Positions 1 to 64,000 of a stretch of DNA of 64,000 nt are shown piece by piece. The position numbers and the translations under genes were made by a program. Below the pieces are notes generated by a model, which saw nothing but the letters and a program-made list of their open reading frames with translations, was not told the DNA's origin and made no database searches. This stretch comes from an uncultured Pseudomonadota bacterium (lineage in GTDB: Bacteria > Pseudomonadota > Gammaproteobacteria > Steroidobacterales > Steroidobacteraceae): positions 62,001 to 126,000 of the forward strand of contig CAILZL010000040.1 in assembly GCA_903838705.1 (NCBI GenBank), given 5' to 3'. Position 1 is the first letter of the stretch, and the number at the start of each line of letters is the position of its first letter.

Positions 1-36
1 CAGGGCCATGATTGATATCGAAAACTTTTTCATCAT
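1..36 (-). CDS. 5' end of a CDS running off the left edge; begins MMKKFSISIMAL..., probably a signal peptide
   Basis: Reverse complement reads GAAGGAGAA ATG ATG AAA AAG TTT TCG..., a strong Shine-Dalgarno followed by a Lys-rich/hydrophobic N-terminus; open to window edge. Confidence 0.5.
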   Translation of the reverse strand, partial: MMKKFSISIMAL

Positions 37-168
37 TTCTCCTTCAGATTAATTACGATTTCACACAAGCAATTCTTTTTAACACAAAGTCTAATTATTA
101 ACAATTTGAACGCTGCAAGCTCCTATATCTAAACTCCGTACTGTAAAATCAAGAAAGATTATCAGCAC

Positions 169-1518
169 TTAACCACCTAACTTTGCGGACTTTGCATCAC
201 GCTTAGACCTATACAACTCTGACACTGTATGCGTGCTGGCAATCAGCTTTCGAGTTTCCTCGCCACGCAACTGCTCCATAGCTTCAATCACCTTCAAGTG
301 ACTATAGTGCTTTTCGATCATTCCAACACTTGTGCCCATTTGCTTCGACAGCGTATGTATGGGCACCTTGTCATGCGTCAGCGCCAGCGTTGCGTATGTA
401 TGCCTGAAACTATAAAAAACGCGCTTCTGCTCAGTAATCGGGTCAATCAGTAAATTATGCTCATCCAAGTAACTTTCCAATAAGTTCTGGAAGCTACTGC
501 TGACATCCTGCTTTTTTTCTTTAGTTCTCAAAACATAGTCGTTGCCATGCTTCTCGATCACTTCGCGCAACGGATACGCAACACTACCACGCAATCCATA
601 GTTTCGTTCTGCAACTCGCTGCAACGCCTTCACAGCCATCAATCTACCAACCGTTATCCTAGTCCCAACCTTGCCCGTTACTGGGAACTCGATTGCCTTG
701 TTCATATTTACAAGCTCAATCGCATCACCTTCATCATCAACTTCGCCAGTATTTGTTGCTCTTGGACTTATTGAATAGCTGATTTGCTTCCACTTCAAGT
801 TCATCAGCTCTTTACCTGGCCTTGCGCCCGTATCAAGTAGCAACTCAACGTAGTCGCGCATTATCTCGCGCATTTCACGACTGTGATCATTACGTGCGCG
901 ATCAATCCATGCATCAAAGTTCACAAGCAACGCCTTCACTTCTTGCAGACTAAATGACGCCCTACGCGTACTTTTACGCCCTTTTGACTCCAGCTTTGGT
1001 CTACTTGCTTCAGTTAAAAAGCCGCGCGTAACAGCTTCATCTAGCACCCTATTAAGTGCTGCATTGTGCGTAAGTAACGTGCTATGACTGGGCGCTTTGC
1101 CCATTTTTGTGATGCGCCATTCATCCAGCTCGTTAAGTGCATCTATATCTATGTTCGCTATGTTTCGCCCACTAAATGCTGGAATAAAGTATTCGTTTAT
1201 TACGCGAATATACGCTGGATAACTGGCTTTGCCTTTGCCCGCAACAAGCTCTGAATTCATACGGTCGATTGCGAATTTAGCAATGCTTGAGAACTTGCGT
1301 GTAACAATGGGCAGATTTGATCGCTTGCGTATCTCAGCTTCCATGCGCAGCTCAAGTGCTTTGTTTTTAGCTTTTGCCAGTTCACGTTCTTTAGTTGATG
1401 CACGTTGCCAAATGCCATCAACTTTATATCGACACTGCCAAATGCAACTGCGCTCACGCCTATAAACAATGAGCTCTCTGTCCAGCACCGCATGTGTTGT
1501 GTCTAACTTATCTGGCAT
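169..1518 (-). CDS. Tyrosine-type site-specific recombinase/integrase
   Basis: 449 aa; catalytic-domain motifs LLLDTGARPGKELMNLKWKQI (Arg box) and YSFRHTYATLALTHDKVPIHTLSKQMGTSVGMIEKHYSHL (H-x-x-R...Y); adjacent to a tRNA gene. Confidence 0.93.
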   Translation of the reverse strand: MPDKLDTTHAVLDRELIVYRRERSCIWQCRYKVDGIWQRASTKERELAKAKNKALELRMEAEIRKRSNLPIVTRKFSSIAKFAIDRMNSELVAGKGKASYPAYIRVINEYFIPAFSGRNIANIDIDALNELDEWRITKMGKAPSHSTLLTHNAALNRVLDEAVTRGFLTEASRPKLESKGRKSTRRASFSLQEVKALLVNFDAWIDRARNDHSREMREIMRDYVELLLDTGARPGKELMNLKWKQISYSISPRATNTGEVDDEGDAIELVNMNKAIEFPVTGKVGTRITVGRLMAVKALQRVAERNYGLRGSVAYPLREVIEKHGNDYVLRTKEKKQDVSSSFQNLLESYLDEHNLLIDPITEQKRVFYSFRHTYATLALTHDKVPIHTLSKQMGTSVGMIEKHYSHLKVIEAMEQLRGEETRKLIASTHTVSELYRSKRDAKSAKLGG

Positions 1519-1609
1519 TGCTCGACTTCAGTGTCAGCTGCACAAATGAACAACGTGAGATCGCTATGCTGCAAGCATGATGACTGCATGAACGCAGTCA
1601 GTAGTTAAG

Positions 1610-1685
1610 TGGTGGGCCCGGCAGGATTCGAACCTGCAACCAAGAGATTATGAGTCTCCTGCACTAACCGTTGTGCTACAGGCCC
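1610..1685 (-). tRNA. tRNA with CAT anticodon; probably tRNA-Ile2(CAU, lysidine type) rather than tRNA-Met
   Basis: Reverse complement GGGCCTGTAGCACAACGGTTAGTGCAGGAGACTCATAATCTCTTGGTTGCAGGTTCGAATCCTGCCGGGCCCACCA folds as a full cloverleaf with encoded CCA; loop CTCATAA. Confidence 0.93.
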
Positions 1686-1686
1686 A
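1646..1686 (-). repeat. 41-bp direct repeat, copy 1 (5' half of the tRNA gene)
   Basis: gattatgagtctcctgcactaaccgttgtgctacaggccca, identical to 1877-1917. Confidence 0.95.
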
Positions 1687-1876
1687 GTTAACTATTTTCA
1701 CTTACACATCAGCATCGTAGCCATCAGCTCACTTTTGCGCAAAGTTTTGCACACTACATTGTGTGCAAGCAGCGCAGAAAGTGTGTAAGCGGTGTGTAAG
1801 CAAATTGGCGTGGTCTAAAAAACGCTAACTTGCTGATCTTAAAGCAATTTCCGCAAACTGCAAAAGCATATTAACG

Positions 1877-1917
1877 GATTATGAGTCTCCTGCACTAACC
1901 GTTGTGCTACAGGCCCA
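1877..1917 (-). repeat. 41-bp direct repeat, copy 2: orphan 5' half of the tRNA (candidate att scar)
   Basis: Exact match to 1646-1686; flanking sequences differ. Confidence 0.95.
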
Positions 1918-2126
1918 CACCATTAAACACTTTACTGCATCGCTATGGGAACCTGTATTGGAGACTCGAAGTCTCCTGCACCCACATACAACTGGGATTG
2001 TGCTACAGGCCCACACCATCAAACACTTTACTGCATCGCTGTGGGACCCTGTATTGGAGACTCGAAGTCTCCTGCACTCACATACAACTGGGGTTGTACT
2101 ACAGGCCCACACCATCAAACACTTTG
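1907..2126. repeat. Tandem repeat, 96-bp period, two full copies (1907-2002, 2003-2098) plus a ~27-bp partial copy; derived from tRNA sequence
   Basis: ctacaggcccacaccat(t/c)aaacactttactgcatcgct... recurs at 1907, 2003 and 2099; six differences between full copies by eye. Confidence 0.93.
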
Positions 2127-2255
2127 TTTCTAATCGGCTAGCGCCTGAAACAGAAGGCGCGGCATTTTAGGTAGTTGTGTCGGGCTTGTCATGGGTTTAA
2201 TCATCCCTGCGGGAGATCCAATTCCTGAAAGGCAACCAACCCGTACCCAGTCCAG

Positions 2256-3095
2256 CTAGAGACTGGCTCGAAAGGCCAGCTGTGCGCCCCGGTAATCTAT
2301 TCTCACGGCACCCGGCAGGCTTGTGGCCTGTGAATCCACGCGAAGGCCGAGTGCGCGGTAATGCAGGCCCAGGCCGAGATGCTGACTGAACTGCCATTGC
2401 ACTCCCGCCTGCCAGTCCAGGTAATGGCCTCTGGTGTCACCGGCACTGCCGCCCAGCCAGCGGTATCGCGCCTGTAGCTGCCACTTGGGCAACACTTCCA
2501 CGCGGGTTTCAATGTCCAGCAAGGGAACCGGGGCAACACCGGCATCGGACTCGCGAAACTGTCGCTTGGGCACAAATACATTGGCTTCAACAGAAGAAAT
2601 CTGGACGTCCACGCCTGCGTCCAGTTCAAAGCGCGGCATCCTGAAAATGCGATAGGCGTAGCCCACACCCAGTATGTCCGCATTCAATGTGCTTTTAACC
2701 AGGTCGCCGATGAGATAGTTATTGCCATCAAATTGCACATTGCGGGTGAGCACCGCCGAGCCGGTGCGATGCGAGCTCAGCCCGTTAACCCGGAACACAT
2801 GATGCTCGCCGGGCAGTAATGCCAGCTCGATATCCGCCATCAGGCCGTGGTCGCTCAACCCTGCATCGCTTTCACCGTCCAGTTCGGTGCCGGGTTGTTG
2901 CGCCGTGGTATCAGAACGTAAAGAACTGTCGATGGACGCATTCCACAGGCCGACTTCAACACGCATCCGGTCTTCTATCAGGCGTGAGGGCGGGCTGACT
3001 TCCCAGGGCATCTGCCTGACTTCGCTTCTGGCAACGCTGATTGCGCCTAACACGCCCAGCAAGCCGCAACACACTCTGGCAGATCGATGCATCAT
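2256..3095 (-). CDS. Putative outer-membrane beta-barrel protein
   Basis: Signal-peptide-like MMHRSARVCCGLLGVLGAISVARS followed by alternating amphipathic strands (HYLDWQAGVQWQFSQHLGLGLHYRALGLRVD...AFRASL) ending in a hydrophobic strand. Confidence 0.6.
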   Translation of the reverse strand: MMHRSARVCCGLLGVLGAISVARSEVRQMPWEVSPPSRLIEDRMRVEVGLWNASIDSSLRSDTTAQQPGTELDGESDAGLSDHGLMADIELALLPGEHHVFRVNGLSSHRTGSAVLTRNVQFDGNNYLIGDLVKSTLNADILGVGYAYRIFRMPRFELDAGVDVQISSVEANVFVPKRQFRESDAGVAPVPLLDIETRVEVLPKWQLQARYRWLGGSAGDTRGHYLDWQAGVQWQFSQHLGLGLHYRALGLRVDSQATSLPGAVRIDYRGAQLAFRASL

Positions 3096-3254
3096 GTCTG
3101 GATTCCAGTACAGAAAGACTTGGCTGATTCTGCCATGCAGAGAGTGCCGCAACCCTGTGTCGGCCACCAAAGACTGCATGACGCGTGACGCAACGCACAT
3201 GGATCACTAGACTTGCCTACCTTGTCCATGAAATGAAACCGGATTGATATCTCC

Positions 3255-4124
3255 ATGACCGCTCAACTCATTGACGGTGCCGCCGTCGCTGCCCGCTTGC
3301 GTCAGACCATTCGCGAACGGGTTGCCAGCCTGACGGCTGACTATGGTCGCGCACCGGGACTGGCCGTAGTGCTGGTGGGCAGTGACCCGGCCAGTCAGGT
3401 GTATGTGCGCAACAAGGGCAAGGCCACGATTGAAGTGGGCATGCATTCCATTGAGCATCACCTTGATGCCAGCACCTCGGAAGCCGAATTGCTGGCTCTG
3501 GTTGCACGCTTGAACAGTGATCCGGGAGTCGATGGCATTCTGGTGCAGTTGCCACTGCCCGGGCATATCGATTCACAGCGTGTACTGCTGGCCATTGATC
3601 CTGACAAGGACGTGGATGGTTTTCATCCTATCAATGCCGGTCGCCTGATGACGGGACAAACCGGCCTGGTGCCGTGCACGCCAAGTGGCTGCATGCTGTT
3701 GCTGAAAGAAGTGCTGCCTTCACTGGCCGGCCTGCATGCGGTTGTAGTGGGTCGCTCGAACATTGTCGGTAAACCGATTGCGCAACTGCTATTGCAGGCC
3801 GATTGCACTGTGACCATTGCGCACTCACGCACTCGCGACTTGCCTGCTGTGTGCCGCAGTGCGGACATTCTGATTGCGGCGGTAGGCAGGCCTGAAATGA
3901 TCAAGGGCAACTGGCTCAAAACCGGCGCGGTGGTGATTGATGTCGGCATCAATCGCATTGCGGCCGCAGATGGCAAAACCCGTCTGGTAGGTGATGTAGC
4001 AACGCAGGAAGCACTGCAACATGTACAGGCCATCACACCCGTACCAGGGGGCGTGGGACCGATGACCATTGCCTGCTTGCTGAATAACACCCTCACTGCT
4101 TTCGAACGTAGGCAACGCAGCTGA
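3255..4124 (+). CDS. folD: Bifunctional methylenetetrahydrofolate dehydrogenase/cyclohydrolase
   Basis: [70 protein letters not shown]. Confidence 0.97.
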
Positions 4125-4141
4125 ACATACCGGAGTCACTC

Positions 4142-4594
4142 ATGATTTCGTCGAGCGGTTTTGATCTGGGCCCGCTGAATCCACTTGAGCGGGAAGCTTT
4201 AGCCAGTACGCTCGATGCGGAAGAGCGGCGAGTGCTGCTCAATCAGGGCACGGAACCACCCTTCTGTGGCGGACTGTTACAGAACAAAGCATCCGGCACC
4301 TATTGCTGCAAGTTGTGTGGTCTACCCCTGTTCAAATCTGCCGCAAAATTTGAATCCGGCACTGGCTGGCCCAGTTTCTTTCAGCCGTATGATCCGCAGC
4401 ATATCCGCGAACTTAAAGACCTGAGTCACGGCCGGGTACGCACGGAAATACGCTGTCAGCGCTGCGACGGCCATCTGGGTCATGTGTTTGATGATGGCCC
4501 TGCTCCGACCGGGCTGCGTTACTGTCTGAACTCGGTATCTCTGGAGTTCGCAGCGGATGGTCAAGCACTGGCGCTGAAGCAGCCCGCGCGATAA
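4142..4594 (+). CDS. msrB: Peptide-methionine (R)-S-oxide reductase
   Basis: GTYCCKLCGLPLFKSAAKFESGTGWPSFF, RCQRCDGHLGHVFDDGP, GLRYCLNSVSL. Confidence 0.97.
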   Translation: MISSSGFDLGPLNPLEREALASTLDAEERRVLLNQGTEPPFCGGLLQNKASGTYCCKLCGLPLFKSAAKFESGTGWPSFFQPYDPQHIRELKDLSHGRVRTEIRCQRCDGHLGHVFDDGPAPTGLRYCLNSVSLEFAADGQALALKQPAR

Positions 4595-4652
4595 GAAGTC
4601 TGACTGACTGGACCTTAAAGCCAGTACAGCCAGACGCTTTCGATCATGATGT

Positions 4653-5765
4653 CTATTTAGGCCGGATGTTGTTCTTGCCGGAAAGCTCGACACACTTGAA
4701 GGGCTGATAGGGCTTCTCAGACAGCGCCACCACATCCCTGCCCTTGTAGGGACTTTGAAGATACAGTGAATCCTCAGCCACATAGTCACGGGTCAATGTA
4801 CCCGCTACGTTATCAACGTTGAAACGTTCAGTCGTGTGCAACTTATCGCTATGCACCTTGCCTGAAATCGGAATCAGCACACTCGGCTTGAAACCGATAG
4901 TGTCGACCACCAGTACATCACCTTCCCACTTGCCGATGGAATGACCGGCGGTACTTGGTGTGATTTTTTTCGGGTGCTCGGTCATGTTCATATGAATGAC
5001 ACGCACAAGATCCATGTAGCCATAAGTGAGCACAATTTCATCCTTGGTCTGGGTGATCTTGTTGACGTTCTGATCATGAGTCCACCCAAAGAAAATATTG
5101 GCTGCATTACATTGCAGTGCGGGGTCGTCATAACGCGAGTCATACTTGCTGGAAGCTGCCTCACCGGCAGGTGTTAACAGCAAGGCGGATTCCCCACCCA
5201 TTCCTCCGCCACCCGGCGGACCACTCATGCCACCTGCGCCAGGTTCGCCACCGCCACCCATGCCACCGGGAGGACCATCCTGCGATACCCAGTTGCCTGC
5301 AAGGTTAGGATGTCCATCTGCCTGACGAGCTGGTCGAGTTGAAGCTTTGCTGGTGACTACCGATGAGGCGGAACTGCTGCTGGAGCTGAATTGCTGGGCA
5401 CGACCGATAACTTGCCCATCAGCAAAGGTAATGTTAGTTGTGTAGCAGACATGCTCTTCACGACGTGCAGGCGCACCTTTGACTTTGATCTTCACACCGG
5501 CCGGAAACAGACTTTCGCTCCAGCCAAGCCTTTCCAGTGCAGCACGCGCCGAAAGCTCGCATCGCCATGGAACAGACTTTCCGACTTCATCCGCTACATT
5601 GAAATAAATATAGGCATGCGGATTCACAAACATGAATTTGGTGACCGTGCCTTCCACCTCGATTGTCTTTGATTCATCAAAATGTGGAGCAGATGAATGA
5701 TGAGCGTAACTGCTGGCAACGAGCATGCTGAGCAGTACAAGAAGAGCTGCACTTACAAGCTTCAC
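4653..5765 (-). CDS. DUF6152-family secreted protein with Gly/Met/Pro-rich insert
   Basis: Signal peptide then HHSSAPHFDESKTIEVEGTVTKFMFVNPHAYIYFNV...; internal GGMGGGGEPGAGGMSGPPGGGGMGG. Confidence 0.75.
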   Translation of the reverse strand: MKLVSAALLVLLSMLVASSYAHHSSAPHFDESKTIEVEGTVTKFMFVNPHAYIYFNVADEVGKSVPWRCELSARAALERLGWSESLFPAGVKIKVKGAPARREEHVCYTTNITFADGQVIGRAQQFSSSSSSASSVVTSKASTRPARQADGHPNLAGNWVSQDGPPGGMGGGGEPGAGGMSGPPGGGGMGGESALLLTPAGEAASSKYDSRYDDPALQCNAANIFFGWTHDQNVNKITQTKDEIVLTYGYMDLVRVIHMNMTEHPKKITPSTAGHSIGKWEGDVLVVDTIGFKPSVLIPISGKVHSDKLHTTERFNVDNVAGTLTRDYVAEDSLYLQSPYKGRDVVALSEKPYQPFKCVELSGKNNIRPK

Positions 5766-5863
5766 TTCAATTTCTCTCTTATCAAAGATGATCTCGCTGA
5801 ATTAATTAGTCGAGCTTACCAATACGTTTAAATTCATTCAGCGAGTAAAAACCATTTAGCCAA

Positions 5864-5896
5864 TAAAAAAACCGGCACAGTATGAACTGTGCCGGC
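5864..5896 (-). terminator. Rho-independent terminator downstream of the TonB-dependent receptor gene
   Basis: Minus strand AGCCGGCACAGTTCATACTGTGCCGGTTTTTTT: 10-bp GC-rich stem, short loop, T-tract. Confidence 0.9.
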
Positions 5897-5935
5897 TCCA
5901 TGATCGTCCTGATATATCTTAAAATTGAATCTAAA

Positions 5936-8896
5936 TCAGAAATTGGCCACGAAAGTCGCACCATAAGTTCGGGGCGCATTGATTGAAACGTACTGGAATG
6001 TGTAACCACCAAGTACAACTTCATTCGTCAGATTCTTTACGTAACCTGTAACCGTAAATTTACCATCAGCTTTGTCCCACGCGACAGAACTGTCCCAAGT
6101 GGCATAAGCTTTTTGCCAAGCCAGATAGAATGGGTTGGAAGGATCATTTGCGGCCTGCATGATCACGTTGACACCAGTACCACCCGGTCCGCCACCACCC
6201 AAGGACCAATATCTGGTTTTATAAGCCCCGGAGATTCGAGGAGTAACCCTGCTGCCGTTAGCAAGCAGGAAGTTGTGCGAGTAACTCCATGTTGCACTGA
6301 ATCTAGGTGCATTTTGCAAGGTTGAATTTACAAAGCCTTGTAACTGCGTGTCAAAACTTGCAGCCAACTGGGCGGCTTCTGCGTCAGTCAAAGTAATTGG
6401 TGCACCGTTAGGCGGGTTTAGCCCTACTGCCTTTATGTAGTTAGGATTGATTGTTCCATTCAGATAGACTGCAGGGGCAGAAGTAGCGCCACCATTACAG
6501 CCATTGGTGAATCCACATCGCACAGTCGGCGCGTCCTTATAAACTGCATATAGGTACTCTCCAGTCACCGCTATACGGTCTGTCGGACTGAGCAACCAAG
6601 TCAGGTCAAGATCAATACCACTGGTTTCAAACTTATCTACAATTGGGGTACCCAACCCCATGCAATAACCACTGCCAAAATTCGGCACCACAATTTGCGT
6701 GTTACCCATACCAACAGAACAGCTACTTGAATCAGCACCGCCAGCGTAAGCAATAACATTTCCATCAACTGCCCGATTACGGTAAGTGGTTAGAAACGCC
6801 TCACCATTGAACTGGAGACGGTTATCCAGCGCCTGGCTCTTCCACCCAGCAGAAATTTGCTGCAATGTAACGGCAGGGTTTACGGCATTTGTAGTGGCCA
6901 TAGCATCGGCAGCGCCCGGATTAAAGCCCGTAGATATGACCGCGTATAGCATGGTCTCTGGCAACACATCCCATTCCACACCGCCACGATAAGTTGTATG
7001 CGTCCAGCGACTTCTGAATGGCATGTTCGTGAGCAACGTCAAGTTGTCCAGCGCCCTGAACTGGCCATTTGTTTGGGTTCCGTTACATTGAATAAAGCTC
7101 AACCCACTGCAAGTGGCGTAAGGACCATTTTGGTCGCCATTAATAATATTGTACTGACTCTGAAATAGAGTCTGATCATTGTACCTTGCACCACCGATCA
7201 AGCGAACCGTATCAAGTAGTGAGTATTCGGCATTAAAATAGAGAGCTTTATTAATTCGATCAAGATGCGGGGTCAGCTGGTAGTTGTAGCAGTTTGTTGT
7301 GGTCAGGAGTGCATCTATGGCCGGATCAGTTGCACTCATACCATTGCTTGCATTCACCGCTTGGGCTGCAGAAGATCCAACACCAATTCCGCAATACCCA
7401 GGGTCATATCCTGCCCAGAGTGCAGTAGGAGCAGCCGGGGTGCCCATACCACCCATGCCCGCGCCTGGCAGATTGGCAAATGAGCTGATGGTATTTGTCC
7501 TATCATCGCTGTAATACAAACCAGTCTGCCAAGTTAACTTATCTCCCGTGGGAGAATTCATACGCAGATCGCCAATTTTGGTTCTCTGGTACTGGTCAGT
7601 CCCCATGGCCTGATAAGTTCGATATGGTTCAAGCGCGGTGTAATGAGTGCTTTGATATGAGGGCAGAAAAGTAACCGTTCCGTAGTCTGTGGTCCAATCT
7701 AACTGAACGCTGGCCTGTTCTATGTTGGAATTTCGGTAGGGGTCATTAGACCATGCATGTGGCTTACTGCCATCATCCCAAGCATTACTGCGTGTTCTGA
7801 AATTTGTGCCATCATCTAGCGGATAATAGGCTGGCGCACATCCAAGTATGTCCGGGTTATTTCCACCCTGTATGGCCACCAACTTGCCAAGGCCCACTTG
7901 TGCACTTACGGTGGCGGTTGCGGGAGTAGGATAAACCGGGGTACAACCCACAAACGTCAAACTATTTTGAGGCTGAACGACCGAGCCCGGTACGCTACAG
8001 TCTCCAGGGAATGCTCCACCTGACGTCAACGTAGCGTCAGTTGTTGAATTTTGGCAGATCGAGAACTTATTCAGTGTGGTACCCGGTGTGGCCGCAGCCA
8101 GAGCATTCGTCCCGCCAATCCAAGGCATATAACGACCATACGTCAGCAAGGTAAGCTGATTCACGCCATTCCCACCAATATTCTGGTGTGAAAAGGTCGC
8201 AGTCATATCCAAAGTATTTGACGGCTGCCAACGATATTTCAAACGCAGGTTAGTAAGGTCTGAATCGCCTGCGCCATTACTGTAATAGCTATCACGCTTC
8301 TGGGATGAGTATGCAACTCGAACCGCCTGATTATCCGCAAGCGGCACGTTCATCACGCCTTCCATTGTCGCGTTATGGTAGTTACCCACATCAAGGCTAG
8401 TGGATGCTTCGTACTGGAATACCGGCTTGTTTGACACCAGGCTGACCGCACCGGACAGAGCATTTGCGCCCAGTGTTGTGCTCTGAGGCCCACGCATCAC
8501 TTCTGCACGAGCCAGATCAAGTGTGCCACCGCGAACCGCCTCACCGCGGGACTGAGCCACGCCATCTACCAAAACCGGAGTGGAGCTGACGCCATTGACG
8601 CCGCCTGAATCAACTCCGCGAACGAAGAAACTAACACCGTTCTGGGAATCCTGAGTCTGAATACCGACCGCGCCGGCCATAATTTCGTCAATGCGCTTCT
8701 TGCCTTCTTTGCGCAGCTCTTCACCAGAGGTCACCTGAATAGAAGTAGCGACTTTCTGCAAATTCACTTCTCGCAGTTCAGCCGTCACCACCACTTCTTC
8801 AAGCTCGTATCCCGCATCACCAGTTTGCGCCAATGCCGGCATCGTGCCTGCAGCCGTGACGAGCATGCTTATCATGCTTACCCATAACTTATTCAT
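5936..8896 (-). CDS. TonB-dependent outer-membrane receptor
   Basis: Signal peptide MNKLWVSMISMLVTAAGTMPALAQ; plug domain EVVVTAELREVNLQKVATSIQV...MRGPQSTTLGANALSGAVSLVSNKP; C-terminal barrel ...YGATFVANF. Confidence 0.93.
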   Translation of the reverse strand: MNKLWVSMISMLVTAAGTMPALAQTGDAGYELEEVVVTAELREVNLQKVATSIQVTSGEELRKEGKKRIDEIMAGAVGIQTQDSQNGVSFFVRGVDSGGVNGVSSTPVLVDGVAQSRGEAVRGGTLDLARAEVMRGPQSTTLGANALSGAVSLVSNKPVFQYEASTSLDVGNYHNATMEGVMNVPLADNQAVRVAYSSQKRDSYYSNGAGDSDLTNLRLKYRWQPSNTLDMTATFSHQNIGGNGVNQLTLLTYGRYMPWIGGTNALAAATPGTTLNKFSICQNSTTDATLTSGGAFPGDCSVPGSVVQPQNSLTFVGCTPVYPTPATATVSAQVGLGKLVAIQGGNNPDILGCAPAYYPLDDGTNFRTRSNAWDDGSKPHAWSNDPYRNSNIEQASVQLDWTTDYGTVTFLPSYQSTHYTALEPYRTYQAMGTDQYQRTKIGDLRMNSPTGDKLTWQTGLYYSDDRTNTISSFANLPGAGMGGMGTPAAPTALWAGYDPGYCGIGVGSSAAQAVNASNGMSATDPAIDALLTTTNCYNYQLTPHLDRINKALYFNAEYSLLDTVRLIGGARYNDQTLFQSQYNIINGDQNGPYATCSGLSFIQCNGTQTNGQFRALDNLTLLTNMPFRSRWTHTTYRGGVEWDVLPETMLYAVISTGFNPGAADAMATTNAVNPAVTLQQISAGWKSQALDNRLQFNGEAFLTTYRNRAVDGNVIAYAGGADSSSCSVGMGNTQIVVPNFGSGYCMGLGTPIVDKFETSGIDLDLTWLLSPTDRIAVTGEYLYAVYKDAPTVRCGFTNGCNGGATSAPAVYLNGTINPNYIKAVGLNPPNGAPITLTDAEAAQLAASFDTQLQGFVNSTLQNAPRFSATWSYSHNFLLANGSRVTPRISGAYKTRYWSLGGGGPGGTGVNVIMQAANDPSNPFYLAWQKAYATWDSSVAWDKADGKFTVTGYVKNLTNEVVLGGYTFQYVSINAPRTYGATFVANF

Positions 8897-8921
8897 ACAA
8901 CTGGCTCCCCTTACGGTTTTT

Positions 8922-8941
8922 TGTACATTTTTATATGTACA
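8922..8941. promoter_or_regulatory. Inverted-repeat candidate operator upstream of the TonB-dependent receptor
   Basis: TGTACAT-TTTTAT-ATGTACA, perfect 7-bp arms, ~26 bp upstream of the predicted start. Confidence 0.55.
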
Positions 8942-9390
8942 GTTTCGAATACCATCAATAAATCTGGCCAACTCAACATCCGGACTTGCAGATCGTCTTC
9001 AGCACTTTCCCTGAACGCGACACCAATACCGCACGCGCATTTGAAAGAACCCCGAAATGACATCCGATACATCTGATTGTTGTTAGCACCACTACCGTTA
9101 TTCAGACCGACACTGATACGGATATTGCACTATTCTCTGCCGGGCGATGCTGACATGGGCAAGAGCCGCAGTCAACTAGCAAACACCACTGGTTAGTGAC
9201 GAGCTTCCTTCATCAAGCAGCCATTCGGCTTATATAGCTGCAATCTACGCAGGACTGATACTGATATGCAGAGAGAACCCTGACACTGAGAGTCACTAAT
9301 ATTGGCTTGCATACATGGCTGAATTCAGATTTGACAGCCCGCTGGATGTACACCGCTATTACTGAATCATTCTGGATCATTGTCAGAAGC

Positions 9391-9467
9391 TGGCGCGCCC
9401 GGCCAGATTCGAACTGGCGACCTTCGGCTTCGGAGGCCGACACTCTATCCAGCTGAGCTACGGGCGC
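9391..9467 (-). tRNA. tRNA-Arg(CCG)
   Basis: Reverse complement GCGCCCGTAGCTCAGCTGGATAGAGTGTCGGCCTCCGAAGCCGAAGGTCGCCAGTTCGAATCTGGCCGGGCGCGCCA; cloverleaf, anticodon loop CTCCGAA, encoded CCA. Confidence 0.97.
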
Positions 9468-9635
9468 ATAACAGGGGCGGCGATAGTAGCGGCCATGACG
9501 GGGCGTGTTCAATACAGGAATGCATCTTTATATTGAGTACACCACATTACACTGTTGGTGCTACGCATCCAGATCGCTATACTTACCTGTCTTGGTGACC
9601 TGTCTATATAGAAACCCTGTCATTTTGGAGTCGGT

Positions 9636-10145
9636 GTGAGCGGACCTTCCCACGATAATCATTTCTTCGACACCTTCATGCTGGTTCTCGGCATCCTGGT
9701 TCTGATTGCCTTCGGTCTTTACTTCGGTGCCAGTGCCATTTCGGCCCGAACACAGGAAACACAGGTACTGGCTGACCCCATGCTGCAGGCAAAGGTGGCC
9801 GAACGCATCCGGCCAGTGGGCAAAGTCGCCATTTCCGGTGAGGACAATAGCGCTGTCGCAGAAACGGTCGCTGCGCCCGCTGACCTGAAGGAAATGCCTG
9901 GCGATCAGGTGTACGGTTCCGTCTGTGTCGCATGCCATGGCGCTGGACTGGCCGGTGCACCCAAGTTTGGCGATAAATCTGCGTGGGCAGCGCGTATTGC
10001 ACAAGGTGCCGACACACTGCACAAACACGCACTCGAAGGGTTCTCAGGCAAGGCAGGCGTCATGCCAGCCAAAGGTGGCCTGACCTCAGTAACCGACGCG
10101 TCAATCATGGCGGCGGTAGATTACATGGTCAGCAAATCCAGATAA
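9636..10145 (+). CDS. Cytochrome c5 family protein
   Basis: N-terminal TM anchor; VYGSVCVACHGAGLAGAPKFGDKSAWAARIAQG...GVMPAKGG (CxxCH and distal Met ligand). Confidence 0.92.
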   Translation: MSGPSHDNHFFDTFMLVLGILVLIAFGLYFGASAISARTQETQVLADPMLQAKVAERIRPVGKVAISGEDNSAVAETVAAPADLKEMPGDQVYGSVCVACHGAGLAGAPKFGDKSAWAARIAQGADTLHKHALEGFSGKAGVMPAKGGLTSVTDASIMAAVDYMVSKSR

Positions 10146-10187
10146 CGACACATGTACTGATTTAACCGACCTCAGATTAAAAATACG

Positions 10188-10220
10188 AACCCGGTCTTGC
10201 CCCGCAAGATCGGGTTTTTT
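10188..10220. terminator. Rho-independent terminator between cytochrome c5 and yifB
   Basis: AACCCGgTCTTGccccGCAAGAtCGGGTTTTTT. Confidence 0.85.
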
Positions 10221-11742
10221 ATTGGGACTGGTTTGCCCGGTCAAGACGCCGTAGAGAAATCGCTTCGCTGACATGCGCAGAGCTGATCGCGACCACGCCA
10301 TGTAAATCTGCAATGCTGCGCGCCACTTTCAAAATGCGGTGATAGGCGCGCGCAGACAGGGATAACTTTTGCATTGCACGCGCCAGCAGCGCCTGTGCTG
10401 CGGGATCCGGCGTACACCAGCGATCTACTTCAGCAGCTGACAGGCGCGCGTTGCTGCAACCCTGTCGTTGCCATTGCTGTTCCCGGGCCTGCTGCACCCG
10501 CGATGCCACCTGCGCACTTGATTCCGCAGCGGGTGCAGCTTCCTGCAGCTGCGCGACCGGGACACGCGGCACCTCCACATGCATGTCGAGGCGATCCAAT
10601 AGCGGGCCGGAAATGCGCATGCGATAGCGCTGGATCTGCTCTGCGGTACAGCGACATCTGCCCGCCGCATCGCCCAGATAACCACAGGGACAGGGATTCA
10701 TTGCAGCAATCAGTTGAAATCTGGCAGGGAATTCTGCCTGTCGCGCCGCACGGGAAATATTGATAACACCGCTCTCAAGTGGCTCACGCAATACTTCCAG
10801 TACACGCCGGTCAAACTCCGGCAACTCATCCAGAAACAGCACCCCATTGTGCGCCAATGAAATCTCACCCGGCCTCGGTTGTGAACCACCCCCCACCAGC
10901 GCCACCGCAGAAGCGGTGTGATGCGGCGCCCGGAAAGGACGGATGCGCCAGCGCGTGAGATCAATACCCTGCCGGATCAGGGATCGAATCGCCGCCGCCT
11001 GCAAGGCTTCAACATCATTCATCTCCGGCATCAGTCCAGGCAGACGCTGGGCGAGCATGCTTTTTCCGGTGCCCGGCGGCCCCATGAGCAACAGGCTGTG
11101 CTCACCTGCGGCCGCAATCTCAAGTGCCCGTTTGGCCAGTAACTGGCCACGCACCTCGTTCAGATCAGGTACCGGTAGGGACTCAACTACAGCATCGGTA
11201 GCGGCGACAAGCGATAATTCCCCGGCTCCATTCAGATGAGCGCAGACCTGTAGCAGATGCACTGACGTGAATGCCTTGCATCCGGTAATCACGGAGGCTT
11301 CGTCGCGATTGGCACTGGGGAATATCACTGCATGTCCTGCATGTGTTGCGGCAAGCGCTGCAATCAGAGCACCGCTGATCGGCCGCAATTCACCACTCAA
11401 AGACAGCTCGCCGTAAAACTCAGTCAGCTTCAGACAGTCGGAACTCGCTGCCGGGAGCTGTCCCGACGCCACCAGAATACCGATCGCAATGGGCAATTCG
11501 AATCGGCCGCCTTCTTTCGGTAAATCTGCGGGCGCGAGGTTGACCGTAATGCGGCCGGGCGGTAATTCAAAATGACAATTCAACAGCGCAGCACGCACCC
11601 GATCCTTGCTTTCCTTTACCACGGCCTCCGGCAGGCCCACGATGGTGAAACTGGGTAGCCCGCTGCCAATATCAACTTCGACACTGACCTGGGGTGCCTC
11701 CATGCCAAACTGGGCACGACTGAGAATAGTGGCAATGGCCAT
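10219..11742 (-). CDS. comM: YifB/ComM-family Mg-chelatase-like AAA ATPase
   Basis: SGLPSFTIVGLPEAVVKESKDRVRAALLN; LLMGPPGTGKSMLAQRLPGLMP; RPFRAPHHTASAVALVGGG; AAMNPCPCGYLGD. Confidence 0.95.
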   Translation of the reverse strand: MAIATILSRAQFGMEAPQVSVEVDIGSGLPSFTIVGLPEAVVKESKDRVRAALLNCHFELPPGRITVNLAPADLPKEGGRFELPIAIGILVASGQLPAASSDCLKLTEFYGELSLSGELRPISGALIAALAATHAGHAVIFPSANRDEASVITGCKAFTSVHLLQVCAHLNGAGELSLVAATDAVVESLPVPDLNEVRGQLLAKRALEIAAAGEHSLLLMGPPGTGKSMLAQRLPGLMPEMNDVEALQAAAIRSLIRQGIDLTRWRIRPFRAPHHTASAVALVGGGSQPRPGEISLAHNGVLFLDELPEFDRRVLEVLREPLESGVINISRAARQAEFPARFQLIAAMNPCPCGYLGDAAGRCRCTAEQIQRYRMRISGPLLDRLDMHVEVPRVPVAQLQEAAPAAESSAQVASRVQQAREQQWQRQGCSNARLSAAEVDRWCTPDPAAQALLARAMQKLSLSARAYHRILKVARSIADLHGVVAISSAHVSEAISLRRLDRANQSQ

Positions 11743-11781
11743 ATGAACATCCTTGTTTACTGAAATTGGAGATAGAAAAAG

Positions 11782-12036
11782 CTAAGGCTTGGTTTGCTCC
11801 AGCTGCTGAAGTCGTTGCTCCAGTGCCGCCAGTTTTTCACGGGTTCGTTGCAGCACACCGGCCTGCACATCAAATTCCCGGCGTGAAACCAGATCCAGCC
11901 GGGTCAGGGTGGATTGCAGTACTGCCTTGAAGTTCTGTTCGACATCGCGCTTCAGGCTACCCATGCCATCCGGAAGGGAGGCCGCCAGCTGGCGCGCCAA
12001 GTCATTCAGTTTCTGATCAATACCGGATATGTCCAT
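11782..12036 (-). CDS. ubiK: Ubiquinone biosynthesis accessory factor UbiK (BMFP family)
   Basis: 84 aa coiled-coil protein; FKAVLQSTLTRLDLVSRREFDVQAGVLQRTREKLAALEQRLQQLE. Confidence 0.88.
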   Translation of the reverse strand: MDISGIDQKLNDLARQLAASLPDGMGSLKRDVEQNFKAVLQSTLTRLDLVSRREFDVQAGVLQRTREKLAALEQRLQQLEQTKP

Positions 12037-12274
12037 CTGCGGGCAACTCCCGTTAAGCCAAGCGTGACTGTACGGAGCTGCCCGGCTCAGCTCAAGCGCT
12101 TACCTGATTTTTTTGCGCCACCATGAGGCGGCAATGGCGTAATTGCCGGCCACCCACCCGCCAATGCACTCATATGAGTCACTCAGATCGCCTATTGCCC
12201 CGCAATTGGGCGTTCGGCACACCCATTTTCTGGATGAACGCCTGTACAACCAGCCTGCACAGCGCTGCCGTTAG

Positions 12275-12290
12275 TGGCACAGAACCTGCA
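12275..12290 (+). promoter_or_regulatory. Candidate sigma-54 (-24/-12) promoter for glnK-amtB
   Basis: TGGCACAGAACCTGCA versus consensus TGGCACGNNNNTTGCA, ~80 bp upstream of glnK. Confidence 0.6.
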
Positions 12291-12334
12291 AACAACCCCC
12301 ACAGAGCCAAGTGCCAGAAATGGCACCTCTCTGA

Positions 12335-12709
<375 letters not shown>

Positions 12710-12775
12710 GTCAGGCACAGACTTGGCAATGACCCTCAGACAGTTACAGCAACCCAATCTCGCAGGAGAACGACA

Positions 12776-14341
12776 GTGAATAAACCTCTGGCACTTAGAA
12801 AAGTGCTGACTCCTCTCTGGAGCACCGCACTCATCGCTTTGGCGATTCTGAGCACGAACATGGCCAGCGCTCAGGAAACAGCCCCCCCGGCAGCCACGGC
12901 CGCTGTCAGTGCGGAAGCGCCAGCTGCCGCACCTGCAGATGCCGCCCCAGGTGCTGAAGCCGCCACTGCTGCACCAGCGGAAGCAGCCCCAGCTGCGACC
13001 CCCAAATGTGGTGACAAAGGATTTGAATGCAACAAAGGTGACGTGTCATGGATGATGGTCGCAACTGCATTCGTGCTATTTATGACAGTGCCGGGATTAG
13101 CCTTGTTCTACACGGGCATGGTTCGTTCCAAGAACTCCCTGTCAACCGTGATGCAGAGCTTCAGCATCTTCTGCGTCATCTCAGTACTCTGGGTAGTGTT
13201 CGGTTACAGCGCGGCTTTCACAGCTGGCAATCCCGTAATTGGCACGCTCAGCAAGCTATTCATGGCAGGTGATGACCCCACAACAGCGGTCGCCGCCACC
13301 TTCAGCAAGGGTATTTATATACCTGATTACATTTACTGCATGTTCCAGCTGACCTTTGCAGCGATCACCGTTGCGCTGATCTGTGGCGGCTTTGCAGAAC
13401 GCTTCAAGTTTTCCGCAATGATGATTTTCAGTGTGCTCTGGTTCACCTTCTCTTACCTGCCAATGGCACACATGGTGTGGTACTGGGATGGCCCTGACGC
13501 TTACCTGAAAGGGGATGCCACTGCCGCAGCCACTGCAGCCAGCCACGCCGGCTTCCTGTTCCAGAAAGGCGCGATTGACTTTGCAGGCGGTACTGTAGTG
13601 CATATCAACGCGGGCATTGCGGCACTGGTTTGCGCATTGATCCTCGGCCCACGCAAGAATTACGGCAAAGTTTCAATGGCACCCCACAGCCTGATGATGA
13701 CTGCCATCGGTACCGGCATGCTCTGGATGGGCTGGTTCGGTTTCAACGCGGGTTCAGCTCTGGAAGCCAACGGCACCGCAGGGTTGGCATTCTTCAACAC
13801 CCTGTTTGGCACAGCAGTAGCCGGCACTACCTGGATGCTGACTGAATGGCTGGTCAAGGGCAAACCGAGCTTGCTGGGTGTGTGTTCTGGCATTGTAGCC
13901 GGGCTGGTTGCCATTACTCCTGCATGTGGCTGGGTAGGTCCACAGGGCGCGATTGTCATCTGCGCAGTGGCTGGTGTGGTCTGCTTCTTCTGCGTCACTA
14001 AACTGAAGAGCGCCTTGGGATATGACGACGCGCTTGATGCTTTCGGTGTGCACTGCGTCGGCGGCATTATTGGCGCACTGGGTACGGGTATCTTCGTCAA
14101 TCCTGCACTCGGTGGAACTGGTGTTTATGACTATACCGCTGAAGCCGTCGGTGCCTACGACTTTGCTACGCAGATGACCGCTCAGGTCTGGGCAGTCGGT
14201 ACAGCGTTGCTATGGTCAGGCCTGGTGGCCACGGTCATCATGCTGGTTCTGAAGTACACCATCGGTGTACGCGCCAGTGATGAAGCTCAGGAAGAGGGTC
14301 TGGATCTGGCCGATCACGACGAACGCGCTTACAACCTGTAA
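12776..14341 (+). CDS. amtB: Ammonium transporter with signal peptide and long Ala/Pro-rich N-terminal extension
   Basis: WMMVATAFVLFMTVPGLALFYTGMVRSKNSLSTVMQSF...; DFAGGTVVHINAGIAALV; GYDDALDAFGVHCVGGIIGALGTGIF. Confidence 0.97.
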   Translation: MNKPLALRKVLTPLWSTALIALAILSTNMASAQETAPPAATAAVSAEAPAAAPADAAPGAEAATAAPAEAAPAATPKCGDKGFECNKGDVSWMMVATAFVLFMTVPGLALFYTGMVRSKNSLSTVMQSFSIFCVISVLWVVFGYSAAFTAGNPVIGTLSKLFMAGDDPTTAVAATFSKGIYIPDYIYCMFQLTFAAITVALICGGFAERFKFSAMMIFSVLWFTFSYLPMAHMVWYWDGPDAYLKGDATAAATAASHAGFLFQKGAIDFAGGTVVHINAGIAALVCALILGPRKNYGKVSMAPHSLMMTAIGTGMLWMGWFGFNAGSALEANGTAGLAFFNTLFGTAVAGTTWMLTEWLVKGKPSLLGVCSGIVAGLVAITPACGWVGPQGAIVICAVAGVVCFFCVTKLKSALGYDDALDAFGVHCVGGIIGALGTGIFVNPALGGTGVYDYTAEAVGAYDFATQMTAQVWAVGTALLWSGLVATVIMLVLKYTIGVRASDEAQEEGLDLADHDERAYNL

Positions 14342-14383
14342 GTCCAGGAAAAGTCAGTGGTACAGACCACCGACGAATCCAGC

Positions 14384-14413
14384 AAAAACGGGCGCCGCAA
14401 GCGCCCGTTTTTC
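14384..14413 (+). terminator. Rho-independent terminator after amtB
   Basis: AAAACGGGCGCcgcaaGCGCCCGTTTTTC. Confidence 0.92.
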
Positions 14414-14561
14414 ATTCCGGTCAGCAGACTGCCAATGGTTTTGACCGGTTTGTGACCCCGTTCAATACAATGGCCCGCAGCTTTGCCAGAATTGCCGCCG
14501 GTAACTTTTTTGTGACAAAGTTCACCTGCTGGCAGTCACTGCCGAACCATCGGAGATTTGC

Positions 14562-15017
14562 ATGCTGCGTCTGATCACCCTGTTGGCACTTGGTCTGCTC
14601 GCCGTGACGAACAGTCAGGCCGATGTTTATCGATACATCGACAAGAACGGACAGGTGCAATACACCGATAAACCCGAGCTTCTGCCGGCAGAACTGCTGG
14701 CAAAATTGAAATCACAGCGTACTGACAATTCAGCCATCGCTGACCGTGTTGCAGCTGACCTTAAGGCACGTGATACCGCTGCCAAAATCGAGGAAACAGC
14801 CACCAAAGCAAAAGCGGATAAACAGAAAGCCATTGAAGCCACCGCAGCTGACAAGGCAGACCGCTGTATTCAGGCTCGTGGCCGCTATGAGAGCCTCACC
14901 AATTCAAGCCGGGTTTACAGCGTTGATGCCAAGGGCGAACGGGTGTACATGGATGACAAACAGATTGAACAGTCCCGAACTGCCGCCAAGCAACAGATGG
15001 ACACTTGGTGTAATTAA
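14562..15017 (+). CDS. DUF4124 domain-containing protein
   Basis: Signal peptide then ADVYRYIDKNGQVQYTDKPE. Confidence 0.85.
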   Translation: MLRLITLLALGLLAVTNSQADVYRYIDKNGQVQYTDKPELLPAELLAKLKSQRTDNSAIADRVAADLKARDTAAKIEETATKAKADKQKAIEATAADKADRCIQARGRYESLTNSSRVYSVDAKGERVYMDDKQIEQSRTAAKQQMDTWCN

Positions 15018-15082
15018 TCAGATCCTTGGCAATTAGATACACTGACGTGGCGGCACTTGGCCGCCACATTCATTTTGAACAC

Positions 15083-15952
15083 ATGAAAACAGGTTTTATC
15101 GGATTGGGTGCAATGGGCACCGGCATGGCGAATAACCTGCGCCAGCAGGGACTGCTTGCAGCCGTATGGAATCGTACCTTCGCCAGAGCCAGGGATTTTG
15201 CGCAGAAATCCGGCTGTATTGCTGTTGAAGCACTTCCTGACATCACAAATCACTGTGAAGCACTGGTTATCTGTGTATCCGCCGATCAGGACTTGCTGGA
15301 TGTCATCGCAACACTCCGGCCCGCTCTGCGACCCGGCATGCTGATTATTGATTGTTCAACGGTGAGCGCATCCACAGCCCGCGCCTGTGCAGCGCAACTG
15401 CGCGAAGTGGCGTGTGAATTTCTTGATGCACCGGTCAGTGGTGGCGTCGAAGGTGCACGACTCGGTACGCTGGCCATCATGGCGGGAGGTTCGCCCGATG
15501 CTTTCGCACGCGCCCAGCCCATTCTCTCTGCCATGGGCAAGACCATCACACATTTTGGAGACAATGGCTGTGGTCAGGCAGCCAAAGCTGCCAATCAGAT
15601 CCTGTGTGCGGGTGCCATTCAGGCTGCTGCCGAAGCGATGGCCTTCGCCAAGGCGGAAGGTTTGCCGCTGGACAAGCTGATCGACACTTTGAGCAAGGGC
15701 GCAGGCGGCAGCTGGTATTTTGCGCACCGCGCACCGAACATGATGAACGACCATTACCCAGCCGGATTCCGCGTGCGTCTGCACGAAAAGGATCTGAAGA
15801 TATGTCGTGACATGGCCAGGGAGCATGGTGCACAGCTGCCCCTGATCGAGATGACGCTGATCCAGTATCGTCGCCTGATCGAACAGGGTCATGGCGATGA
15901 AGATATCTCCACCTTGTTCCGTCTTAAAACAGCGCTGTTCAATCATCCATGA
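15083..15952 (+). CDS. NAD(P)-dependent oxidoreductase (3-hydroxyisobutyrate dehydrogenase family)
   Basis: MKTGFIGLGAMGTGMANNLRQQG; FLDAPVSGGVEGARLGTLAIMAGG; GCGQAAKAANQILCAG. Confidence 0.92.
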   Translation: MKTGFIGLGAMGTGMANNLRQQGLLAAVWNRTFARARDFAQKSGCIAVEALPDITNHCEALVICVSADQDLLDVIATLRPALRPGMLIIDCSTVSASTARACAAQLREVACEFLDAPVSGGVEGARLGTLAIMAGGSPDAFARAQPILSAMGKTITHFGDNGCGQAAKAANQILCAGAIQAAAEAMAFAKAEGLPLDKLIDTLSKGAGGSWYFAHRAPNMMNDHYPAGFRVRLHEKDLKICRDMAREHGAQLPLIEMTLIQYRRLIEQGHGDEDISTLFRLKTALFNHP

Positions 15953-17037
15953 ATACCGTCGCAGCAGGCAGAACAACCAGCACCCGCTTTCACCTGCCGG
16001 ACTTCTGCACAGGAAGCAGCACACTGGCTGTGGTGCTGATAGTAGAACTGGTCGCACTTATTCTTACCGTTGCACGGCAACCACTGCATTACAATTTCTG
16101 GATTGATCTCGCAGGCAATTCTCTGTTCATGCTCTGGCAAGGTCTGATCTGCGCAGCTGCGCTATGCCGCAGCAAGCCATGGCTGAAACAACATGCTGCG
16201 CAACGTGCATATCTGTTGACGCTGGGGCTGGTGCTGTCGGTGTCTCTGATTGTCGCCGAAGTGGTTTACCAGCTGGGTGTGCGCATGGGTGGCGGGATTG
16301 GCGCACTGGAAACTGTTTTTCCTGATAGTCACACTGGCTTCCTGCTACGCACCTTCACCATCACGTTTATCGTCAGCAGTCTGGCACTGCGCTACTTTCA
16401 CGTTACGGAGGAATGGCGTAGCAGTATTGAGCTGGAAGCTCAGGCACGTATCCGCGCCTTGCAAGCCCGTATCCGCCCACACTTCCTGTTCAACAGCATG
16501 AATACCATTGCGTCACTGACACGCAGTGATCCGGAACGTGCTGAAGAAGCCGTTGAAGACCTGGCGGATCTGTTCCGTGCCAATCTGAGTGAAGCGCGCA
16601 GCTGGATACCGCTCAAGGAAGAACTGGAAATCGCACGCATCTATCAGCGCATCGAACAATTGCGCTTAGGCGAACGCCTGCATGTTAAATGGGAAATAGC
16701 TGAACTGCCGATGCGAGCACTGGTACCCAGCCTGCTGGTACAACCGCTGCTGGAGAATGCGGTGTATCACGGCATCGAACCGCTAGCACGGGGTGGCACC
16801 ATCACTATTACTGGCAACTTTGATAACGAGCAGATTGAGCTGTCAGTCAGCAATCCCATGCCCGAGATGCACAATCAGTTAAAGCACGCAGGAAACGGCA
16901 TCGCACTCGATAATATCCGGCAGCGTCTGGATCTTGCCTGGCCGGGCCGTGCGCAGGTCGAACTGCTCAAGGAAGCGGCTTGCTATCGTGTGGTACTGCG
17001 TTTCCCTTTCCAGGATCGGCATGAGCAGGCCAGATGA
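15949..17037 (+). CDS. algZ: LytS/AlgZ-type sensor histidine kinase
   Basis: IRPHFLFNSMNTIASLTRSDPERAEEAVEDLADLFRANL (His_kinase PF06580 type) and GNGIALDNIRQRLDL ATPase motif; ATGA overlap upstream; followed by a LytTR regulator. Confidence 0.85.
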   Translation: MNTVAAGRTTSTRFHLPDFCTGSSTLAVVLIVELVALILTVARQPLHYNFWIDLAGNSLFMLWQGLICAAALCRSKPWLKQHAAQRAYLLTLGLVLSVSLIVAEVVYQLGVRMGGGIGALETVFPDSHTGFLLRTFTITFIVSSLALRYFHVTEEWRSSIELEAQARIRALQARIRPHFLFNSMNTIASLTRSDPERAEEAVEDLADLFRANLSEARSWIPLKEELEIARIYQRIEQLRLGERLHVKWEIAELPMRALVPSLLVQPLLENAVYHGIEPLARGGTITITGNFDNEQIELSVSNPMPEMHNQLKHAGNGIALDNIRQRLDLAWPGRAQVELLKEAACYRVVLRFPFQDRHEQAR

Positions 17038-17047
17038 GCAAACACGC

Positions 17048-17782
17048 ATGCGTATTCTGATCGTGGATGATGAAACTCCAGCGCGCGAACGCCTGCAACG
17101 ACTGCTGGGGGAATTGACTGACTGCGAATTGATCGGCCAGGCGTCTGATGGTGAGCAGGCGCTACAGCTTTGTCAGCAACTACAGCCCGATGTTTTACTG
17201 CTGGATGTGCGCATGCCCGGCCTGACAGGCATTGAAGTCGCCCAGCATCTCAACACGCTTGCTGCACCACCTGCAGTCATTTTCACTACAGCATTTGATG
17301 ACCATGCACTGGAAGCATTTGAAGCTGAAGCCATCGGCTACCTGCTGAAACCAATCCGCAGGGAAAAGCTGGAACGGGCACTGCATCACGCCGCACGATT
17401 ATCATCTGCGCGTCTGCAACATCTCAGGAACCGGGCCCCGGTCAACAATACGCGCGAGCACATCTGCGCCAGACTGGGTGAACAACTGCGACTGATTCCG
17501 TTATCAGAAATACGCTATTTCATCGCTGAGCAGAAATACATCACCGTTCATCACAGCAAGGGCACAGACCTGATCGATGAATCACTCAAGGACCTGAGTA
17601 TTGAATTTGAAGACCGCTTTGTTCGTATCCACCGCAATACGCTGGTTGCTGAACGATCCATTGCCAGTGTGGAACGTGACGCAGAAGGACAGTACAAAGC
17701 CATACTGCGTGACAGCGATGAAGTGTTACCTATCAGTCGCCGGCACAGCGCAGCGGTGCTGAAAAGGTTGCGGGGTGAATAA
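17048..17782 (+). CDS. algR: LytTR-family response regulator (AlgR-like)
   Basis: MRILIVDDETPARERLQRLLGEL...VLLLDVRMPGLTG receiver; IRYFIAEQKYITVHHSKGTDLIDESLKDLSIEFEDRFVRIHRNTLV LytTR domain. Confidence 0.9.
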   Translation: MRILIVDDETPARERLQRLLGELTDCELIGQASDGEQALQLCQQLQPDVLLLDVRMPGLTGIEVAQHLNTLAAPPAVIFTTAFDDHALEAFEAEAIGYLLKPIRREKLERALHHAARLSSARLQHLRNRAPVNNTREHICARLGEQLRLIPLSEIRYFIAEQKYITVHHSKGTDLIDESLKDLSIEFEDRFVRIHRNTLVAERSIASVERDAEGQYKAILRDSDEVLPISRRHSAAVLKRLRGE

Positions 17783-17949
17783 GACAGGTAACACACTGCC
17801 TGCATCAGCTTGAACTGCTGCGCTAACCAGCGCATTTACTTTTCCTGTTGAATACATGCGCCAGAACCGGCCTTCATCGGGATGCATCTGCATCAGCGAC
17901 TGTCGTCACTGCGTCGCCAGCCGAATGCGCTTAGTCACATCTGCCCATT

Positions 17950-18071
17950 CATTAGTGCACCTCTGAAATGAGGTGAATTAAACGGTCTCGGCTGCACAAG
18001 GAACAACCGGATGAATGGACCGTGCACTCCCTAGCTGTCGCAAAGACAGCCCCTCTTGATCTGTCTTTTTT
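17950..18071 (+). ncRNA. Candidate structured RNA ending in a terminator with a competing anti-terminator stem
   Basis: Hairpin CACCTC-TGAAAT-GAGGTG (17958-17975); long-range ACGGTC/GACCGT; GCTGTC-gcaaa-GACAGC competes with AAGACAG-N11-CTGTCTT followed by a T-tract. Confidence 0.5.
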
Positions 18072-18305
18072 ACATAACCCAAACAGTGCCTCCAGTTGAG
18101 TAAGCGCTGAGGCTAAGACTGGATTTCGCATGCCATTTCAGACGGCTTACAGCTAACCAAGTTGCTGGCGATTTTGGGATTTTGGGACGAGCCCCTTGCA
18201 CAATGTACCTATTTGGTCTAATTTTTACCATATACAGCACTTGCTGTTGCCCGGTTCGCCGGGATTCACGATCGTCATTTGCGCAATAGCGCATCAGGAG
18301 TGGAC

Positions 18306-19841
18306 ATGATTTCATCTGAATGGGGGCTGCGGTCCTGCCGCAGACTGGGAGCAGCAGTGCTCCTCGCAGCGAGTTGGGCGCTCGCGCCACACGTGGCAGG
18401 CGCGCAATCAATCGTCATGGCTGGCAGCTACCAGAACTTTGACGTACTGAATAACACCGGTGGCACGGTGTACGGATTCGAGATGGAGGTATACGGCGTC
18501 AGCAAATCGCAGCTGACCCGCATCTTCCCTTCCAATTTTCCCAACCTGAACGTGATCCGTTATGGCGTCGGCACAGCGACCGACTTTCCCGGCGGTGTGC
18601 GCGTGCGCTGGGCGGCAAACTACGATCCGGCAACGGGTCAGTATTCCACCCAGACAGGAGTGCCCGCCACACTTACATCCGTACCCGGTGATTCCTGCTG
18701 GACTATCGGCATGCCGGGCACCTACGCAACAGCCGGCTGCGAACACTTCGGTATCAGCACCGCTTACGTGAATCCGACTCAGATCAACTACTACTGGCTG
18801 GTGGACGACCCCAACAACCACGGCACGCTGATTCCGAACAGCAAGTACGTGAACCTTCCGGCACCAGTGTGGACTGCAATCCCGCCCGCTAACCCGGGAC
18901 TCGCGCCAGTGGTCGTTGCGGAAGTACAGGCTCCTCCGGCACCTCCAGCCCGGTTTGGTGATGCTCAGTGGGTCAAGGTCTACAAAGTAGAACAACAAGG
19001 GAAAGTAGACCTAAACGAGCTGGTCGGCGACAACCATGCCGTTGTGCCTGAAAACGCCGCACAGGTTGAAACCAGCTGGTCATTACTTCAGGCCGATCCA
19101 GCTGATGGTGGCGCACAGCGCCGTCGCGGCAAACTGGCCAATCAGGGTGGCGTAGGCAATGGTAATCATGCTGTTGTGCGTCGTTACGAGTATTACCAGT
19201 ACGCCGGTGTCTATGACGCGATCACCCACGAAGCACTCTGTGCCGATCTCACCTGCACTGCACCAAGTCCAGGCGAACTCGGTGACGCCATTGGTGCACA
19301 GAACGCAGCTGCCAATCTTGATGTGAACGCTCTCACCGTCAGCGTCACGGGTGGCGGCAGTGTTTCTTCAGCAGACAAGGTATTCAGCTGTGGCAACAAG
19401 TGCTATGGCGTGTATGCACAGGGTGCAACTGTTACGCTGACAGCCAAAGCCAATTCCGGCAGTGCCTTCACATCCTGGGGTGGCGCCTGTGCCGGTAACC
19501 TTACAACCTGTACGGTTTCCATGGGTGCTGAAAAGACTGTAACCGCTCTGTTCACTACAGTTGCTGCTGGCGGTGGTGGCGGTGGTGGCGGTGGTGGCAG
19601 CCAATTCAAAGTCTCAGTTGGCCGATCCAACGCCGGCACAGTGCTGAGCAATCTGCCCGGCATCAACTGCGGCAGCAACTGCTCAGCCAACTTCGCTGCC
19701 AACAGCCTGATTACGCTGACCGCAACCCCACCAGCAGGGCTGGCGTTCCTAGGCTGGAGTGGAGCCTGCACAGGCACCAGTCCTGTCTGCAACATTACCT
19801 TGACTAAGGACAGCTCAGTCGTAGCAAGCTTCAGCAAGTAA
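18306..19841 (+). CDS. Secreted protein with two C-terminal divergent InlB B-repeat-like domains joined by a poly-Gly linker
   Basis: Signal peptide ...LAPHVAGAQS; SGSAFTSWGGACAGNLTTCTVSMGAEKTVTALF and GLAFLGWSGACTGTSPVCNITLTKDSSVVASFSK; GGGGGGGGGG between. Confidence 0.75.
   Translation: MISSEWGLRSCRRLGAAVLLAASWALAPHVAGAQSIVMAGSYQNFDVLNNTGGTVYGFEMEVYGVSKSQLTRIFPSNFPNLNVIRYGVGTATDFPGGVRVRWAANYDPATGQYSTQTGVPATLTSVPGDSCWTIGMPGTYATAGCEHFGISTAYVNPTQINYYWLVDDPNNHGTLIPNSKYVNLPAPVWTAIPPANPGLAPVVVAEVQAPPAPPARFGDAQWVKVYKVEQQGKVDLNELVGDNHAVVPENAAQVETSWSLLQADPADGGAQRRRGKLANQGGVGNGNHAVVRRYEYYQYAGVYDAITHEALCADLTCTAPSPGELGDAIGAQNAAANLDVNALTVSVTGGGSVSSADKVFSCGNKCYGVYAQGATVTLTAKANSGSAFTSWGGACAGNLTTCTVSMGAEKTVTALFTTVAAGGGGGGGGGGSQFKVSVGRSNAGTVLSNLPGINCGSNCSANFAANSLITLTATPPAGLAFLGWSGACTGTSPVCNITLTKDSSVVASFSK
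19572..19598 (+). repeat. Perfect 9-bp tandem repeat (GGTGGTGGC x3) encoding the poly-Gly linker
   Basis: Three identical GGTGGTGGC units, in frame. Confidence 0.95.
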
Positions 19842-19968
19842 CACTGACGCTGAACCAGGGAAGTGCGCACCAGATGTCCACCACACAGGCATCTGGTGCG
19901 TTTATTCGCTGTAATAAATATAGATTCAGTGAGTACTGAATGAGTAACTTAACGACGCGAGCAGGAAG

Positions 19969-20256
19969 CTACTGCTTTTTGAACAGCTGATAAGCACGAC
20001 GCGCAGTTGCAAATAGCACCACGCCACGGCTGAGCCTCGACCACCAGCCACCACGCCCAAGCGCCAGCAACATTGCCGCACCGCTCGCCAGCAATGCAGG
20101 CCGGGAAATCACCCTGCTGATGACTGCTAATGCTCTGTCACCGCCCTGCAGGCGGTGTTCGATTTCATACAGATGATCGGCGAGCAAAGCCCGTTGCGCT
20201 TCACAGCGTGCCTGTAATTCCGCACGCCGCGACATACCTTGCGCCTGCGGCTTCAC
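19969..20256 (-). CDS. YqjK-like protein
   Basis: 95 aa; SRRAELQARCEAQRALLADHLYEIEHRLQGGDRALAVISRVISRPALLASGAAMLLALG; follows yqjD/yqjE-like genes. Confidence 0.65.
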   Translation of the reverse strand: MKPQAQGMSRRAELQARCEAQRALLADHLYEIEHRLQGGDRALAVISRVISRPALLASGAAMLLALGRGGWWSRLSRGVVLFATARRAYQLFKKQ

Positions 20257-20669
20257 AGCGGCCTCCGCACGCGCTCGTCCAGTCGTTGCCTGTCACGCGC
20301 CAGTTCACTGAGTGTGGCATCCAGCATGCGGGGGCGACTGTTCATCTGTTTGCGCAGATACATGACAGCGAATGCAGCAATGCAGAAAAACACCAGCGTC
20401 ACCAGTACAGAAGCAAGAATTCGATGGGTATCCCAGCAGGCAAATATGATGGCCAGTGCCAGCATGAACAGCCCCATGCCTGCGGTAAACAATGCAACAA
20501 AGGCCCAGAACAGCATCGATGCAGCGCGCTGAATTTCTTCCTGCAACTCGGTGGTCAGTAACTCCAGACGGGTCTGAGCCATAGTGACCAGCGTAGCCAC
20601 CAGCTGAGTAAGGGACTGCAACAGGCTACTGATCGGTCCGTTGCTGGACTTTGGCTCGTCTTGCATCAT
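20253..20669 (-). CDS. Phage holin family/YqjE-like membrane protein
   Basis: SLLQSLTQLVATLVTMAQTRLELLTTELQEEIQRAASMLFWAFVALFTAGMGLFMLALAII; overlaps the neighbouring gene by 4 bp. Confidence 0.82.
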   Translation of the reverse strand: MMQDEPKSSNGPISSLLQSLTQLVATLVTMAQTRLELLTTELQEEIQRAASMLFWAFVALFTAGMGLFMLALAIIFACWDTHRILASVLVTLVFFCIAAFAVMYLRKQMNSRPRMLDATLSELARDRQRLDERVRRPL

Positions 20670-20674
20670 GGGAG

Positions 20675-21001
20675 TTAGTCGCGACGACGCAGCAACAGGC
20701 CGATCAGCAAACCGACTCCGGCTGCGATACCAAGTGATTGCCAGGGATTTTTTCTGACGTAGTCCTGCGTCGATTCGGCAGCCTCACGCACTCCCTGGAT
20801 GGCTTCTTCTTCGATGTCTCCCAGACGCTTTTTTGCATGGTGCAATGACTCTTCTGCCCGGCTACGGATTGCATCAATCCGCTCGCCTGTCTGCGATGCA
20901 GTAGCCTGCAGCAACGCTTCCGCATCACGCACTACGGATTGCAGCGTTTCCAGCAATTTGGCGGTTCCGGGTTGTTCAGACATGATGCCTCGCTGATGCA
21001 T
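20675..21001 (-). CDS. DUF883 (ElaB/YqjD) family membrane-anchored protein
   Basis: C-terminal YVRKNPWQSLGIAAGVGLLIGLLLRRRD. Confidence 0.88.
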   Translation of the reverse strand: MHQRGIMSEQPGTAKLLETLQSVVRDAEALLQATASQTGERIDAIRSRAEESLHHAKKRLGDIEEEAIQGVREAAESTQDYVRKNPWQSLGIAAGVGLLIGLLLRRRD

Positions 21002-21144
21002 TCGGGAAATTCATTTTGATGGTATGCCGCATTGTCACCACCATCAAGTGAGGATGTTCAGACAGTTATGACCCAGTTAGCAATGCGTAACTCTACGGTA
21101 GCGGCTACCATTCACCCCTATTCCTGTTCATGCATTTCAGGGCC

Positions 21145-22266
21145 ATGGATCACCCGACGCCAGACACCACACCCGCTTCAGATCACTTTTACTCCCGCAT
21201 GTTTGCGGTGAGTACGGTGTTATTGCTGGGTCTGGCCTGCTATCGCATCATCGAACCGTTTCTGGGACCCTTGCTGTGGGCTATTTTCTTTGCCTTCCTG
21301 CTGGGGCCCACTCACATCCGCCTGACCCGCAAGCTCCGTAATCGCGCCGATCATTCCGCTCTGCTGCTGACAATTGCTGCCTTACTTGCACTGGCCGGGC
21401 CGCTGGCTGCACTGGGCGGCGCCTTTATATATCAGGCCAGTAGTCTGTTGCAGTACCTGCAAGGCTTTCTCGGCAATCAGGCACATGATGGCCTGCAACA
21501 GCTTACCCAGCATCCGCAGTTACAAGGTCTTTGGCACTGGCTGCATCAGACGCTTGGCATCAGCACCGTGCAATTACGCGACTGGGCCGGTGAAGCTACT
21601 CATTCTCTGCTGCAATTGCTGGCGAATCTGAGTGGCCAGCTGTTTCTCGGCGCACTGGGCACCGTCGCCGGTCTGTGCCTGACCGTGTTCCTGATGTACT
21701 TTTTTATTCGCGATGGCACCAGCATGTTACGCGGCACGCGTGACTTGATCCCGATGCCTGCAGAAAAACGCAACGCATTGTTTGTTCATCTGGCGGCCGT
21801 GACCCGTGCAGTGGTATTCGGCACGGGCCTGACTGCACTGATACAAGGGGCACTGGTAGGCATCGCGTTCCTGATAGTGAGCCTGCCTTCACCGCTGGTC
21901 TTCGGCGTGCTTGCGGCCCTGCTGGCACTGCTACCTTTCGCAGGCACCGCCCTGATCTGGTTACCCGCCGTGGTCATACTGGCTGTGCAGGATCGCTGGA
22001 TCGCAGCAGTATTCATGCTGGTATGGGGCGCACTGCTGGTGTCGATGATTGATAATTTTCTGAAACCCTTGCTGATCTCAGGTCGTGCCGAGGTGTCTAC
22101 CCTGACTGTATTCATCGGGGTGCTGGGTGGGGTCAGTGCATTCGGCGCGATCGGCCTGTTCATGGGCCCGGTGGTATTGGCACTTGCCGTCGCCCTGATC
22201 CAGTTCGCACTCGAAGCGCAACGCACCAGTGCGGCAGCCTCTTCATCCACCGATTCCAACTCCTGA
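21145..22266 (+). CDS. AI-2E family transporter (UPF0118/PerM-like)
   Basis: Multi-TM; LFGVLAALLALLPFAGTALIWLPAVVIL, LISGRAEVSTLTVFIGVLGGVSAFGAIGLFMGPVVLALA; exact start uncertain. Confidence 0.88.
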   Translation: MDHPTPDTTPASDHFYSRMFAVSTVLLLGLACYRIIEPFLGPLLWAIFFAFLLGPTHIRLTRKLRNRADHSALLLTIAALLALAGPLAALGGAFIYQASSLLQYLQGFLGNQAHDGLQQLTQHPQLQGLWHWLHQTLGISTVQLRDWAGEATHSLLQLLANLSGQLFLGALGTVAGLCLTVFLMYFFIRDGTSMLRGTRDLIPMPAEKRNALFVHLAAVTRAVVFGTGLTALIQGALVGIAFLIVSLPSPLVFGVLAALLALLPFAGTALIWLPAVVILAVQDRWIAAVFMLVWGALLVSMIDNFLKPLLISGRAEVSTLTVFIGVLGGVSAFGAIGLFMGPVVLALAVALIQFALEAQRTSAAASSSTDSNS

Positions 22267-22280
22267 CCGACATTACTCCG

Positions 22281-23198
22281 ATGACCAGATTACGTATTGC
22301 CACTCGTGAAAGCCGACTTGCTCTATGGCAGGCGGAACATGTTGCCGCCCTGCTGCGTCAGGCACATCCGGGAATTGAAATTGTGCTGGTGCCCATGACA
22401 ACCACCGGCGATCAGGTACTGGATCGCACGCTTGCACAGGTAGGCGGCAAGGGACTGTTCGTCAAGGAACTGGAATGGGCCCTGTTGAATGATCAGGCAG
22501 ACATCGCTGTGCATTCCATGAAGGACGTGCCCAGTGTATTACCGGATGCACTCACCCTGACCTGTATGCTGACGCGCGCCGATCCCCGCGATGCATTTGT
22601 CTCCAATCGCTTCAAGCGATTTGCAGACCTGCCGCACGGCGCCAGAGTCGGTACAGCAAGTCTGCGCAGACAGAGTCAGTTGCTTGCGTTGCGCCCTGAT
22701 CTGACCATCCTGCCCTTGCGCGGCAATGTTGAAACGCGTCTGCGCAAGCTTGATGAAAATCATTACGACGCCATCGTACTGGCCAGCGCCGGCCTGAACA
22801 GACTGGAACTGGCGGCCCGCATCTCTGAACATCTGGATGTACAGCTTTCCATTCCCGCCGCCGGTCAGGGTGTGGTCGGTATTGAATGCCGGCTGAATGA
22901 TTCGCAAACCCGCGCGCTGTGCGCAGCACTCAGTGACCGTCATTCAGAAGATTGTGTACGTGCAGAGCGCGCCTTTACTGCACGCCTTGAAGGCAGCTGT
23001 CAGGCACCCATTGCAGCCTATGCCACACTTCACGGTGATCAATTGCACCTTGCAGGTCTGGTTGCAGCACCGGATGGTCAGCAGGTGATACGGGAACATG
23101 CACAGGGCTTGCGTGATGCACCTGAAGCACTGGGCGAGCAACTGGCTGCGCGTGTCCTGAATCTGGGTGCTGCGCAATTACTGGCGCAGTTGCAATGA
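22281..23198 (+). CDS. hemC: Hydroxymethylbilane synthase
   Basis: LRIATRESRLALWQAEHVAALL; GKGLFVKELEWALL; ADIAVHSMKDVP; ERAFTARLEGSCQAPIAAYA. Confidence 0.98.
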   Translation: MTRLRIATRESRLALWQAEHVAALLRQAHPGIEIVLVPMTTTGDQVLDRTLAQVGGKGLFVKELEWALLNDQADIAVHSMKDVPSVLPDALTLTCMLTRADPRDAFVSNRFKRFADLPHGARVGTASLRRQSQLLALRPDLTILPLRGNVETRLRKLDENHYDAIVLASAGLNRLELAARISEHLDVQLSIPAAGQGVVGIECRLNDSQTRALCAALSDRHSEDCVRAERAFTARLEGSCQAPIAAYATLHGDQLHLAGLVAAPDGQQVIREHAQGLRDAPEALGEQLAARVLNLGAAQLLAQLQ

Positions 23199-23968
23199 TT
23201 CCCTATCTCATACCGCCACTGAGCGGGCTGAGTATTCTGGTGACTCGTCCCGCCCTGCAATCTGCGTCCCTGAATAACCGGCTGATCGCACTGGGCGCAC
23301 AGGTGACGCTGTTGCCTGTCATTGAAATCATCAGTCGTGAATGCCAGCTACCCGGGCAACGCTATGACCTGCTGATTTTCATCAGCAGCAATGCGGTTCA
23401 TCATGGTCAGGCTATTCTGGCTGCCCAGCCACAGGCACGCATTGCAGCAGTGGGCACCAGCACCGCACAAGCTCTGATCAGTTCAGGGCATCAGGTGGAT
23501 GTCACACCCGAACTGTCGGCCAGCAGTGAAGCCTTGCTGAACCACCCCTTACTGCAGACACCTCCCGCACGGGTATTGATCGTCAGAGGCACTGGCGGCC
23601 GGGAGTTGTTGCGTGACACATTGATCGCTCGCGGCAGCCAGGTTGATGTGCTGGAAGTTTATCAACGAGCACCGGTCCAGCCAGAAACAGCTCAGTTGAA
23701 CCTGATTCAGCAACAGATGAATGACGGTCTGATTGATATTGTCACGCTGACCAGTGTTGAAATCGTGCATGCCTTGCATGGTTTGATGGGCAATTGCCTG
23801 GTCGCCGGACACGCTGGAATGCTTGCCGGCAGTTCGCGCATTGCTCAGGCCGCTCGTGACCTGGGATGGCAGGGCGAGTGTGTACTGGCAGACAGCCCGG
23901 AACAATCCTCATTCATCTCATCACTGACACGCTGGCACACCCGAGCCCGCAGCGAGCTGATAAGATAA
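23195..23968 (+). CDS. hemD: Uroporphyrinogen-III synthase
   Basis: Position after hemC with 4-bp overlap; ILVTRPALQSASLNNRLIALGAQVTLLPVIEI; VLIVRGTGGRELLRDTLIARGSQVDVLEVYQR. Confidence 0.93.
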   Translation: MIPYLIPPLSGLSILVTRPALQSASLNNRLIALGAQVTLLPVIEIISRECQLPGQRYDLLIFISSNAVHHGQAILAAQPQARIAAVGTSTAQALISSGHQVDVTPELSASSEALLNHPLLQTPPARVLIVRGTGGRELLRDTLIARGSQVDVLEVYQRAPVQPETAQLNLIQQQMNDGLIDIVTLTSVEIVHALHGLMGNCLVAGHAGMLAGSSRIAQAARDLGWQGECVLADSPEQSSFISSLTRWHTRARSELIR

Positions 23969-24018
23969 ATTCATTCTGCTTTATACCACCCACAACTAAC
24001 CGGCTGAATACCTGCTGC

Positions 24019-25017
24019 ATGGCCAAGTCTGACTACAGTTCCAGTTCTCCACGCGCTACCAACCGCACTGCATTGGTTGTGGTAAGCGTCCTTGCACTGC
24101 TGGGTCTGGCCTATGCACTGCTGCGTGTGGATATATTGCGCGCACGTATTGCCACCCTCCAGACAGATACCCATGTTCTTCAGGACAACAATGCCCAGCT
24201 ACGCACGCAACTTGATGAACTGCTCAAGACCCAGCAGATTACCCGCACGCAGCTGAGTCAGTTACAGACTGAACTCGGCGTAGTGCATGAGCAACTTGGG
24301 GGACTGCGCGAGGGCGTAACCACCGCCAAACAGCAATGGGCAAAGATTGAAGCAGTGCATCTGTTGCGACTGGCTCAGGATCAGCTGCAACTCGGACACG
24401 ACCCAGCCAGCGCGATACAGACTCTGACCGCCGCACTCACAGCGCTGGGAAATGACAAGGAAACTTCAGCCATCCAGCAGCAGGTAAGCCAGCATCTGCA
24501 ACAACTCAATGCCCTGCCCTTCGCGCTCTATGCACGCACTCAGCAACAACTGGCACAGGCCGCCCAGCAGATTCCGCAACTGCCACTGCGACAGCAATCC
24601 AGCGGTAATCAGGACGATGGTGAACCTTTGCCTGAGTCCGGCATTGATCTGGCATGGGTAAAATTTCGACGAGCGTTGAGTTCATTGATCAACGTTCATA
24701 CCGACAGCACCCCCGCACTCAGTGGCGGTGCACAATTGCTTGGACAGACACAGCTGCAAACCCTGCTCACACAGGCTGCATTGGCGATCCGTGCTCAGGA
24801 CCAACCCACTTACCTCGCCATGTTGAATCAGGCGCAGACCACTCTGCCCGTCGTGCTTGATACCCAGCATGCAGCCGTCAAAAACCTGCAACGCCTGTTG
24901 CAGCAACTGGCCCAGCTCAACATTGCACCGGCATTGCCTGATCTGGACAACAGCATCCGCGCGCTAGAACGTGGCCTGCCTGCTGCAACTTACGGACAGA
25001 GCCAGCAGAAACCATGA
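24019..25017 (+). CDS. hemX: HemX-like protein
   Basis: N-terminal TM, coiled coil, WAKIEAVHLLRLAQDQLQLGHDPASAIQTLTAA; location hemCD-X-Y. Confidence 0.85.
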   Translation: MAKSDYSSSSPRATNRTALVVVSVLALLGLAYALLRVDILRARIATLQTDTHVLQDNNAQLRTQLDELLKTQQITRTQLSQLQTELGVVHEQLGGLREGVTTAKQQWAKIEAVHLLRLAQDQLQLGHDPASAIQTLTAALTALGNDKETSAIQQQVSQHLQQLNALPFALYARTQQQLAQAAQQIPQLPLRQQSSGNQDDGEPLPESGIDLAWVKFRRALSSLINVHTDSTPALSGGAQLLGQTQLQTLLTQAALAIRAQDQPTYLAMLNQAQTTLPVVLDTQHAAVKNLQRLLQQLAQLNIAPALPDLDNSIRALERGLPAATYGQSQQKP

Positions 25018-26270
25018 AACGCGGCATCTACCTCGCGCTGGCACTGCTCGCGGGTACGCTGCTCGCCAGCTTCCTACTGGATGACCCCGGCAGAGTCACG
25101 CTCAGCCTGCATGGTTACCTCATTGAAATGTCGCTGCCGGTAGCAGTGATGCTGTTGCTGCTCGTTTATTTTGTCCTGCATCTTTGTGCACGCCTGTATC
25201 GTGCCCGCACCCGCAATGCAGCAGCGCGAGTGACGGCACAGCGTGAGCGCAGTCAGCAACAACTGGCCAGAGGCCTGATCGAATTATCTGCCGGCGAATG
25301 GAGTAAGTCGGAACAATCGCTGACGCGCTCAGCCTACGGCTCGGCCTATCCGATGGTTCATTATCTTGCGGCCGCCCGTGCTGCAGAATTACAAGGAGCT
25401 TATCAACGTCGTGATGAATGGCTGACCAAGGCACTGGATGTAGCCCCAGATGAACGCGCAGCGGTGCACATTACCCGGGCTGAAATGCTGTTGCGTCACA
25501 ATCAGCTGGATGCAGCGTTGACAGTGCTTGAGCAGCTGGATGCCACGGGCGACCAGAACACGCGCGGCCTGACCCTGCTGGCGCGCATCTATCGCCAGCA
25601 GGGTAACTGGCAGAAGCTCAAGCAGCTGGAACCGAAATTACGCAACAGCAGCGGCGTTGAAAGCGAAGCCGTCGATGCGGTGCTGGCACAGGTGCATCTG
25701 GATCGGCTGAAGGCTGCTGGTGCAGAAGGACAACTACAGAATCTCGAACAGGTGTGGCGCGAAGTACCGAAGTCGGTGAGCAAGCGTGCCGATGTTGTTG
25801 TGACCTATGCTCAGTGTGCAATGCAATGCCGGGCATGGACACTGGCAGAAAAAACCCTGCGCGAATTACTGGATGAGCAATGGGCCGAAACCGCCGTGAT
25901 GGCCTATGGCGAACTCGCCAATGACGAATGCACCTTACCCGATCCATTGCACCTGCTGCACACAATGGAAAAATGGCTCAGCGCACATCCACAGAATGCC
26001 ATTCTGCTGATGACCTGTGCACGCTGCTGCATCCGTAATGAACTGTATGGCAAGGCCCGCAGTTATCTTGAAGCCAGCCTGGGCGCACAGCCACGACTGG
26101 AAACCTATCAGATGCTGGCCAGCCTGCTTGAACTCAGCGGCGAACGCGAGACAGCATTCAAGCTATTGAACTCGGCATTGATGCTGGCGGTCGGTCGCAA
26201 GCACAGCCTGACACGACTGCGCGCACTGCGGAATGTCGAGCGTCGTCATGGTCAGGAACGGCGCAGTTAG
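25014..26270 (+). CDS. hemY: Heme biosynthesis protein HemY (TPR)
   Basis: Two N-terminal TMs then TPRs (AAARAAELQGAYQRRDEWLTKAL); 4-bp overlap with hemX. Confidence 0.9.
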   Translation: MKRGIYLALALLAGTLLASFLLDDPGRVTLSLHGYLIEMSLPVAVMLLLLVYFVLHLCARLYRARTRNAAARVTAQRERSQQQLARGLIELSAGEWSKSEQSLTRSAYGSAYPMVHYLAAARAAELQGAYQRRDEWLTKALDVAPDERAAVHITRAEMLLRHNQLDAALTVLEQLDATGDQNTRGLTLLARIYRQQGNWQKLKQLEPKLRNSSGVESEAVDAVLAQVHLDRLKAAGAEGQLQNLEQVWREVPKSVSKRADVVVTYAQCAMQCRAWTLAEKTLRELLDEQWAETAVMAYGELANDECTLPDPLHLLHTMEKWLSAHPQNAILLMTCARCCIRNELYGKARSYLEASLGAQPRLETYQMLASLLELSGERETAFKLLNSALMLAVGRKHSLTRLRALRNVERRHGQERRS

Positions 26271-26336
26271 TCTGCATCGCCATCGACGCAACTCATAAAT
26301 GACTGTCATACCCTCAACGGGATTCTCCGGAGTTAA

Positions 26337-27251
26337 GTGAACACGACTACTCCGATTTTCATTGTTGGCTGTGGCTACCTGGGTCGTCGCCTGGGCATGC
26401 GCTTCAATCATTACTTCGCTTCGCAACCGGAAACCGCACCTCACCTGTATGGGCTGGTGCGTAGCACCCGGCATGTGCAGGATCTGCAAAGCGCAGGTAT
26501 CGAACCTATCGTGCTGGATCTCGACAAGTTCACTCGCAAACAGTTATTGCCGGTGTGGAGCCGCAACAGTGTGCTGTTTTACTTTGCACCACCGCCTGCT
26601 GAGGGCGAGAGTGATACCCGTCTGCATCGCTTCCTGACTGTGCTGCCCGAGATACCGCAGTGCTTCATCCAGATCAGCACCACCGGCGTGTATGGCGATA
26701 CCGGCGGCGCGCGTGTCGATGAATCCTGCCCGGTCAATCCGCACACCTCGCGCGCCAAGCGCCGCATGGATGCCGAACACATTTCACGGGTATGGTGCAC
26801 CGAAAACAATGTGCGCCGCGTGGTGTTACGGGTACCGGCCATCTATGGCCCTGATCGCCTGCCACTGGAACGACTCCGTTCGGGTGAACCTGTGATCTGT
26901 CAGGAACACGCTCCCATCATCAATCGCATTCATGTCGATGACCTGGTGGAGATCTGTTTCACCGCAGCGATGAATACGCAGATCAGCGGCATCTATAACG
27001 TCAGTGATGGCAACAGCATCACCATGACCGAATACCTGCGCAGCGTTGCACGACTGGCAGGAATAGATGAACCCAGAGAAATACCGCTCGATGAAGCACA
27101 GCTCAGCTTCAGCCCGGAATATCTTTCTTATCTGACTGAATCGAGACGCATCGATAATTCACGACTGCTGCGTGAGTTCGGTCTGCAACTCCGTTATAGC
27201 AACATTGAACAGGGCATTCTTGAAAGCCTGAAGGCATCGCGAAAACCTTAG
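26337..27251 (+). CDS. NAD-dependent epimerase/SDR family protein (YeeZ-like)
   Basis: IFIVGCGYLGRRLGMRF; QISTTGVYGDTGGARVDE; VLRVPAIYGPDRLPLERL; GTG start. Confidence 0.85.
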   Translation: MNTTTPIFIVGCGYLGRRLGMRFNHYFASQPETAPHLYGLVRSTRHVQDLQSAGIEPIVLDLDKFTRKQLLPVWSRNSVLFYFAPPPAEGESDTRLHRFLTVLPEIPQCFIQISTTGVYGDTGGARVDESCPVNPHTSRAKRRMDAEHISRVWCTENNVRRVVLRVPAIYGPDRLPLERLRSGEPVICQEHAPIINRIHVDDLVEICFTAAMNTQISGIYNVSDGNSITMTEYLRSVARLAGIDEPREIPLDEAQLSFSPEYLSYLTESRRIDNSRLLREFGLQLRYSNIEQGILESLKASRKP

Positions 27252-27470
27252 ACACCAGAATGCTGTTAATGCCCTGATGCTTACATTGTAGCCCTGACTG
27301 ATCACACCGGCGCTGACAGCAAGCGTATTGCAAAATCCGCATCGTCGGCCGCCAATTCCCAAAAGCAATGCTAGTGATCCGACATCACCACACAGCCATG
27401 AATCACAAACAGATAATCACGTAGGGCCGCTTTCACCTTTTCACGTAATACTAAATAGGGTGCACCACTG

Positions 27471-27833
27471 TCATTTTCCACATGCCAACCGTTTGTATGA
27501 CACAACAAGAGCAGCAGATAGAATCAAGATTGTGGCCAACCTCCAAAAGGCAGGAAAACCCATAAACGTCGTATCCATATGGTCAAAATTGGGCACGGAA
27601 AAAAGAATGACTGGATAAAACCACGCAATTGCTAACCACCCTAACATACGAAGAGCCCTGATCTGCAGAACGCTTCCAATTAGTCCTATCAGCAAGAGAA
27701 TAGGATCGGCAACACGGTGCACTAATGCCGTCTTCGCAACAAGGTAGCCCGGATAGTTGAGTGCAACTGCAACTACTGCTATCAGCATCAAAAATACAAT
27801 CGAATCATATTTTCGTTCCACACGCTCAATCAC
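27471..27833 (-). CDS. Hypothetical multi-TM membrane protein
   Basis: 120 aa, about four hydrophobic segments; codon-plausible ORF in an AT-richer patch. Confidence 0.5.
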   Translation of the reverse strand: MIERVERKYDSIVFLMLIAVVAVALNYPGYLVAKTALVHRVADPILLLIGLIGSVLQIRALRMLGWLAIAWFYPVILFSVPNFDHMDTTFMGFPAFWRLATILILSAALVVSYKRLACGK

Positions 27834-28015
27834 TGCACATCTCCTTGAGTTGCACTTCGATGTTCGTGGCCATCCAACCCTGCATTCAGTGCTTCTTGCG
27901 AAAAGGGATCACGCAGGTCGGCAACACCCGAGATTAGGCTGGGATACAGTGAAGCACAATCCCAGCATTCAGAAATCAGCATACTGAGATTTCATCCAAA
28001 TCTACTAGGGGAAAT

Positions 28016-28246
28016 TTAATTCGTTAGATCTTCTTTGATGCATCTGTAAGTAATTTCCTCATCACCACAGCCCCTAGGATTTTCGCACTTGTATGCAAAA
28101 ATATCCCTTAGCAACTCTGAACAATCATTATGCTTTGTGCAATCGTATGAATTGATTTGAGCTAATTCAGCTCTATATTCACCTTTAAGAGCACATACCT
28201 GACTAGCCACTAGAAGCGATTCTTCCTTATTCATCTGCAGACTCAT
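28016..28246 (-). CDS. Hypothetical Cys-rich small protein (6 Cys)
   Basis: MSLQMNKEESLLVASQVCALKGEYRAELAQINSYDCTKHNDCSELLRDIFAYKCENPRGCGDEEITYRCIKEDLTN; start region overlaps the upstream smORF. Confidence 0.5.
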   Translation of the reverse strand: MSLQMNKEESLLVASQVCALKGEYRAELAQINSYDCTKHNDCSELLRDIFAYKCENPRGCGDEEITYRCIKEDLTN

Positions 28247-28379
28247 TCAACGGAAGAAAAAGCTGTGCAGATAAATCCGGCGAATCAAAACGGTGCAGGT
28301 CGTTCACAGAAGAAGTCATAACACAACCGCACAACTGAAACGTGATAGAAAAAATTAAAACTGATGCTATAAACTTCAT
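28227..28379 (-). CDS. Putative small lipoprotein, 50 aa (not in ORF track)
   Basis: Translated by hand: MKFIASVLIFSITFQLCGCVMTSSVNDLHRFDSPDLSAQLFLPLNESADE*; charged-hydrophobic N-terminus with lipobox-like LCGC; overlaps the start of 28016-28246. Confidence 0.5.
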   Translation of the reverse strand: MKFIASVLIFSITFQLCGCVMTSSVNDLHRFDSPDLSAQLFLPLNESADE

Positions 28380-28435
28380 ATCAAATCCATTAATTCTGAA
28401 AGATCAGCCGAGAATTTTTACCCACGCTTGCCACC

Positions 28436-28467
28436 AAAAAAGGCGCAATCTTTCGATTGCGCCTTTT
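28436..28467. terminator. Bidirectional-looking Rho-independent terminator downstream of parA-like gene
   Basis: AAAAGGCGCAATC-TTTC-GATTGCGCCTTTTC. Confidence 0.9.
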
Positions 28468-28475
28468 CTTTGAAC

Positions 28476-29117
28476 TCAGGCTGGCTGGCTTTTTTTGCTA
28501 TCCAGCCACTTCGTAATCGGCTCCCACTGCTGCCAGTCCGGCCAGGCAAGATATTCAGGCAGCTCCAGCACGCCCATGCCGCGCTGATAGGCACGCAGGT
28601 AATTGGTGGACTGGCGCAGGGCACTGAGGTAAGGCACCTTCAGTTTGCCCAGATATTTATCCAGTGATTCGAATGCCAGTGTGTTTTCACGCACGCGGTT
28701 GGCCACCACGGCCAGACGTGCCTGATCGCGCTGCACTCTGCCTAATTCCTGAATCTCAGCCATGAAGTGAGCAGCGGCTTTCATGTCGATGGGAGATGGC
28801 ACAACCGGCACGAGAATGGTTTCGGCACGGCGCACGAGTTCGTTCATTTCCGAACCATGCGTGCGGGCCGGGGCGTCGATCACAACCACTTCGGTGTCGC
28901 GGGGTACATTGCGCAGGCCATCGTCATACGCGGCCACGCCGGTGATTTTGGGCAAATCTTCGGGACGCATTTCCAGCCAGTCCAGACTGCTGCGCTGTGG
29001 ATCGTAGTCCGCCAGCACCACCTTGTACCCCTGCTGTGCAAAATGCGCAGCCACATTGGTCGCCAGTGTGGTTTTGCCACAACCGCCCTTGGCATTCATC
29101 ACCATGACGTGACGCAT
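28476..29117 (-). CDS. ParA/MinD-family ATPase (orphan)
   Basis: MRHVMVMNAKGGCGKTTLATNVAAHFAQQGYKVVLADYDPQRSSLDWL (deviant Walker A); VVVIDAPARTHGSEM. Confidence 0.9.
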   Translation of the reverse strand: MRHVMVMNAKGGCGKTTLATNVAAHFAQQGYKVVLADYDPQRSSLDWLEMRPEDLPKITGVAAYDDGLRNVPRDTEVVVIDAPARTHGSEMNELVRRAETILVPVVPSPIDMKAAAHFMAEIQELGRVQRDQARLAVVANRVRENTLAFESLDKYLGKLKVPYLSALRQSTNYLRAYQRGMGVLELPEYLAWPDWQQWEPITKWLDSKKSQPA

Positions 29118-29262
29118 CGCTATCCACCTCTTTATCAATTGTCTGTGCCGTACCGCTGCTCAACGCCAGCGGCAAAACGGGTAAGTTAAATGGCCTTGCG
29201 GCAATTGTCCATGTATTGCGAGAGGTCGCCAGATCAGTGACGCAAGCTGGTATCCTTTAACC

Positions 29263-30084
29263 ATGCAACTCAGCTTTACCAAGATGCATGGCCTCGGCAA
29301 TGACTTTATCGTGTTTGAAGCCAGTGAAACCAGCTTGCCCAGTTCTGCCCAGCTGCGCGCGCTGGCTGACCGGCGTACCGGCATCGGCTTCGATCAGGCG
29401 CTGGTGATCCAGCCGCCGCAGCAGGCCAATACCGATCTGTTCTACCGGATTTTCAACGCAGATGGATCGGAAGTCGAACAGTGCGGGAACGGCGCACGCT
29501 GCGTCGCCAGTCTGGTCGCACAGCAACGCGGTCGTCATACATTGCATATGGATTGTCCCGGTGGAATGGTCAATGCCGAACTCCTCCCGGATGGTCAGGT
29601 GGCCATCGACATGGGCATACCGGATTTTGCTCCCGCTGCCCTGCCGTTTACGGCGGATGAGCAGGCTGACTATTACCCGATTGAAGCAGCGGGCGAAACA
29701 TTGCAAATCAGCGCAGTTTCCATGGGCAATCCGCACGCCGTATTACAGGTAACGGATGTCGCCACGGCTGATGTGGCCCGTCTGGGCCCCGCTCTGGAAG
29801 CACATCCGCGTTTTCCGCAGCATGTAAATGTCGGCTTCATGCAGGTCGTAAGTCGTGAGCAGATCAACCTGCGTGTATTTGAGCGCGGTGCGGGCGAAAC
29901 GCAGGCCTGCGGCACCGGCGCCTGCGCAGCGATGGCCGTGGGACGCAAACTCGGTCTGCTGGAAGAAAGCGTGCGAGTTCAACTGCCCGGCGGTACTCTG
30001 CTGATCCGCTGGGCCGGCCCCGGCGCTCATCTGTGGATGACCGGACCGGCTGTTACTGTTTATACCGGTCAGGTTTCGATCTGA
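29263..30084 (+). CDS. dapF: Diaminopimelate epimerase
   Basis: FTKMHGLGNDFIVFEA; NADGSEVEQCGNGARCVA; VFERGAGETQACGTGACAAMAVG. Confidence 0.98.
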   Translation: MQLSFTKMHGLGNDFIVFEASETSLPSSAQLRALADRRTGIGFDQALVIQPPQQANTDLFYRIFNADGSEVEQCGNGARCVASLVAQQRGRHTLHMDCPGGMVNAELLPDGQVAIDMGIPDFAPAALPFTADEQADYYPIEAAGETLQISAVSMGNPHAVLQVTDVATADVARLGPALEAHPRFPQHVNVGFMQVVSREQINLRVFERGAGETQACGTGACAAMAVGRKLGLLEESVRVQLPGGTLLIRWAGPGAHLWMTGPAVTVYTGQVSI

Positions 30085-30124
30085 TCCCTTATCATCACGT
30101 GAATTTTAAGCAGCGCTCGTCACC

Positions 30125-30832
30125 ATGACACAACCCAACACCAGCGATCTGGAACAAACCACCCTCTCTGAACAGGCGCTGGTGGATTTTCTGACCCGCC
30201 ATCCGGACTTCTTTGAACGCAATCCCGGGCTGCTGATCCGTCTGCGTATTCCACACGAGCGCGGCGCGCAGACCGTGTCGCTGGTGGAACGTCAGGTACA
30301 GGCGTTACGTGACAAGAACCAGCAGCTGGAAGCCAAGATCCGCGAGTTTGTCAGCATCGCTCAATCCAATGACGCGCTGTCAGACAAGATTCACAAGCTG
30401 GCATGTCGTCTGGTGGGTGCGCATGGCGCAGCACAGGTGCTCGAAGCACTGGAAGCCTCCCTGCGCGAAGACTTTGGTGCCAGTCACTGGATCATGATCT
30501 GCCTGCGCAGCGATGTACCGGAACTGTCGCGCCTGATGTCACGTCATCTGCGACTGATTGATCGCAGTGCAGGTGAACTGAAACCCTTCGAAACCTTCTT
30601 TGAATCCAACAAGCCGCGCTGCGGTCAGATTCGTGATTCACAGCGCGAATACCTCTTTGGCAATGATGCTTCGGAAATTGGTTCCGCCGCGCTGGTGCCA
30701 CTGGGTAACGGTGCAGAGTATGGCCTGCTTGCGATCGGCAGCAATGAAACCGGACGGTTTCAGTCGAGCATGAGCACAGACTTCCTGAGCCGCATCGGTG
30801 AACTGGTCAGTGCGGCAGTGGGCGCGTTGTAA
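30125..30832 (+). CDS. DUF484 family protein
   Basis: VVDFLTRHPDFFERNPGLLIRLRIPHERG-type N-terminus; between dapF and xerC. Confidence 0.93.
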   Translation: MTQPNTSDLEQTTLSEQALVDFLTRHPDFFERNPGLLIRLRIPHERGAQTVSLVERQVQALRDKNQQLEAKIREFVSIAQSNDALSDKIHKLACRLVGAHGAAQVLEALEASLREDFGASHWIMICLRSDVPELSRLMSRHLRLIDRSAGELKPFETFFESNKPRCGQIRDSQREYLFGNDASEIGSAALVPLGNGAEYGLLAIGSNETGRFQSSMSTDFLSRIGELVSAAVGAL

Positions 30833-30924
30833 GTCGCGCCTGCTCAATTAAATCCGGTTGCGCGCTGAACTGACGATATGTTTCTGGAACCTGGACGCTG
30901 GCTGCAAACACTTTGCCCGATCAG

Positions 30925-31827
30925 ATGACCGATTCCACCGAACTCTGGATCAAACGGTTTCTCACACATCTGCACAGTGAGCGACGTTTGTCTGTACACA
31001 CAGGTAGTGCGTATGCGCATGACCTGGCCGAGTTCAATACATGGCGCAGTCAGCACGCACTTGAACACTGGCATCACATTGATAATCAGCATATCCGTCA
31101 GTTTGCCGCTGCCGAACATCGACGCGGTATTGCGCCGCGCAGCATCCAGCGGCGCCTGTCGACCTTGCGCAGTTTCTTCAACTATCTGATGCGTGAATCC
31201 CAGTTGAAATCCAATCCGGCACTGGCGGTGCGCGCGCCGAAAGCAGCCAGGCGATTGCCGACCACACTGGATGCCGATCAGATGACGCAACTGCTCACGT
31301 TTCGTGCTGATGCCGAACTGGACAAGCGGGACAAGGCCATCATGGAACTGTTCTATTCCAGCGGCCTGCGTCTGTCGGAACTGGCAGGGCTGAACCTCAG
31401 CGATGTTGATCTGGCCGACCGCACCGTGCGCGTGCTGGGCAAAGGCAGCAAGACGCGCCTGCTGCCAATCGGCCGGTATGCGCTCACGGCTCTGCAGGAG
31501 TGGTTACAGGAACGCAGCCTGCTGGTGAAAGGCGAGCAAGATGCCGTATTCATCAGCCAGCAGGGCAAGCGCCTGACACCACGCGCCATTCAACTGCGTG
31601 TAGCAGCCCGGGCAAAACAGCAGGGTCTGGGCCAGCATGTGCATCCACACATGTTCCGTCATTCGTTCGCTTCACACCTGCTGGAGTCGAGTCAGGATCT
31701 GCGCGGCGTGCAGGAACTGCTGGGTCACGCCAACATTTCCACTACGCAGGTTTACACACATCTCGATTTCCAGCATCTCGCCAAAGTTTATGATGCCACG
31801 CATCCACGCTCGCGCAGAAAAGCATAG
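30925..31827 (+). CDS. xerC: Tyrosine recombinase XerC
   Basis: LFYSSGLRLSELAGLNLSDVDL; VHPHMFRHSFASHLLESSQDLRGVQELLGHANISTTQVYTHLDFQHLAKVYD. Confidence 0.96.
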   Translation: MTDSTELWIKRFLTHLHSERRLSVHTGSAYAHDLAEFNTWRSQHALEHWHHIDNQHIRQFAAAEHRRGIAPRSIQRRLSTLRSFFNYLMRESQLKSNPALAVRAPKAARRLPTTLDADQMTQLLTFRADAELDKRDKAIMELFYSSGLRLSELAGLNLSDVDLADRTVRVLGKGSKTRLLPIGRYALTALQEWLQERSLLVKGEQDAVFISQQGKRLTPRAIQLRVAARAKQQGLGQHVHPHMFRHSFASHLLESSQDLRGVQELLGHANISTTQVYTHLDFQHLAKVYDATHPRSRRKA

Positions 31828-31882
31828 CGACGTGATTGCTCTATTATTTTCCACCCACACTCACATTGCCTGTTGATCGTCC

Positions 31883-32242
31883 ATGCCCCATCCCACTGCC
31901 ATCAAGCTCCGCACCCAATCAAGATTGCTCGCCATCACCTTTGATGATGGCAGCAGTTTTGAACTGCCCTTTGAATACCTGCGCGTGTACTCACCTTCAG
32001 CTGAAGTGCGGGGTCACGGCCCCGGACAGGAAACCCTGCAACTGGGCAAGCACACGGTGGGCATCAAGTCACTGGAACCCACCGGACACTATGCCCTGCG
32101 CATCGTGTTCGATGATGGCCATGATTCCGGCCTGTACACCTGGAGTTATCTGCACGAACTGGGTAGTACACATGCGCAGAAATGGCAGCAGTATCTGGAT
32201 CGCCTGAACGATCTGGGGATTACTTATCCCACTAAGGTTTGA
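31883..32242 (+). CDS. DUF971 (gamma-butyrobetaine hydroxylase-like N-terminal) protein
   Basis: LLAITFDDGSSFELPFEYLRVYSPSAEVRGHG...IKSLEPTGHYALRIVFDDGHDSGLYTWSYLHELG. Confidence 0.93.
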   Translation: MPHPTAIKLRTQSRLLAITFDDGSSFELPFEYLRVYSPSAEVRGHGPGQETLQLGKHTVGIKSLEPTGHYALRIVFDDGHDSGLYTWSYLHELGSTHAQKWQQYLDRLNDLGITYPTKV

Positions 32243-32345
32243 TGATTAGCAGAGTAAGACGTATCTGCACGATCTTGGAGCCAAGAATAAGATGCTCCAA
32301 AGTGAAACGTCTTTGCGTTATGAACTAGGAGCTTAATGAATAAAT

Positions 32346-32876
32346 TCAACGCGAAAGAAATTTAGTAATAGCACCCACAAGAGATGCCTCGTTTGGAGAG
32401 TTAATGATGGCTAGTGGGACATGAAGCTGTTGACACACAATCTCTGCATGTAACAACTCCTCCGCAGCGAGATCTTCAATTTCATTTACATCAGCCACAG
32501 CACCATCCCTTGCCGCAAGTCTCCTTGAAATAATATTTGCATCTTCCTTTAGAACCACAGCACCGACCAGCCTTAGCTGAGCAAAAACATTACTTGGCAC
32601 CCTTGTTCGTCCGCCATTGATTGCGCGCAAGACAAAGTGGCCATCAAGCAATATATCCTTACCGGACTCACGCTTCTGATTGACAGCTCGGATTAACGCC
32701 AGTTGATTGATTTCAACTTCCGCAGTTCGCTTATCTTCGTCCCATGAAATTTGACCCCGCTCCTCTCGAATAAGTTGGCTTGCAGTGAAGTGATCAATAC
32801 CAAGCCGTCTAGCCACTGGAATACCTAGAAACCCCTTACCAACGCCATGCACGCCGGCAAGAAAAATCACGCTCAT
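32346..32876 (-). CDS. P-loop NTPase, adenylate/nucleotide-kinase-like
   Basis: MSVIFLAGVHGVGKGFLGIPVARRLGIDHFTASQLIREE (Walker A GVHGVGKG), ILLDGHFVLR (Walker B-like); ATGA overlap with upstream gene. Confidence 0.75.
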   Translation of the reverse strand: MSVIFLAGVHGVGKGFLGIPVARRLGIDHFTASQLIREERGQISWDEDKRTAEVEINQLALIRAVNQKRESGKDILLDGHFVLRAINGGRTRVPSNVFAQLRLVGAVVLKEDANIISRRLAARDGAVADVNEIEDLAAEELLHAEIVCQQLHVPLAIINSPNEASLVGAITKFLSR

Positions 32877-33337
32877 TTACGAGCACCCACCTTGAGCAGC
32901 TTTTCCAGTTTTTTCAACTCCTTTGCGGCTAAGTACCTAAAGGATTGCGGTGATGTAAATCCATTTATTAGGCGGCGTGGATTAACAGGTTTTTCAAAAA
33001 TTCGTACATTCTCCAGAAGCATAGCGTAGCCGGTTGTCTTTCCTCGGAAGTAGTCTTGCAGCTCTGTCTTAGTTAATCCGCCACCATTATTCTTAGCGAG
33101 CATCCATAGATCCGACAGATCCGCTTCAATTGTATCTTTCACATCAACCATCGCAACAATTTCCTGTACGGGTGACGATGAGTAGATAACTATAGCTCCA
33201 ACAGAGTTCGCTGGAATTGCACGGCGCAGCTCAACGCGCTTGCTTCCCGCAATGATGAGATCAGCGTACTTTGGCTTGACGGAAAGCAATATCGTGCTAC
33301 CGACCGGAGAGTGTAAGTAATTTGAAATATGAGTCAT
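32873..33337 (-). CDS. ASCH-domain protein
   Basis: TILLSVKPKYADLIIAGSKRVELRRAIPANSVGAIVIYSSSPVQEIVAMVDV (ASCH/PUA-like signature). Confidence 0.78.
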   Translation of the reverse strand: MTHISNYLHSPVGSTILLSVKPKYADLIIAGSKRVELRRAIPANSVGAIVIYSSSPVQEIVAMVDVKDTIEADLSDLWMLAKNNGGGLTKTELQDYFRGKTTGYAMLLENVRIFEKPVNPRRLINGFTSPQSFRYLAAKELKKLEKLLKVGARK

Positions 33338-34784
33338 CTGAAATCTTTGTTATGGATTGGATAGGGCCTGACACGATACCTTCGTTTTTCAGGTTTAAAT
33401 ACTTAACGGGGGTAACAAGGTGTATTGCAAGTCGGAACAGCATCACCTTAGTAGGCGTGTCGGCCATAGCCTCAATTTCTCGATAACTATAAACAGTTCT
33501 TCGACTCACTAGCTGCATTATATTTGCTGCACCTTGATGCAGCTCATATCGCTCTACAATACCCACAGAAGTCACAGCCTTATCGTCACCTGTTCTGTAA
33601 AACAGCACGACGTCGCCAGATTTTACTTGGCTTGTTTGTGCCTTACATAAATATGCTTGCTTTATTGCATTTCCAGCCGTCGAGCCACCTCCGAATAATT
33701 GCACTTGTTGCAACAGGTCAGGAAATAGGATTTCATGGTACTTTGGTTTTATTGGCACCAGAAATTTCTGGACACTGTCATCGCTTCGATAATGAGGAAA
33801 ATATAATTTTGCATAGTCAAGGGCTGAAAGGTCGCTTTCAGGCGGTGATATGGGATGTGCCTTTACCAACATGATGTCTTGTTTATATTTCCCGCGTTGC
33901 TTAAAACCGAAGTCTTCGAGCAAACTTAACAAGTAAACCTGATCCTGATTTGTATGAACGAAAATATTCTCACATCTGTTTTCTGTTGCGAACCGGAATG
34001 CAGCCTTTAGGAAGAGTTCGCCAATCTTTTTGCCACGAATTTGCTCACCCACTTTGAACGTACATAGCTTAAGCGCAAGCCCTGTAAGAAGTTCATTATC
34101 GTTATTTATTACTTCGTTCTTCTGTATTGCGTAAATACAGATTGCCTCAACCGTGCCTCTGTTTGATCGTGCGATCCACGCCTTACGTCCCGTCTGCGCT
34201 TTTTCACGGAACCAATCATCAAAACAATGATCTGGAGCGTTATAGCTGCTACGCAAGCTATCGAAAAACGGAGAATTCAATTGCGTGGTAAGGCTGTACA
34301 TGGGCACATCCTCAATATTCGGAAGACAGACTGCTGCCGGCTCATCTAAACGCCGAAGCCAGTCCTCCGCCGTTTGGATGTTATAAACCTTATGACCAAG
34401 CCCGGCTTGCCTCGCTTTGGTATGGATGCCTTTGTCTTCGGTGACTAAAGCATGTACGGCTGAGCATTCCAATGCATAGAGAATATCGTTATCACATGCG
34501 TCGTTTTCTGATGTTTCAGCAGAATTTCTAGGGCTTGATTTCACGCCTTCTAGTTTGGTGTACTGCTGTAATCTTCTTAGTGTTCGCGCACGTCGCTGGC
34601 TGTCTTTATCCCGCTCAATATCAAGCATGGTGGCCGGGTGATAAAGCAACTGGTGACCTCCACTATTCGCCAACCGAACAAAGCTGGCAAGATTTTCTTC
34701 AAGCACAAGCAAAGAGTCCTGCAGGGGAAGCAGGACGTTAGTATCGAGCAAGAAGCGAAGACGATCACTCAAAACTAGGCCCAA
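33297..34784 (-). CDS. PIN - GNAT - PUA/ASCH-like triple-domain fusion protein
   Basis: N-term PIN: LRFLLDTNVLLPLQDS, MLDIERDK, ACDNDILYALECSAVHALVTEDKGIHTKA; middle GNAT: CTFKVGEQIRGKKIGELFLKAAFRFA...LLSLLEDFGFKQRGKY; C-term PUA/ASCH-like: FLVPIKPKYHEILFPD...GDVVLFYRTGDDKAVTSVGIVERYE. Confidence 0.75.
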   Translation of the reverse strand: MGLVLSDRLRFLLDTNVLLPLQDSLLVLEENLASFVRLANSGGHQLLYHPATMLDIERDKDSQRRARTLRRLQQYTKLEGVKSSPRNSAETSENDACDNDILYALECSAVHALVTEDKGIHTKARQAGLGHKVYNIQTAEDWLRRLDEPAAVCLPNIEDVPMYSLTTQLNSPFFDSLRSSYNAPDHCFDDWFREKAQTGRKAWIARSNRGTVEAICIYAIQKNEVINNDNELLTGLALKLCTFKVGEQIRGKKIGELFLKAAFRFATENRCENIFVHTNQDQVYLLSLLEDFGFKQRGKYKQDIMLVKAHPISPPESDLSALDYAKLYFPHYRSDDSVQKFLVPIKPKYHEILFPDLLQQVQLFGGGSTAGNAIKQAYLCKAQTSQVKSGDVVLFYRTGDDKAVTSVGIVERYELHQGAANIMQLVSRRTVYSYREIEAMADTPTKVMLFRLAIHLVTPVKYLNLKNEGIVSGPIQSITKISDDSYFKLLTLSGR

Positions 34785-35105
34785 TCGCCAGCAGACAAGG
34801 TCCTGATTCTTGGTACTTCATTTCCAAATATTCCCTCATCATTAAATGACAGTCGCGAATTAAAATTTTGGCCAAATGATTTTAGCTGCTAGGTAACTGA
34901 TTTGTCGAAGGTTAGAGGTTATGTGAGGTTTATGGGCTAATGACGGTTTCAACGGAAACTCTCATTCCAAAGAGCGTCCATTAGCACAGGTAATAGCTCC
35001 GGCAGGCCACCTGCTCGCTGCTGGACTGATTTGAGGTATGAGTTCATAGCCCGAAACCTGCCGCGACCCGCTAGAATGCACGGGCTTACCCGCACGAGCC
35101 AGATC

Positions 35106-35876
35106 ATGGAACCGCAGCAGTCCGACTCTAACCCGCAGCAGAAAACCGATTTCGGTTTCACCGAAGTGCCCCTGGCTGAAAAAGCCAGAAAGGTACGTCA
35201 GGTATTCGACTCGGTTGCAGGCAAGTACGACATCATGAATGACCTGATGTCGGCCGGCACACACCGGCTGTGGAAACGCTTCACGCTGTCACAGACTGGC
35301 TTGCGTCCGGGGCAGCGTGCGCTGGATGTGGCCGGCGGTACAGGCGACCTGAGCATCGGCATGGCTGAACAGGTCGGGGCATCGGGACTGGTGATTCATA
35401 CCGACATCAATGAAGCCATGCTGTCCAACGGGCGCGACCGGCTGCTCGACAAGGGACTGGCCACCAATGTGCGCTGGTCACTGGCCAATGCGGAATGCCT
35501 GCCGTTTGCTGATAACAGTTTTGATTGCGTCACCATCGCGTTCGGATTGCGCAATGTCACTGACAAGGCACGCGCCCTGCGTTCCATGTATCGCGTGCTG
35601 AAGCCGGGCGGCCAATTGCTGATTCTGGAGTTTTCACATCCTACCGCTCCCGGCTTGAAGCCTGTTTATGATTGGTACTCATTCAACGTGCTACCCAAGC
35701 TCGGCAAGATGGTGGCCAATGACGAAGCCAGCTATCGCTATCTGGCTGAATCCATCCGGAAGTTTCCCGATCAGGAAACTCTGCTGAACATGCTGCGCGA
35801 AGCGGGTTTTGAACAATGCTCTTACCACAACCTCAGTGGCGGCATTGTCGCGCTGCATCGTGGTTACAAGTTTTAG
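35106..35876 (+). CDS. ubiE: Ubiquinone/menaquinone biosynthesis methyltransferase
   Basis: [76 protein letters not shown]. Confidence 0.98.
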
Positions 35877-35904
35877 TGGCAGTTCATTGAAGTAGACTCA
35901 TCTC

Positions 35905-36504
35905 ATGCTGCTCACTGCGCTCGAATCAACACTGAATCGCAACATTGCGGCTTCCTCCGCAGCCCGTACGCTGTGCGCGCGGCTTGCCGGAAAATCACTG
36001 CGCCTGCAACTGACGGGGCTGCCATTTGAACTGCTGCTGCGTGCCGAAGCAGATCGCATTCACTTGAGCAGTGATGCCAGTACCACGGCGGATGCAAAGT
36101 TATCAGGTACGCCGATCGGTCTGCTCAATCTAGCCGTAAAGGAATCAGCATCTTCTCTGAGCGGCAGTTCGGTACGCATGGAAGGAGATGCAGAAGTTGC
36201 GCAGGGCTTCAGCCAGCTGCTGAAGCAAGCCAGACCGGATATTGAAGAAGAACTGTCGCGTGTAGTGGGCGACGTTGCCGCACATCAGGTCGGCACCACC
36301 GTACGCAGCCTGCTGGGCTTTGGCCGCCGCGTGGGTAATACTTTCCTGCAGAATGCAGGCGAATATCTGAGTGAAGAAGGCCGCGATGTTCCCAGCAAGA
36401 CTGAAGCCGAAGAATTCATTCGCGATGTGGATACCCTGCGTGATGATGTCGAGCGATTTGCAGCGCGGCTGAACACTCTGGAACTCAAATCAAAGAACAA
36501 GTAG
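35905..36504 (+). CDS. ubiJ: Ubiquinone biosynthesis accessory factor UbiJ (SCP2 domain)
   Basis: Between ubiE and ubiB; RVVGDVAAHQVGTTVRSLLGFGRRVGNTFLQNAGEYLSEEGRDVPSKTEAEEFIRDVD. Confidence 0.92.
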   Translation: MLLTALESTLNRNIAASSAARTLCARLAGKSLRLQLTGLPFELLLRAEADRIHLSSDASTTADAKLSGTPIGLLNLAVKESASSLSGSSVRMEGDAEVAQGFSQLLKQARPDIEEELSRVVGDVAAHQVGTTVRSLLGFGRRVGNTFLQNAGEYLSEEGRDVPSKTEAEEFIRDVDTLRDDVERFAARLNTLELKSKNK

Positions 36505-36512
36505 CACCCATA

Positions 36513-38147
36513 ATGAAGTTCCGCGTTTTCACCCGTCTGTTACAGATTCACCGTGTGCTGGTCAGGCATGGTGTCGATGAATTCGTTCAGGGCACCCGCT
36601 TTGCAGGTCCCTTGCGACTTGCCTATCTTGCCTCTCCCGCTGCCTGGTTTCATATCAGACATCCCGGTACACGCGGTGAACGCCTGCGACTGGCGCTTCA
36701 GGAACTCGGCCCGATTTTCATGAAGTTCGGTCAGGCGCTATCCACCCGACGCGACCTGTTGCCCGCTGATATCGCAGACGAACTCGCCAGATTGCAGGAT
36801 CGCGTACCTGCATTTCCCGCAAATCAGGCACGCGAACTGATAGAACAGGCGCTGGGAAAATCTGTAACAGAAGTATTCGCCCAGTTCGATACCGAACCCC
36901 TCGCGGCCGCAACCATCGCACAGGTTCATTCCGCACAACTCAAGGACGGTAGCGATGTGGTGGTAAAAGTAGTGCGCCCCGGTATTCGCGCCCTGATCGA
37001 GCGTGATATCGAAGTGCTGTATGCGCTGGCCGAGCTGGCTATTCAGTACTGGAGCATTGGCCACAAGCTCAAGCCGGTTGAAATTGTCCGCGAATATCAG
37101 AAAACCATTCTGGATGAACTGGATCTGATGCGGGAAGCAGCCAATGCATCACAGCTGCGGCACAATTTTCAGGGCTCCAGACTGCTGTATGCACCGAAGG
37201 TTTACTTCGAGTTGTGCCGCAGCAATGTGATGGTGATGGAGCGCGTGCATGGCGTGCAGATCAGTGACATGGATGAACTGCGCAAGCGGGGCACTAATAT
37301 CCAGCGACTGGCCGAAAGTGGCGTCGAGATTTTCTTTACGCAGGTATTCCGCCACAACTTTTTTCACGCCGACATGCATCCCGGCAATATCTTTGTGCTG
37401 ACCGATGATCCGGAAAATCCCGTGTATGCCGCTATCGACTTCGGCATCGTGGGAACACTTGATCCACGCGACCAGCATTATCTCGCCGAGAATTTCCTGG
37501 CATTTTTCAATCACGACTTCCGTCGTGTCGCACAATTGCACATTGATTCCGGCTGGCTGCCTGCGGGCACGCGCGTCGATGAGGTGGAATCAGCGGTGCG
37601 CACCGTATGTGAGCCCATCTTCAACAAGCCGCTGAAGGAAATTTCTTTCGGTCAGGTGCTGATGCGTCTGTTTGAAGCCGCGCAGCGCTTCGACATGGAA
37701 GTGCAGCCGCAATTGATTCTGCTGCAAAAAACCCTGTTGCAGATAGAGGGGCTGGGCAGACAACTGTATCCCGATCTGGATCTGTGGAAAACAGCCCGGC
37801 CCATCATGCAGGAATGGATGCATGCCCGCATGAGTCCGCTCAACGTATTGCGTGAATGGAAACAGCAACTGCCCGATATCGGCGAAGCCATTCGTACCGT
37901 GCCTACTCTGATTCAACAGGCCTTGATGCAGTCTGCTGAAGGTCGCTATCGATTACCTGTCAGATCCGAAGGCGTCGCAGAGTTGCGCAAAGAACTTAAG
38001 GCCAGCGCCAGACGTCGCGATCAGACCATACTCGCTTCAGCGTTGTTGTTCAGCGGCATCGTCTGGTTTGCACTGGTGCGTGACCCGGCATGGCCGGGTC
38101 TGCTCTGCCTGCTGAGCGGCGCGGTGACGTTGCTAAGGCGCAGCTGA
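36513..38147 (+). CDS. ubiB: Ubiquinone biosynthesis regulatory protein kinase-like UbiB
   Basis: LQELGPIFMKFGQALSTRRDLLPADIADELARLQDRVP; QVFRHNFFHADMHPGNIFV; AIDFGIVGTLD. Confidence 0.98.
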   Translation: MKFRVFTRLLQIHRVLVRHGVDEFVQGTRFAGPLRLAYLASPAAWFHIRHPGTRGERLRLALQELGPIFMKFGQALSTRRDLLPADIADELARLQDRVPAFPANQARELIEQALGKSVTEVFAQFDTEPLAAATIAQVHSAQLKDGSDVVVKVVRPGIRALIERDIEVLYALAELAIQYWSIGHKLKPVEIVREYQKTILDELDLMREAANASQLRHNFQGSRLLYAPKVYFELCRSNVMVMERVHGVQISDMDELRKRGTNIQRLAESGVEIFFTQVFRHNFFHADMHPGNIFVLTDDPENPVYAAIDFGIVGTLDPRDQHYLAENFLAFFNHDFRRVAQLHIDSGWLPAGTRVDEVESAVRTVCEPIFNKPLKEISFGQVLMRLFEAAQRFDMEVQPQLILLQKTLLQIEGLGRQLYPDLDLWKTARPIMQEWMHARMSPLNVLREWKQQLPDIGEAIRTVPTLIQQALMQSAEGRYRLPVRSEGVAELRKELKASARRRDQTILASALLFSGIVWFALVRDPAWPGLLCLLSGAVTLLRRS

Positions 38148-41100
38148 GCCCTTGCTCAACCTGCGATAGTACTCAGCGACCGCTTCTTCATAATCAGCCG
38201 GCACCGGCTCGGCTACTGCACTGCGAACGGTCTGTTTGGTCTTGCCGGCTCGTTCGCTGGCCTGTGCCAGTTTGAGTTCCAGCTGCTCGACCAGCGCCAG
38301 CGCCGTCGATTCCGCACTGGCACGATTGGCCGCATCACCACTGGTAGCGCCAAGCCGCATGGATTCAAGCTGACGGGTCAGATCCTGTAGCTGCTGCGCT
38401 TCCTGCTGGCCAATGCGGCCACGCTGATTGAGTTCAGTGATTGCGGCTCGTGCGCTGTTCAGTGTGTTATTCAGATTGCTGTTCAGGTTACGAGGTGTAC
38501 CGCCCGCATTAGCGAATTGACCGGATGGCCCCACCTCGTTGCCGGATACACCGCCCACCTGACCTTGCGCTCCTCCCTGTCCAGCCTGCATGCCCTGGCC
38601 ACCAGATTGACCTTGCTGACCCTGACCTTGGCCCTGTGCACCCTGCATCCCCTGACCACCTGCCTGACTATTTGCCTGCGTCTGCTGACTCTGACCGGCC
38701 TGCATACCTTGACCACTGGATTGGGCATTCGCCTGATTCTGCTGGCTCTGTTGTGTAGCCTGGCCCTGCGACTGACCAGAACGTTGTGAACTGTTTTGTG
38801 CATTTTCCTGTGCGCCATTACTTTGTGAACCGGGCTGATTACCGAACTGCGCATTGTTCTGTGCCGCACGTTGCTGACTGGTCAGCTGTTCAAGTTGCTG
38901 CCGCAACGCACGCACCTGCGCAACAGCTTCATTCGCCTTATCGTTGCTTGCACTGGTTCCTGCACCCTGCGCTGATGCATCACGCAATGAATCGCGCAAC
39001 TGTCTCAGTGTGTCAGTAACCATACTTTCACTCGCCACCACGTAAGGTGCTCCGCCCTGATCGATATACATGGCAGCCACCGACATGCGCTGTTCAATCT
39101 TGTTCTCATCAAGAGACTCGGCAGCTTCAGCAAGCTGCGCCGCAGTCTGCGGTGCCTGCTCTTTCAGATTGCGTTGCGCTGTAACCATATCCCGACGCAA
39201 TTCCTGCAAACGGGTCGCGATGTTGCGCTTTTCATTTGCCAGCTGCTTTTCCTCGCCAGTGGGCTCTGGCCGTATCGCATCAACATCAGACTGGCTCTGA
39301 CCGCGCATCTGTTTCACAGCGTCCTGCAGCTTGCGATCAAACTGCGCCTGCTCTTCATACAGGCGGCTCGACTGATCTGAAAGATTACTCAAGGAATTCT
39401 GCTGCGTCTGTTGCTGGTTACGCGCCACCGCTTCTCCGGCTCCGCTTAACTGCCGCTGCGCTTCAGCAGCTGCACGTTGTGCACGGGCACGCTCGCTGGC
39501 ATCACTGCCATTGCGCATGGCATTACTGGATTCATCCATGGCACGGATGGCGCTTTGCAGCCGTTGCTGTAATTCCTGAGTCTGGTTGTTAGCTGCCTGC
39601 GAGGTAGAGCGCTGCTGAGCGGATTGCTGTCCCTGCTGACCATTTTGCTGACTCTGTTGCCCCTGCTGCCCTTGTTGGGTTTGCTGACCCTGTTGTGACT
39701 GCTGAGCTTGCTGTTGCAGATTCTGAATCTGTTGTTGCAGCTGCTCCGCTTCACGCTTGAGTGACTCCTGCTGCCAGCGCTGTTCCTGTGTCAGCTGCTG
39801 CTGTTGCCGGGTATTGTTGGCCAGTTGCTGCTGACGTCGCGCCAGCTCTTTCAATTTCTGTTCCAGCTCATCCTGCGTCTGTGTCTGCTGCTCAGGCGAA
39901 GCATTGTTTCTGGCCTCGTACTGATTCTTGGTGATGTCCATTTCCAGTTCATACATCTGTGCCATATCGCGGCTGTCCTGCTGCTGACCACCCTGCCCGC
40001 CCTGACCCTGCGCCTGCTGTTGCACCTGGATTTCGTTGAACACGGCTTCTGCACGCAGGATGTATTGCAATGCCTGCTGTTCAGGCTGGATGGCATCATC
40101 CAGTTTCACCTTGTTCAGATTACTGGCCGCAGGCGTCATGGCAGCAATGGCCTGCTTGATATTATCGGCAAACTCCTTGCCCCGTGAATCAGAAGTATCG
40201 AGATTTCTTGCAGCCATGCGCTCCGCCAGCGAGGTTGCCTGTGCGGCCAGTTTGGTTTGCAGTTCACTGAGCAACTTCGAGTTATCTTCTATCTGCGCTC
40301 TGTCAGCGGTCTTCTCATCCTGTTCGCGGATCAGATTCCACGTTGACACAACAATCTCACGCTGCCGCTGTGATATTTCACCCTGCTGTTCACCCTGTTG
40401 TCCCTGCCCCTGACCTGCGGACCTCTGTGACTGCGTGAATCGCAGATCAAACGGCCGCACATCGATGAAGTACATGTCGGTACGTACGCTGCTGCTGTGA
40501 TCTCTGGCAACGGCGTAATAGCTGACCACATCACCGGGCTTGAGAGCCGCATCCTTTGCGCCCAGTGACTCCATTGCAAACAGATGGTCAGCGGACACTT
40601 TCTGCTTGCCGCGCTCCAGTTCCACTGTCTGCCAGCTGGCACCGTTGACCGCGTAGTGCATTTCCACCGCATCAAGGCCAACGTCATCACTGGCATCCAC
40701 ATGCGTTATTACTTCTTCAATACTGCTGGCACCATAATCACGCCCGGGTTTTGATACCTCGATTTCAGGCTTGGCGTCATCAAGCACCCGGATGAAGTAA
40801 TCATCACTCAGACGTACCTGTTCACCGGCAACACGCGCAGCAAGGTAGTAACGACCAGCTTTCTCAACGGGGAAACTGGTTGTGCCTTTTGTGCCCTCTG
40901 TACTCAGCGACTTTGCCTGCTCATCCAGCACCAGTTCGACTCCGGGCAAAGGTGCATCCGCGCTGATTTCAAGATCAATCTGCGTATCCTTCAACGCGCT
41001 GACATCACCACCCGGATCCTGCACTTCAGGCTTGCGACCAGTCCATCTGGGGAAGGTATAGGTCAGCTTGAGGTTAGTAATACTGGGCAGATCAATTACA

Positions 41101-41909
41101 TTGATGCTGTAGTCCTGACTGCGCACGCCTGCGGCGGCGATGTAGTACTTCAACGCATCGCGCACCGAGAAGAAAGTAAATGCAAAGCCTTCATCAGTGC
41201 GGGTCATGGCAACCTGCTGCCACTGACCATCACTCATCTGCACAAACACGCTGGCATCAACAGGAGCAAATCCCTGCATCTGTGCCATCACCGGCACATT
41301 GCCACCTCGCCGCACTACCTGATCACCCGGCTTGACCAGAATGCTTTGCGCGGGTTTGAGATTGGACACAGCCCACCCTGCCCACAGATAACGGGTGCCA
41401 TAGCTCCACAGTCCGGGACCCGCAACGGCCAGCCACAACAGTGTCATTACGGCAGCTGCCGCAATGATGAGCGGCAGTCCCAGTTCACGTGGTTTGATGG
41501 TTTGTTCCACCGGAAAGCGATCCGCCACTTGCAGCGTGTCTTCCGCCAGCAATTCAGTAAATGGATTGTTCTGGTCGCGCGCCTTGTTGAAAGCCTCGAT
41601 GCGGCCATCGAAGTCAGGAGTGCGTCGGCCGATGACTTGCGCTGTATTACGCCTGAGCTTGCGCAGCGGCCATACCAGCAGCCACAGTATCAGCACCATC
41701 ACGGCCAGCAGCATCAAGGCACGCACAGTGTTGATGATCCATGCACTGAACCCCTGACGCATTGCGAAGTACACACCAAGAACGGTAAGCACCAGCACCG
41801 CCCCGGTCAGTGCAGCCGCCGCGATCATGTAATGCAAGCGCCGGAAGCGTTTGCTCAATGCATTCAGATACTGTTCAAGTCGGAGTATCGGAGAGCCATG
41901 TGCATTCAT
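38133..41909 (-). CDS. DUF4175-family membrane protein with extensive Gln/Gly/Ser-rich tracts
   Basis: 1258 aa; N-terminal TMs, domain LTYTFPRWTGRKPEVQDPGGDVSALKDTQIDLEISADAPL; long Q-rich regions. Confidence 0.85.
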   Translation of the reverse strand: MNAHGSPILRLEQYLNALSKRFRRLHYMIAAAALTGAVLVLTVLGVYFAMRQGFSAWIINTVRALMLLAVMVLILWLLVWPLRKLRRNTAQVIGRRTPDFDGRIEAFNKARDQNNPFTELLAEDTLQVADRFPVEQTIKPRELGLPLIIAAAAVMTLLWLAVAGPGLWSYGTRYLWAGWAVSNLKPAQSILVKPGDQVVRRGGNVPVMAQMQGFAPVDASVFVQMSDGQWQQVAMTRTDEGFAFTFFSVRDALKYYIAAAGVRSQDYSINVIDLPSITNLKLTYTFPRWTGRKPEVQDPGGDVSALKDTQIDLEISADAPLPGVELVLDEQAKSLSTEGTKGTTSFPVEKAGRYYLAARVAGEQVRLSDDYFIRVLDDAKPEIEVSKPGRDYGASSIEEVITHVDASDDVGLDAVEMHYAVNGASWQTVELERGKQKVSADHLFAMESLGAKDAALKPGDVVSYYAVARDHSSSVRTDMYFIDVRPFDLRFTQSQRSAGQGQGQQGEQQGEISQRQREIVVSTWNLIREQDEKTADRAQIEDNSKLLSELQTKLAAQATSLAERMAARNLDTSDSRGKEFADNIKQAIAAMTPAASNLNKVKLDDAIQPEQQALQYILRAEAVFNEIQVQQQAQGQGGQGGQQQDSRDMAQMYELEMDITKNQYEARNNASPEQQTQTQDELEQKLKELARRQQQLANNTRQQQQLTQEQRWQQESLKREAEQLQQQIQNLQQQAQQSQQGQQTQQGQQGQQSQQNGQQGQQSAQQRSTSQAANNQTQELQQRLQSAIRAMDESSNAMRNGSDASERARAQRAAAEAQRQLSGAGEAVARNQQQTQQNSLSNLSDQSSRLYEEQAQFDRKLQDAVKQMRGQSQSDVDAIRPEPTGEEKQLANEKRNIATRLQELRRDMVTAQRNLKEQAPQTAAQLAEAAESLDENKIEQRMSVAAMYIDQGGAPYVVASESMVTDTLRQLRDSLRDASAQGAGTSASNDKANEAVAQVRALRQQLEQLTSQQRAAQNNAQFGNQPGSQSNGAQENAQNSSQRSGQSQGQATQQSQQNQANAQSSGQGMQAGQSQQTQANSQAGGQGMQGAQGQGQGQQGQSGGQGMQAGQGGAQGQVGGVSGNEVGPSGQFANAGGTPRNLNSNLNNTLNSARAAITELNQRGRIGQQEAQQLQDLTRQLESMRLGATSGDAANRASAESTALALVEQLELKLAQASERAGKTKQTVRSAVAEPVPADYEEAVAEYYRRLSKGSAAP

Positions 41910-43918
41910 GTCGGCGTCTCAACTCTACGGAAGACATAGGTGTTGCCCAACAGAGATTCCGCCAGTGCGGCTAGTGCCAGAAGAATCAACAACAGATGCC
42001 AGAGCTCAAAACCACTGGGCTTGCCAGTAGTTGACGAGGCTGTAGTGCTGGCCAGATCCTGACGTTGTGCTGCCAGCACACTCTGCCAGTTATCAAGCTC
42101 CTCCTTGCTCATGGGCATCAGATTGGATTCATCTGGAACAGAATTGACAGCCACCAGTGAACTGCCCGTGGCAGTCACCACTTCATAGAACCCCTGTGAA
42201 TCCAGCTTCACGCTGCGCGCACGTTGTGAATCTGACAGGGACAGCAGGTTCCTGCCCAGCGGATCAATCACCTGCCCCGCAGCCGCAGCTTTATCCAGTG
42301 GCAGTGTGCCGCCAACGCGCTGTTCGCGTTTCAGTACAGTTTCACCGGCCAGATAACGGGCTGCTTCGGTCATGAAGCTGACAAACACCGGCTGCACCGG
42401 CAGGTCATTCCAGGTGTTGTCGAGTCCCGAGGTAAACAGCAACACCCGACCCTGACCACGGCGCTGCTCAAGCAGCAGGGGCGAACCATTATCAAGCTGT
42501 ACCAGAATGTGTGAATCCTGATCCGGCGTCACTGGAAGATAGCGAGTGACATTCAGGGCGCGCAAGCCAGCAGCACGTGCCAATGCAGCATGATTGATAT
42601 CCACATTGCCCACACTCATGCGTTCGCCCTGCTGATCGGCACGCAGTGTCCCGACCTGCAATTTGACCAGCGGCAGTATCTTGTCGGTCAGCGAACGCTC
42701 GCCCACGGCAGCGAATACCGCGCCCCCTTTCTGTACATATTCATCCAGCACTTCTGCGAGCTTGTCATTGACCGCACCCAGATCATCTATGAGTACAAAG
42801 CGATAACGCTCCAGTGTGCGTGTATCAAACTGATCAAGTCTGGCTGGTTTCAATTCATAACGTGAACCGGCCGCAGTAAACGCCGCATCAAGATACTTGC
42901 CCGGCAAGGCTGCAGGATTCATCGACAGGAATGGCACCGGCTGTCCCGCACTGTTTTCCACAACCGTGTAATACACATCATCAGCAACCAGAGTGTCTGC
43001 TGCCTTGATGCGCGCTTCAACCCTGTTGCTGCCGGTATTGAGTGCCACCTTGCTGAACTCAAAGACAGCCTGACCCGATGCAGGAACCGGCCTGACAAGT
43101 TCGCCGCGCGGAGAACCATTCACTGACAACTGTACTGTGAGTGTACCTGCCTCGCTGTTATAGCCCTGCACTGTCACTGCAATGGTGTTACCTGTGTGGT
43201 CAACACTGCTCACAGCAAAATTCGGCGTGATACCGCTGGCAACATTGTGCAACTCGACTTCCGTTACACGACCATTGACACTGCGTGGCACCAGTTCACC
43301 GAACTGGACGGGAAGGCCGGTTTCCTGAAAGTCACTGATGAGATGCGCAACCGTTGCCTGCTTTTCATCAGCGAGCAGAGCTTCAAGTCCGTTCATCATC
43401 GCGCCATATTGCAACTGGGCCGATCCGGCTTGCAGCTTCAACAGCATGCTGCGGATCCTGTTCTTGCCGTCACTGGTACCGTTCACCGGGCCTGCCATGA
43501 GCTGCAGTTCGTCGCCCGCAGAAATCAGCTCAAGCCGGTCAAAGGGCCCTGCATCTGCAATGATGGCTTCAGCCTGTCTGATCGCTGCCTGCCAGCGGTT
43601 GCCCTGCTGCATGGACATGGAACGATCGAGCAGCAGCACATGCAGCTTTGACTTTGCACTGTTCAATGCAACTGGAGGCTGAATCCACACCGGCTTGGCA
43701 AAGGCAAACGCAAGCAACCCGAGCAACAGGATTCGCAGTGCCAGCAACAGCCAGTAACGCAAACGCTTACGGACATGCACACGCCGTTCGGCCTGCAATA
43801 ACAACATGGCCGAACTGAATGACTGACGTTTCGGCGTTTCCGTCTGCAGTCGATGCAACCAGACCGGCAACGCAATGGCCGAAAGTCCTGCAAGAAATAA
43901 GGGTGCCAGCCAGCTCAT
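41906..43918 (-). CDS. BatA/vWA-domain membrane protein
   Basis: N-terminal FLAGLSAIALPVWLHRLQTETPKRQSFSSAMLLLQAERRVHVRKRLRYWLLLALR (BatA); LLLDRSMSMQQGNRW MIDAS; C-terminal TM. Confidence 0.88.
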   Translation of the reverse strand: MSWLAPLFLAGLSAIALPVWLHRLQTETPKRQSFSSAMLLLQAERRVHVRKRLRYWLLLALRILLLGLLAFAFAKPVWIQPPVALNSAKSKLHVLLLDRSMSMQQGNRWQAAIRQAEAIIADAGPFDRLELISAGDELQLMAGPVNGTSDGKNRIRSMLLKLQAGSAQLQYGAMMNGLEALLADEKQATVAHLISDFQETGLPVQFGELVPRSVNGRVTEVELHNVASGITPNFAVSSVDHTGNTIAVTVQGYNSEAGTLTVQLSVNGSPRGELVRPVPASGQAVFEFSKVALNTGSNRVEARIKAADTLVADDVYYTVVENSAGQPVPFLSMNPAALPGKYLDAAFTAAGSRYELKPARLDQFDTRTLERYRFVLIDDLGAVNDKLAEVLDEYVQKGGAVFAAVGERSLTDKILPLVKLQVGTLRADQQGERMSVGNVDINHAALARAAGLRALNVTRYLPVTPDQDSHILVQLDNGSPLLLEQRRGQGRVLLFTSGLDNTWNDLPVQPVFVSFMTEAARYLAGETVLKREQRVGGTLPLDKAAAAGQVIDPLGRNLLSLSDSQRARSVKLDSQGFYEVVTATGSSLVAVNSVPDESNLMPMSKEELDNWQSVLAAQRQDLASTTASSTTGKPSGFELWHLLLILLALAALAESLLGNTYVFRRVETPT

Positions 43919-44826
43919 CGTCGTTTCTGCCTGAACAGGAAGTAGTTACGCAAGGGCACTTCCAGCGACTCGCTGGTATTGAGCAGCACATAATCAGCGC
44001 CCGCTCTGGTTGCAGCTTCCCGCATGCTTTGAATATGCGCCTGCATGCGCAGCGGATACTGTTCACTCATTTCCTGCGGTGACACTTCCACGGTCTGACC
44101 GGTCTCCATGTCTTCCAGCAAGGTGGACTCACTGAATCGCGGATCAAGTTCCTGTGGATCGAGCAGATGAAACAGGATCACATCCTGCCCCTGAAATGCC
44201 AGCGGGCGCACGGCATCCAGCATGGTTTGAGGATCGCAATAAAAATCGGATATCACTGCTACCATGCCGCGCCGTCTGATCTGATCGCGGAAGCGTGAAA
44301 AGGGAGCAGAAAGGTTTGTGTGCCGCTCTGCCGTAGCATGATCAATCATGTGCAATATGGCCTGCAACTGACCGCTGCGACTGGATGGCGGTCTGAATTC
44401 GCGTACGTCATCGCTGAATATCAGAGTGCCCACCGCATCATGCTGATGCGCAGCCAGATAGGCCAGACTCGCCGCCAGAATCTGGCCATAGCGAAACTTG
44501 CTGAGCTTGCCTTCACCCGCAAATGCCATCGATGCGCTGGCATCCAGCAATATCATCAGGTGACTGTTGGTTTCACCCAGAAAACGCTTGATATAAGTGC
44601 GGTCAGTGCGACTGTAAACATTCCAGTCGATAAAACGCGGATCATCACCTTCGGTATACGGTCGATACTCGGCAAACTCCTGACTGAATCCGAAGAAGGG
44701 CGAGCGATGCAAACCCACCAGAAAACCATTCACTGCCGCACGAGCAATCAGCTCCAGATTGGACAGGCTCGCCAGCACTTCAGGCTGGAGCAGCTTGTCA
44801 GAACGTGATTGTGGTACGGCAGCCAT
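43915..44826 (-). CDS. DUF58 domain-containing protein
   Basis: GSPFFGFSQEFAEYRPYTEGDDPRFIDWNVYSRTDRTYIKRFLGETN; LLDASASM. Confidence 0.93.
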   Translation of the reverse strand: MAAVPQSRSDKLLQPEVLASLSNLELIARAAVNGFLVGLHRSPFFGFSQEFAEYRPYTEGDDPRFIDWNVYSRTDRTYIKRFLGETNSHLMILLDASASMAFAGEGKLSKFRYGQILAASLAYLAAHQHDAVGTLIFSDDVREFRPPSSRSGQLQAILHMIDHATAERHTNLSAPFSRFRDQIRRRGMVAVISDFYCDPQTMLDAVRPLAFQGQDVILFHLLDPQELDPRFSESTLLEDMETGQTVEVSPQEMSEQYPLRMQAHIQSMREAATRAGADYVLLNTSESLEVPLRNYFLFRQKRR

Positions 44827-44829
44827 GGA

Positions 44830-45852
44830 TTATTCCGGCAACTGTGCAATCAGCTGTTCAAGCACATTGTCCACACTCACGACATCTGATTCAGCGTGAT
44901 AGTTGGCCAGCATGCGGTGACGCAGTACTGCGGGTGCAATGGTTTTCACGTCCTCATGTGAAACATGGTAACGGCCCTGCAGCAACGCGCGAGCCTTTGC
45001 CGCAAGGGTTATCGACATCGTGGCGCGCACACTGGCGCCGAACTTGATGTACTTGCGTACCTTGTCGGTAGCCAGTGGATCACCTGGCCGGGTCGCACGC
45101 ACCAGATTCACTGCATATCTGTTGACGTTTTCGGCTACGGGCACCTGACGTGTCAGCCACTGGAACTTCAGTATCTCTTCTGCATTGGTGCACGCTGTTG
45201 CCACAGGCGCCTCAACACTGTTGGTAAAGCGTTCGACTACAGCGAATTCATCATCGGCGCTAAGGTAATCAAGAATCACATTGAACAGGAAACGATCCAG
45301 CTGTGCTTCCGGCAACGGATAGGTACCTTCCAGCTCGATCGGATTTTGTGTGGCCAACACGAGAAATGGTTTTTCCAGCTGATGACGCTGACCACGAACC
45401 GTAATGCTGCGTTCCTGCATGGCTTCCAGCAGGGCGGCCTGAGTCTTGGGTGGTGTGCGATTGATTTCATCTGCCAGCACCACGTTGGCAAACAGCGGTC
45501 CGGGAATGAATGTCCAGACCCGCTTGCCGGTCACCTGATCAGCATCAATCATGTCAGTGCCGGTGATGTCGGTGGGCATCAGGTCAGGGGTAAACTGTAC
45601 TCGCTTGAAACTCAGGCCCAGCGCATCAGCCAGCGTACGCACCAGCAATGTCTTGGCAGTACCGGGCATACCGGTGATCAGACAGTGGCCACCGACCAGC
45701 AGCGTGATCAGCAAGTGATCTACCACCTCATCCTGTCCGATAATGACTTTACGCACTTCAGTGCGAAGTCGCGTTGTGGCCTGTCGGAAGCTGTCCATCA
45801 GGGCGCGAATGCTCTGATCGTCTGAAGCGTGTTCGTTAACGGCATTACTCAT
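44830..45852 (-). CDS. MoxR-family AAA ATPase
   Basis: VIIGQDEVVDHLLITLLVGGHCLITGMPGTAKTLLVRTLADAL; FKRVQFTPDLMPTDITG; VLADEINRTPPKTQAALLEAMQE. Confidence 0.96.
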   Translation of the reverse strand: MSNAVNEHASDDQSIRALMDSFRQATTRLRTEVRKVIIGQDEVVDHLLITLLVGGHCLITGMPGTAKTLLVRTLADALGLSFKRVQFTPDLMPTDITGTDMIDADQVTGKRVWTFIPGPLFANVVLADEINRTPPKTQAALLEAMQERSITVRGQRHQLEKPFLVLATQNPIELEGTYPLPEAQLDRFLFNVILDYLSADDEFAVVERFTNSVEAPVATACTNAEEILKFQWLTRQVPVAENVNRYAVNLVRATRPGDPLATDKVRKYIKFGASVRATMSITLAAKARALLQGRYHVSHEDVKTIAPAVLRHRMLANYHAESDVVSVDNVLEQLIAQLPE

Positions 45853-45888
45853 GTTTGTTTCATTCCCGTGTGCTAAACCATCAGATCT

Positions 45889-48198
45889 CTACTTTGTCCT
45901 GGCCAGCTCCAGCAACAGCTGCTGCGCAGGACGGAAATTCGGCGCCACTTCCAGCACCATCAATACATTCTTTCTGGCCTCAGCATTACGCTGTAATGCC
46001 TGCAATGCCCGGGCAAGCCGATAGTACGCGGTTGCCCGATCAGGCGGATCAAGTTTGAGTGCGGCCTGGAATTCAGAAAGCGCTTCAGCGGGGCGCTTGA
46101 GCGTCAGTAACGTGTCGCCCAGTTCACCATGCACCTCGTAATTAAAGGGAGTGACATAGTTAATTGCATCCAGCACCAGTGCTGCTTCGCTGAACTTCTG
46201 CTGGCTGCGCAATCGGGTTGCCAGCCAGCGCAACGCCTCCGGATCATGACCACCGCGTTTGAAATAGGTTTCCAGCGTTGTTTGCGCCTGCGCGGCTCTA
46301 TCTGTTCCGTTATAGGCACGGGCAAGCGCCACATAAGGACTGCCGCCCTCCACATCATTTGGCAACACGCTTAAAGCTGCCTGAGCAGATTGCATCACGG
46401 TAGCCCAGTCAGCATGTGAGAAGGCAGCCTGCATGGTGCTGCGATCATTTTCCCAGGCATCAAAATGGTCAAACAGGTTACTGAATTCACGCTGCATGAA
46501 CGCGTTGAAACGTGTGTCGAATTCCTTTGGTGATATCTTGAAAACTGATTGCACCGCTTTGCTGGTATCCATACCGCTTTTGAAAGCAGCCAGCATGTCA
46601 TTGAAACGCGCGGTACCGAATTCGCGGTCAATGAACTCACAGATCAGCCCGGCCTGCATATAGGACACCATCACCTGTCCGGGTGTTTCGGGACGGATGA
46701 ATCCTCTGTCCAGCTCGGCCACCGGCAGAGCCTTGCCAGCCTTGAATGCCGCATACACTTCGGCAGGAATGCTGATCCCCTTTACAGGGCCACTGCTCCA
46801 TTCTTCATAAACTGAAATGCCCTCACTGAACCAGCGTGGTACGCGGTGATCAGTGGATTCAAGCGTGAACACGTGTGCCAGTTCATGCCACAGTGTCGTG
46901 CCCCAGTGAAATTCATCCGTGGCACGTGAAGAAGGTGAATCCATTGCCACTACATACCCGAAGGTCACACCCAGCAAGCCCAGCCCCGGCTCACCGGCAG
47001 TGCGCACAGCAAAATCCTCATGGTTGGGATAGACCTCGACAACCACCGGCTCTTTCAGCTTGAAATTGAATTGCTTCGTATATACAGCAATGGCTTCTTC
47101 AGTAAGCTTGCGTGCATAGGGGCCAAGGACTGCGCTTTCTTTCTTGTGCAGGCGCAACACAATGGGAGTTTGATCACGAAGTGATTGAACACTACCGGTT
47201 TCATGCCCGGTGATTTCCGGATATGCCAGCACGTCATAGTCTTTCAACGAATCCAGCAAACGTAGCGTATTCACAGTAACCACGTTATAGGGATCACCCT
47301 TGTAGGCAGCCTCCATCTGCTCACGAGCTGCGCTGATCTGATTGTCGCGCAGCAGGCTGCTGCCATAATCCACCCGTGCTTCCCAGTTGTCAGGCTGTAT
47401 CTGCACCGCACGCTTGTACAGGTCCACTGCTTCGCGTGTACGGCGGGTAATCACATAGAAGTGCGCAGGAATCGCATAGATATCACCATATGCAGGATTC
47501 TCGGCGAGCGCTTTCTTAACCCAGCTGCTCTGAGTGACATCGGTACCAAGCGGCGACAGCAACAGCTCAACAGAAGCCTGCAAAGCATATATTTCCAGCT
47601 GCGGCAGTTGTGCGGCCGTAGCAACCTGTGTTGCCTGGCTAAGCAGTTCAGCTGCACGACTGGTATCGCTGTCTTCGAGATTCACACGTGCTGCCAGCAA
47701 CAAAGCACGCAGCCTCGCGCCCGGCGGAACAGCGCTACCCTCCATCACAGGCTGCAGGTATGCATTAGCCTGAGTGGCAAATTGATACACCAGTACCGAG
47801 GCAGCACCGACCTGTGCAAAGGCGTAGTTTTTGTCAGCCTGCAAGGCTTCCTGATAAAGCTTCAATGCCTCCGAATTCTGGTGCGTCTCGGCATACAGCT
47901 CGCCCCAGCGTGTCAGTAATGCCGGAGTGGAACGCTGCTTGACGGCCGCACCAAACAATTCATTGGCGCTCTTTACATCACCGAGCGCCCACGCCACTTC
48001 GGCGCGGATGGCAAGACTGCTGGAACTGGTCAACAAGCCACGATAACAACGACTTGCTGCATCCCGCTGCCCGCGCCATGTCAGTTGATCACACGCAACC
48101 AGCGCGGTATCTGTCACTGCACCGTAGTGAATGCCACGCGCTGCCGCAGGCAATGCAAATAGCAGCAACATTGGAATGACAATGCCGGCGAATCTCAT
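45889..48198 (-). CDS. TPR protein with gluzincin-type (peptidase MA-like) metalloprotease domain
   Basis: 769 aa; signal peptide; TPRs; TTLWHELAHVFTLESTDHRVPRWFSEGISVYEEW (HExxH...E). Confidence 0.85.
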   Translation of the reverse strand: MRFAGIVIPMLLLFALPAAARGIHYGAVTDTALVACDQLTWRGQRDAASRCYRGLLTSSSSLAIRAEVAWALGDVKSANELFGAAVKQRSTPALLTRWGELYAETHQNSEALKLYQEALQADKNYAFAQVGAASVLVYQFATQANAYLQPVMEGSAVPPGARLRALLLAARVNLEDSDTSRAAELLSQATQVATAAQLPQLEIYALQASVELLLSPLGTDVTQSSWVKKALAENPAYGDIYAIPAHFYVITRRTREAVDLYKRAVQIQPDNWEARVDYGSSLLRDNQISAAREQMEAAYKGDPYNVVTVNTLRLLDSLKDYDVLAYPEITGHETGSVQSLRDQTPIVLRLHKKESAVLGPYARKLTEEAIAVYTKQFNFKLKEPVVVEVYPNHEDFAVRTAGEPGLGLLGVTFGYVVAMDSPSSRATDEFHWGTTLWHELAHVFTLESTDHRVPRWFSEGISVYEEWSSGPVKGISIPAEVYAAFKAGKALPVAELDRGFIRPETPGQVMVSYMQAGLICEFIDREFGTARFNDMLAAFKSGMDTSKAVQSVFKISPKEFDTRFNAFMQREFSNLFDHFDAWENDRSTMQAAFSHADWATVMQSAQAALSVLPNDVEGGSPYVALARAYNGTDRAAQAQTTLETYFKRGGHDPEALRWLATRLRSQQKFSEAALVLDAINYVTPFNYEVHGELGDTLLTLKRPAEALSEFQAALKLDPPDRATAYYRLARALQALQRNAEARKNVLMVLEVAPNFRPAQQLLLELARTK

Positions 48199-49121
48199 GG
48201 CGATCCACCACCCTGCACTGCCTTGCCCGACTCAGCATCAATTCGCGCATCCAGTTCAGCCAGTTGCAGCATCAAGGGTTCCAGCTGCCTGAAGTACTCC
48301 TCCTCAGCAAGACTGTCTTTACGGAGTCGTAGTTCTTCAATCTGACTGTCAAGCTGTTCGCGCTGCGCAATCAATCCGGAATTGGCTGCAGTGACGTGCA
48401 CTTCCGCACCCGCCAGCTGCGCAATGGCGAACACACCGGCACGCGCGCCGGTCAGTTGTGCATGTTCAGTCGCCAGACGCGACTCAGCCTCGTAGTAATC
48501 CTTGACCTTGCGCGACGCAAGATCAAAAGCTTCCTGTACGCTGATACGGCCATTCTTGTCAGTATCTGCCGCAGGTGCAGCCAGCGCTTCGGCAAACAGA
48601 TGACCGAATTGAGTGATGTTGCGCTCATTGCCGTTGCGAGTAGCCGTCACGATAATGCGGGCCTCTTTTTTGAGCGCTTCCTGTAAAGCACCGCTTGAAC
48701 TGCCTGTTGCGACGATCAACTGACTTTCGGATTTGATCGCATCCAGCATTCTGGCCAGTTCCGCACCACTGAGATCGGCACCGGGAATATTGAATTTGTA
48801 TTCATAACCATCGTACGTGCCATGTCCGATCAGGTAGATCGCAAGCCGGTCTTCCTTGTTCAGACTGATTGCCCATTGCCGCAGTACCGCCATGATGTTG
48901 GCACGCGTTGCTGCTTCACCGTTCAATACCTGCAAATGATCAGCGCTGGTCAGCCCCGCGCTGGCAGCCCGGATTGCGGCCACCTCCTTGTCAAACTGCT
49001 TCTGGTAGACCACCTCTCCGCCCAGCCCCTCAATGACCAGCACGTTGAGTTCTGCCCGTGCAGAGACACCAGCCAGCAGCAGAACAAGCAGCACAGCAAG
49101 ATTGCCTTGCAATTTTTTCAT
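48195..49121 (-). CDS. Secreted caspase-fold (C13/C14-like) protein, apparently lacking the catalytic Cys; EF-hand-like loop
   Basis: Signal peptide; LAIYLIGHGTYDGYEYKFNIPGADLSGAELARMLDAI...LIVATGSSSGALQEAL; DTDKNGRISVQE. Confidence 0.65.
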   Translation of the reverse strand: MKKLQGNLAVLLVLLLAGVSARAELNVLVIEGLGGEVVYQKQFDKEVAAIRAASAGLTSADHLQVLNGEAATRANIMAVLRQWAISLNKEDRLAIYLIGHGTYDGYEYKFNIPGADLSGAELARMLDAIKSESQLIVATGSSSGALQEALKKEARIIVTATRNGNERNITQFGHLFAEALAAPAADTDKNGRISVQEAFDLASRKVKDYYEAESRLATEHAQLTGARAGVFAIAQLAGAEVHVTAANSGLIAQREQLDSQIEELRLRKDSLAEEEYFRQLEPLMLQLAELDARIDAESGKAVQGGGSP

Positions 49122-49153
49122 TGAGCCGCATGACAGACTGAATAAGAGTGACA

Positions 49154-51382
49154 TCAGATTACCCCCCAACGACGGCGCAATATCCACTCGGAGGCTTTCA
49201 ACAACAACAGCACCAGAAAATTGATCGGCATGTCCCACAAAGTTCTGGTCTGCTGTTCAGAGATACCGGAAGGTGAGAAGCGGATCGCTTCAGGCAGGCC
49301 GGCAAGATTGTCGGCACTCCAGTACTGACCACCGGTCGCCGCCGCCAGTTGCGACAGCAAACTGCGATTCTGGCGCAATGAAAAATATTCAGCAGTTCCC
49401 TGATCATGGTGTACGGCTGTATGCGCAGTGCCCACCACTTCCTTGCCACGCCGTGCCTGCATGTCCATGTAAAAAGTGCCGGAAGCATCGGGCGCATATT
49501 TCGCTTCATACACACCGGGCTGATCAGTAACGGGTTTCAGATTGATATTTTCTGTTGCGCCAGAAGGTGAAGTGGTGATAGCGGTCACCTGCAAATCCCG
49601 TTGTGGCTGAAAACTCTTGTCACGCAACGTCGCACGGACACGCAGATCATCACCAGTTGCCGTCGCAGCAAACTCCACCGGTCTGGACACATCAGTAACC
49701 AGACCACGCATCACCTGACGCCAGAAAAATTCATGATGCTGATCTTCGACAGGCAGACTCATCTGCCAGCGCCAGCTCCCCCCCGTAGCAAATACAGCAG
49801 CATGGCCACGACCATAGGCCTGAGTCACAAACAGGGGTTGCTCCTTGTTCTGCACCTTCACAGTCATCAGCGTGGAGGCAGCGGGCTTGAGTGCGCCCAG
49901 ATCCTGGTAGTCAGCCAGCATAGGCAAGGCATTCCACTGCCTGGTGTTGTCTGCCGGATCATCGCTGAACTTGAGCCAGGATTCGCGCTGACCCCTCGAC
50001 GTGAGGCTGGCCTGAGCCTGAACGCGATGAAAACTCTTTCCAGGATCAGGAAGCTTCACCGGCAACACTTCATTCAGGGAAGTATTGGCCCACCCGCCTT
50101 CGCTCAGCGCTTTGGAACCACCGAGCATCAGCAGACTGCCGCCACGCAGATTCACAAACTCCTGCATCAGTTGTAGCTGCACCTTGCTGAAATACGCTGC
50201 CTGAATATTGCCAAGCACCAGTGCGTGATACTTGAACAAGTCCTCGCGCGTCACAGGAAATCCATCCTTGAGCTCATCAGCGTTCTCAACACCCTGACGA
50301 TAAAGACCGTTGGTGGTGGTACGCAGCATCGACACCAGCCGCACGCTTTTGTCCGCCTCAAGCGCACGACGCATGAATTTGTATTCCCAGCGCGGCTCGC
50401 CTTCCACATACAGTACCGGCGCCACATCACTGGCAACATTGACCAGCTGGGTGCGAATGTTGTTGCGCAGCTCGCGTTCCTTGTCAGATCCGATCAACTC
50501 GAATTTGAGATCGCGATAACCGCTGTCATTCATGTCGAATTCAATCCATGCAGTACTGATCGTCGTGTCCTTGGGCAGGATGATTTCCCTGGCCGCCAGC
50601 AGCTTGTCACCATCGCTGATACGGATTCTCGCTATGCCGGCACCGTCATGACGAACAGCTATCCGTGCCGCCAGCTTGCTGCCCGGCAGTGTGGTGGTCG
50701 GCACCAGCACACTGTCCAGCTCCACATCTTCCGGCATCTGTTCGCGGCCAATACCAATAACATGCACGGGCACACCGAACCGGCTGATCTCTGCCAGTTG
50801 GGCAGGATCAAGCTGCCCGGTATTCTCCGAACCATCACTCAGCAATACCACCGCACCCAGCGGGGTAGTGCGCGAGGCATTCAAAACCTGCAGCACCGAA
50901 TCACCAATCCGGGTGGCCGAACCAGATTCAGGCAATGCGTCAAAACTGTCCTGTTTGATGGCATTTGCGGCGAAGGTGTAACGACGTAATTGATAATCTC
51001 TGCTCAGATCAGCAAATACCGCATTGCCCAGCACTCCCTTTGCCTGCTGCATACGGGTGGCATCGGCGTCCGGCACGCTCATACTGGCTGAGGTATCGAG
51101 CATCAGAGCGACACTGTTTTCGCCGGAGCGCAATGACTTGATCAGTAAGGCAGGTTGCCACATCACCCACAATACCAGCGCCCACATGGCCAGCTGTAAG
51201 GCGCTGATCACCAGCATACGCGATGGGCCCAGGATGCGACCGCGCCGCCAGGCCAGCAGCATCAACAGTGCTGCACCGGCCAGCCATAGCAGCAGCATGG
51301 CAGTAACCGGCCAGTCACGAAGATAAATGAGCTCGCCGAACCGGAACTCACCTGCTGGATACTTGAACAAGAATTCAAACAC
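49154..51382 (-). CDS. vWA / glutamine-amidotransferase-like membrane protein
   Basis: 742 aa; N-terminal TMs; VALMLDTSASMSVPDADATRMQQAKG (MIDAS DxSxS); LLMLGGSKALSEGGWANTSLNEVLPVKLPD; C-terminal TM. Confidence 0.82.
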   Translation of the reverse strand: MFEFLFKYPAGEFRFGELIYLRDWPVTAMLLLWLAGAALLMLLAWRRGRILGPSRMLVISALQLAMWALVLWVMWQPALLIKSLRSGENSVALMLDTSASMSVPDADATRMQQAKGVLGNAVFADLSRDYQLRRYTFAANAIKQDSFDALPESGSATRIGDSVLQVLNASRTTPLGAVVLLSDGSENTGQLDPAQLAEISRFGVPVHVIGIGREQMPEDVELDSVLVPTTTLPGSKLAARIAVRHDGAGIARIRISDGDKLLAAREIILPKDTTISTAWIEFDMNDSGYRDLKFELIGSDKERELRNNIRTQLVNVASDVAPVLYVEGEPRWEYKFMRRALEADKSVRLVSMLRTTTNGLYRQGVENADELKDGFPVTREDLFKYHALVLGNIQAAYFSKVQLQLMQEFVNLRGGSLLMLGGSKALSEGGWANTSLNEVLPVKLPDPGKSFHRVQAQASLTSRGQRESWLKFSDDPADNTRQWNALPMLADYQDLGALKPAASTLMTVKVQNKEQPLFVTQAYGRGHAAVFATGGSWRWQMSLPVEDQHHEFFWRQVMRGLVTDVSRPVEFAATATGDDLRVRATLRDKSFQPQRDLQVTAITTSPSGATENINLKPVTDQPGVYEAKYAPDASGTFYMDMQARRGKEVVGTAHTAVHHDQGTAEYFSLRQNRSLLSQLAAATGGQYWSADNLAGLPEAIRFSPSGISEQQTRTLWDMPINFLVLLLLKASEWILRRRWGVI

Positions 51383-51558
51383 TGGCTGCTCGACACCTAT
51401 TCTTAGTCATTGCGGCTCCTGCACTGCCGCAATTACAACTTCGGGCAGTTACCCTGCACTTATACCAGCCCCGGAAATTCGCTCAAGCAAAGAAAGGACA
51501 ATGGCAGGAAGTGGCATACTCTATGTCAATAATCATTACTCCCGACTGCACTCAAACC

Positions 51559-51903
51559 ATGTACGAAGCAAAACAGCATGCGCTCGCAACACGATCTCTG
51601 TTCGTTCGGCGGATAGCACTCCATGCTGCGGCTGCCGCCGCGTTGATCCTGTTATCACTGGCCATCGGCATGAGCGGCTACATGGCATTCGAACATCTTG
51701 ACCGCATTGATGCCTTCCTCAATGCCAGCATGCTGCTGGGCGGCATGGGGCCCGTTGACCTGCCCCGGACTGAAGCGGGCAAAGTGTTCGCCGGCCTGTA
51801 TGCGCTGTATGCCGGTCTGGTCTTTCTGGTCACGGTGGGGCTGGTGTTTGCACCGCTCATCCACCGGATCATGCACCGGTTTCATCTGGAAAATGACAAA
51901 TGA
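51559..51903 (+). CDS. Hypothetical two/three-TM membrane protein
   Basis: LHAAAAAALILLSLAIGMSGYMAFEHLDRIDAFLNASMLLGGMGPVDLPRTEAGKVFAGLYALYAGLVFLVTVGLVFAPLIHRIMHRFHLE. Confidence 0.7.
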   Translation: MYEAKQHALATRSLFVRRIALHAAAAAALILLSLAIGMSGYMAFEHLDRIDAFLNASMLLGGMGPVDLPRTEAGKVFAGLYALYAGLVFLVTVGLVFAPLIHRIMHRFHLENDK

Positions 51904-51973
51904 TCCCGGTTGGCACAGCGCGTTGCGCCGGACATTGATAGGCTAGCCATCCGATTTTTCAGTGACCGGATTC

Positions 51974-53893
51974 ATGCCTGATCAACCCCTGCGCGTTCTG
52001 TCGCTCATCCCGCCGATGACGCAGCTCAATACGCCATATCCCTCCACGGCGTATCTCACCGGTTTTCTGCGTTCGCGCGAGGTGGACGCCGCACAGGAAG
52101 ACCTGGCGCTGGAACTGGTACTGCAACTGTTCTCAGTGGAAGGACTACAAGCACTGCATGACTGCATGCTTGCCCTGCCAGCACGCAACCATTCCCGGCA
52201 CTTGCAGGACTTCGCAGCGAACTTCCAGCGATACCTTACAACCATCACCGCCACCATCAGTTTCCTGCAGGGTCATGATTCCACCCTGGCACATCGCATC
52301 GTCAGCCGCACTTTCCTGCCTGAAGGGTCGCGCTTTGCGTCACTTGACGCGTATGCAAATGAAGAAGGACATGATCCGCTGGCCTGGGCATTCGGCTCAC
52401 TGGGCGTTCAGGATCGCGCACGGCATCTGGCTACGCTGTACCTGAATGATCTGGCGGATGTGGTACGTGATGCGGTGGATGAACGTTTTGAGTTTGTACG
52501 CTACGGTGAATCACTGGCGCAGAGCCAGCCTACTTTCGAGCCACTGGCGCAGGCTCTCGCAGCCCCGCCTAATCTGATCGACGATATCCTGCAGCAACTG
52601 ACGGTCGCGGCAGTGGATCAGCATCAGCCTGACATGGTGCTGATATCGGTGCCCTTCCCCGGCGCGGTATATGCGGCCTTCCGAATTGCACAGCGTATCA
52701 AGACACATAACGCAGCCATCATCACCGTACTGGGTGGTGGCTATGTAAATACCGAACTACGCGAACTAAGTGAACCGCGAGTATTTGATTACTTTGACTA
52801 TGTCACGCTGGATGATGGTGAGCTGCCGGTGCTTGCCTTGCTTGAACATTTGCAGGGAAAACGCAGTCAGCAGGAACTGGTCCGCACATTTATCCGTTCA
52901 GCCCGCACTCAATCCGTTGAATTCATCAACCACAACGAACCTGACATTCCATTTGCGGAAGTGGGAACACCCACCTGGGATGGCCTGCCTCTGGATCGTT
53001 ACCTTTCCTTGCTGGACATGCTCAACCCCATGCACCGGCTATGGTCGGATGGCCGCTGGAACAAACTCACGGTTGCACATGGCTGCTACTGGAAAAAATG
53101 CAGCTTCTGCGATGTCAGCCTTGATTACATATCACGTTATGAAGCCGCCTCGGCCACCCTGCTGGCTGACCGCATCGAAACCATCATCACGGAAACCGGC
53201 CAGACAGGCTTTCACTTTGTCGATGAAGCCGCGCCACCGAAATCTCTGAAAGCACTTGCGCAGGAATTGCAGCACCGTAATCTCTCGATTTCATGGTGGG
53301 GCAATATCCGTTTTGAAAAGTCGTTCACGCCTGAGCTTTGTCAGTTACTGGCGGATAGCGGCTGCATTGCAATCTCGGGCGGGCTGGAAGTCGCTTCCGA
53401 TCGCCTGCTGAAGCTGATGAAGAAGGGCGTATCTGTTGCCCAGGTAGCACGCGTCACCAAAGCATTTACCGATGCAGGTATTCTGGTGCATGCCTATCTC
53501 ATGTACGGGTTTCCCACTCAAACCGTACAGGACACGGTGGATGCACTGGAGTACGTACGCCAGCTGTTTGCCGAGGGCTGCATTCAGTCAGGGTTCTTTC
53601 ACCGCTTCACCTGCACGGTGCACTCACCTGTCGGCATGCACCCGGAACAGTATGGCGTGCAACTGGTACACCCGCCCCAAACCAGTTTTGCCAGAAACGA
53701 TATCAGCTTCATCGACCCGACCGGCGTGGATCACGATGCACTGGGTATCGCACTGAATAAGGCACTGTATAACTACATGCATGGCATCGGTCTTGAACAG
53801 GATGTACGCAGCTGGTTTACCGGTCACGTTCCGCAAACCACCGTACCCGGCGATTTCATCGCGCGCGCATTGAGCAACACTGACCTGAATTGA
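51974..53893 (+). CDS. B12-binding-domain radical SAM protein
   Basis: LTVAHGCYWKKCSFCDVSLDYISRYE (Cx4Cx2C cluster); N-terminal PDMVLISVPFPGAVYAAFRIAQRIKTHNAAIITVLGGGYVNTELREL (cobalamin-binding-like fold). Confidence 0.9.
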   Translation: MPDQPLRVLSLIPPMTQLNTPYPSTAYLTGFLRSREVDAAQEDLALELVLQLFSVEGLQALHDCMLALPARNHSRHLQDFAANFQRYLTTITATISFLQGHDSTLAHRIVSRTFLPEGSRFASLDAYANEEGHDPLAWAFGSLGVQDRARHLATLYLNDLADVVRDAVDERFEFVRYGESLAQSQPTFEPLAQALAAPPNLIDDILQQLTVAAVDQHQPDMVLISVPFPGAVYAAFRIAQRIKTHNAAIITVLGGGYVNTELRELSEPRVFDYFDYVTLDDGELPVLALLEHLQGKRSQQELVRTFIRSARTQSVEFINHNEPDIPFAEVGTPTWDGLPLDRYLSLLDMLNPMHRLWSDGRWNKLTVAHGCYWKKCSFCDVSLDYISRYEAASATLLADRIETIITETGQTGFHFVDEAAPPKSLKALAQELQHRNLSISWWGNIRFEKSFTPELCQLLADSGCIAISGGLEVASDRLLKLMKKGVSVAQVARVTKAFTDAGILVHAYLMYGFPTQTVQDTVDALEYVRQLFAEGCIQSGFFHRFTCTVHSPVGMHPEQYGVQLVHPPQTSFARNDISFIDPTGVDHDALGIALNKALYNYMHGIGLEQDVRSWFTGHVPQTTVPGDFIARALSNTDLN

Positions 53894-53971
53894 CAGCAAG
53901 CTCTCAGATTCGCTGGCTATTTGGTGAAGGCTCACGGAATAATGCGCAGCCTTTAAACCTGCCCGTAAGCC

Positions 53972-54685
53972 ATGACCGACAACGATTCTGTAACCAGCGA
54001 ACCTGAAAACCTCAAGCATCGCCGTATCCGCAGTTTTGTGCTGCGCATGGGGCGCATGACCGCAGGCCAGCAACGCGCGCTAGATGCACTCTGGCCACGC
54101 TTCGGCATCGAGTACACCACTGACTCACTGAATCTGGATGAGGTATTCGGTCGCCATGCACCGCGCATGATCGAGATCGGTTTCGGCACAGGTGAAGCAC
54201 TGTGCGCTTATGCGCAAGCCCACCCTGAAGTGGATTGCCTTGGTATTGAAGTGCATCGACCCGGTGCCGGACATCTGTTATTGCAGGTCGAACAGTATGG
54301 CATCAGCAATGTGCGCGCCAGCTGTCATGATGCCGTGGAAGTACTCACGCACCAGCTTGTTCCCGCCAGCATTGATGCAGTACACATTTTCTTTCCTGAC
54401 CCCTGGCACAAGGCACGGCATCATAAAAGACGCCTGATCCAGCCTGTATTTGCAGATCTGCTGGCGCGTGTACTCAAACCCGGCGGCATATTGCGACTGG
54501 CCACTGACTGGCAGCATTACGCCGAGCACATGCGCGCGGTGCTGGATGTTCATCCGTCTTTCACCAATGTCGCCGATGACACCGGCTACATGCCCAGACC
54601 GGATGATCGTCCTCTCACCCGTTTTGAACGCCGTGGCCATCGCCTCGGTCATGGTGTGTGGGACATGGCTTATCAGCGTCGCTGA
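53972..54685 (+). CDS. trmB: tRNA (guanine-N7-)-methyltransferase
   Basis: RRIRSFVLRMGRMTAGQQRAL; MIEIGFGTGEALCAYAQAHPEVDCLGIEVHRPGAGHLL; IHIFFPDPWHKARHHKRRL. Confidence 0.97.
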   Translation: MTDNDSVTSEPENLKHRRIRSFVLRMGRMTAGQQRALDALWPRFGIEYTTDSLNLDEVFGRHAPRMIEIGFGTGEALCAYAQAHPEVDCLGIEVHRPGAGHLLLQVEQYGISNVRASCHDAVEVLTHQLVPASIDAVHIFFPDPWHKARHHKRRLIQPVFADLLARVLKPGGILRLATDWQHYAEHMRAVLDVHPSFTNVADDTGYMPRPDDRPLTRFERRGHRLGHGVWDMAYQRR

Positions 54686-54729
54686 AACACTGACCTGACT
54701 CATCACGCAATAAGGCCTGCACTCCAGTC

Positions 54730-55962
54730 ATGTCCACCGACACGCCTTCCCCGGTCAACAGAAAAATAGGCTTTGTTGAATTTCTGGTACTGGCCGCAGC
54801 CTTGATGGCCTGTCAGGCTCTCGCCATTGATGCGATGTTGCCCGCCCTGCCCACCATCGCCGCTGCCTTTAATGTGGACAACGAGAATCATGCGCAGTGG
54901 GTGGTGACCGCCTATGTAGCCGGCATGGGCTGCGGGCAATTGTTCTGGGGTGTGCTCTCGGATCGCTTCGGACGTCGGCCTGTATTGCTGACAGGCTTAT
55001 CGCTATATGTTCTGGCCGCATTGCTCGCTGGCTACTCAAACAGCTTTACAGGATTACTCGGCTGGCGCTATGTGCACGGACTGGCGGCTGCATGTGTGGT
55101 GGTGTCACGCTCGGTGATCCGCGACCTGTATTCAGGCCGCCAGATGGCGCGCATAATGTCGCTGACCTTCATCGTATTTATCATGGTGCCTATCATGGCA
55201 CCTACAATCGGTCAGGGCATTCTGCAACTGGCTCCCTGGCGCTATCTGTTTGTGCTGTTCAGCGTGTATGGCGCTACGGTGTGGACATGGGTGCTGCTGC
55301 GTCTGCCGGAGACTCTGCATCCGGAATACAGACTCACACTCACCGTGACGCATATGGCGCAATCCGCCAGAAGAGTAGTGAATGATCGTGCCTCGGTGTT
55401 TTACACGCTTTCAGTGGCTGTGATATTCGGCTCAATGATCGGCTACATCGGTATGGTGCAACAGATTTTCGCCGGGGTATTTCATCGACCCGGCCTGATG
55501 CCAACCATGTTTGCGGTATGCGCAGGGTCCATGGGTGTGACCTCGTTCATCAATTCACGTATCGTGGAACGGATTGGCATGCGTAGAGTGTCGCAAACAG
55601 GCTTGCTGCTGTTCATCACGCTCAGCAGTACGCACGCATTGATCGCGGCACTGGGTATGGAAACATTAACTACCTTCGTCATGCTGCAAGCAGCCACCAT
55701 GAGCTGTATGGGTTTGATGGTTGCCAACTTCGGTACCATGGCAATGGAGTCGATGGCATCAGTCGCCGGTATTGCAGCCTCGTTTCAGGGGTTTGTCAGC
55801 ACCACCGGCGGTGCCCTGGTCGGCGCGCTGATCGGCCGTCAGTTCAACAACTCTACCGTGCCGCTGGCCACGGGTGCTGCACTGTGTGGTCTGCTTGCAT
55901 TTTCGTTTGTCATGATTGCAGAGAGAGGCCGACTGTTCCGCCCGCACCATTCGGCAGGTTGA
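54730..55962 (+). CDS. MFS transporter (Bcr/CflA-like)
   Basis: AIDAMLPALPTIAAAFNVDNENHAQWVVTAYVAGMGCGQLFWGVLSDRFGRRPVLLTGLSLY. Confidence 0.92.
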   Translation: MSTDTPSPVNRKIGFVEFLVLAAALMACQALAIDAMLPALPTIAAAFNVDNENHAQWVVTAYVAGMGCGQLFWGVLSDRFGRRPVLLTGLSLYVLAALLAGYSNSFTGLLGWRYVHGLAAACVVVSRSVIRDLYSGRQMARIMSLTFIVFIMVPIMAPTIGQGILQLAPWRYLFVLFSVYGATVWTWVLLRLPETLHPEYRLTLTVTHMAQSARRVVNDRASVFYTLSVAVIFGSMIGYIGMVQQIFAGVFHRPGLMPTMFAVCAGSMGVTSFINSRIVERIGMRRVSQTGLLLFITLSSTHALIAALGMETLTTFVMLQAATMSCMGLMVANFGTMAMESMASVAGIAASFQGFVSTTGGALVGALIGRQFNNSTVPLATGAALCGLLAFSFVMIAERGRLFRPHHSAG

Positions 55963-56073
55963 AGAAAAGTGAACACCGGTCATTAAGGGTAATTGCCGGT
56001 GTATAGTCACGATGAATGGCGCACCCCGCCATCCGGTACCGGGTTTTCAATTTACTCAGCAAGAGCAAACTCC

Positions 56074-56646
56074 ATGAATCGTCTGACCCTGATCTGCTGC
56101 CTGTCAGCACTTGCATTGCCAGCCCATGCCGCCTTGAAAACAGGCGACACTGCACCTGACTTCACCACTCAGGCATCGCTCGCAGGCAAAGCCTTTACCT
56201 ATTCGTTGAAGACAGAACTGAAGAAGGGACCAGTGGTCGTGTATTTCTATCCTTCGGCCTACACCGGCGGCTGCAACCTTCAGGCACACACCTTCGCTGA
56301 GAACAAGGAAAAATTTGATGCCGCAGGCGTAAGCATCGTCGGGGTATCGCTCGACAGCATTTCACGCCTGAATGATTTTTCAGCCGACCCGAGTTATTGC
56401 GCTGGCAAGATCTCGGTGGCTTCTGATGCTGATGGCAAGATCGCAAAGTCATACGATCTGACCATCAAGGCAGCCAATGAAACCGCTAAAGATTCACGCG
56501 GTATCGAAATCGGCCACGGCTTTGCAGAACGCACCACCTTCATCGTCACACCTGATGGAAAAGTAGCCGAAACCATCGGTGGCCTGACACCAGTAGAAAA
56601 CGTTGAGAAAGCATTAGCGGCAGCGCGCAAGCTGACTGCAAAGTAA
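56074..56646 (+). CDS. Secreted peroxiredoxin (AhpC/TSA, BCP-like)
   Basis: Signal peptide; KTGDTAPDFTTQASLAGKAFTYSL...VVVYFYPSAYTGGCNLQAHTFAENKEKFDAAGVSIVGVSLDS. Confidence 0.9.
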   Translation: MNRLTLICCLSALALPAHAALKTGDTAPDFTTQASLAGKAFTYSLKTELKKGPVVVYFYPSAYTGGCNLQAHTFAENKEKFDAAGVSIVGVSLDSISRLNDFSADPSYCAGKISVASDADGKIAKSYDLTIKAANETAKDSRGIEIGHGFAERTTFIVTPDGKVAETIGGLTPVENVEKALAAARKLTAK

Positions 56647-56970
56647 AGCTGGCAATTGAAGAGACACGGTCTCGTGGACTGTGTCTCCATTCAATAGAAA
56701 AATTCAGGCTACAACAGACCTGATTACTGATATCAGCCCGGGTTCACGGCATCGCAAGTGCTGCCATTGCAGCCATTCCTCATTGTTGTACCCGGTAATT
56801 CTGTTTTAACTTGAATGATGGCGCACATAGGTCTACAACATGTCCCGGTCGAGCGTATTTCAAAACCAACATGAGTGTGCCGGTACGCAGCAGATCTGAC
56901 TGCGCAGTGACTCACTTGGGCTGGCTTCTCCAGATTTTCATCGGGGTTAAACCCATACGGAGGATCACCC

Positions 56971-57294
56971 ATGAACTTAGTGAAACCGATAGTAGGCGAC
57001 TGGTACAAAGCCAGTGAAGGCGAACTGTTTGAAGTGGTCGCCCTGGATGCCGATGACCAGACCATTGAAGTGCAATACTTCGATGGCACGCTGGAAGAGT
57101 TTGATGGCGACGACTGGCTCGCGCTGTCACCACAGCCCGCCGAACCTCCGGAAGACTGGACCGGCTCACTGGATGTCGAACCCGAAGATCATGACGATGA
57201 AGACTCCGAACCCAGCACCACGCCGGCGTGGCTGGGTACCGGCCATCTTGATCGCAATGAAGCGGGTGGTTACTCGGAAGTGCCGCTTAACTAG
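56971..57294 (+). CDS. DUF6763-like small acidic protein
   Basis: MNLVKPIVGDWYKASEGELFEVVALDADDQTIEVQYFDGTLEEFDGDDWLAL. Confidence 0.72.
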   Translation: MNLVKPIVGDWYKASEGELFEVVALDADDQTIEVQYFDGTLEEFDGDDWLALSPQPAEPPEDWTGSLDVEPEDHDDEDSEPSTTPAWLGTGHLDRNEAGGYSEVPLN

Positions 57295-57327
57295 CGTACC
57301 GGGTGAAGCAAGGCGCGCCTGCTGCTG

Positions 57328-58716
57328 TTACGCAGCCGGCTTGCGGACAAACCGTTCCGGCGCATACTTGCTCAACCAGAACAACAGAATAAGTCCGGGC
57401 ACACTAAGAAACGCGGTGTAGATGAAAAAGCGCGGATAGCCCAGCGCTTCAACCACAAACCCGGACAATCCCAGCAACAGCTTGCCGGGCAAGGCATACA
57501 ACGAAGACAGCACTGCATACTGCGTAGCGGTATAGCGTGCGCTGGTCAGGCTGGACATGAAGGCGATCAGGGCTGTGCCATGAATCCCCAGTGCGAGATT
57601 ATCCAGACTGTTCACGATGGCGAGTCCGGCAACATCATCACTGCCTGAGGCTGCGAGAATCGCAAATGCCAGGTTTGAACACATCACAGCAATGCTGCCG
57701 GCAATCAGGGCACGGCGCAGCCCCAGCCTGGCAATCACAGTGCCACCGATCAGCACACCAGCCAGTGCGGAAATCACACCAAAGCCTTTCACTACAGCGG
57801 CGATCTGTTTCAAGGTGAAACCCTGATCCAGATAAAAGGGGTTGGCCATTACACCCATGGCGTAATCAGTAAGACGATAGGTACTGATGAAACCGAAGAT
57901 CAGCACAGCGAGATTGATTCCAAGCCGGGTAAAGAAATCAATGATGGGACAGATTACTGCACCCAGAAACCACGATCCTGCTGCTTGCAGCCAGCCGGGC
58001 AGATGGCTGTTCCGCTTTACCCAGTCAATCACACGAGCTTCCTGAAGGATTGATAACTCCTCGACACGCGGATGAGGCTCGCTGACGCACAGCGTTGTAA
58101 TCACACCCACACCCATCATCATCGCCATAGTGCTGTACGAAGCACGCCAGCTCACATCTGCTGCAATCCACAGCGCACCGGCACTGGCTACCATCAAGGC
58201 AACGCGATAACCCATCTGATACGCAGCGGCCATGCCGCCCTGTAGTTCCAGTGGCGCCGCTTCTATACGCCAGGCATCCACAACAATATCCTGTGTTGCG
58301 GCACAGAAAGCGATGAACAAGGTACCGAGCACTACCGAACTGATGCTGGCTGCAGGGTCAAGATGTGCCACATGGAACAGACCCGCACCCACACCACATT
58401 GCGCCAGCAGCATCCAGCTGCGCCGGCGTCCCAATAGCCGTGTGATCAACGGCAAGGGCATACGATCAACAATCGGTGCCCACAGGAACTTGATGGAATA
58501 CACCAGCCCCACCCAGCCCAGCATGCCGATGGTGGCCCTATCAATACCCGCCTGCCTTAACCACGCCGATAAGGTGGAGAACACCAGCATGAAGGGCAGC
58601 CCGGCAGAGAAGCCCAGCAGCAGCATGGCAAGCACGCGCGGGTTGCGATAAATCTGAATCGCCTGCCACCAGCCACGCAGCCATCCGGATTTCTTTTCAC
58701 TCTTGTTGTCAGTCAT
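57328..58716 (-). CDS. AmpG-family muropeptide MFS transporter
   Basis: [63 protein letters not shown]. Confidence 0.93.
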
Positions 58717-58838
58717 GCGTTCACTCCAGAGGCGGCCCGTCAGGTGCGACCGGCGCGGAGTATACGAACTGGCATCGCCCAGTGTCTTCCGGCTTGCAAC
58801 TTCCGTTACCATTCGCCGCCACATTACTGGACATTGTC

Positions 58839-59495
58839 ATGACAGAATCCGCTGCATCCACCAGTTCATCTGCATTCGTCGCTTTCTGCCTGAAACTGGG
58901 CGTACTGCGTTTCGGCAGTTTCATCTTGAAGTCCGGACGGCAAAGTCCCTACTTTTTCAACGCAGGGTTGTTCAACAGTGGCCAGGCTATCGCACAGCTG
59001 GGGCGGTTCTATGCACAGGCAGTGATGCAGTCAGATATCGCACACGACATGCTATTCGGCCCGGCCTACAAAGGCATTCCACTGGTCACCACTACTGCGG
59101 TAGCACTGGCTGACCAGCATCACCGCGACCTGCCCTGGGCGTTCAACCGCAAGGAAGCCAAGGCACACGGTGAAGGCGGCAGTATTGTCGGCGCCCCACT
59201 GAAAGGTCGTGTACTGATCGTGGATGATGTGATCACTGCCGGTACGGCAATCCGGGAGTCAGTCGAAATCATTAAGGCAGCAGGTGCCACACCAGCAGGT
59301 ATCGTGCTTGCATTGGACCGTCAGGAAAAAGGCAACTCGGAGTTATCTGCGGTACAGGAAATTGAACAGCAATACGGCTTGCCGGTGACCAGCATCATCA
59401 AACTGGCCGATCTGATCGAGCATCTGCGCGCCAGCACGGATTCACAGGCTACGCTCGCAGCGGTACAGCAGTACCGTGATCAATATGGGATTTGA
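58839..59495 (+). CDS. pyrE: Orotate phosphoribosyltransferase
   Basis: [67 protein letters not shown]. Confidence 0.98.
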
Positions 59496-59631
59496 GACCG
59501 TTGGGTACCTGCCCGCTACACCTCGACTGGGAGCCAGCTCACGTTTAGCGGGGCAGGGCTTGGCATAATGGCCCGGCACTGAGGCAGAATCTGCTTATCC
59601 AAACCCGGCTCCTGTACATCGCAAGCACACT

Positions 59632-60258
59632 ATGAAACATCCAATTGCCTGTTTGCTGATCAGCCTGATGACAATGAGTGCTGCAGTGGCAGCCAGCAGC
59701 GGCGGCCACGAAGCCCTGTTCCGCTGCCGTGATGCAAAAGGTCAGACCTTTTTCGGCGACCGCATGCCCGAGGAATGCCAGAATCTGGACACCGAGGTAT
59801 TAAGCGAAAGCGGCAACGTGCTGCGGGTGATTGATGGTACGGCAACACGTGCAGCCAAAGCACAGAACAAAAGCGCCGAAGATGCAGCGAAGAAGCTTCG
59901 CGCCGACGCAGCCATGCATGATCGTATGCTGGTGGAAGCCTATCTGTCTGTCACAGAAATTGAACAGTTACGGGATCAGCGCATTGCACTGGTCGAATCC
60001 CAGATTCATCTGGATGAGCAGAATCTCAAAGCCCTGCAGGATCGTGAACAACGTCTGCTGCGTCAGGCGACGCGCTATCTGCCATACAAGACGGATGGCA
60101 AGGCACTACCCGAGAATGTCATTGAAGACATGGTCAATGTAGTGAACAACAGGCAGGTTACTCAGGACCGAATTGCGGCGAAACAGACCGAAGAACAGGA
60201 ACTGAAAACAAAATTCGCCAGCGACATCAAACGTTTCAGAGAATTGAAAGGACAGTAA
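59632..60258 (+). CDS. DUF4124-type secreted protein
   Basis: Signal peptide; EALFRCRDAKGQTFFGDRMPEECQNLDTEVLSESGNVLRVIDGTAT. Confidence 0.75.
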   Translation: MKHPIACLLISLMTMSAAVAASSGGHEALFRCRDAKGQTFFGDRMPEECQNLDTEVLSESGNVLRVIDGTATRAAKAQNKSAEDAAKKLRADAAMHDRMLVEAYLSVTEIEQLRDQRIALVESQIHLDEQNLKALQDREQRLLRQATRYLPYKTDGKALPENVIEDMVNVVNNRQVTQDRIAAKQTEEQELKTKFASDIKRFRELKGQ

Positions 60259-60273
60259 TTGCCGGAATGGAAT

Positions 60274-60738
60274 TCATCCCCGTCCTGAACTGCCGAAGCC
60301 ACCCTCACCGCGTTGCGTGGCAACAAATTCATCCACCACTTCAAACTGCACCTGCGCCACCGGCACCACTACCAGCTGAGCAATACGTTCGCCGGGGTTG
60401 ATAGTGAAAGCGGTCTGGCCACGATTCCAGCACGATACAAACAACTGCCCCTGATAATCCGAATCAATCAGCCCCACCAGATTGCCGAGCACAATCCCAT
60501 GCTTGTGACCCAGACCTGAGCGCGGCAGGACAATTGCGGCATACCCCGGATCAGCGAGATACACGGCAATACCGCTGGGAATCAGCTGCGTCTCGCCCGG
60601 CCTTATCTCAATTGGCCCCTCCACCATGGCACGCAGATCCACGCCTGCAGAACCTTCGGTCGCATACTGAGGCAGGGGGAAATCACGGCCAATTCGCGGA
60701 TCAAGAATGCGAAGCTGAACTCGTTGAGGATGGGCCAT
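60274..60738 (-). CDS. dut: dUTP diphosphatase
   Basis: [65 protein letters not shown]. Confidence 0.98.
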
Positions 60739-60775
60739 GTCTGTCTTTTATTCTGGTTAGGAAATCAAACGTTAA

Positions 60776-61990
60776 TCAAGCAGATGCTGATTGAGTGGCG
60801 CGATACCGTTCGGCAATCAGTTGTACCAGCTGTCCGGCAAGATCGCGCTTGCTGCACAGACACAACTCCTGCCGGCCGCCATTCCAGTACACGGTCAGCG
60901 CATTATCATCCTTGTCAAAGGCCAGACCATCACCCACCTTGTTGGCAGCAATCATGTCCAGACGTTTGCCGGCAAGCTTCACCAGCGCATTGCGTTCAAC
61001 ATCATCGGTTTCTGCTGCAAAGCCCACCAGAAATGGACGCTTCTCGTTGGCGCTGATCGTGGCAAGGATATCGGGAGTGCGCGCCAGCTCCAGCGAAAGT
61101 GAAGCAGCGCTCTTCTTGATTTTCCTGCTGGCAACGTTTGCTGCGCAGTAATCCGATACTGCCGCAGTGGCAACCAATATCTGCGCATCGCCAATGCGGG
61201 ATTGCACTGCTGCAAGCATGTCTGCTGCACTCTCCACATTCATGCGTTCAATACCTGCGGGCGTCATCAGATGCACGGGGCCACTGACCAGCACCACCTC
61301 TGCACCCGCAGCATACAGCGCTTCTGCTACTGCAAATCCCATCTTGCCTGAGCTGCGGTTGGTAATGAAACGGACTGGATCAATGCGTTCCCGTGTAGGC
61401 CCTGCTGTCACCAGCGCCTTCACGCCCGCCAGCAGATCAGTTCTTTGTACCGGCAGCATATAACCTGCCAATTCGAGTGGCTCCAGCATGCGTCCCAGCC
61501 CCACATCGCCACAGGCCTGCTCGCCTGCAGCTGGCCCAAGTACTCGCACGCCCCGCCGCTTGAGCAACTCCACATTAGCCTGTGTTGCAGGATGTGCCCA
61601 CATGGCCTGATTCATCGCAGGTGCAATTGAGACAGGCGCCTGTGTTGCCAGACATAAGGTGCTGAGCAGATCTCCTGCCAGACCATGTGCCAGCTGTGCA
61701 ATGAAATCTGCAGTCGCGGGTGCGATGAGAATTTCATCCGCCCAGCGCGCCAATTCGATATGCCCCATGGCCGCTTCAGCAGCGTGATCCCATAACTCGC
61801 TGCGCACTGGCAAACCCGACACGGCCTGCAGAGTCTGTTCGGTAATGAACTCACGCGCACCACGCGTCATCACCACGTGCACCTGCGCACCTTGTTCGCG
61901 CAAACGTCGAACCAGATCCGGGCACTTGTATGCGGCAATGCCGCCCGTTATGCCCAGCAGGATATTGCGTGAAGGTTTTGAGGATTTCAT
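60776..61990 (-). CDS. coaBC: Phosphopantothenoylcysteine decarboxylase/synthetase
   Basis: NILLGITGGIAAYKCPDLVRRL; APAMNQAMWAHPATQ; TAGPTRERIDPVRFITNRSSGKMGFA. Confidence 0.97.
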   Translation of the reverse strand: MKSSKPSRNILLGITGGIAAYKCPDLVRRLREQGAQVHVVMTRGAREFITEQTLQAVSGLPVRSELWDHAAEAAMGHIELARWADEILIAPATADFIAQLAHGLAGDLLSTLCLATQAPVSIAPAMNQAMWAHPATQANVELLKRRGVRVLGPAAGEQACGDVGLGRMLEPLELAGYMLPVQRTDLLAGVKALVTAGPTRERIDPVRFITNRSSGKMGFAVAEALYAAGAEVVLVSGPVHLMTPAGIERMNVESAADMLAAVQSRIGDAQILVATAAVSDYCAANVASRKIKKSAASLSLELARTPDILATISANEKRPFLVGFAAETDDVERNALVKLAGKRLDMIAANKVGDGLAFDKDDNALTVYWNGGRQELCLCSKRDLAGQLVQLIAERYRATQSASA

Positions 61991-62140
61991 GAGTCTGGAT
62001 TATTGCCAGTGCATGCGCATACCAGCAAACAGCCAATAGGCATCTGCTAATGGCATATCTGGCATTTAGCCCCAGATATGCGTGATTGATCACGCCTGCG
62101 ACTGCAGCAGACTGCCTGCCCGTCCAGAGAGCAGCATGGC

Positions 62141-62815
62141 ATGTCGATTCGAGATTGGCCTGAAAGTGAACGTCCACGCGAGAAACTTCTGAAGTCCGGT
62201 GCACAGGCACTCAGCGAAGCAGAGCTGATTGCCATTTTCCTGCGCACCGGCACACGGGGACACAGTGCGCTGGATGTGGCACGTGAACTGCTAAAGCAAT
62301 TCGGTTCTCTGCGCGCGTTGCTGACCGCACCGCAAGCCAGTCTATGCAAGGCGCCGGGCATGGGCGCAGTACGTTATGCCACCTTGCAGGCTGCGCTGGA
62401 ACTGGCTCGACGACACTACCTTGAAGTGATGCGCTCCGGACCGGCTCTGCTGAACCCCCAGGCCACCCGCGACTACCTGCGGGTGCGCCTGCGTGACCTG
62501 CCGCACGAGGTATTCTGCTGCCTGTACCTCGACAACCGGCACCGGGTTATTGCCTTTGAAGAACTGTTTCGCGGCACGCTGGACGGCGCCAGCGTCCATC
62601 CCCGGGAGGTGGTCAAACACGCGCTGGCACATAATGCCGCCGCCCTGATTCTGGCTCACAACCACCCTTCCGGGGTTGCTGAACCCAGTCAGGCAGACGA
62701 ACTGATCACCCGCCGCCTGAAAGAGGCCCTGAATCTGGTCGAAATCCGGGTGCTGGACCACCTGATTGTGGGCGACAGTCGTTGTGAATCGTTTGCGGAG
62801 CGCGGCCTGCTGTAG
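62141..62815 (+). CDS. radC: RadC/JAB-domain DNA repair protein
   Basis: [79 protein letters not shown]. Confidence 0.96.
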
Positions 62816-62951
62816 GACATACCCACGGATCAGCCCCCATCCCGGGGCTAAAATCACACCGGTGACTTGCCCAAGGCGGTTGTCACTGGTATAAAGCGCG
62901 ACTCATTTTTGGCTTGGCACTGTTTGTTGCCCGGCACCCGAGGAATTCGCT

Positions 62952-63188
62952 ATGTCGAGAATCTGCCAAGTTACAGGCAAAGGCCCCATGACCGGGAATA
63001 CGGTTTCGCACGCCAATAACCGCAAGCGTCGCCGTTTTCTGCCCAACCTGCACACCCTGCGTTTCTGGATGGAAAGTGAACGCCGTTTTGTGAGCCTGCG
63101 CGTTTCCAACCACGGCCTGCGCACCATTGAGAAAAAGGGCATTGAAGTGGTAGTGGCTGATCTGCGCGCCAGCGGCGTGCGAGTATAA
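62952..63188 (+). CDS. rpmB: 50S ribosomal protein L28
   Basis: [65 protein letters not shown]. Confidence 0.98.
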
Positions 63189-63200
63189 GGAAGCAGTAAA

Positions 63201-63356
63201 ATGCGTGACAAAATCAAACTGGTTTCTACTGCCGGCACCGGCCACTACTACACCACAACCAAGAACAAGCGTCTGCATCCGGACAAAATGGAAGTGAAGA
63301 AGTATGACCCTAAGGTCAAAAAACACGTTGCTTACAAGGAAGCCAAGATCAAGTAA
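63201..63356 (+). CDS. rpmG: 50S ribosomal protein L33 (51 aa, below ORF-track cutoff)
   Basis: Translated by hand: [51 protein letters not shown]. Confidence 0.98.
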
Positions 63357-63379
63357 TTGATCTGCTTCCGTCCAACCAG

Positions 63380-63407
63380 AAAAGCCCGCCTTGGTGGGCT
63401 TTTTTTG
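63380..63407 (+). terminator. Rho-independent terminator after rpmG
   Basis: AAAAGCCCGCCttggtGGGCTTTTTTT. Confidence 0.9.
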
Positions 63408-63527
63408 TTTTAAGCGCCTCTACCCGCCGGTGTCGGCTTCATCCGACGAATAGTAACTGCATCCGGTCATTGGTTAATCTCCATCATTCTCAATAGCTGT
63501 TTGAGACATCACTTCAGGAATCCCCAC

Positions 63528-64000
63528 ATGAAGATCAAGTCATATTTTATTGCTGCCACCCTGGCCTCCGCCGTGCTGAATACCGCCTGCACCACCATCA
63601 ACCCCTACACCGGCGAGCAGCAAACCTCTAAAGCCGTTAAAGGCGCCGCCATTGGCGCGGGCGTAGGCATTGTGGCGGGTTTGCTGACGGGTGGTAATGA
63701 CCTGCGTAATGCCGCCGTGGGCGCCGGCATTGGCGCTATCGCAGGCGGCGGTGTGGGCGCGTACATGGACGTGCAGGAAGCCAAGCTGCGCCAGCAGATG
63801 CAGGGCACCGGCGTCACCGTCAGCCGTAATGGCGACAACATTACATTGAACATGCCCGGCAACATCACCTTTGCCAGCAATAGCGCAGATGTAAACGCAA
63901 AGTTCTACAGTGCTCTTGATGGGGTAGACATGATTCTCAAGGAATACGACAAGACCATGATCGAAATTGCGGGACACACCGACAGCACAGGCAGCGCAGC
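63528..64000 (+). CDS. OmpA-family lipoprotein with glycine-zipper (partial, truncated at window end)
   Basis: MKIKSYFIAATLASAVLNTACTTINPYTGEQQTSKAVKGAAIGAGVGIVAGLLTGG...AGGGVGAYMDVQEAKLRQQMQGTGVTVSRNGDNITLNMPGNITFASNSADV...MIEIAGHTDSTGSAA. Confidence 0.93.
   Translation, partial: MKIKSYFIAATLASAVLNTACTTINPYTGEQQTSKAVKGAAIGAGVGIVAGLLTGGNDLRNAAVGAGIGAIAGGGVGAYMDVQEAKLRQQMQGTGVTVSRNGDNITLNMPGNITFASNSADVNAKFYSALDGVDMILKEYDKTMIEIAGHTDSTGSA

Follow-up and report, generated by a model that had tools for sequence, protein, structure and literature searches.

Our analysis of the window (the whole 64,000-nucleotide stretch of DNA under study, from a Steroidobacteraceae bacterium) showed that the repeats upstream of its tRNA-Ile2 are altered copies, arranged in tandem, of the 5' two-thirds of that gene, distinguished by an insertion in the D-loop, a changed anticodon loop and the absence of a T-arm. 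These repeats are probably a conserved structured leader RNA and a 5'-side counterpart of RtT, and not a tRNA mimic, a mobile repeat or recombination scars. RtT comprises tandem repeats located behind tRNA-Tyr in the tyrT operon of E. coli, which have a neighbouring tRNA fragment, are structured and are presumably co-transcribed. Read from the promoter, the order of elements is promoter, unit 2, unit 1 and native tRNA-Ile2 5' half, and the features of the array and its source gene are as follows.

2164-2192, minus strand: native tRNA-Ile2 promoter, ATGACA-17-TAAAAT, followed by a GC-rich GCCGCGCC discriminator (motif scan)
2013-2108, minus strand: repeat unit 2 (promoter-proximal), a 67-nt tRNA-derived part and a 29-nt spacer (TRF, repeat search)
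2056-2072, minus strand: unit 2 hairpin GGAGACU-UCG-AGUCUCC, derived from the tRNA-Ile2 anticodon stem (predicted fold)
1917-2012, minus strand: repeat unit 1 (promoter-distal), a 67-nt tRNA-derived part and a 29-nt spacer (TRF, repeat search)
1960-1976, minus strand: unit 1 hairpin GGAGACU-UCG-AGUCUCC (predicted fold)
about 1877-1917, minus strand: severed 5' half of the native tRNA-Ile2, about nt 1-41, with the core CTCATAATC at its end (1877-1885)
1610-1685, minus strand: intact tRNA-Ile2 (CAU), island-borne (ARAGORN; Rfam, 72.7 bits)

TRF identified a tandem repeat at 1902-2125 with a period of 96, 2.3 copies, 95% matches and a score of 406, in agreement with the 96-bp repeat described in an earlier sequence-only reading of this DNA. 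The minus-strand sequence quoted there was exact. The whole 96-bp copies are identical at 90 of 96 positions, which leaves 6 differences; the ~67-68-nt tRNA-derived parts show 4 differences. On the minus strand each unit starts with TGGGCCTGTAG-CACAA, corresponding to tRNA nt 1-17, followed by the D-loop insertion CCCAGTT..ATGTGGG, the tRNA-matching GTGCAGGAGACT and a short loop. The 3' portion consists of AGTCTCC (the opposite strand of the anticodon stem), AATACAG, which pairs with CTGTA, and the 29-nt spacer. The tRNA-Ile2 segments held by the units are nt 1-17 and about 22-33, and the T-arm, the 3' CCA-proximal acceptor strand and the 3' CCA are all absent from the sequence.

Positions 1877-1917 and 1646-1686 are 100% identical over 41 bp, an exact copy of tRNA nt 1-41, and with the intact tRNA-CAU nearby it follows that the repeats derive from the adjacent tRNA gene. 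The claim that the units are tRNA-derived and lack a T-arm was thus borne out, with tRNA-Ile2(CAU) as the source gene. The earlier reading had overlooked this source, both the intact tRNA-CAU at 1610-1685 (minus strand) and the 5' half at 1877-1917. The CAU tRNA has an annotated tRNA-Ile as its best E. coli match, the two other CAU genes of the genome are by sequence the elongator Met and initiator Met genes, and the tRNA at 1610-1685 is assigned as tRNA-Ile2 of the lysidine type. No other full copy stands among the 44 tRNA genes found in the genome, and tRNA fragments of the unit type occur at one of these 44 loci.

The site at 2164-2192 is the only promoter-like site within 1500-2300. Matching promoter layouts were found in two members of the same genus, G053 (GTGACA-17-TAAAAT) and G016 (ATGACA-17-TACAAT), and the promoter region of the window agrees with that of G016 at 88% over 42 bp. 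The G053 units sit about 190 bp behind the same promoter type, and the promoter-to-unit leaders of G053 and the genome studied here are not alignable. The units are positioned downstream of a predicted promoter that is conserved in three species.

In G053, a Steroidobacteraceae MAG with a 75% identical FolD, two homologous units lie directly before an intact tRNA-Ile2, where L022:782-884 corresponds to unit 2 (2013-2108) and L022:885-985 to unit 1 (1917-2012). G016 shares the promoter, and next to its folD stands an intact tRNA-Ile2 without units, giving copy numbers of two, two and zero for our genome, G053 and G016; as G016 lacks the units even though it is closer by FolD (86% versus 75% identical), the units are dispensable. 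Both species that have them belong to one genus, and each has two copies, always at the tRNA-Ile2 locus. Between our genome and G053, fourfold-degenerate sites of folD show 36.5% identity and are thus saturated, yet the first ~43 bases of the units are mostly identical between the two, including the D-loop insertion that is absent from the tRNA, and the units therefore look constrained. In the aligned 5' part, 34 of 53 columns are invariant across all four units, among them CCNAGTTNNATGTGNG, which is absent from the tRNA. The 3' arm reads UACAGGUUCCCA here versus UACAGUUGCAG in G053. Gene conversion with the tRNA gene could account for part of the unit identity. With regard to orthology, one shared site favours duplication before the species split, and 19 aligned sites group the copies by genome in an alignment that misplaces the loop.

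We tentatively favour, at a little below even confidence, a tRNA-5'-derived leader module that would be co-transcribed, processed off the pre-tRNA and have a leader or regulatory role rather than a role in decoding. The main alternative, favoured only slightly less, is neutral decay, in which tRNA-Ile2 and its leader were duplicated in tandem, the upstream copies decayed and no function was acquired, with unequal crossing-over or gene conversion among the copies and with the tRNA keeping the units alike. This agrees with the independent decayed tandem tRNA-Ile2 duplicates upstream of the gene in another genus (L036 and L034), with the greater likeness of copies within than between genomes and with the lack of units in G016. 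What neutral decay does not lead one to expect is that the non-tRNA D-loop insertion and the complementary 3' arm AGTCTCC..AA..TACAG were kept despite saturated silent sites, which would be surprising without constraint. These conserved non-tRNA segments are the sole reason for a slight edge in favour of a functional leader RNA.

Decayed duplicates of this kind resemble the units in family, in gene and in being degraded upstream tRNA-Ile2 copies. The copy at L036:1383-1451 has a shortened D-arm and is still called as a tRNA by ARAGORN; the copy at L034, about 1784-1620 (minus strand), has a T-loop insert that recurs downstream of the gene. Both are clear family examples of decayed duplicates at tRNA-Ile2. 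They differ from the units in keeping the T-arm or the acceptor 3' strand, which the units have lost, and the units share a conserved insertion.

The severed native gene is explained by a 9.0-kb island, which spans window positions 1-1885 and G000:C40:54846-62000 (L004, L008) and has 44% GC versus 54-55% in its flanks. Its features are as follows.

169-1518, minus strand: tyrosine integrase of 449 aa (PHROG integrase, 1.7e-28)
1761-1801, unstranded: three integrase arm-type sites GTGTGYAAGC (1761, 1781, 1792), outside the repeats (motif scan)
L004:14884-16644, 16641-17924 and 14262-14789: island proteins of 586, 427 and 175 aa, respectively, without a convincing family match

Island sequence adjoins the severed native 5' half after CTCATAATC, and this 9-bp anticodon-loop core is present at both island ends. 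The arm motif GTGTGYAAGC occurs five times in 124 kb, two at one island end and three at the other, and the native 3' half, an exact copy of tRNA-Ile2 nt 33-77, lies at contig position 54810-54854, outside the window. As arm motifs and core are found at both ends of one element, a single tyrosine-integrase island has cut the native tRNA-Ile2 in two within its anticodon loop, and next to its integrase the island bears a full-length replacement gene. A two-island reading of the tRNA halves was rejected, since arm motifs lie only at the ends of the one 9.0-kb element. Islands of the Islander type usually carry only a tRNA fragment (PMC4383910), whereas this island carries the whole tRNA-Ile2 gene. 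Two relative islands, with integrases 49-50% identical, have the same arm motif and core, and the whole tRNA-Ile2 that each carries (L146:2970-3167 and L145:1175-1372; G012:C4 and G167:C41) has a group I intron inserted in its anticodon loop, which matched RF00028 at 48 bits (E about 4e-10; gathering score 50). The intron might hide or shield the replacement gene from the integrase. In an archaeal case, an intron-bearing tRNA was described together with a recombinase and a 5' fragment of a tRNA (PMC3293823). On G012:C4, two tRNA-Ile2 3' halves and one core (at 96578, 99705 and 128505) have island-end sequence on both sides, an arrangement that suggests tandem islands. The 427-aa island protein, which appears TGT-like by eye, had no Pfam, NCBIfam or PDB match.

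This locus is a real integration hotspot, with its island and anticodon-loop core, and tRNA 3'-half copies are found in other genomes, all of which would suit the earlier suggestion that the units are a chain of recombination scars, here taken as traces of repeated island integration into and loss from tRNA-Ile2. The marks of the real scar nearby, the core CTCATAATC and the arm sites, are present at the two island ends and absent in the units; moreover, the island does not extend over the units, and in G053 they stand before an uninterrupted tRNA. Recombination scars are therefore an improbable origin.

The RNA folding check proposed in the sequence-only reading showed that both copies are predicted to fold more stably than dinucleotide shuffles as single strands (-27.4 and -25.7 kcal/mol; z = -3.1 and -2.9). 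The predicted fold of copy 1 is the one drawn in that reading, and copy 2 prefers the hairpin GUACAAC-CCCA-GUUGUAU instead of the D-like stem, so the statement that this stem is weaker in copy 2 was right; beyond this the CCCA/UGGG D-like stem did not hold, being broken in one copy of each species. Three helices are kept in G053 too: CUGUA/UACAG of the inner acceptor, GCAC/GUGC as the true D stem, and GGAGA/UCUCC of the anticodon-type hairpin, the last present in all four units of the two genomes. The acceptor-like stem stood in its inner helix and failed in its outer UGGG/CCCA pairs, which are lost in G053. The hairpin loop is UCG here and CAAA or ACAAAG in G053, so no anticodon is conserved. 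From a hand-made alignment of the four units, RNAalifold gave a consensus of -12.8 kcal/mol versus -6.0 (sd 2.4) for column shuffles, one of 200 being as good, and retained the same three helices. Among these four units from two genomes, two one-sided changes in the D stem preserve pairing and no double compensatory substitution was found, which therefore constitutes evidence of constraint and not proof of the fold.

In a 281-nt context the predicted pairing shifts, and thermodynamic folding of the whole leader with the tRNA gave no consistent sign of the units protecting or harming tRNA folding. Self-sequestration, in which the 3' arm would keep the tRNA 5' half of the units off the real tRNA, was rejected as the partition-function test was inconsistent between genomes: native tRNA pairing was 0.42 with wild-type units versus 0.10-0.17 with the arm removed or shuffled in our genome, and 0.08 versus 0.33-0.36 in G053.

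T-arm-less mitochondrial tRNAs exist, and the units resemble them in that acceptor, D and anticodon stems can be drawn without a T-arm. This cloverleaf, the z value of copy 1 and its U33 and purine at 37 around the UCG triplet could be taken as signs that the units are processed, modified or charged as a T-arm-less tRNA or a tRNA mimic. The units differ from such tRNAs in that neither the outer acceptor pairs nor the length and sequence of the anticodon loop are conserved in G053, and in being unrecognised as tRNA: with a covariance score of at least 29 bits against RF00005 or an ARAGORN call as the criterion, ARAGORN made no call on the units and none matched RF00005 even at E<=5. With the 3' CCA also lacking, the tRNA-mimic reading was not upheld and is very improbable. 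Hardest of all to credit is a small mobile repeat, for which the tandem copies and the partial inverted symmetry TGGG..CCTGTA/TACAGG..CCCA could be cited, as no unit copy was found elsewhere in the genome, a unit DNA search of 200 family genomes matched only this one, G053 alone carried the pattern among 85,462 species genomes scanned, and a sequence profile in 396 genomes of the order matched the four units, tRNA-Ile2 itself (weakly) and one chance match in G261, where there is no tRNA. No unit pattern was found in viral contigs.

For the leader RNA reading, RtT offers the closest comparison: both are tandem repeats of about 100-180 bp adjoining a tRNA gene, each with a fragment of that tRNA. 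The units have the tandem repeat and the tRNA fragment, and a promoter shared with the tRNA is predicted, which may place them within the tRNA transcription unit. They differ in position and content, the units lying upstream with the 5' end and anticodon stem and RtT lying downstream with the 3' end. With a covariance match of at least 45 bits to RF00391 (the gathering score) as the criterion for RtT, no match was found in 1860-2240 at E<=5, and membership of the units in RtT was rejected on these grounds and on their upstream 5' portion. Matches to Rfam Plastid-ycf2 were antisense tRNA matches and were disregarded. The copy number of RtT varies in Salmonella, where it forms a 175 bp VNTR (PMC2658671). 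In G053, an RtT-like repeat (L022:1072-1227; G053:C56) downstream of tRNA-Ile2 holds tRNA nt 59-77 and scored 38.6 bits, below the gathering score of 45, and 23 of the 200 family genomes gave RtT-like matches with E<=0.01. The 3'ETS-leuZ RNA, a sponge for sRNAs, is an example of a transcribed tRNA spacer with this kind of activity (review PMC8383071). The units would likewise belong to a pre-tRNA transcript outside the tRNA proper and may come free at maturation; they differ in being a 5' leader and not a 3' spacer and in being tRNA-derived and repeated, and they are not known to have a target. Our literature search on upstream repeats derived from tRNA 5' ends found nothing.

Under the leader RNA reading, the units would be transcribed within the tRNA-Ile2 primary transcript and each would fold locally into a small three-helix module. 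They would be cut off at 5' maturation of the pre-tRNA to yield small tRNA-derived RNAs, placed under stable-RNA (stringent-type) promoter control, which may serve as leader or regulatory RNAs and not in decoding. In this genome the array has since been cut from its tRNA by the island integrated in the anticodon loop. The fullest form of this proposal, in which the 5' part of tRNA-Ile2 gave rise to a structured RNA not described before that is co-transcribed ahead of the tRNA, selected, released in pre-tRNA processing and regulatory, mirroring RtT on the 5' side, is rather unlikely to hold in every part.

RtT demonstrates that repeated pieces of a tRNA can be part of a tRNA transcript on its 3' side; a 5'-side version would be a second, independent case in which to ask whether such repeats are functional RNAs or debris. 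This case arises in the same bacterial family, one species of which has an RtT-like repeat as well, flanking tRNA-Ile2 on its opposite side. The locus is also an instance of an essential single-copy tRNA being broken and replaced by a mobile island.

Follow-up and report, generated by a model that had tools for sequence, protein, structure and literature searches.

What does a protein that carries a PIN, a GNAT and an EVE domain in one chain do in an uncultured Steroidobacteraceae bacterium, and which partners does it have? The gene lies at 33297-34784 of the window, by which we mean the whole 64,000-nucleotide stretch of DNA that was analysed. A sequence-only reading had singled it out at these coordinates, which hold, with the gene on the minus strand and the plus strand of the same interval riddled with stops. 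That reading covered the effector gene and overlooked the two genes that share its operon, which runs along the minus strand from the effector through an ASCH gene to a kinase gene. The features are as follows:

32243..35049, no strand assigned: inserted segment with the operon, between DUF971 and ubiE; GC 45%, against 54% for the window
32346..32876, minus strand: gene for an AAA_17/adenylate-kinase-like P-loop kinase of 176 aa, overlapping the ASCH gene by 4 nt; an accessory found at a minority of loci
32873..33337, minus strand: gene for an ASCH protein of the PDC-M11B family, 154 aa, overlapping the effector ORF by 41 nt; motif GxKxxExR; closest solved structure ZmASCH (5guq)
33297..34784, minus strand: PIN-GNAT-EVE effector gene of the PDC-M11A family, 495 aa from TTG 34784 or 491 aa from TTG 34772
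33303..33779, minus strand: EVE/ASCH (PUA-like) domain of the effector, residues ~336-494
33855..34316, minus strand: GNAT domain of the effector, residues ~157-310; loop RGKKIGE (250-256), with Lys/Arg at 253 family-wide against the canonical Gly
34335..34760, minus strand: PIN domain of the effector, residues ~9-150; acidic set D14, D55, D98 and D117, plus D95

Translation of the effector probably starts at TTG 34772 rather than at TTG 34784, because the close relatives L027-L029 begin there. The protein has three domains, PIN, GNAT and EVE, in a single chain, which the PADLOC model PDC-M11A matches across residues 10-493 (E=4e-133). In Pfam searches Acetyltransf_1 scores above the cut-off (5e-5), while PIN_3 (0.0016) and EVE (0.056) fall below it for this member; in a set of 63 relatives the best values are 4e-7 for PIN_3, 9e-10 for GNAT and 3e-5 for EVE. 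An AlphaFold2 model (pLDDT 91.1, pTM 0.84) matched the acetyltransferases NatF/Naa60, NatD and Ard1 in Foldseek, and its C-terminal part matched ZmASCH. No PIN structure occurs among the 50 matches listed, and the PIN assignment therefore rests on profiles and residues. The triple fusion with a PUA/ASCH/EVE-like C-terminus, as first proposed from the letters, is thus borne out by Pfam over the relatives, by PADLOC and by AlphaFold2/Foldseek, with Foldseek recovering the GNAT and PUA-like folds, and Pfam profiles together with conserved acidic residues the PIN domain. Purifying selection acts on each of the three domains, as judged against L027-L029 (dN 0.14-0.21, dS saturated).

The predicted PIN active site of four acidic residues is essentially intact and near-invariant across the family, with D14 present in 62/62 relatives, Asp or Glu at the position of D55 in 62/63, and D98 and D117 in 63/63 each. 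The conserved acidic positions that the sequence-only reading had expected are thus present, with the one it placed in the stretch MLDIE corrected to D55. Its GNAT signature fared less well: the fold is recovered by Pfam, AlphaFold2 and Foldseek, but the canonical acetyl-CoA loop Q/R-x-x-G-x-G/A is replaced in the family by G-x-K/R-x-G-E, and neither the window effector nor the 63 relatives satisfy the consensus. The fourth position, canonically Gly, holds Lys/Arg in 62/63 relatives and Ser in the remaining one, and the first is Arg in only 27/63; in several PIN-less phage or prophage relatives the loop reads G-T-R-x-G-E. As Lys/Arg replaces the loop Gly, this domain may or may not bind acetyl-CoA.

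The idea that this is an undescribed system does not survive. Bell, Wolf and Koonin (2020; PMC7641849) described "(PIN)-GNAT-EVE + ASCH (+ AAA_17)" as putative toxin-antitoxin modules and predicted a toxin-antitoxin or anti-phage role for the family, none of the modules having been characterised. The window agrees with their modules in domain order, the ASCH partner gene and the AAA_17 ATPase gene, and the family surveyed here agrees in its association with type I restriction, its HTH-ASCH variants in alphaproteobacteria and its ASCH-HsdS fusion. Both the effector and the ASCH protein (PDC-M11B, E=5e-46) match the PADLOC candidate defence system PDC-M11, whose model lacks a kinase, whereas the window operon has one. 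The operon is a member of an already described family, to which we add the ASCH pairing and orphan asymmetry, the link to ZmASCH, the conservation of PIN and GNAT residues, and the effector::ASCH and ASCH::kinase fusions. Bell et al. associated the PIN domain with host defence and GNAT-EVE with prophages, but PIN-bearing copies also occur here in viral-classed contigs and in the provirus psiM100; our scan of viral contigs found such copies with an alignment query, whereas a single protein query gave zero matches. Escherichia phage PhiR47_2 (PV340567) encodes a further relative, the GevT/GevA pair. Its GNAT-EVE protein is a homologue of the effector's C-terminal two thirds and its ASCH protein a homologue of the effector's ASCH partner; the pair lacks the PIN domain and lies between cI and kil in the lambda-like early region of the phage. 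The labels GevT toxin and GevA antitoxin are the submitter's annotation in the record of this E. coli phage; a literature search for GevT/GevA or PDC-M11 found no paper and no toxicity or defence experiment.

A single pattern scan across genome contigs yielded 275 effector relatives in bacteria and archaea, and locus counts refer to the best 80 of these, which span both domains of life. An ASCH gene adjoins the effector at all 77 loci with downstream sequence, three further loci stopping at a contig edge; it precedes the effector in one group and follows it elsewhere, which needs one change on the effector tree. PIN-less proteins need two changes, but L056 counts as PIN-less only because its row ends at a contig edge, and the PIN-less proteins hence essentially form one clade. 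Natural fusions join the effector to ASCH in a single ORF of 633 aa (L160:1-1899), which is useful for predicting the complex, and ASCH to the kinase at L053, L056 and L162. At six archaeal loci ASCH is fused to HsdS as judged by length, with HsdS confirmed by Pfam in L091. A 728-aa relative on a Caulobacter plasmid (L170:304-2487) has the profile order GNAT, PIN, EVE with an ASCH gene alongside, and a Sinorhizobium plasmid encodes a 7-cyano-7-deazaguanine synthase (L021:2236-3585) about 2.4 kb upstream of the ASCH gene in the operon.

Enrichment near defence genes, suggested earlier as a check, is seen in the family but not beside the window copy: 28/80 loci have an HsdM homologue within 9 kb, against ~3% expected from own-genome density (a rough estimate from one genome), whereas the window copy is solitary, flanked by housekeeping genes and with no hsd genes beside it, unlike the type I restriction association of the previously described modules. 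PrrC, an anticodon nuclease embedded in the EcoprrI type I restriction locus, offers an example of an RNase within hsd loci that is a possible guard of restriction. It belongs to a protein family unrelated to the PIN-GNAT-EVE effector, and it sits within hsd loci whereas the window locus does not adjoin any.

The low-GC segment of ~2.8 kb that carries the operon occupies a junction (window 32242-35050) that varies within the genus (L131, L133, L156). In the same-genus genome G113 (L131) the site is empty, with 14 bp separating the flanks; in G112 the junction holds methionine sulfoxide reductase (msrA/msrB) and thioredoxin-type genes, and in G111 an insert of ~0.9 kb with a small gene. We considered the DUF971-ubiE junction as a defence hotspot and rejected this, since the site is variable, yet its other cargo is not obviously defensive. 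Effector relatives occur in 10/217 genomes of the family Steroidobacteraceae, six of them remote, and in 0/3 other genomes of the same genus, while the nearest relatives, 75% identical and with the gene order of the window, are from Polaromonas and Hydrogenophaga, whose flanking DNA has no match to the window. From this patchy distribution, the empty site, the low GC and the close relatives with unrelated flanks, sequence comparison indicates that the operon was acquired by horizontal transfer. G243 has a close relative (L014; segment identities of about 54-73%) whose reading frame is interrupted by a stop and by frame changes, with ASCH and kinase intact. The remote relatives (L006, L007, L009-L012), effectors of ~480-515 aa with about 24% identity from other genomes of the same family, have no ASCH gene detected within their ~1.5 kb flanks and are possibly a separate subfamily.

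The ASCH partner has a characterised homolog. ZmASCH (ZMO0922) of Zymomonas mobilis has a solved structure, binds nucleic acids and cleaves single-stranded RNA in vitro (PMC5615036); the text of that paper mentions no toxin, operon or acetyltransferase, and in the literature the neighboring ZMO0921 is described only as a "hypothetical protein". ZmASCH matches PDC-M11B at 5e-29 and the ASCH family by phmmer at 1.6e-13, and by these scores this characterised single-strand-specific ribonuclease is a PDC-M11B-family protein and belongs with the window protein. The ASCH half of a predicted model of the homologous L053 ASCH-kinase fusion (327 aa, pLDDT 90.2) matches it in Foldseek with a TM of about 0.8. 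ZmASCH-like proteins occur in 12 genomes among 399 sampled Pseudomonadota, with an effector-family match, full or partial, alongside in 12/12 (partial only at L158, L161 and L169); on plasmids, 20 of the best 25 ZmASCH-like places lie <=400 bp from an effector match. Across 116 ASCH family members the GxKxxExR motif is present in 111, and the cleft residues of ZmASCH are kept in 116 (Tyr47), 115 (Tyr90), 115 (Arg32), 112 (Gln127) and 113 (Ser128). Of its single-strand ribonuclease residues, Tyr47 and Ser128 are thus conserved in the window family but Lys53, a contributor to binding and cleavage, is kept in only 51/116 and replaced by Gln in the window protein. A different activity is known from YqfB, an ASCH member that hydrolyses N4-acetylcytidine with Thr24 as nucleophile (PMC6972931). 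We considered the window protein as a deacetylase of this type, a "chemical antitoxin", and excluded it, as the nucleophile position (Thr24 in K-x-x-T) is Glu in the window ASCH and in 115/116 family members.

The third protein matches Pfam AAA_17 (9e-15) and no PADLOC PDC-M11 model; it shares the P-loop sequence GVGKG with its nearest relatives, and the kinase half of the L053 model matches adenylate kinases in Foldseek, with which an alignment profile search agrees. The kinase gene is present at 15/80 loci, and its presence needs nine changes on a tree of 107 effectors, which makes it an accessory gained or lost repeatedly.

The association of effector and ASCH is asymmetric in phages. ASCH is present in each of the 16 phage records that carry an effector relative (effector without ASCH, 0/16), whereas 10/26 ASCH-bearing records lack an effector at the tblastn threshold; for six of these ten the surroundings of the ASCH gene were read, and profiles gave no effector match there. 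MismyG has a small ORF annotated as GNAT, perhaps a remnant, ahead of ASCH, and some of the orphans may come from other ASCH subfamilies. A direct case is psiM2 (L174), which is 99-100% identical to psiM100 (L002) on either side of a deletion that has removed the effector and kept ASCH. Broken effectors, few in number, leave ASCH intact in every case; as the effector gene has three times the length of the ASCH gene, this carries little weight by itself. As in the layout of type II toxin-antitoxin pairs, the genes overlap and the effector never occurs without ASCH (77/77 loci, 16/16 phage records). The obligate pairing and the phage orphans together point to an antitoxin-like behavior of ASCH.

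On balance, we think it reasonably probable that the operon is a mobile toxin-antitoxin-like, and probably abortive-defence, module in which an RNA-targeting effector is restrained by an RNA-binding ASCH protein. The PIN domain, with its acidic site intact, would most likely cleave RNA, the EVE domain would help to select the substrate, and the GNAT domain might add or sense an acyl mark or serve as a substrate- or cofactor-binding module. ASCH would bind RNA via its conserved cleft and hold the effector in check, whether by docking onto it directly or by occupying or processing the RNA on which the effector acts, and the kinase would be an optional accessory, perhaps acting on a nucleotide or RNA product. 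The sequences themselves show the fold, the residue conservation, the pairing, the asymmetry of the orphans and the mobility; that RNA is the target, that the effector is toxic, what triggers it, which partner controls the other and what the kinase does are inferred. In favor of this reading we count the invariant pairing, the phage asymmetry (16/16 against 10/26), the psiM2 deletion and the GevT/GevA naming, together with the PIN acidic residues, the purifying selection, the HsdM neighborhoods (28/80), the ASCH::HsdS fusions and the cleavage of single-stranded RNA by ZmASCH. Against it stand the possible other-subfamily origin of some orphan phage ASCH proteins and the housekeeping flanks of the window copy, with no restriction system beside it; the effector::ASCH fusion L160 further argues against a labile, proteolysed antitoxin, a stable subunit fitting better. 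The proposal of an RNA-targeting conflict effector with built-in recognition, made from the effector's letters, is still the best hypothesis for that protein.

It is possible, though unlikely, that the operon is instead a base modification system, in which the GNAT acylates a DNA or RNA base, EVE and ASCH serve as readers of this mark, and PIN destroys RNAs that bear or lack it. Bell et al. credit this idea to Iyer et al., themselves suggest an aminoacyl-tRNA target and favor modified DNA as the target of ASCH (PMC7641849), whereas the ZmASCH data point to RNA. Two PUA-superfamily reader domains within one operon, the archaeal fusion of ASCH to HsdS and the capacity of ASCH members such as YqfB to act on acylated bases would suit such a system, but with Glu at the YqfB nucleophile position this ASCH family fails the residue test for a YqfB-type eraser, and the acetyl-CoA loop is non-canonical. 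We regard as rather unlikely the joint reading that the ASCH partner is an RNA-binding antitoxin whose orphan copies in phages shield these from cellular PIN-GNAT-EVE proteins and that the GNAT, with its family-wide loop Lys, is no ordinary acetyl-CoA acetyltransferase, either using another donor or merely sensing a ligand by which the PIN nuclease is licensed. Improbable, in our view, is a stable RNA-processing or decay complex used in defence or stress, with ASCH as a working single-strand ribonuclease subunit like ZmASCH and the kinase finishing the ends: the L160 and ASCH::kinase fusions and the conserved Y47, Y90, Q127, S128 and R32 would accord with it, but the loss of Lys53 does not, and it leaves the orphan phage ASCH unexplained. 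That the operon is a decaying island of functionless domain remnants in this genome, as its patchy distribution (10/217 and 0/3 genomes) and the broken copy in G243 might suggest, is very improbable, being contradicted by three intact, overlapping reading frames and a low dN under purifying selection with saturated dS.

The toxin-antitoxin-like module that we favor thus belongs to a widespread family, found in restriction loci and viruses, whose mechanism is so far predicted, and the window copy is itself an ordinary, intact member of it. The tie to ZmASCH, with its solved structure and RNA-binding cleft, and the antitoxin-like asymmetry offer a concrete start for experiments.
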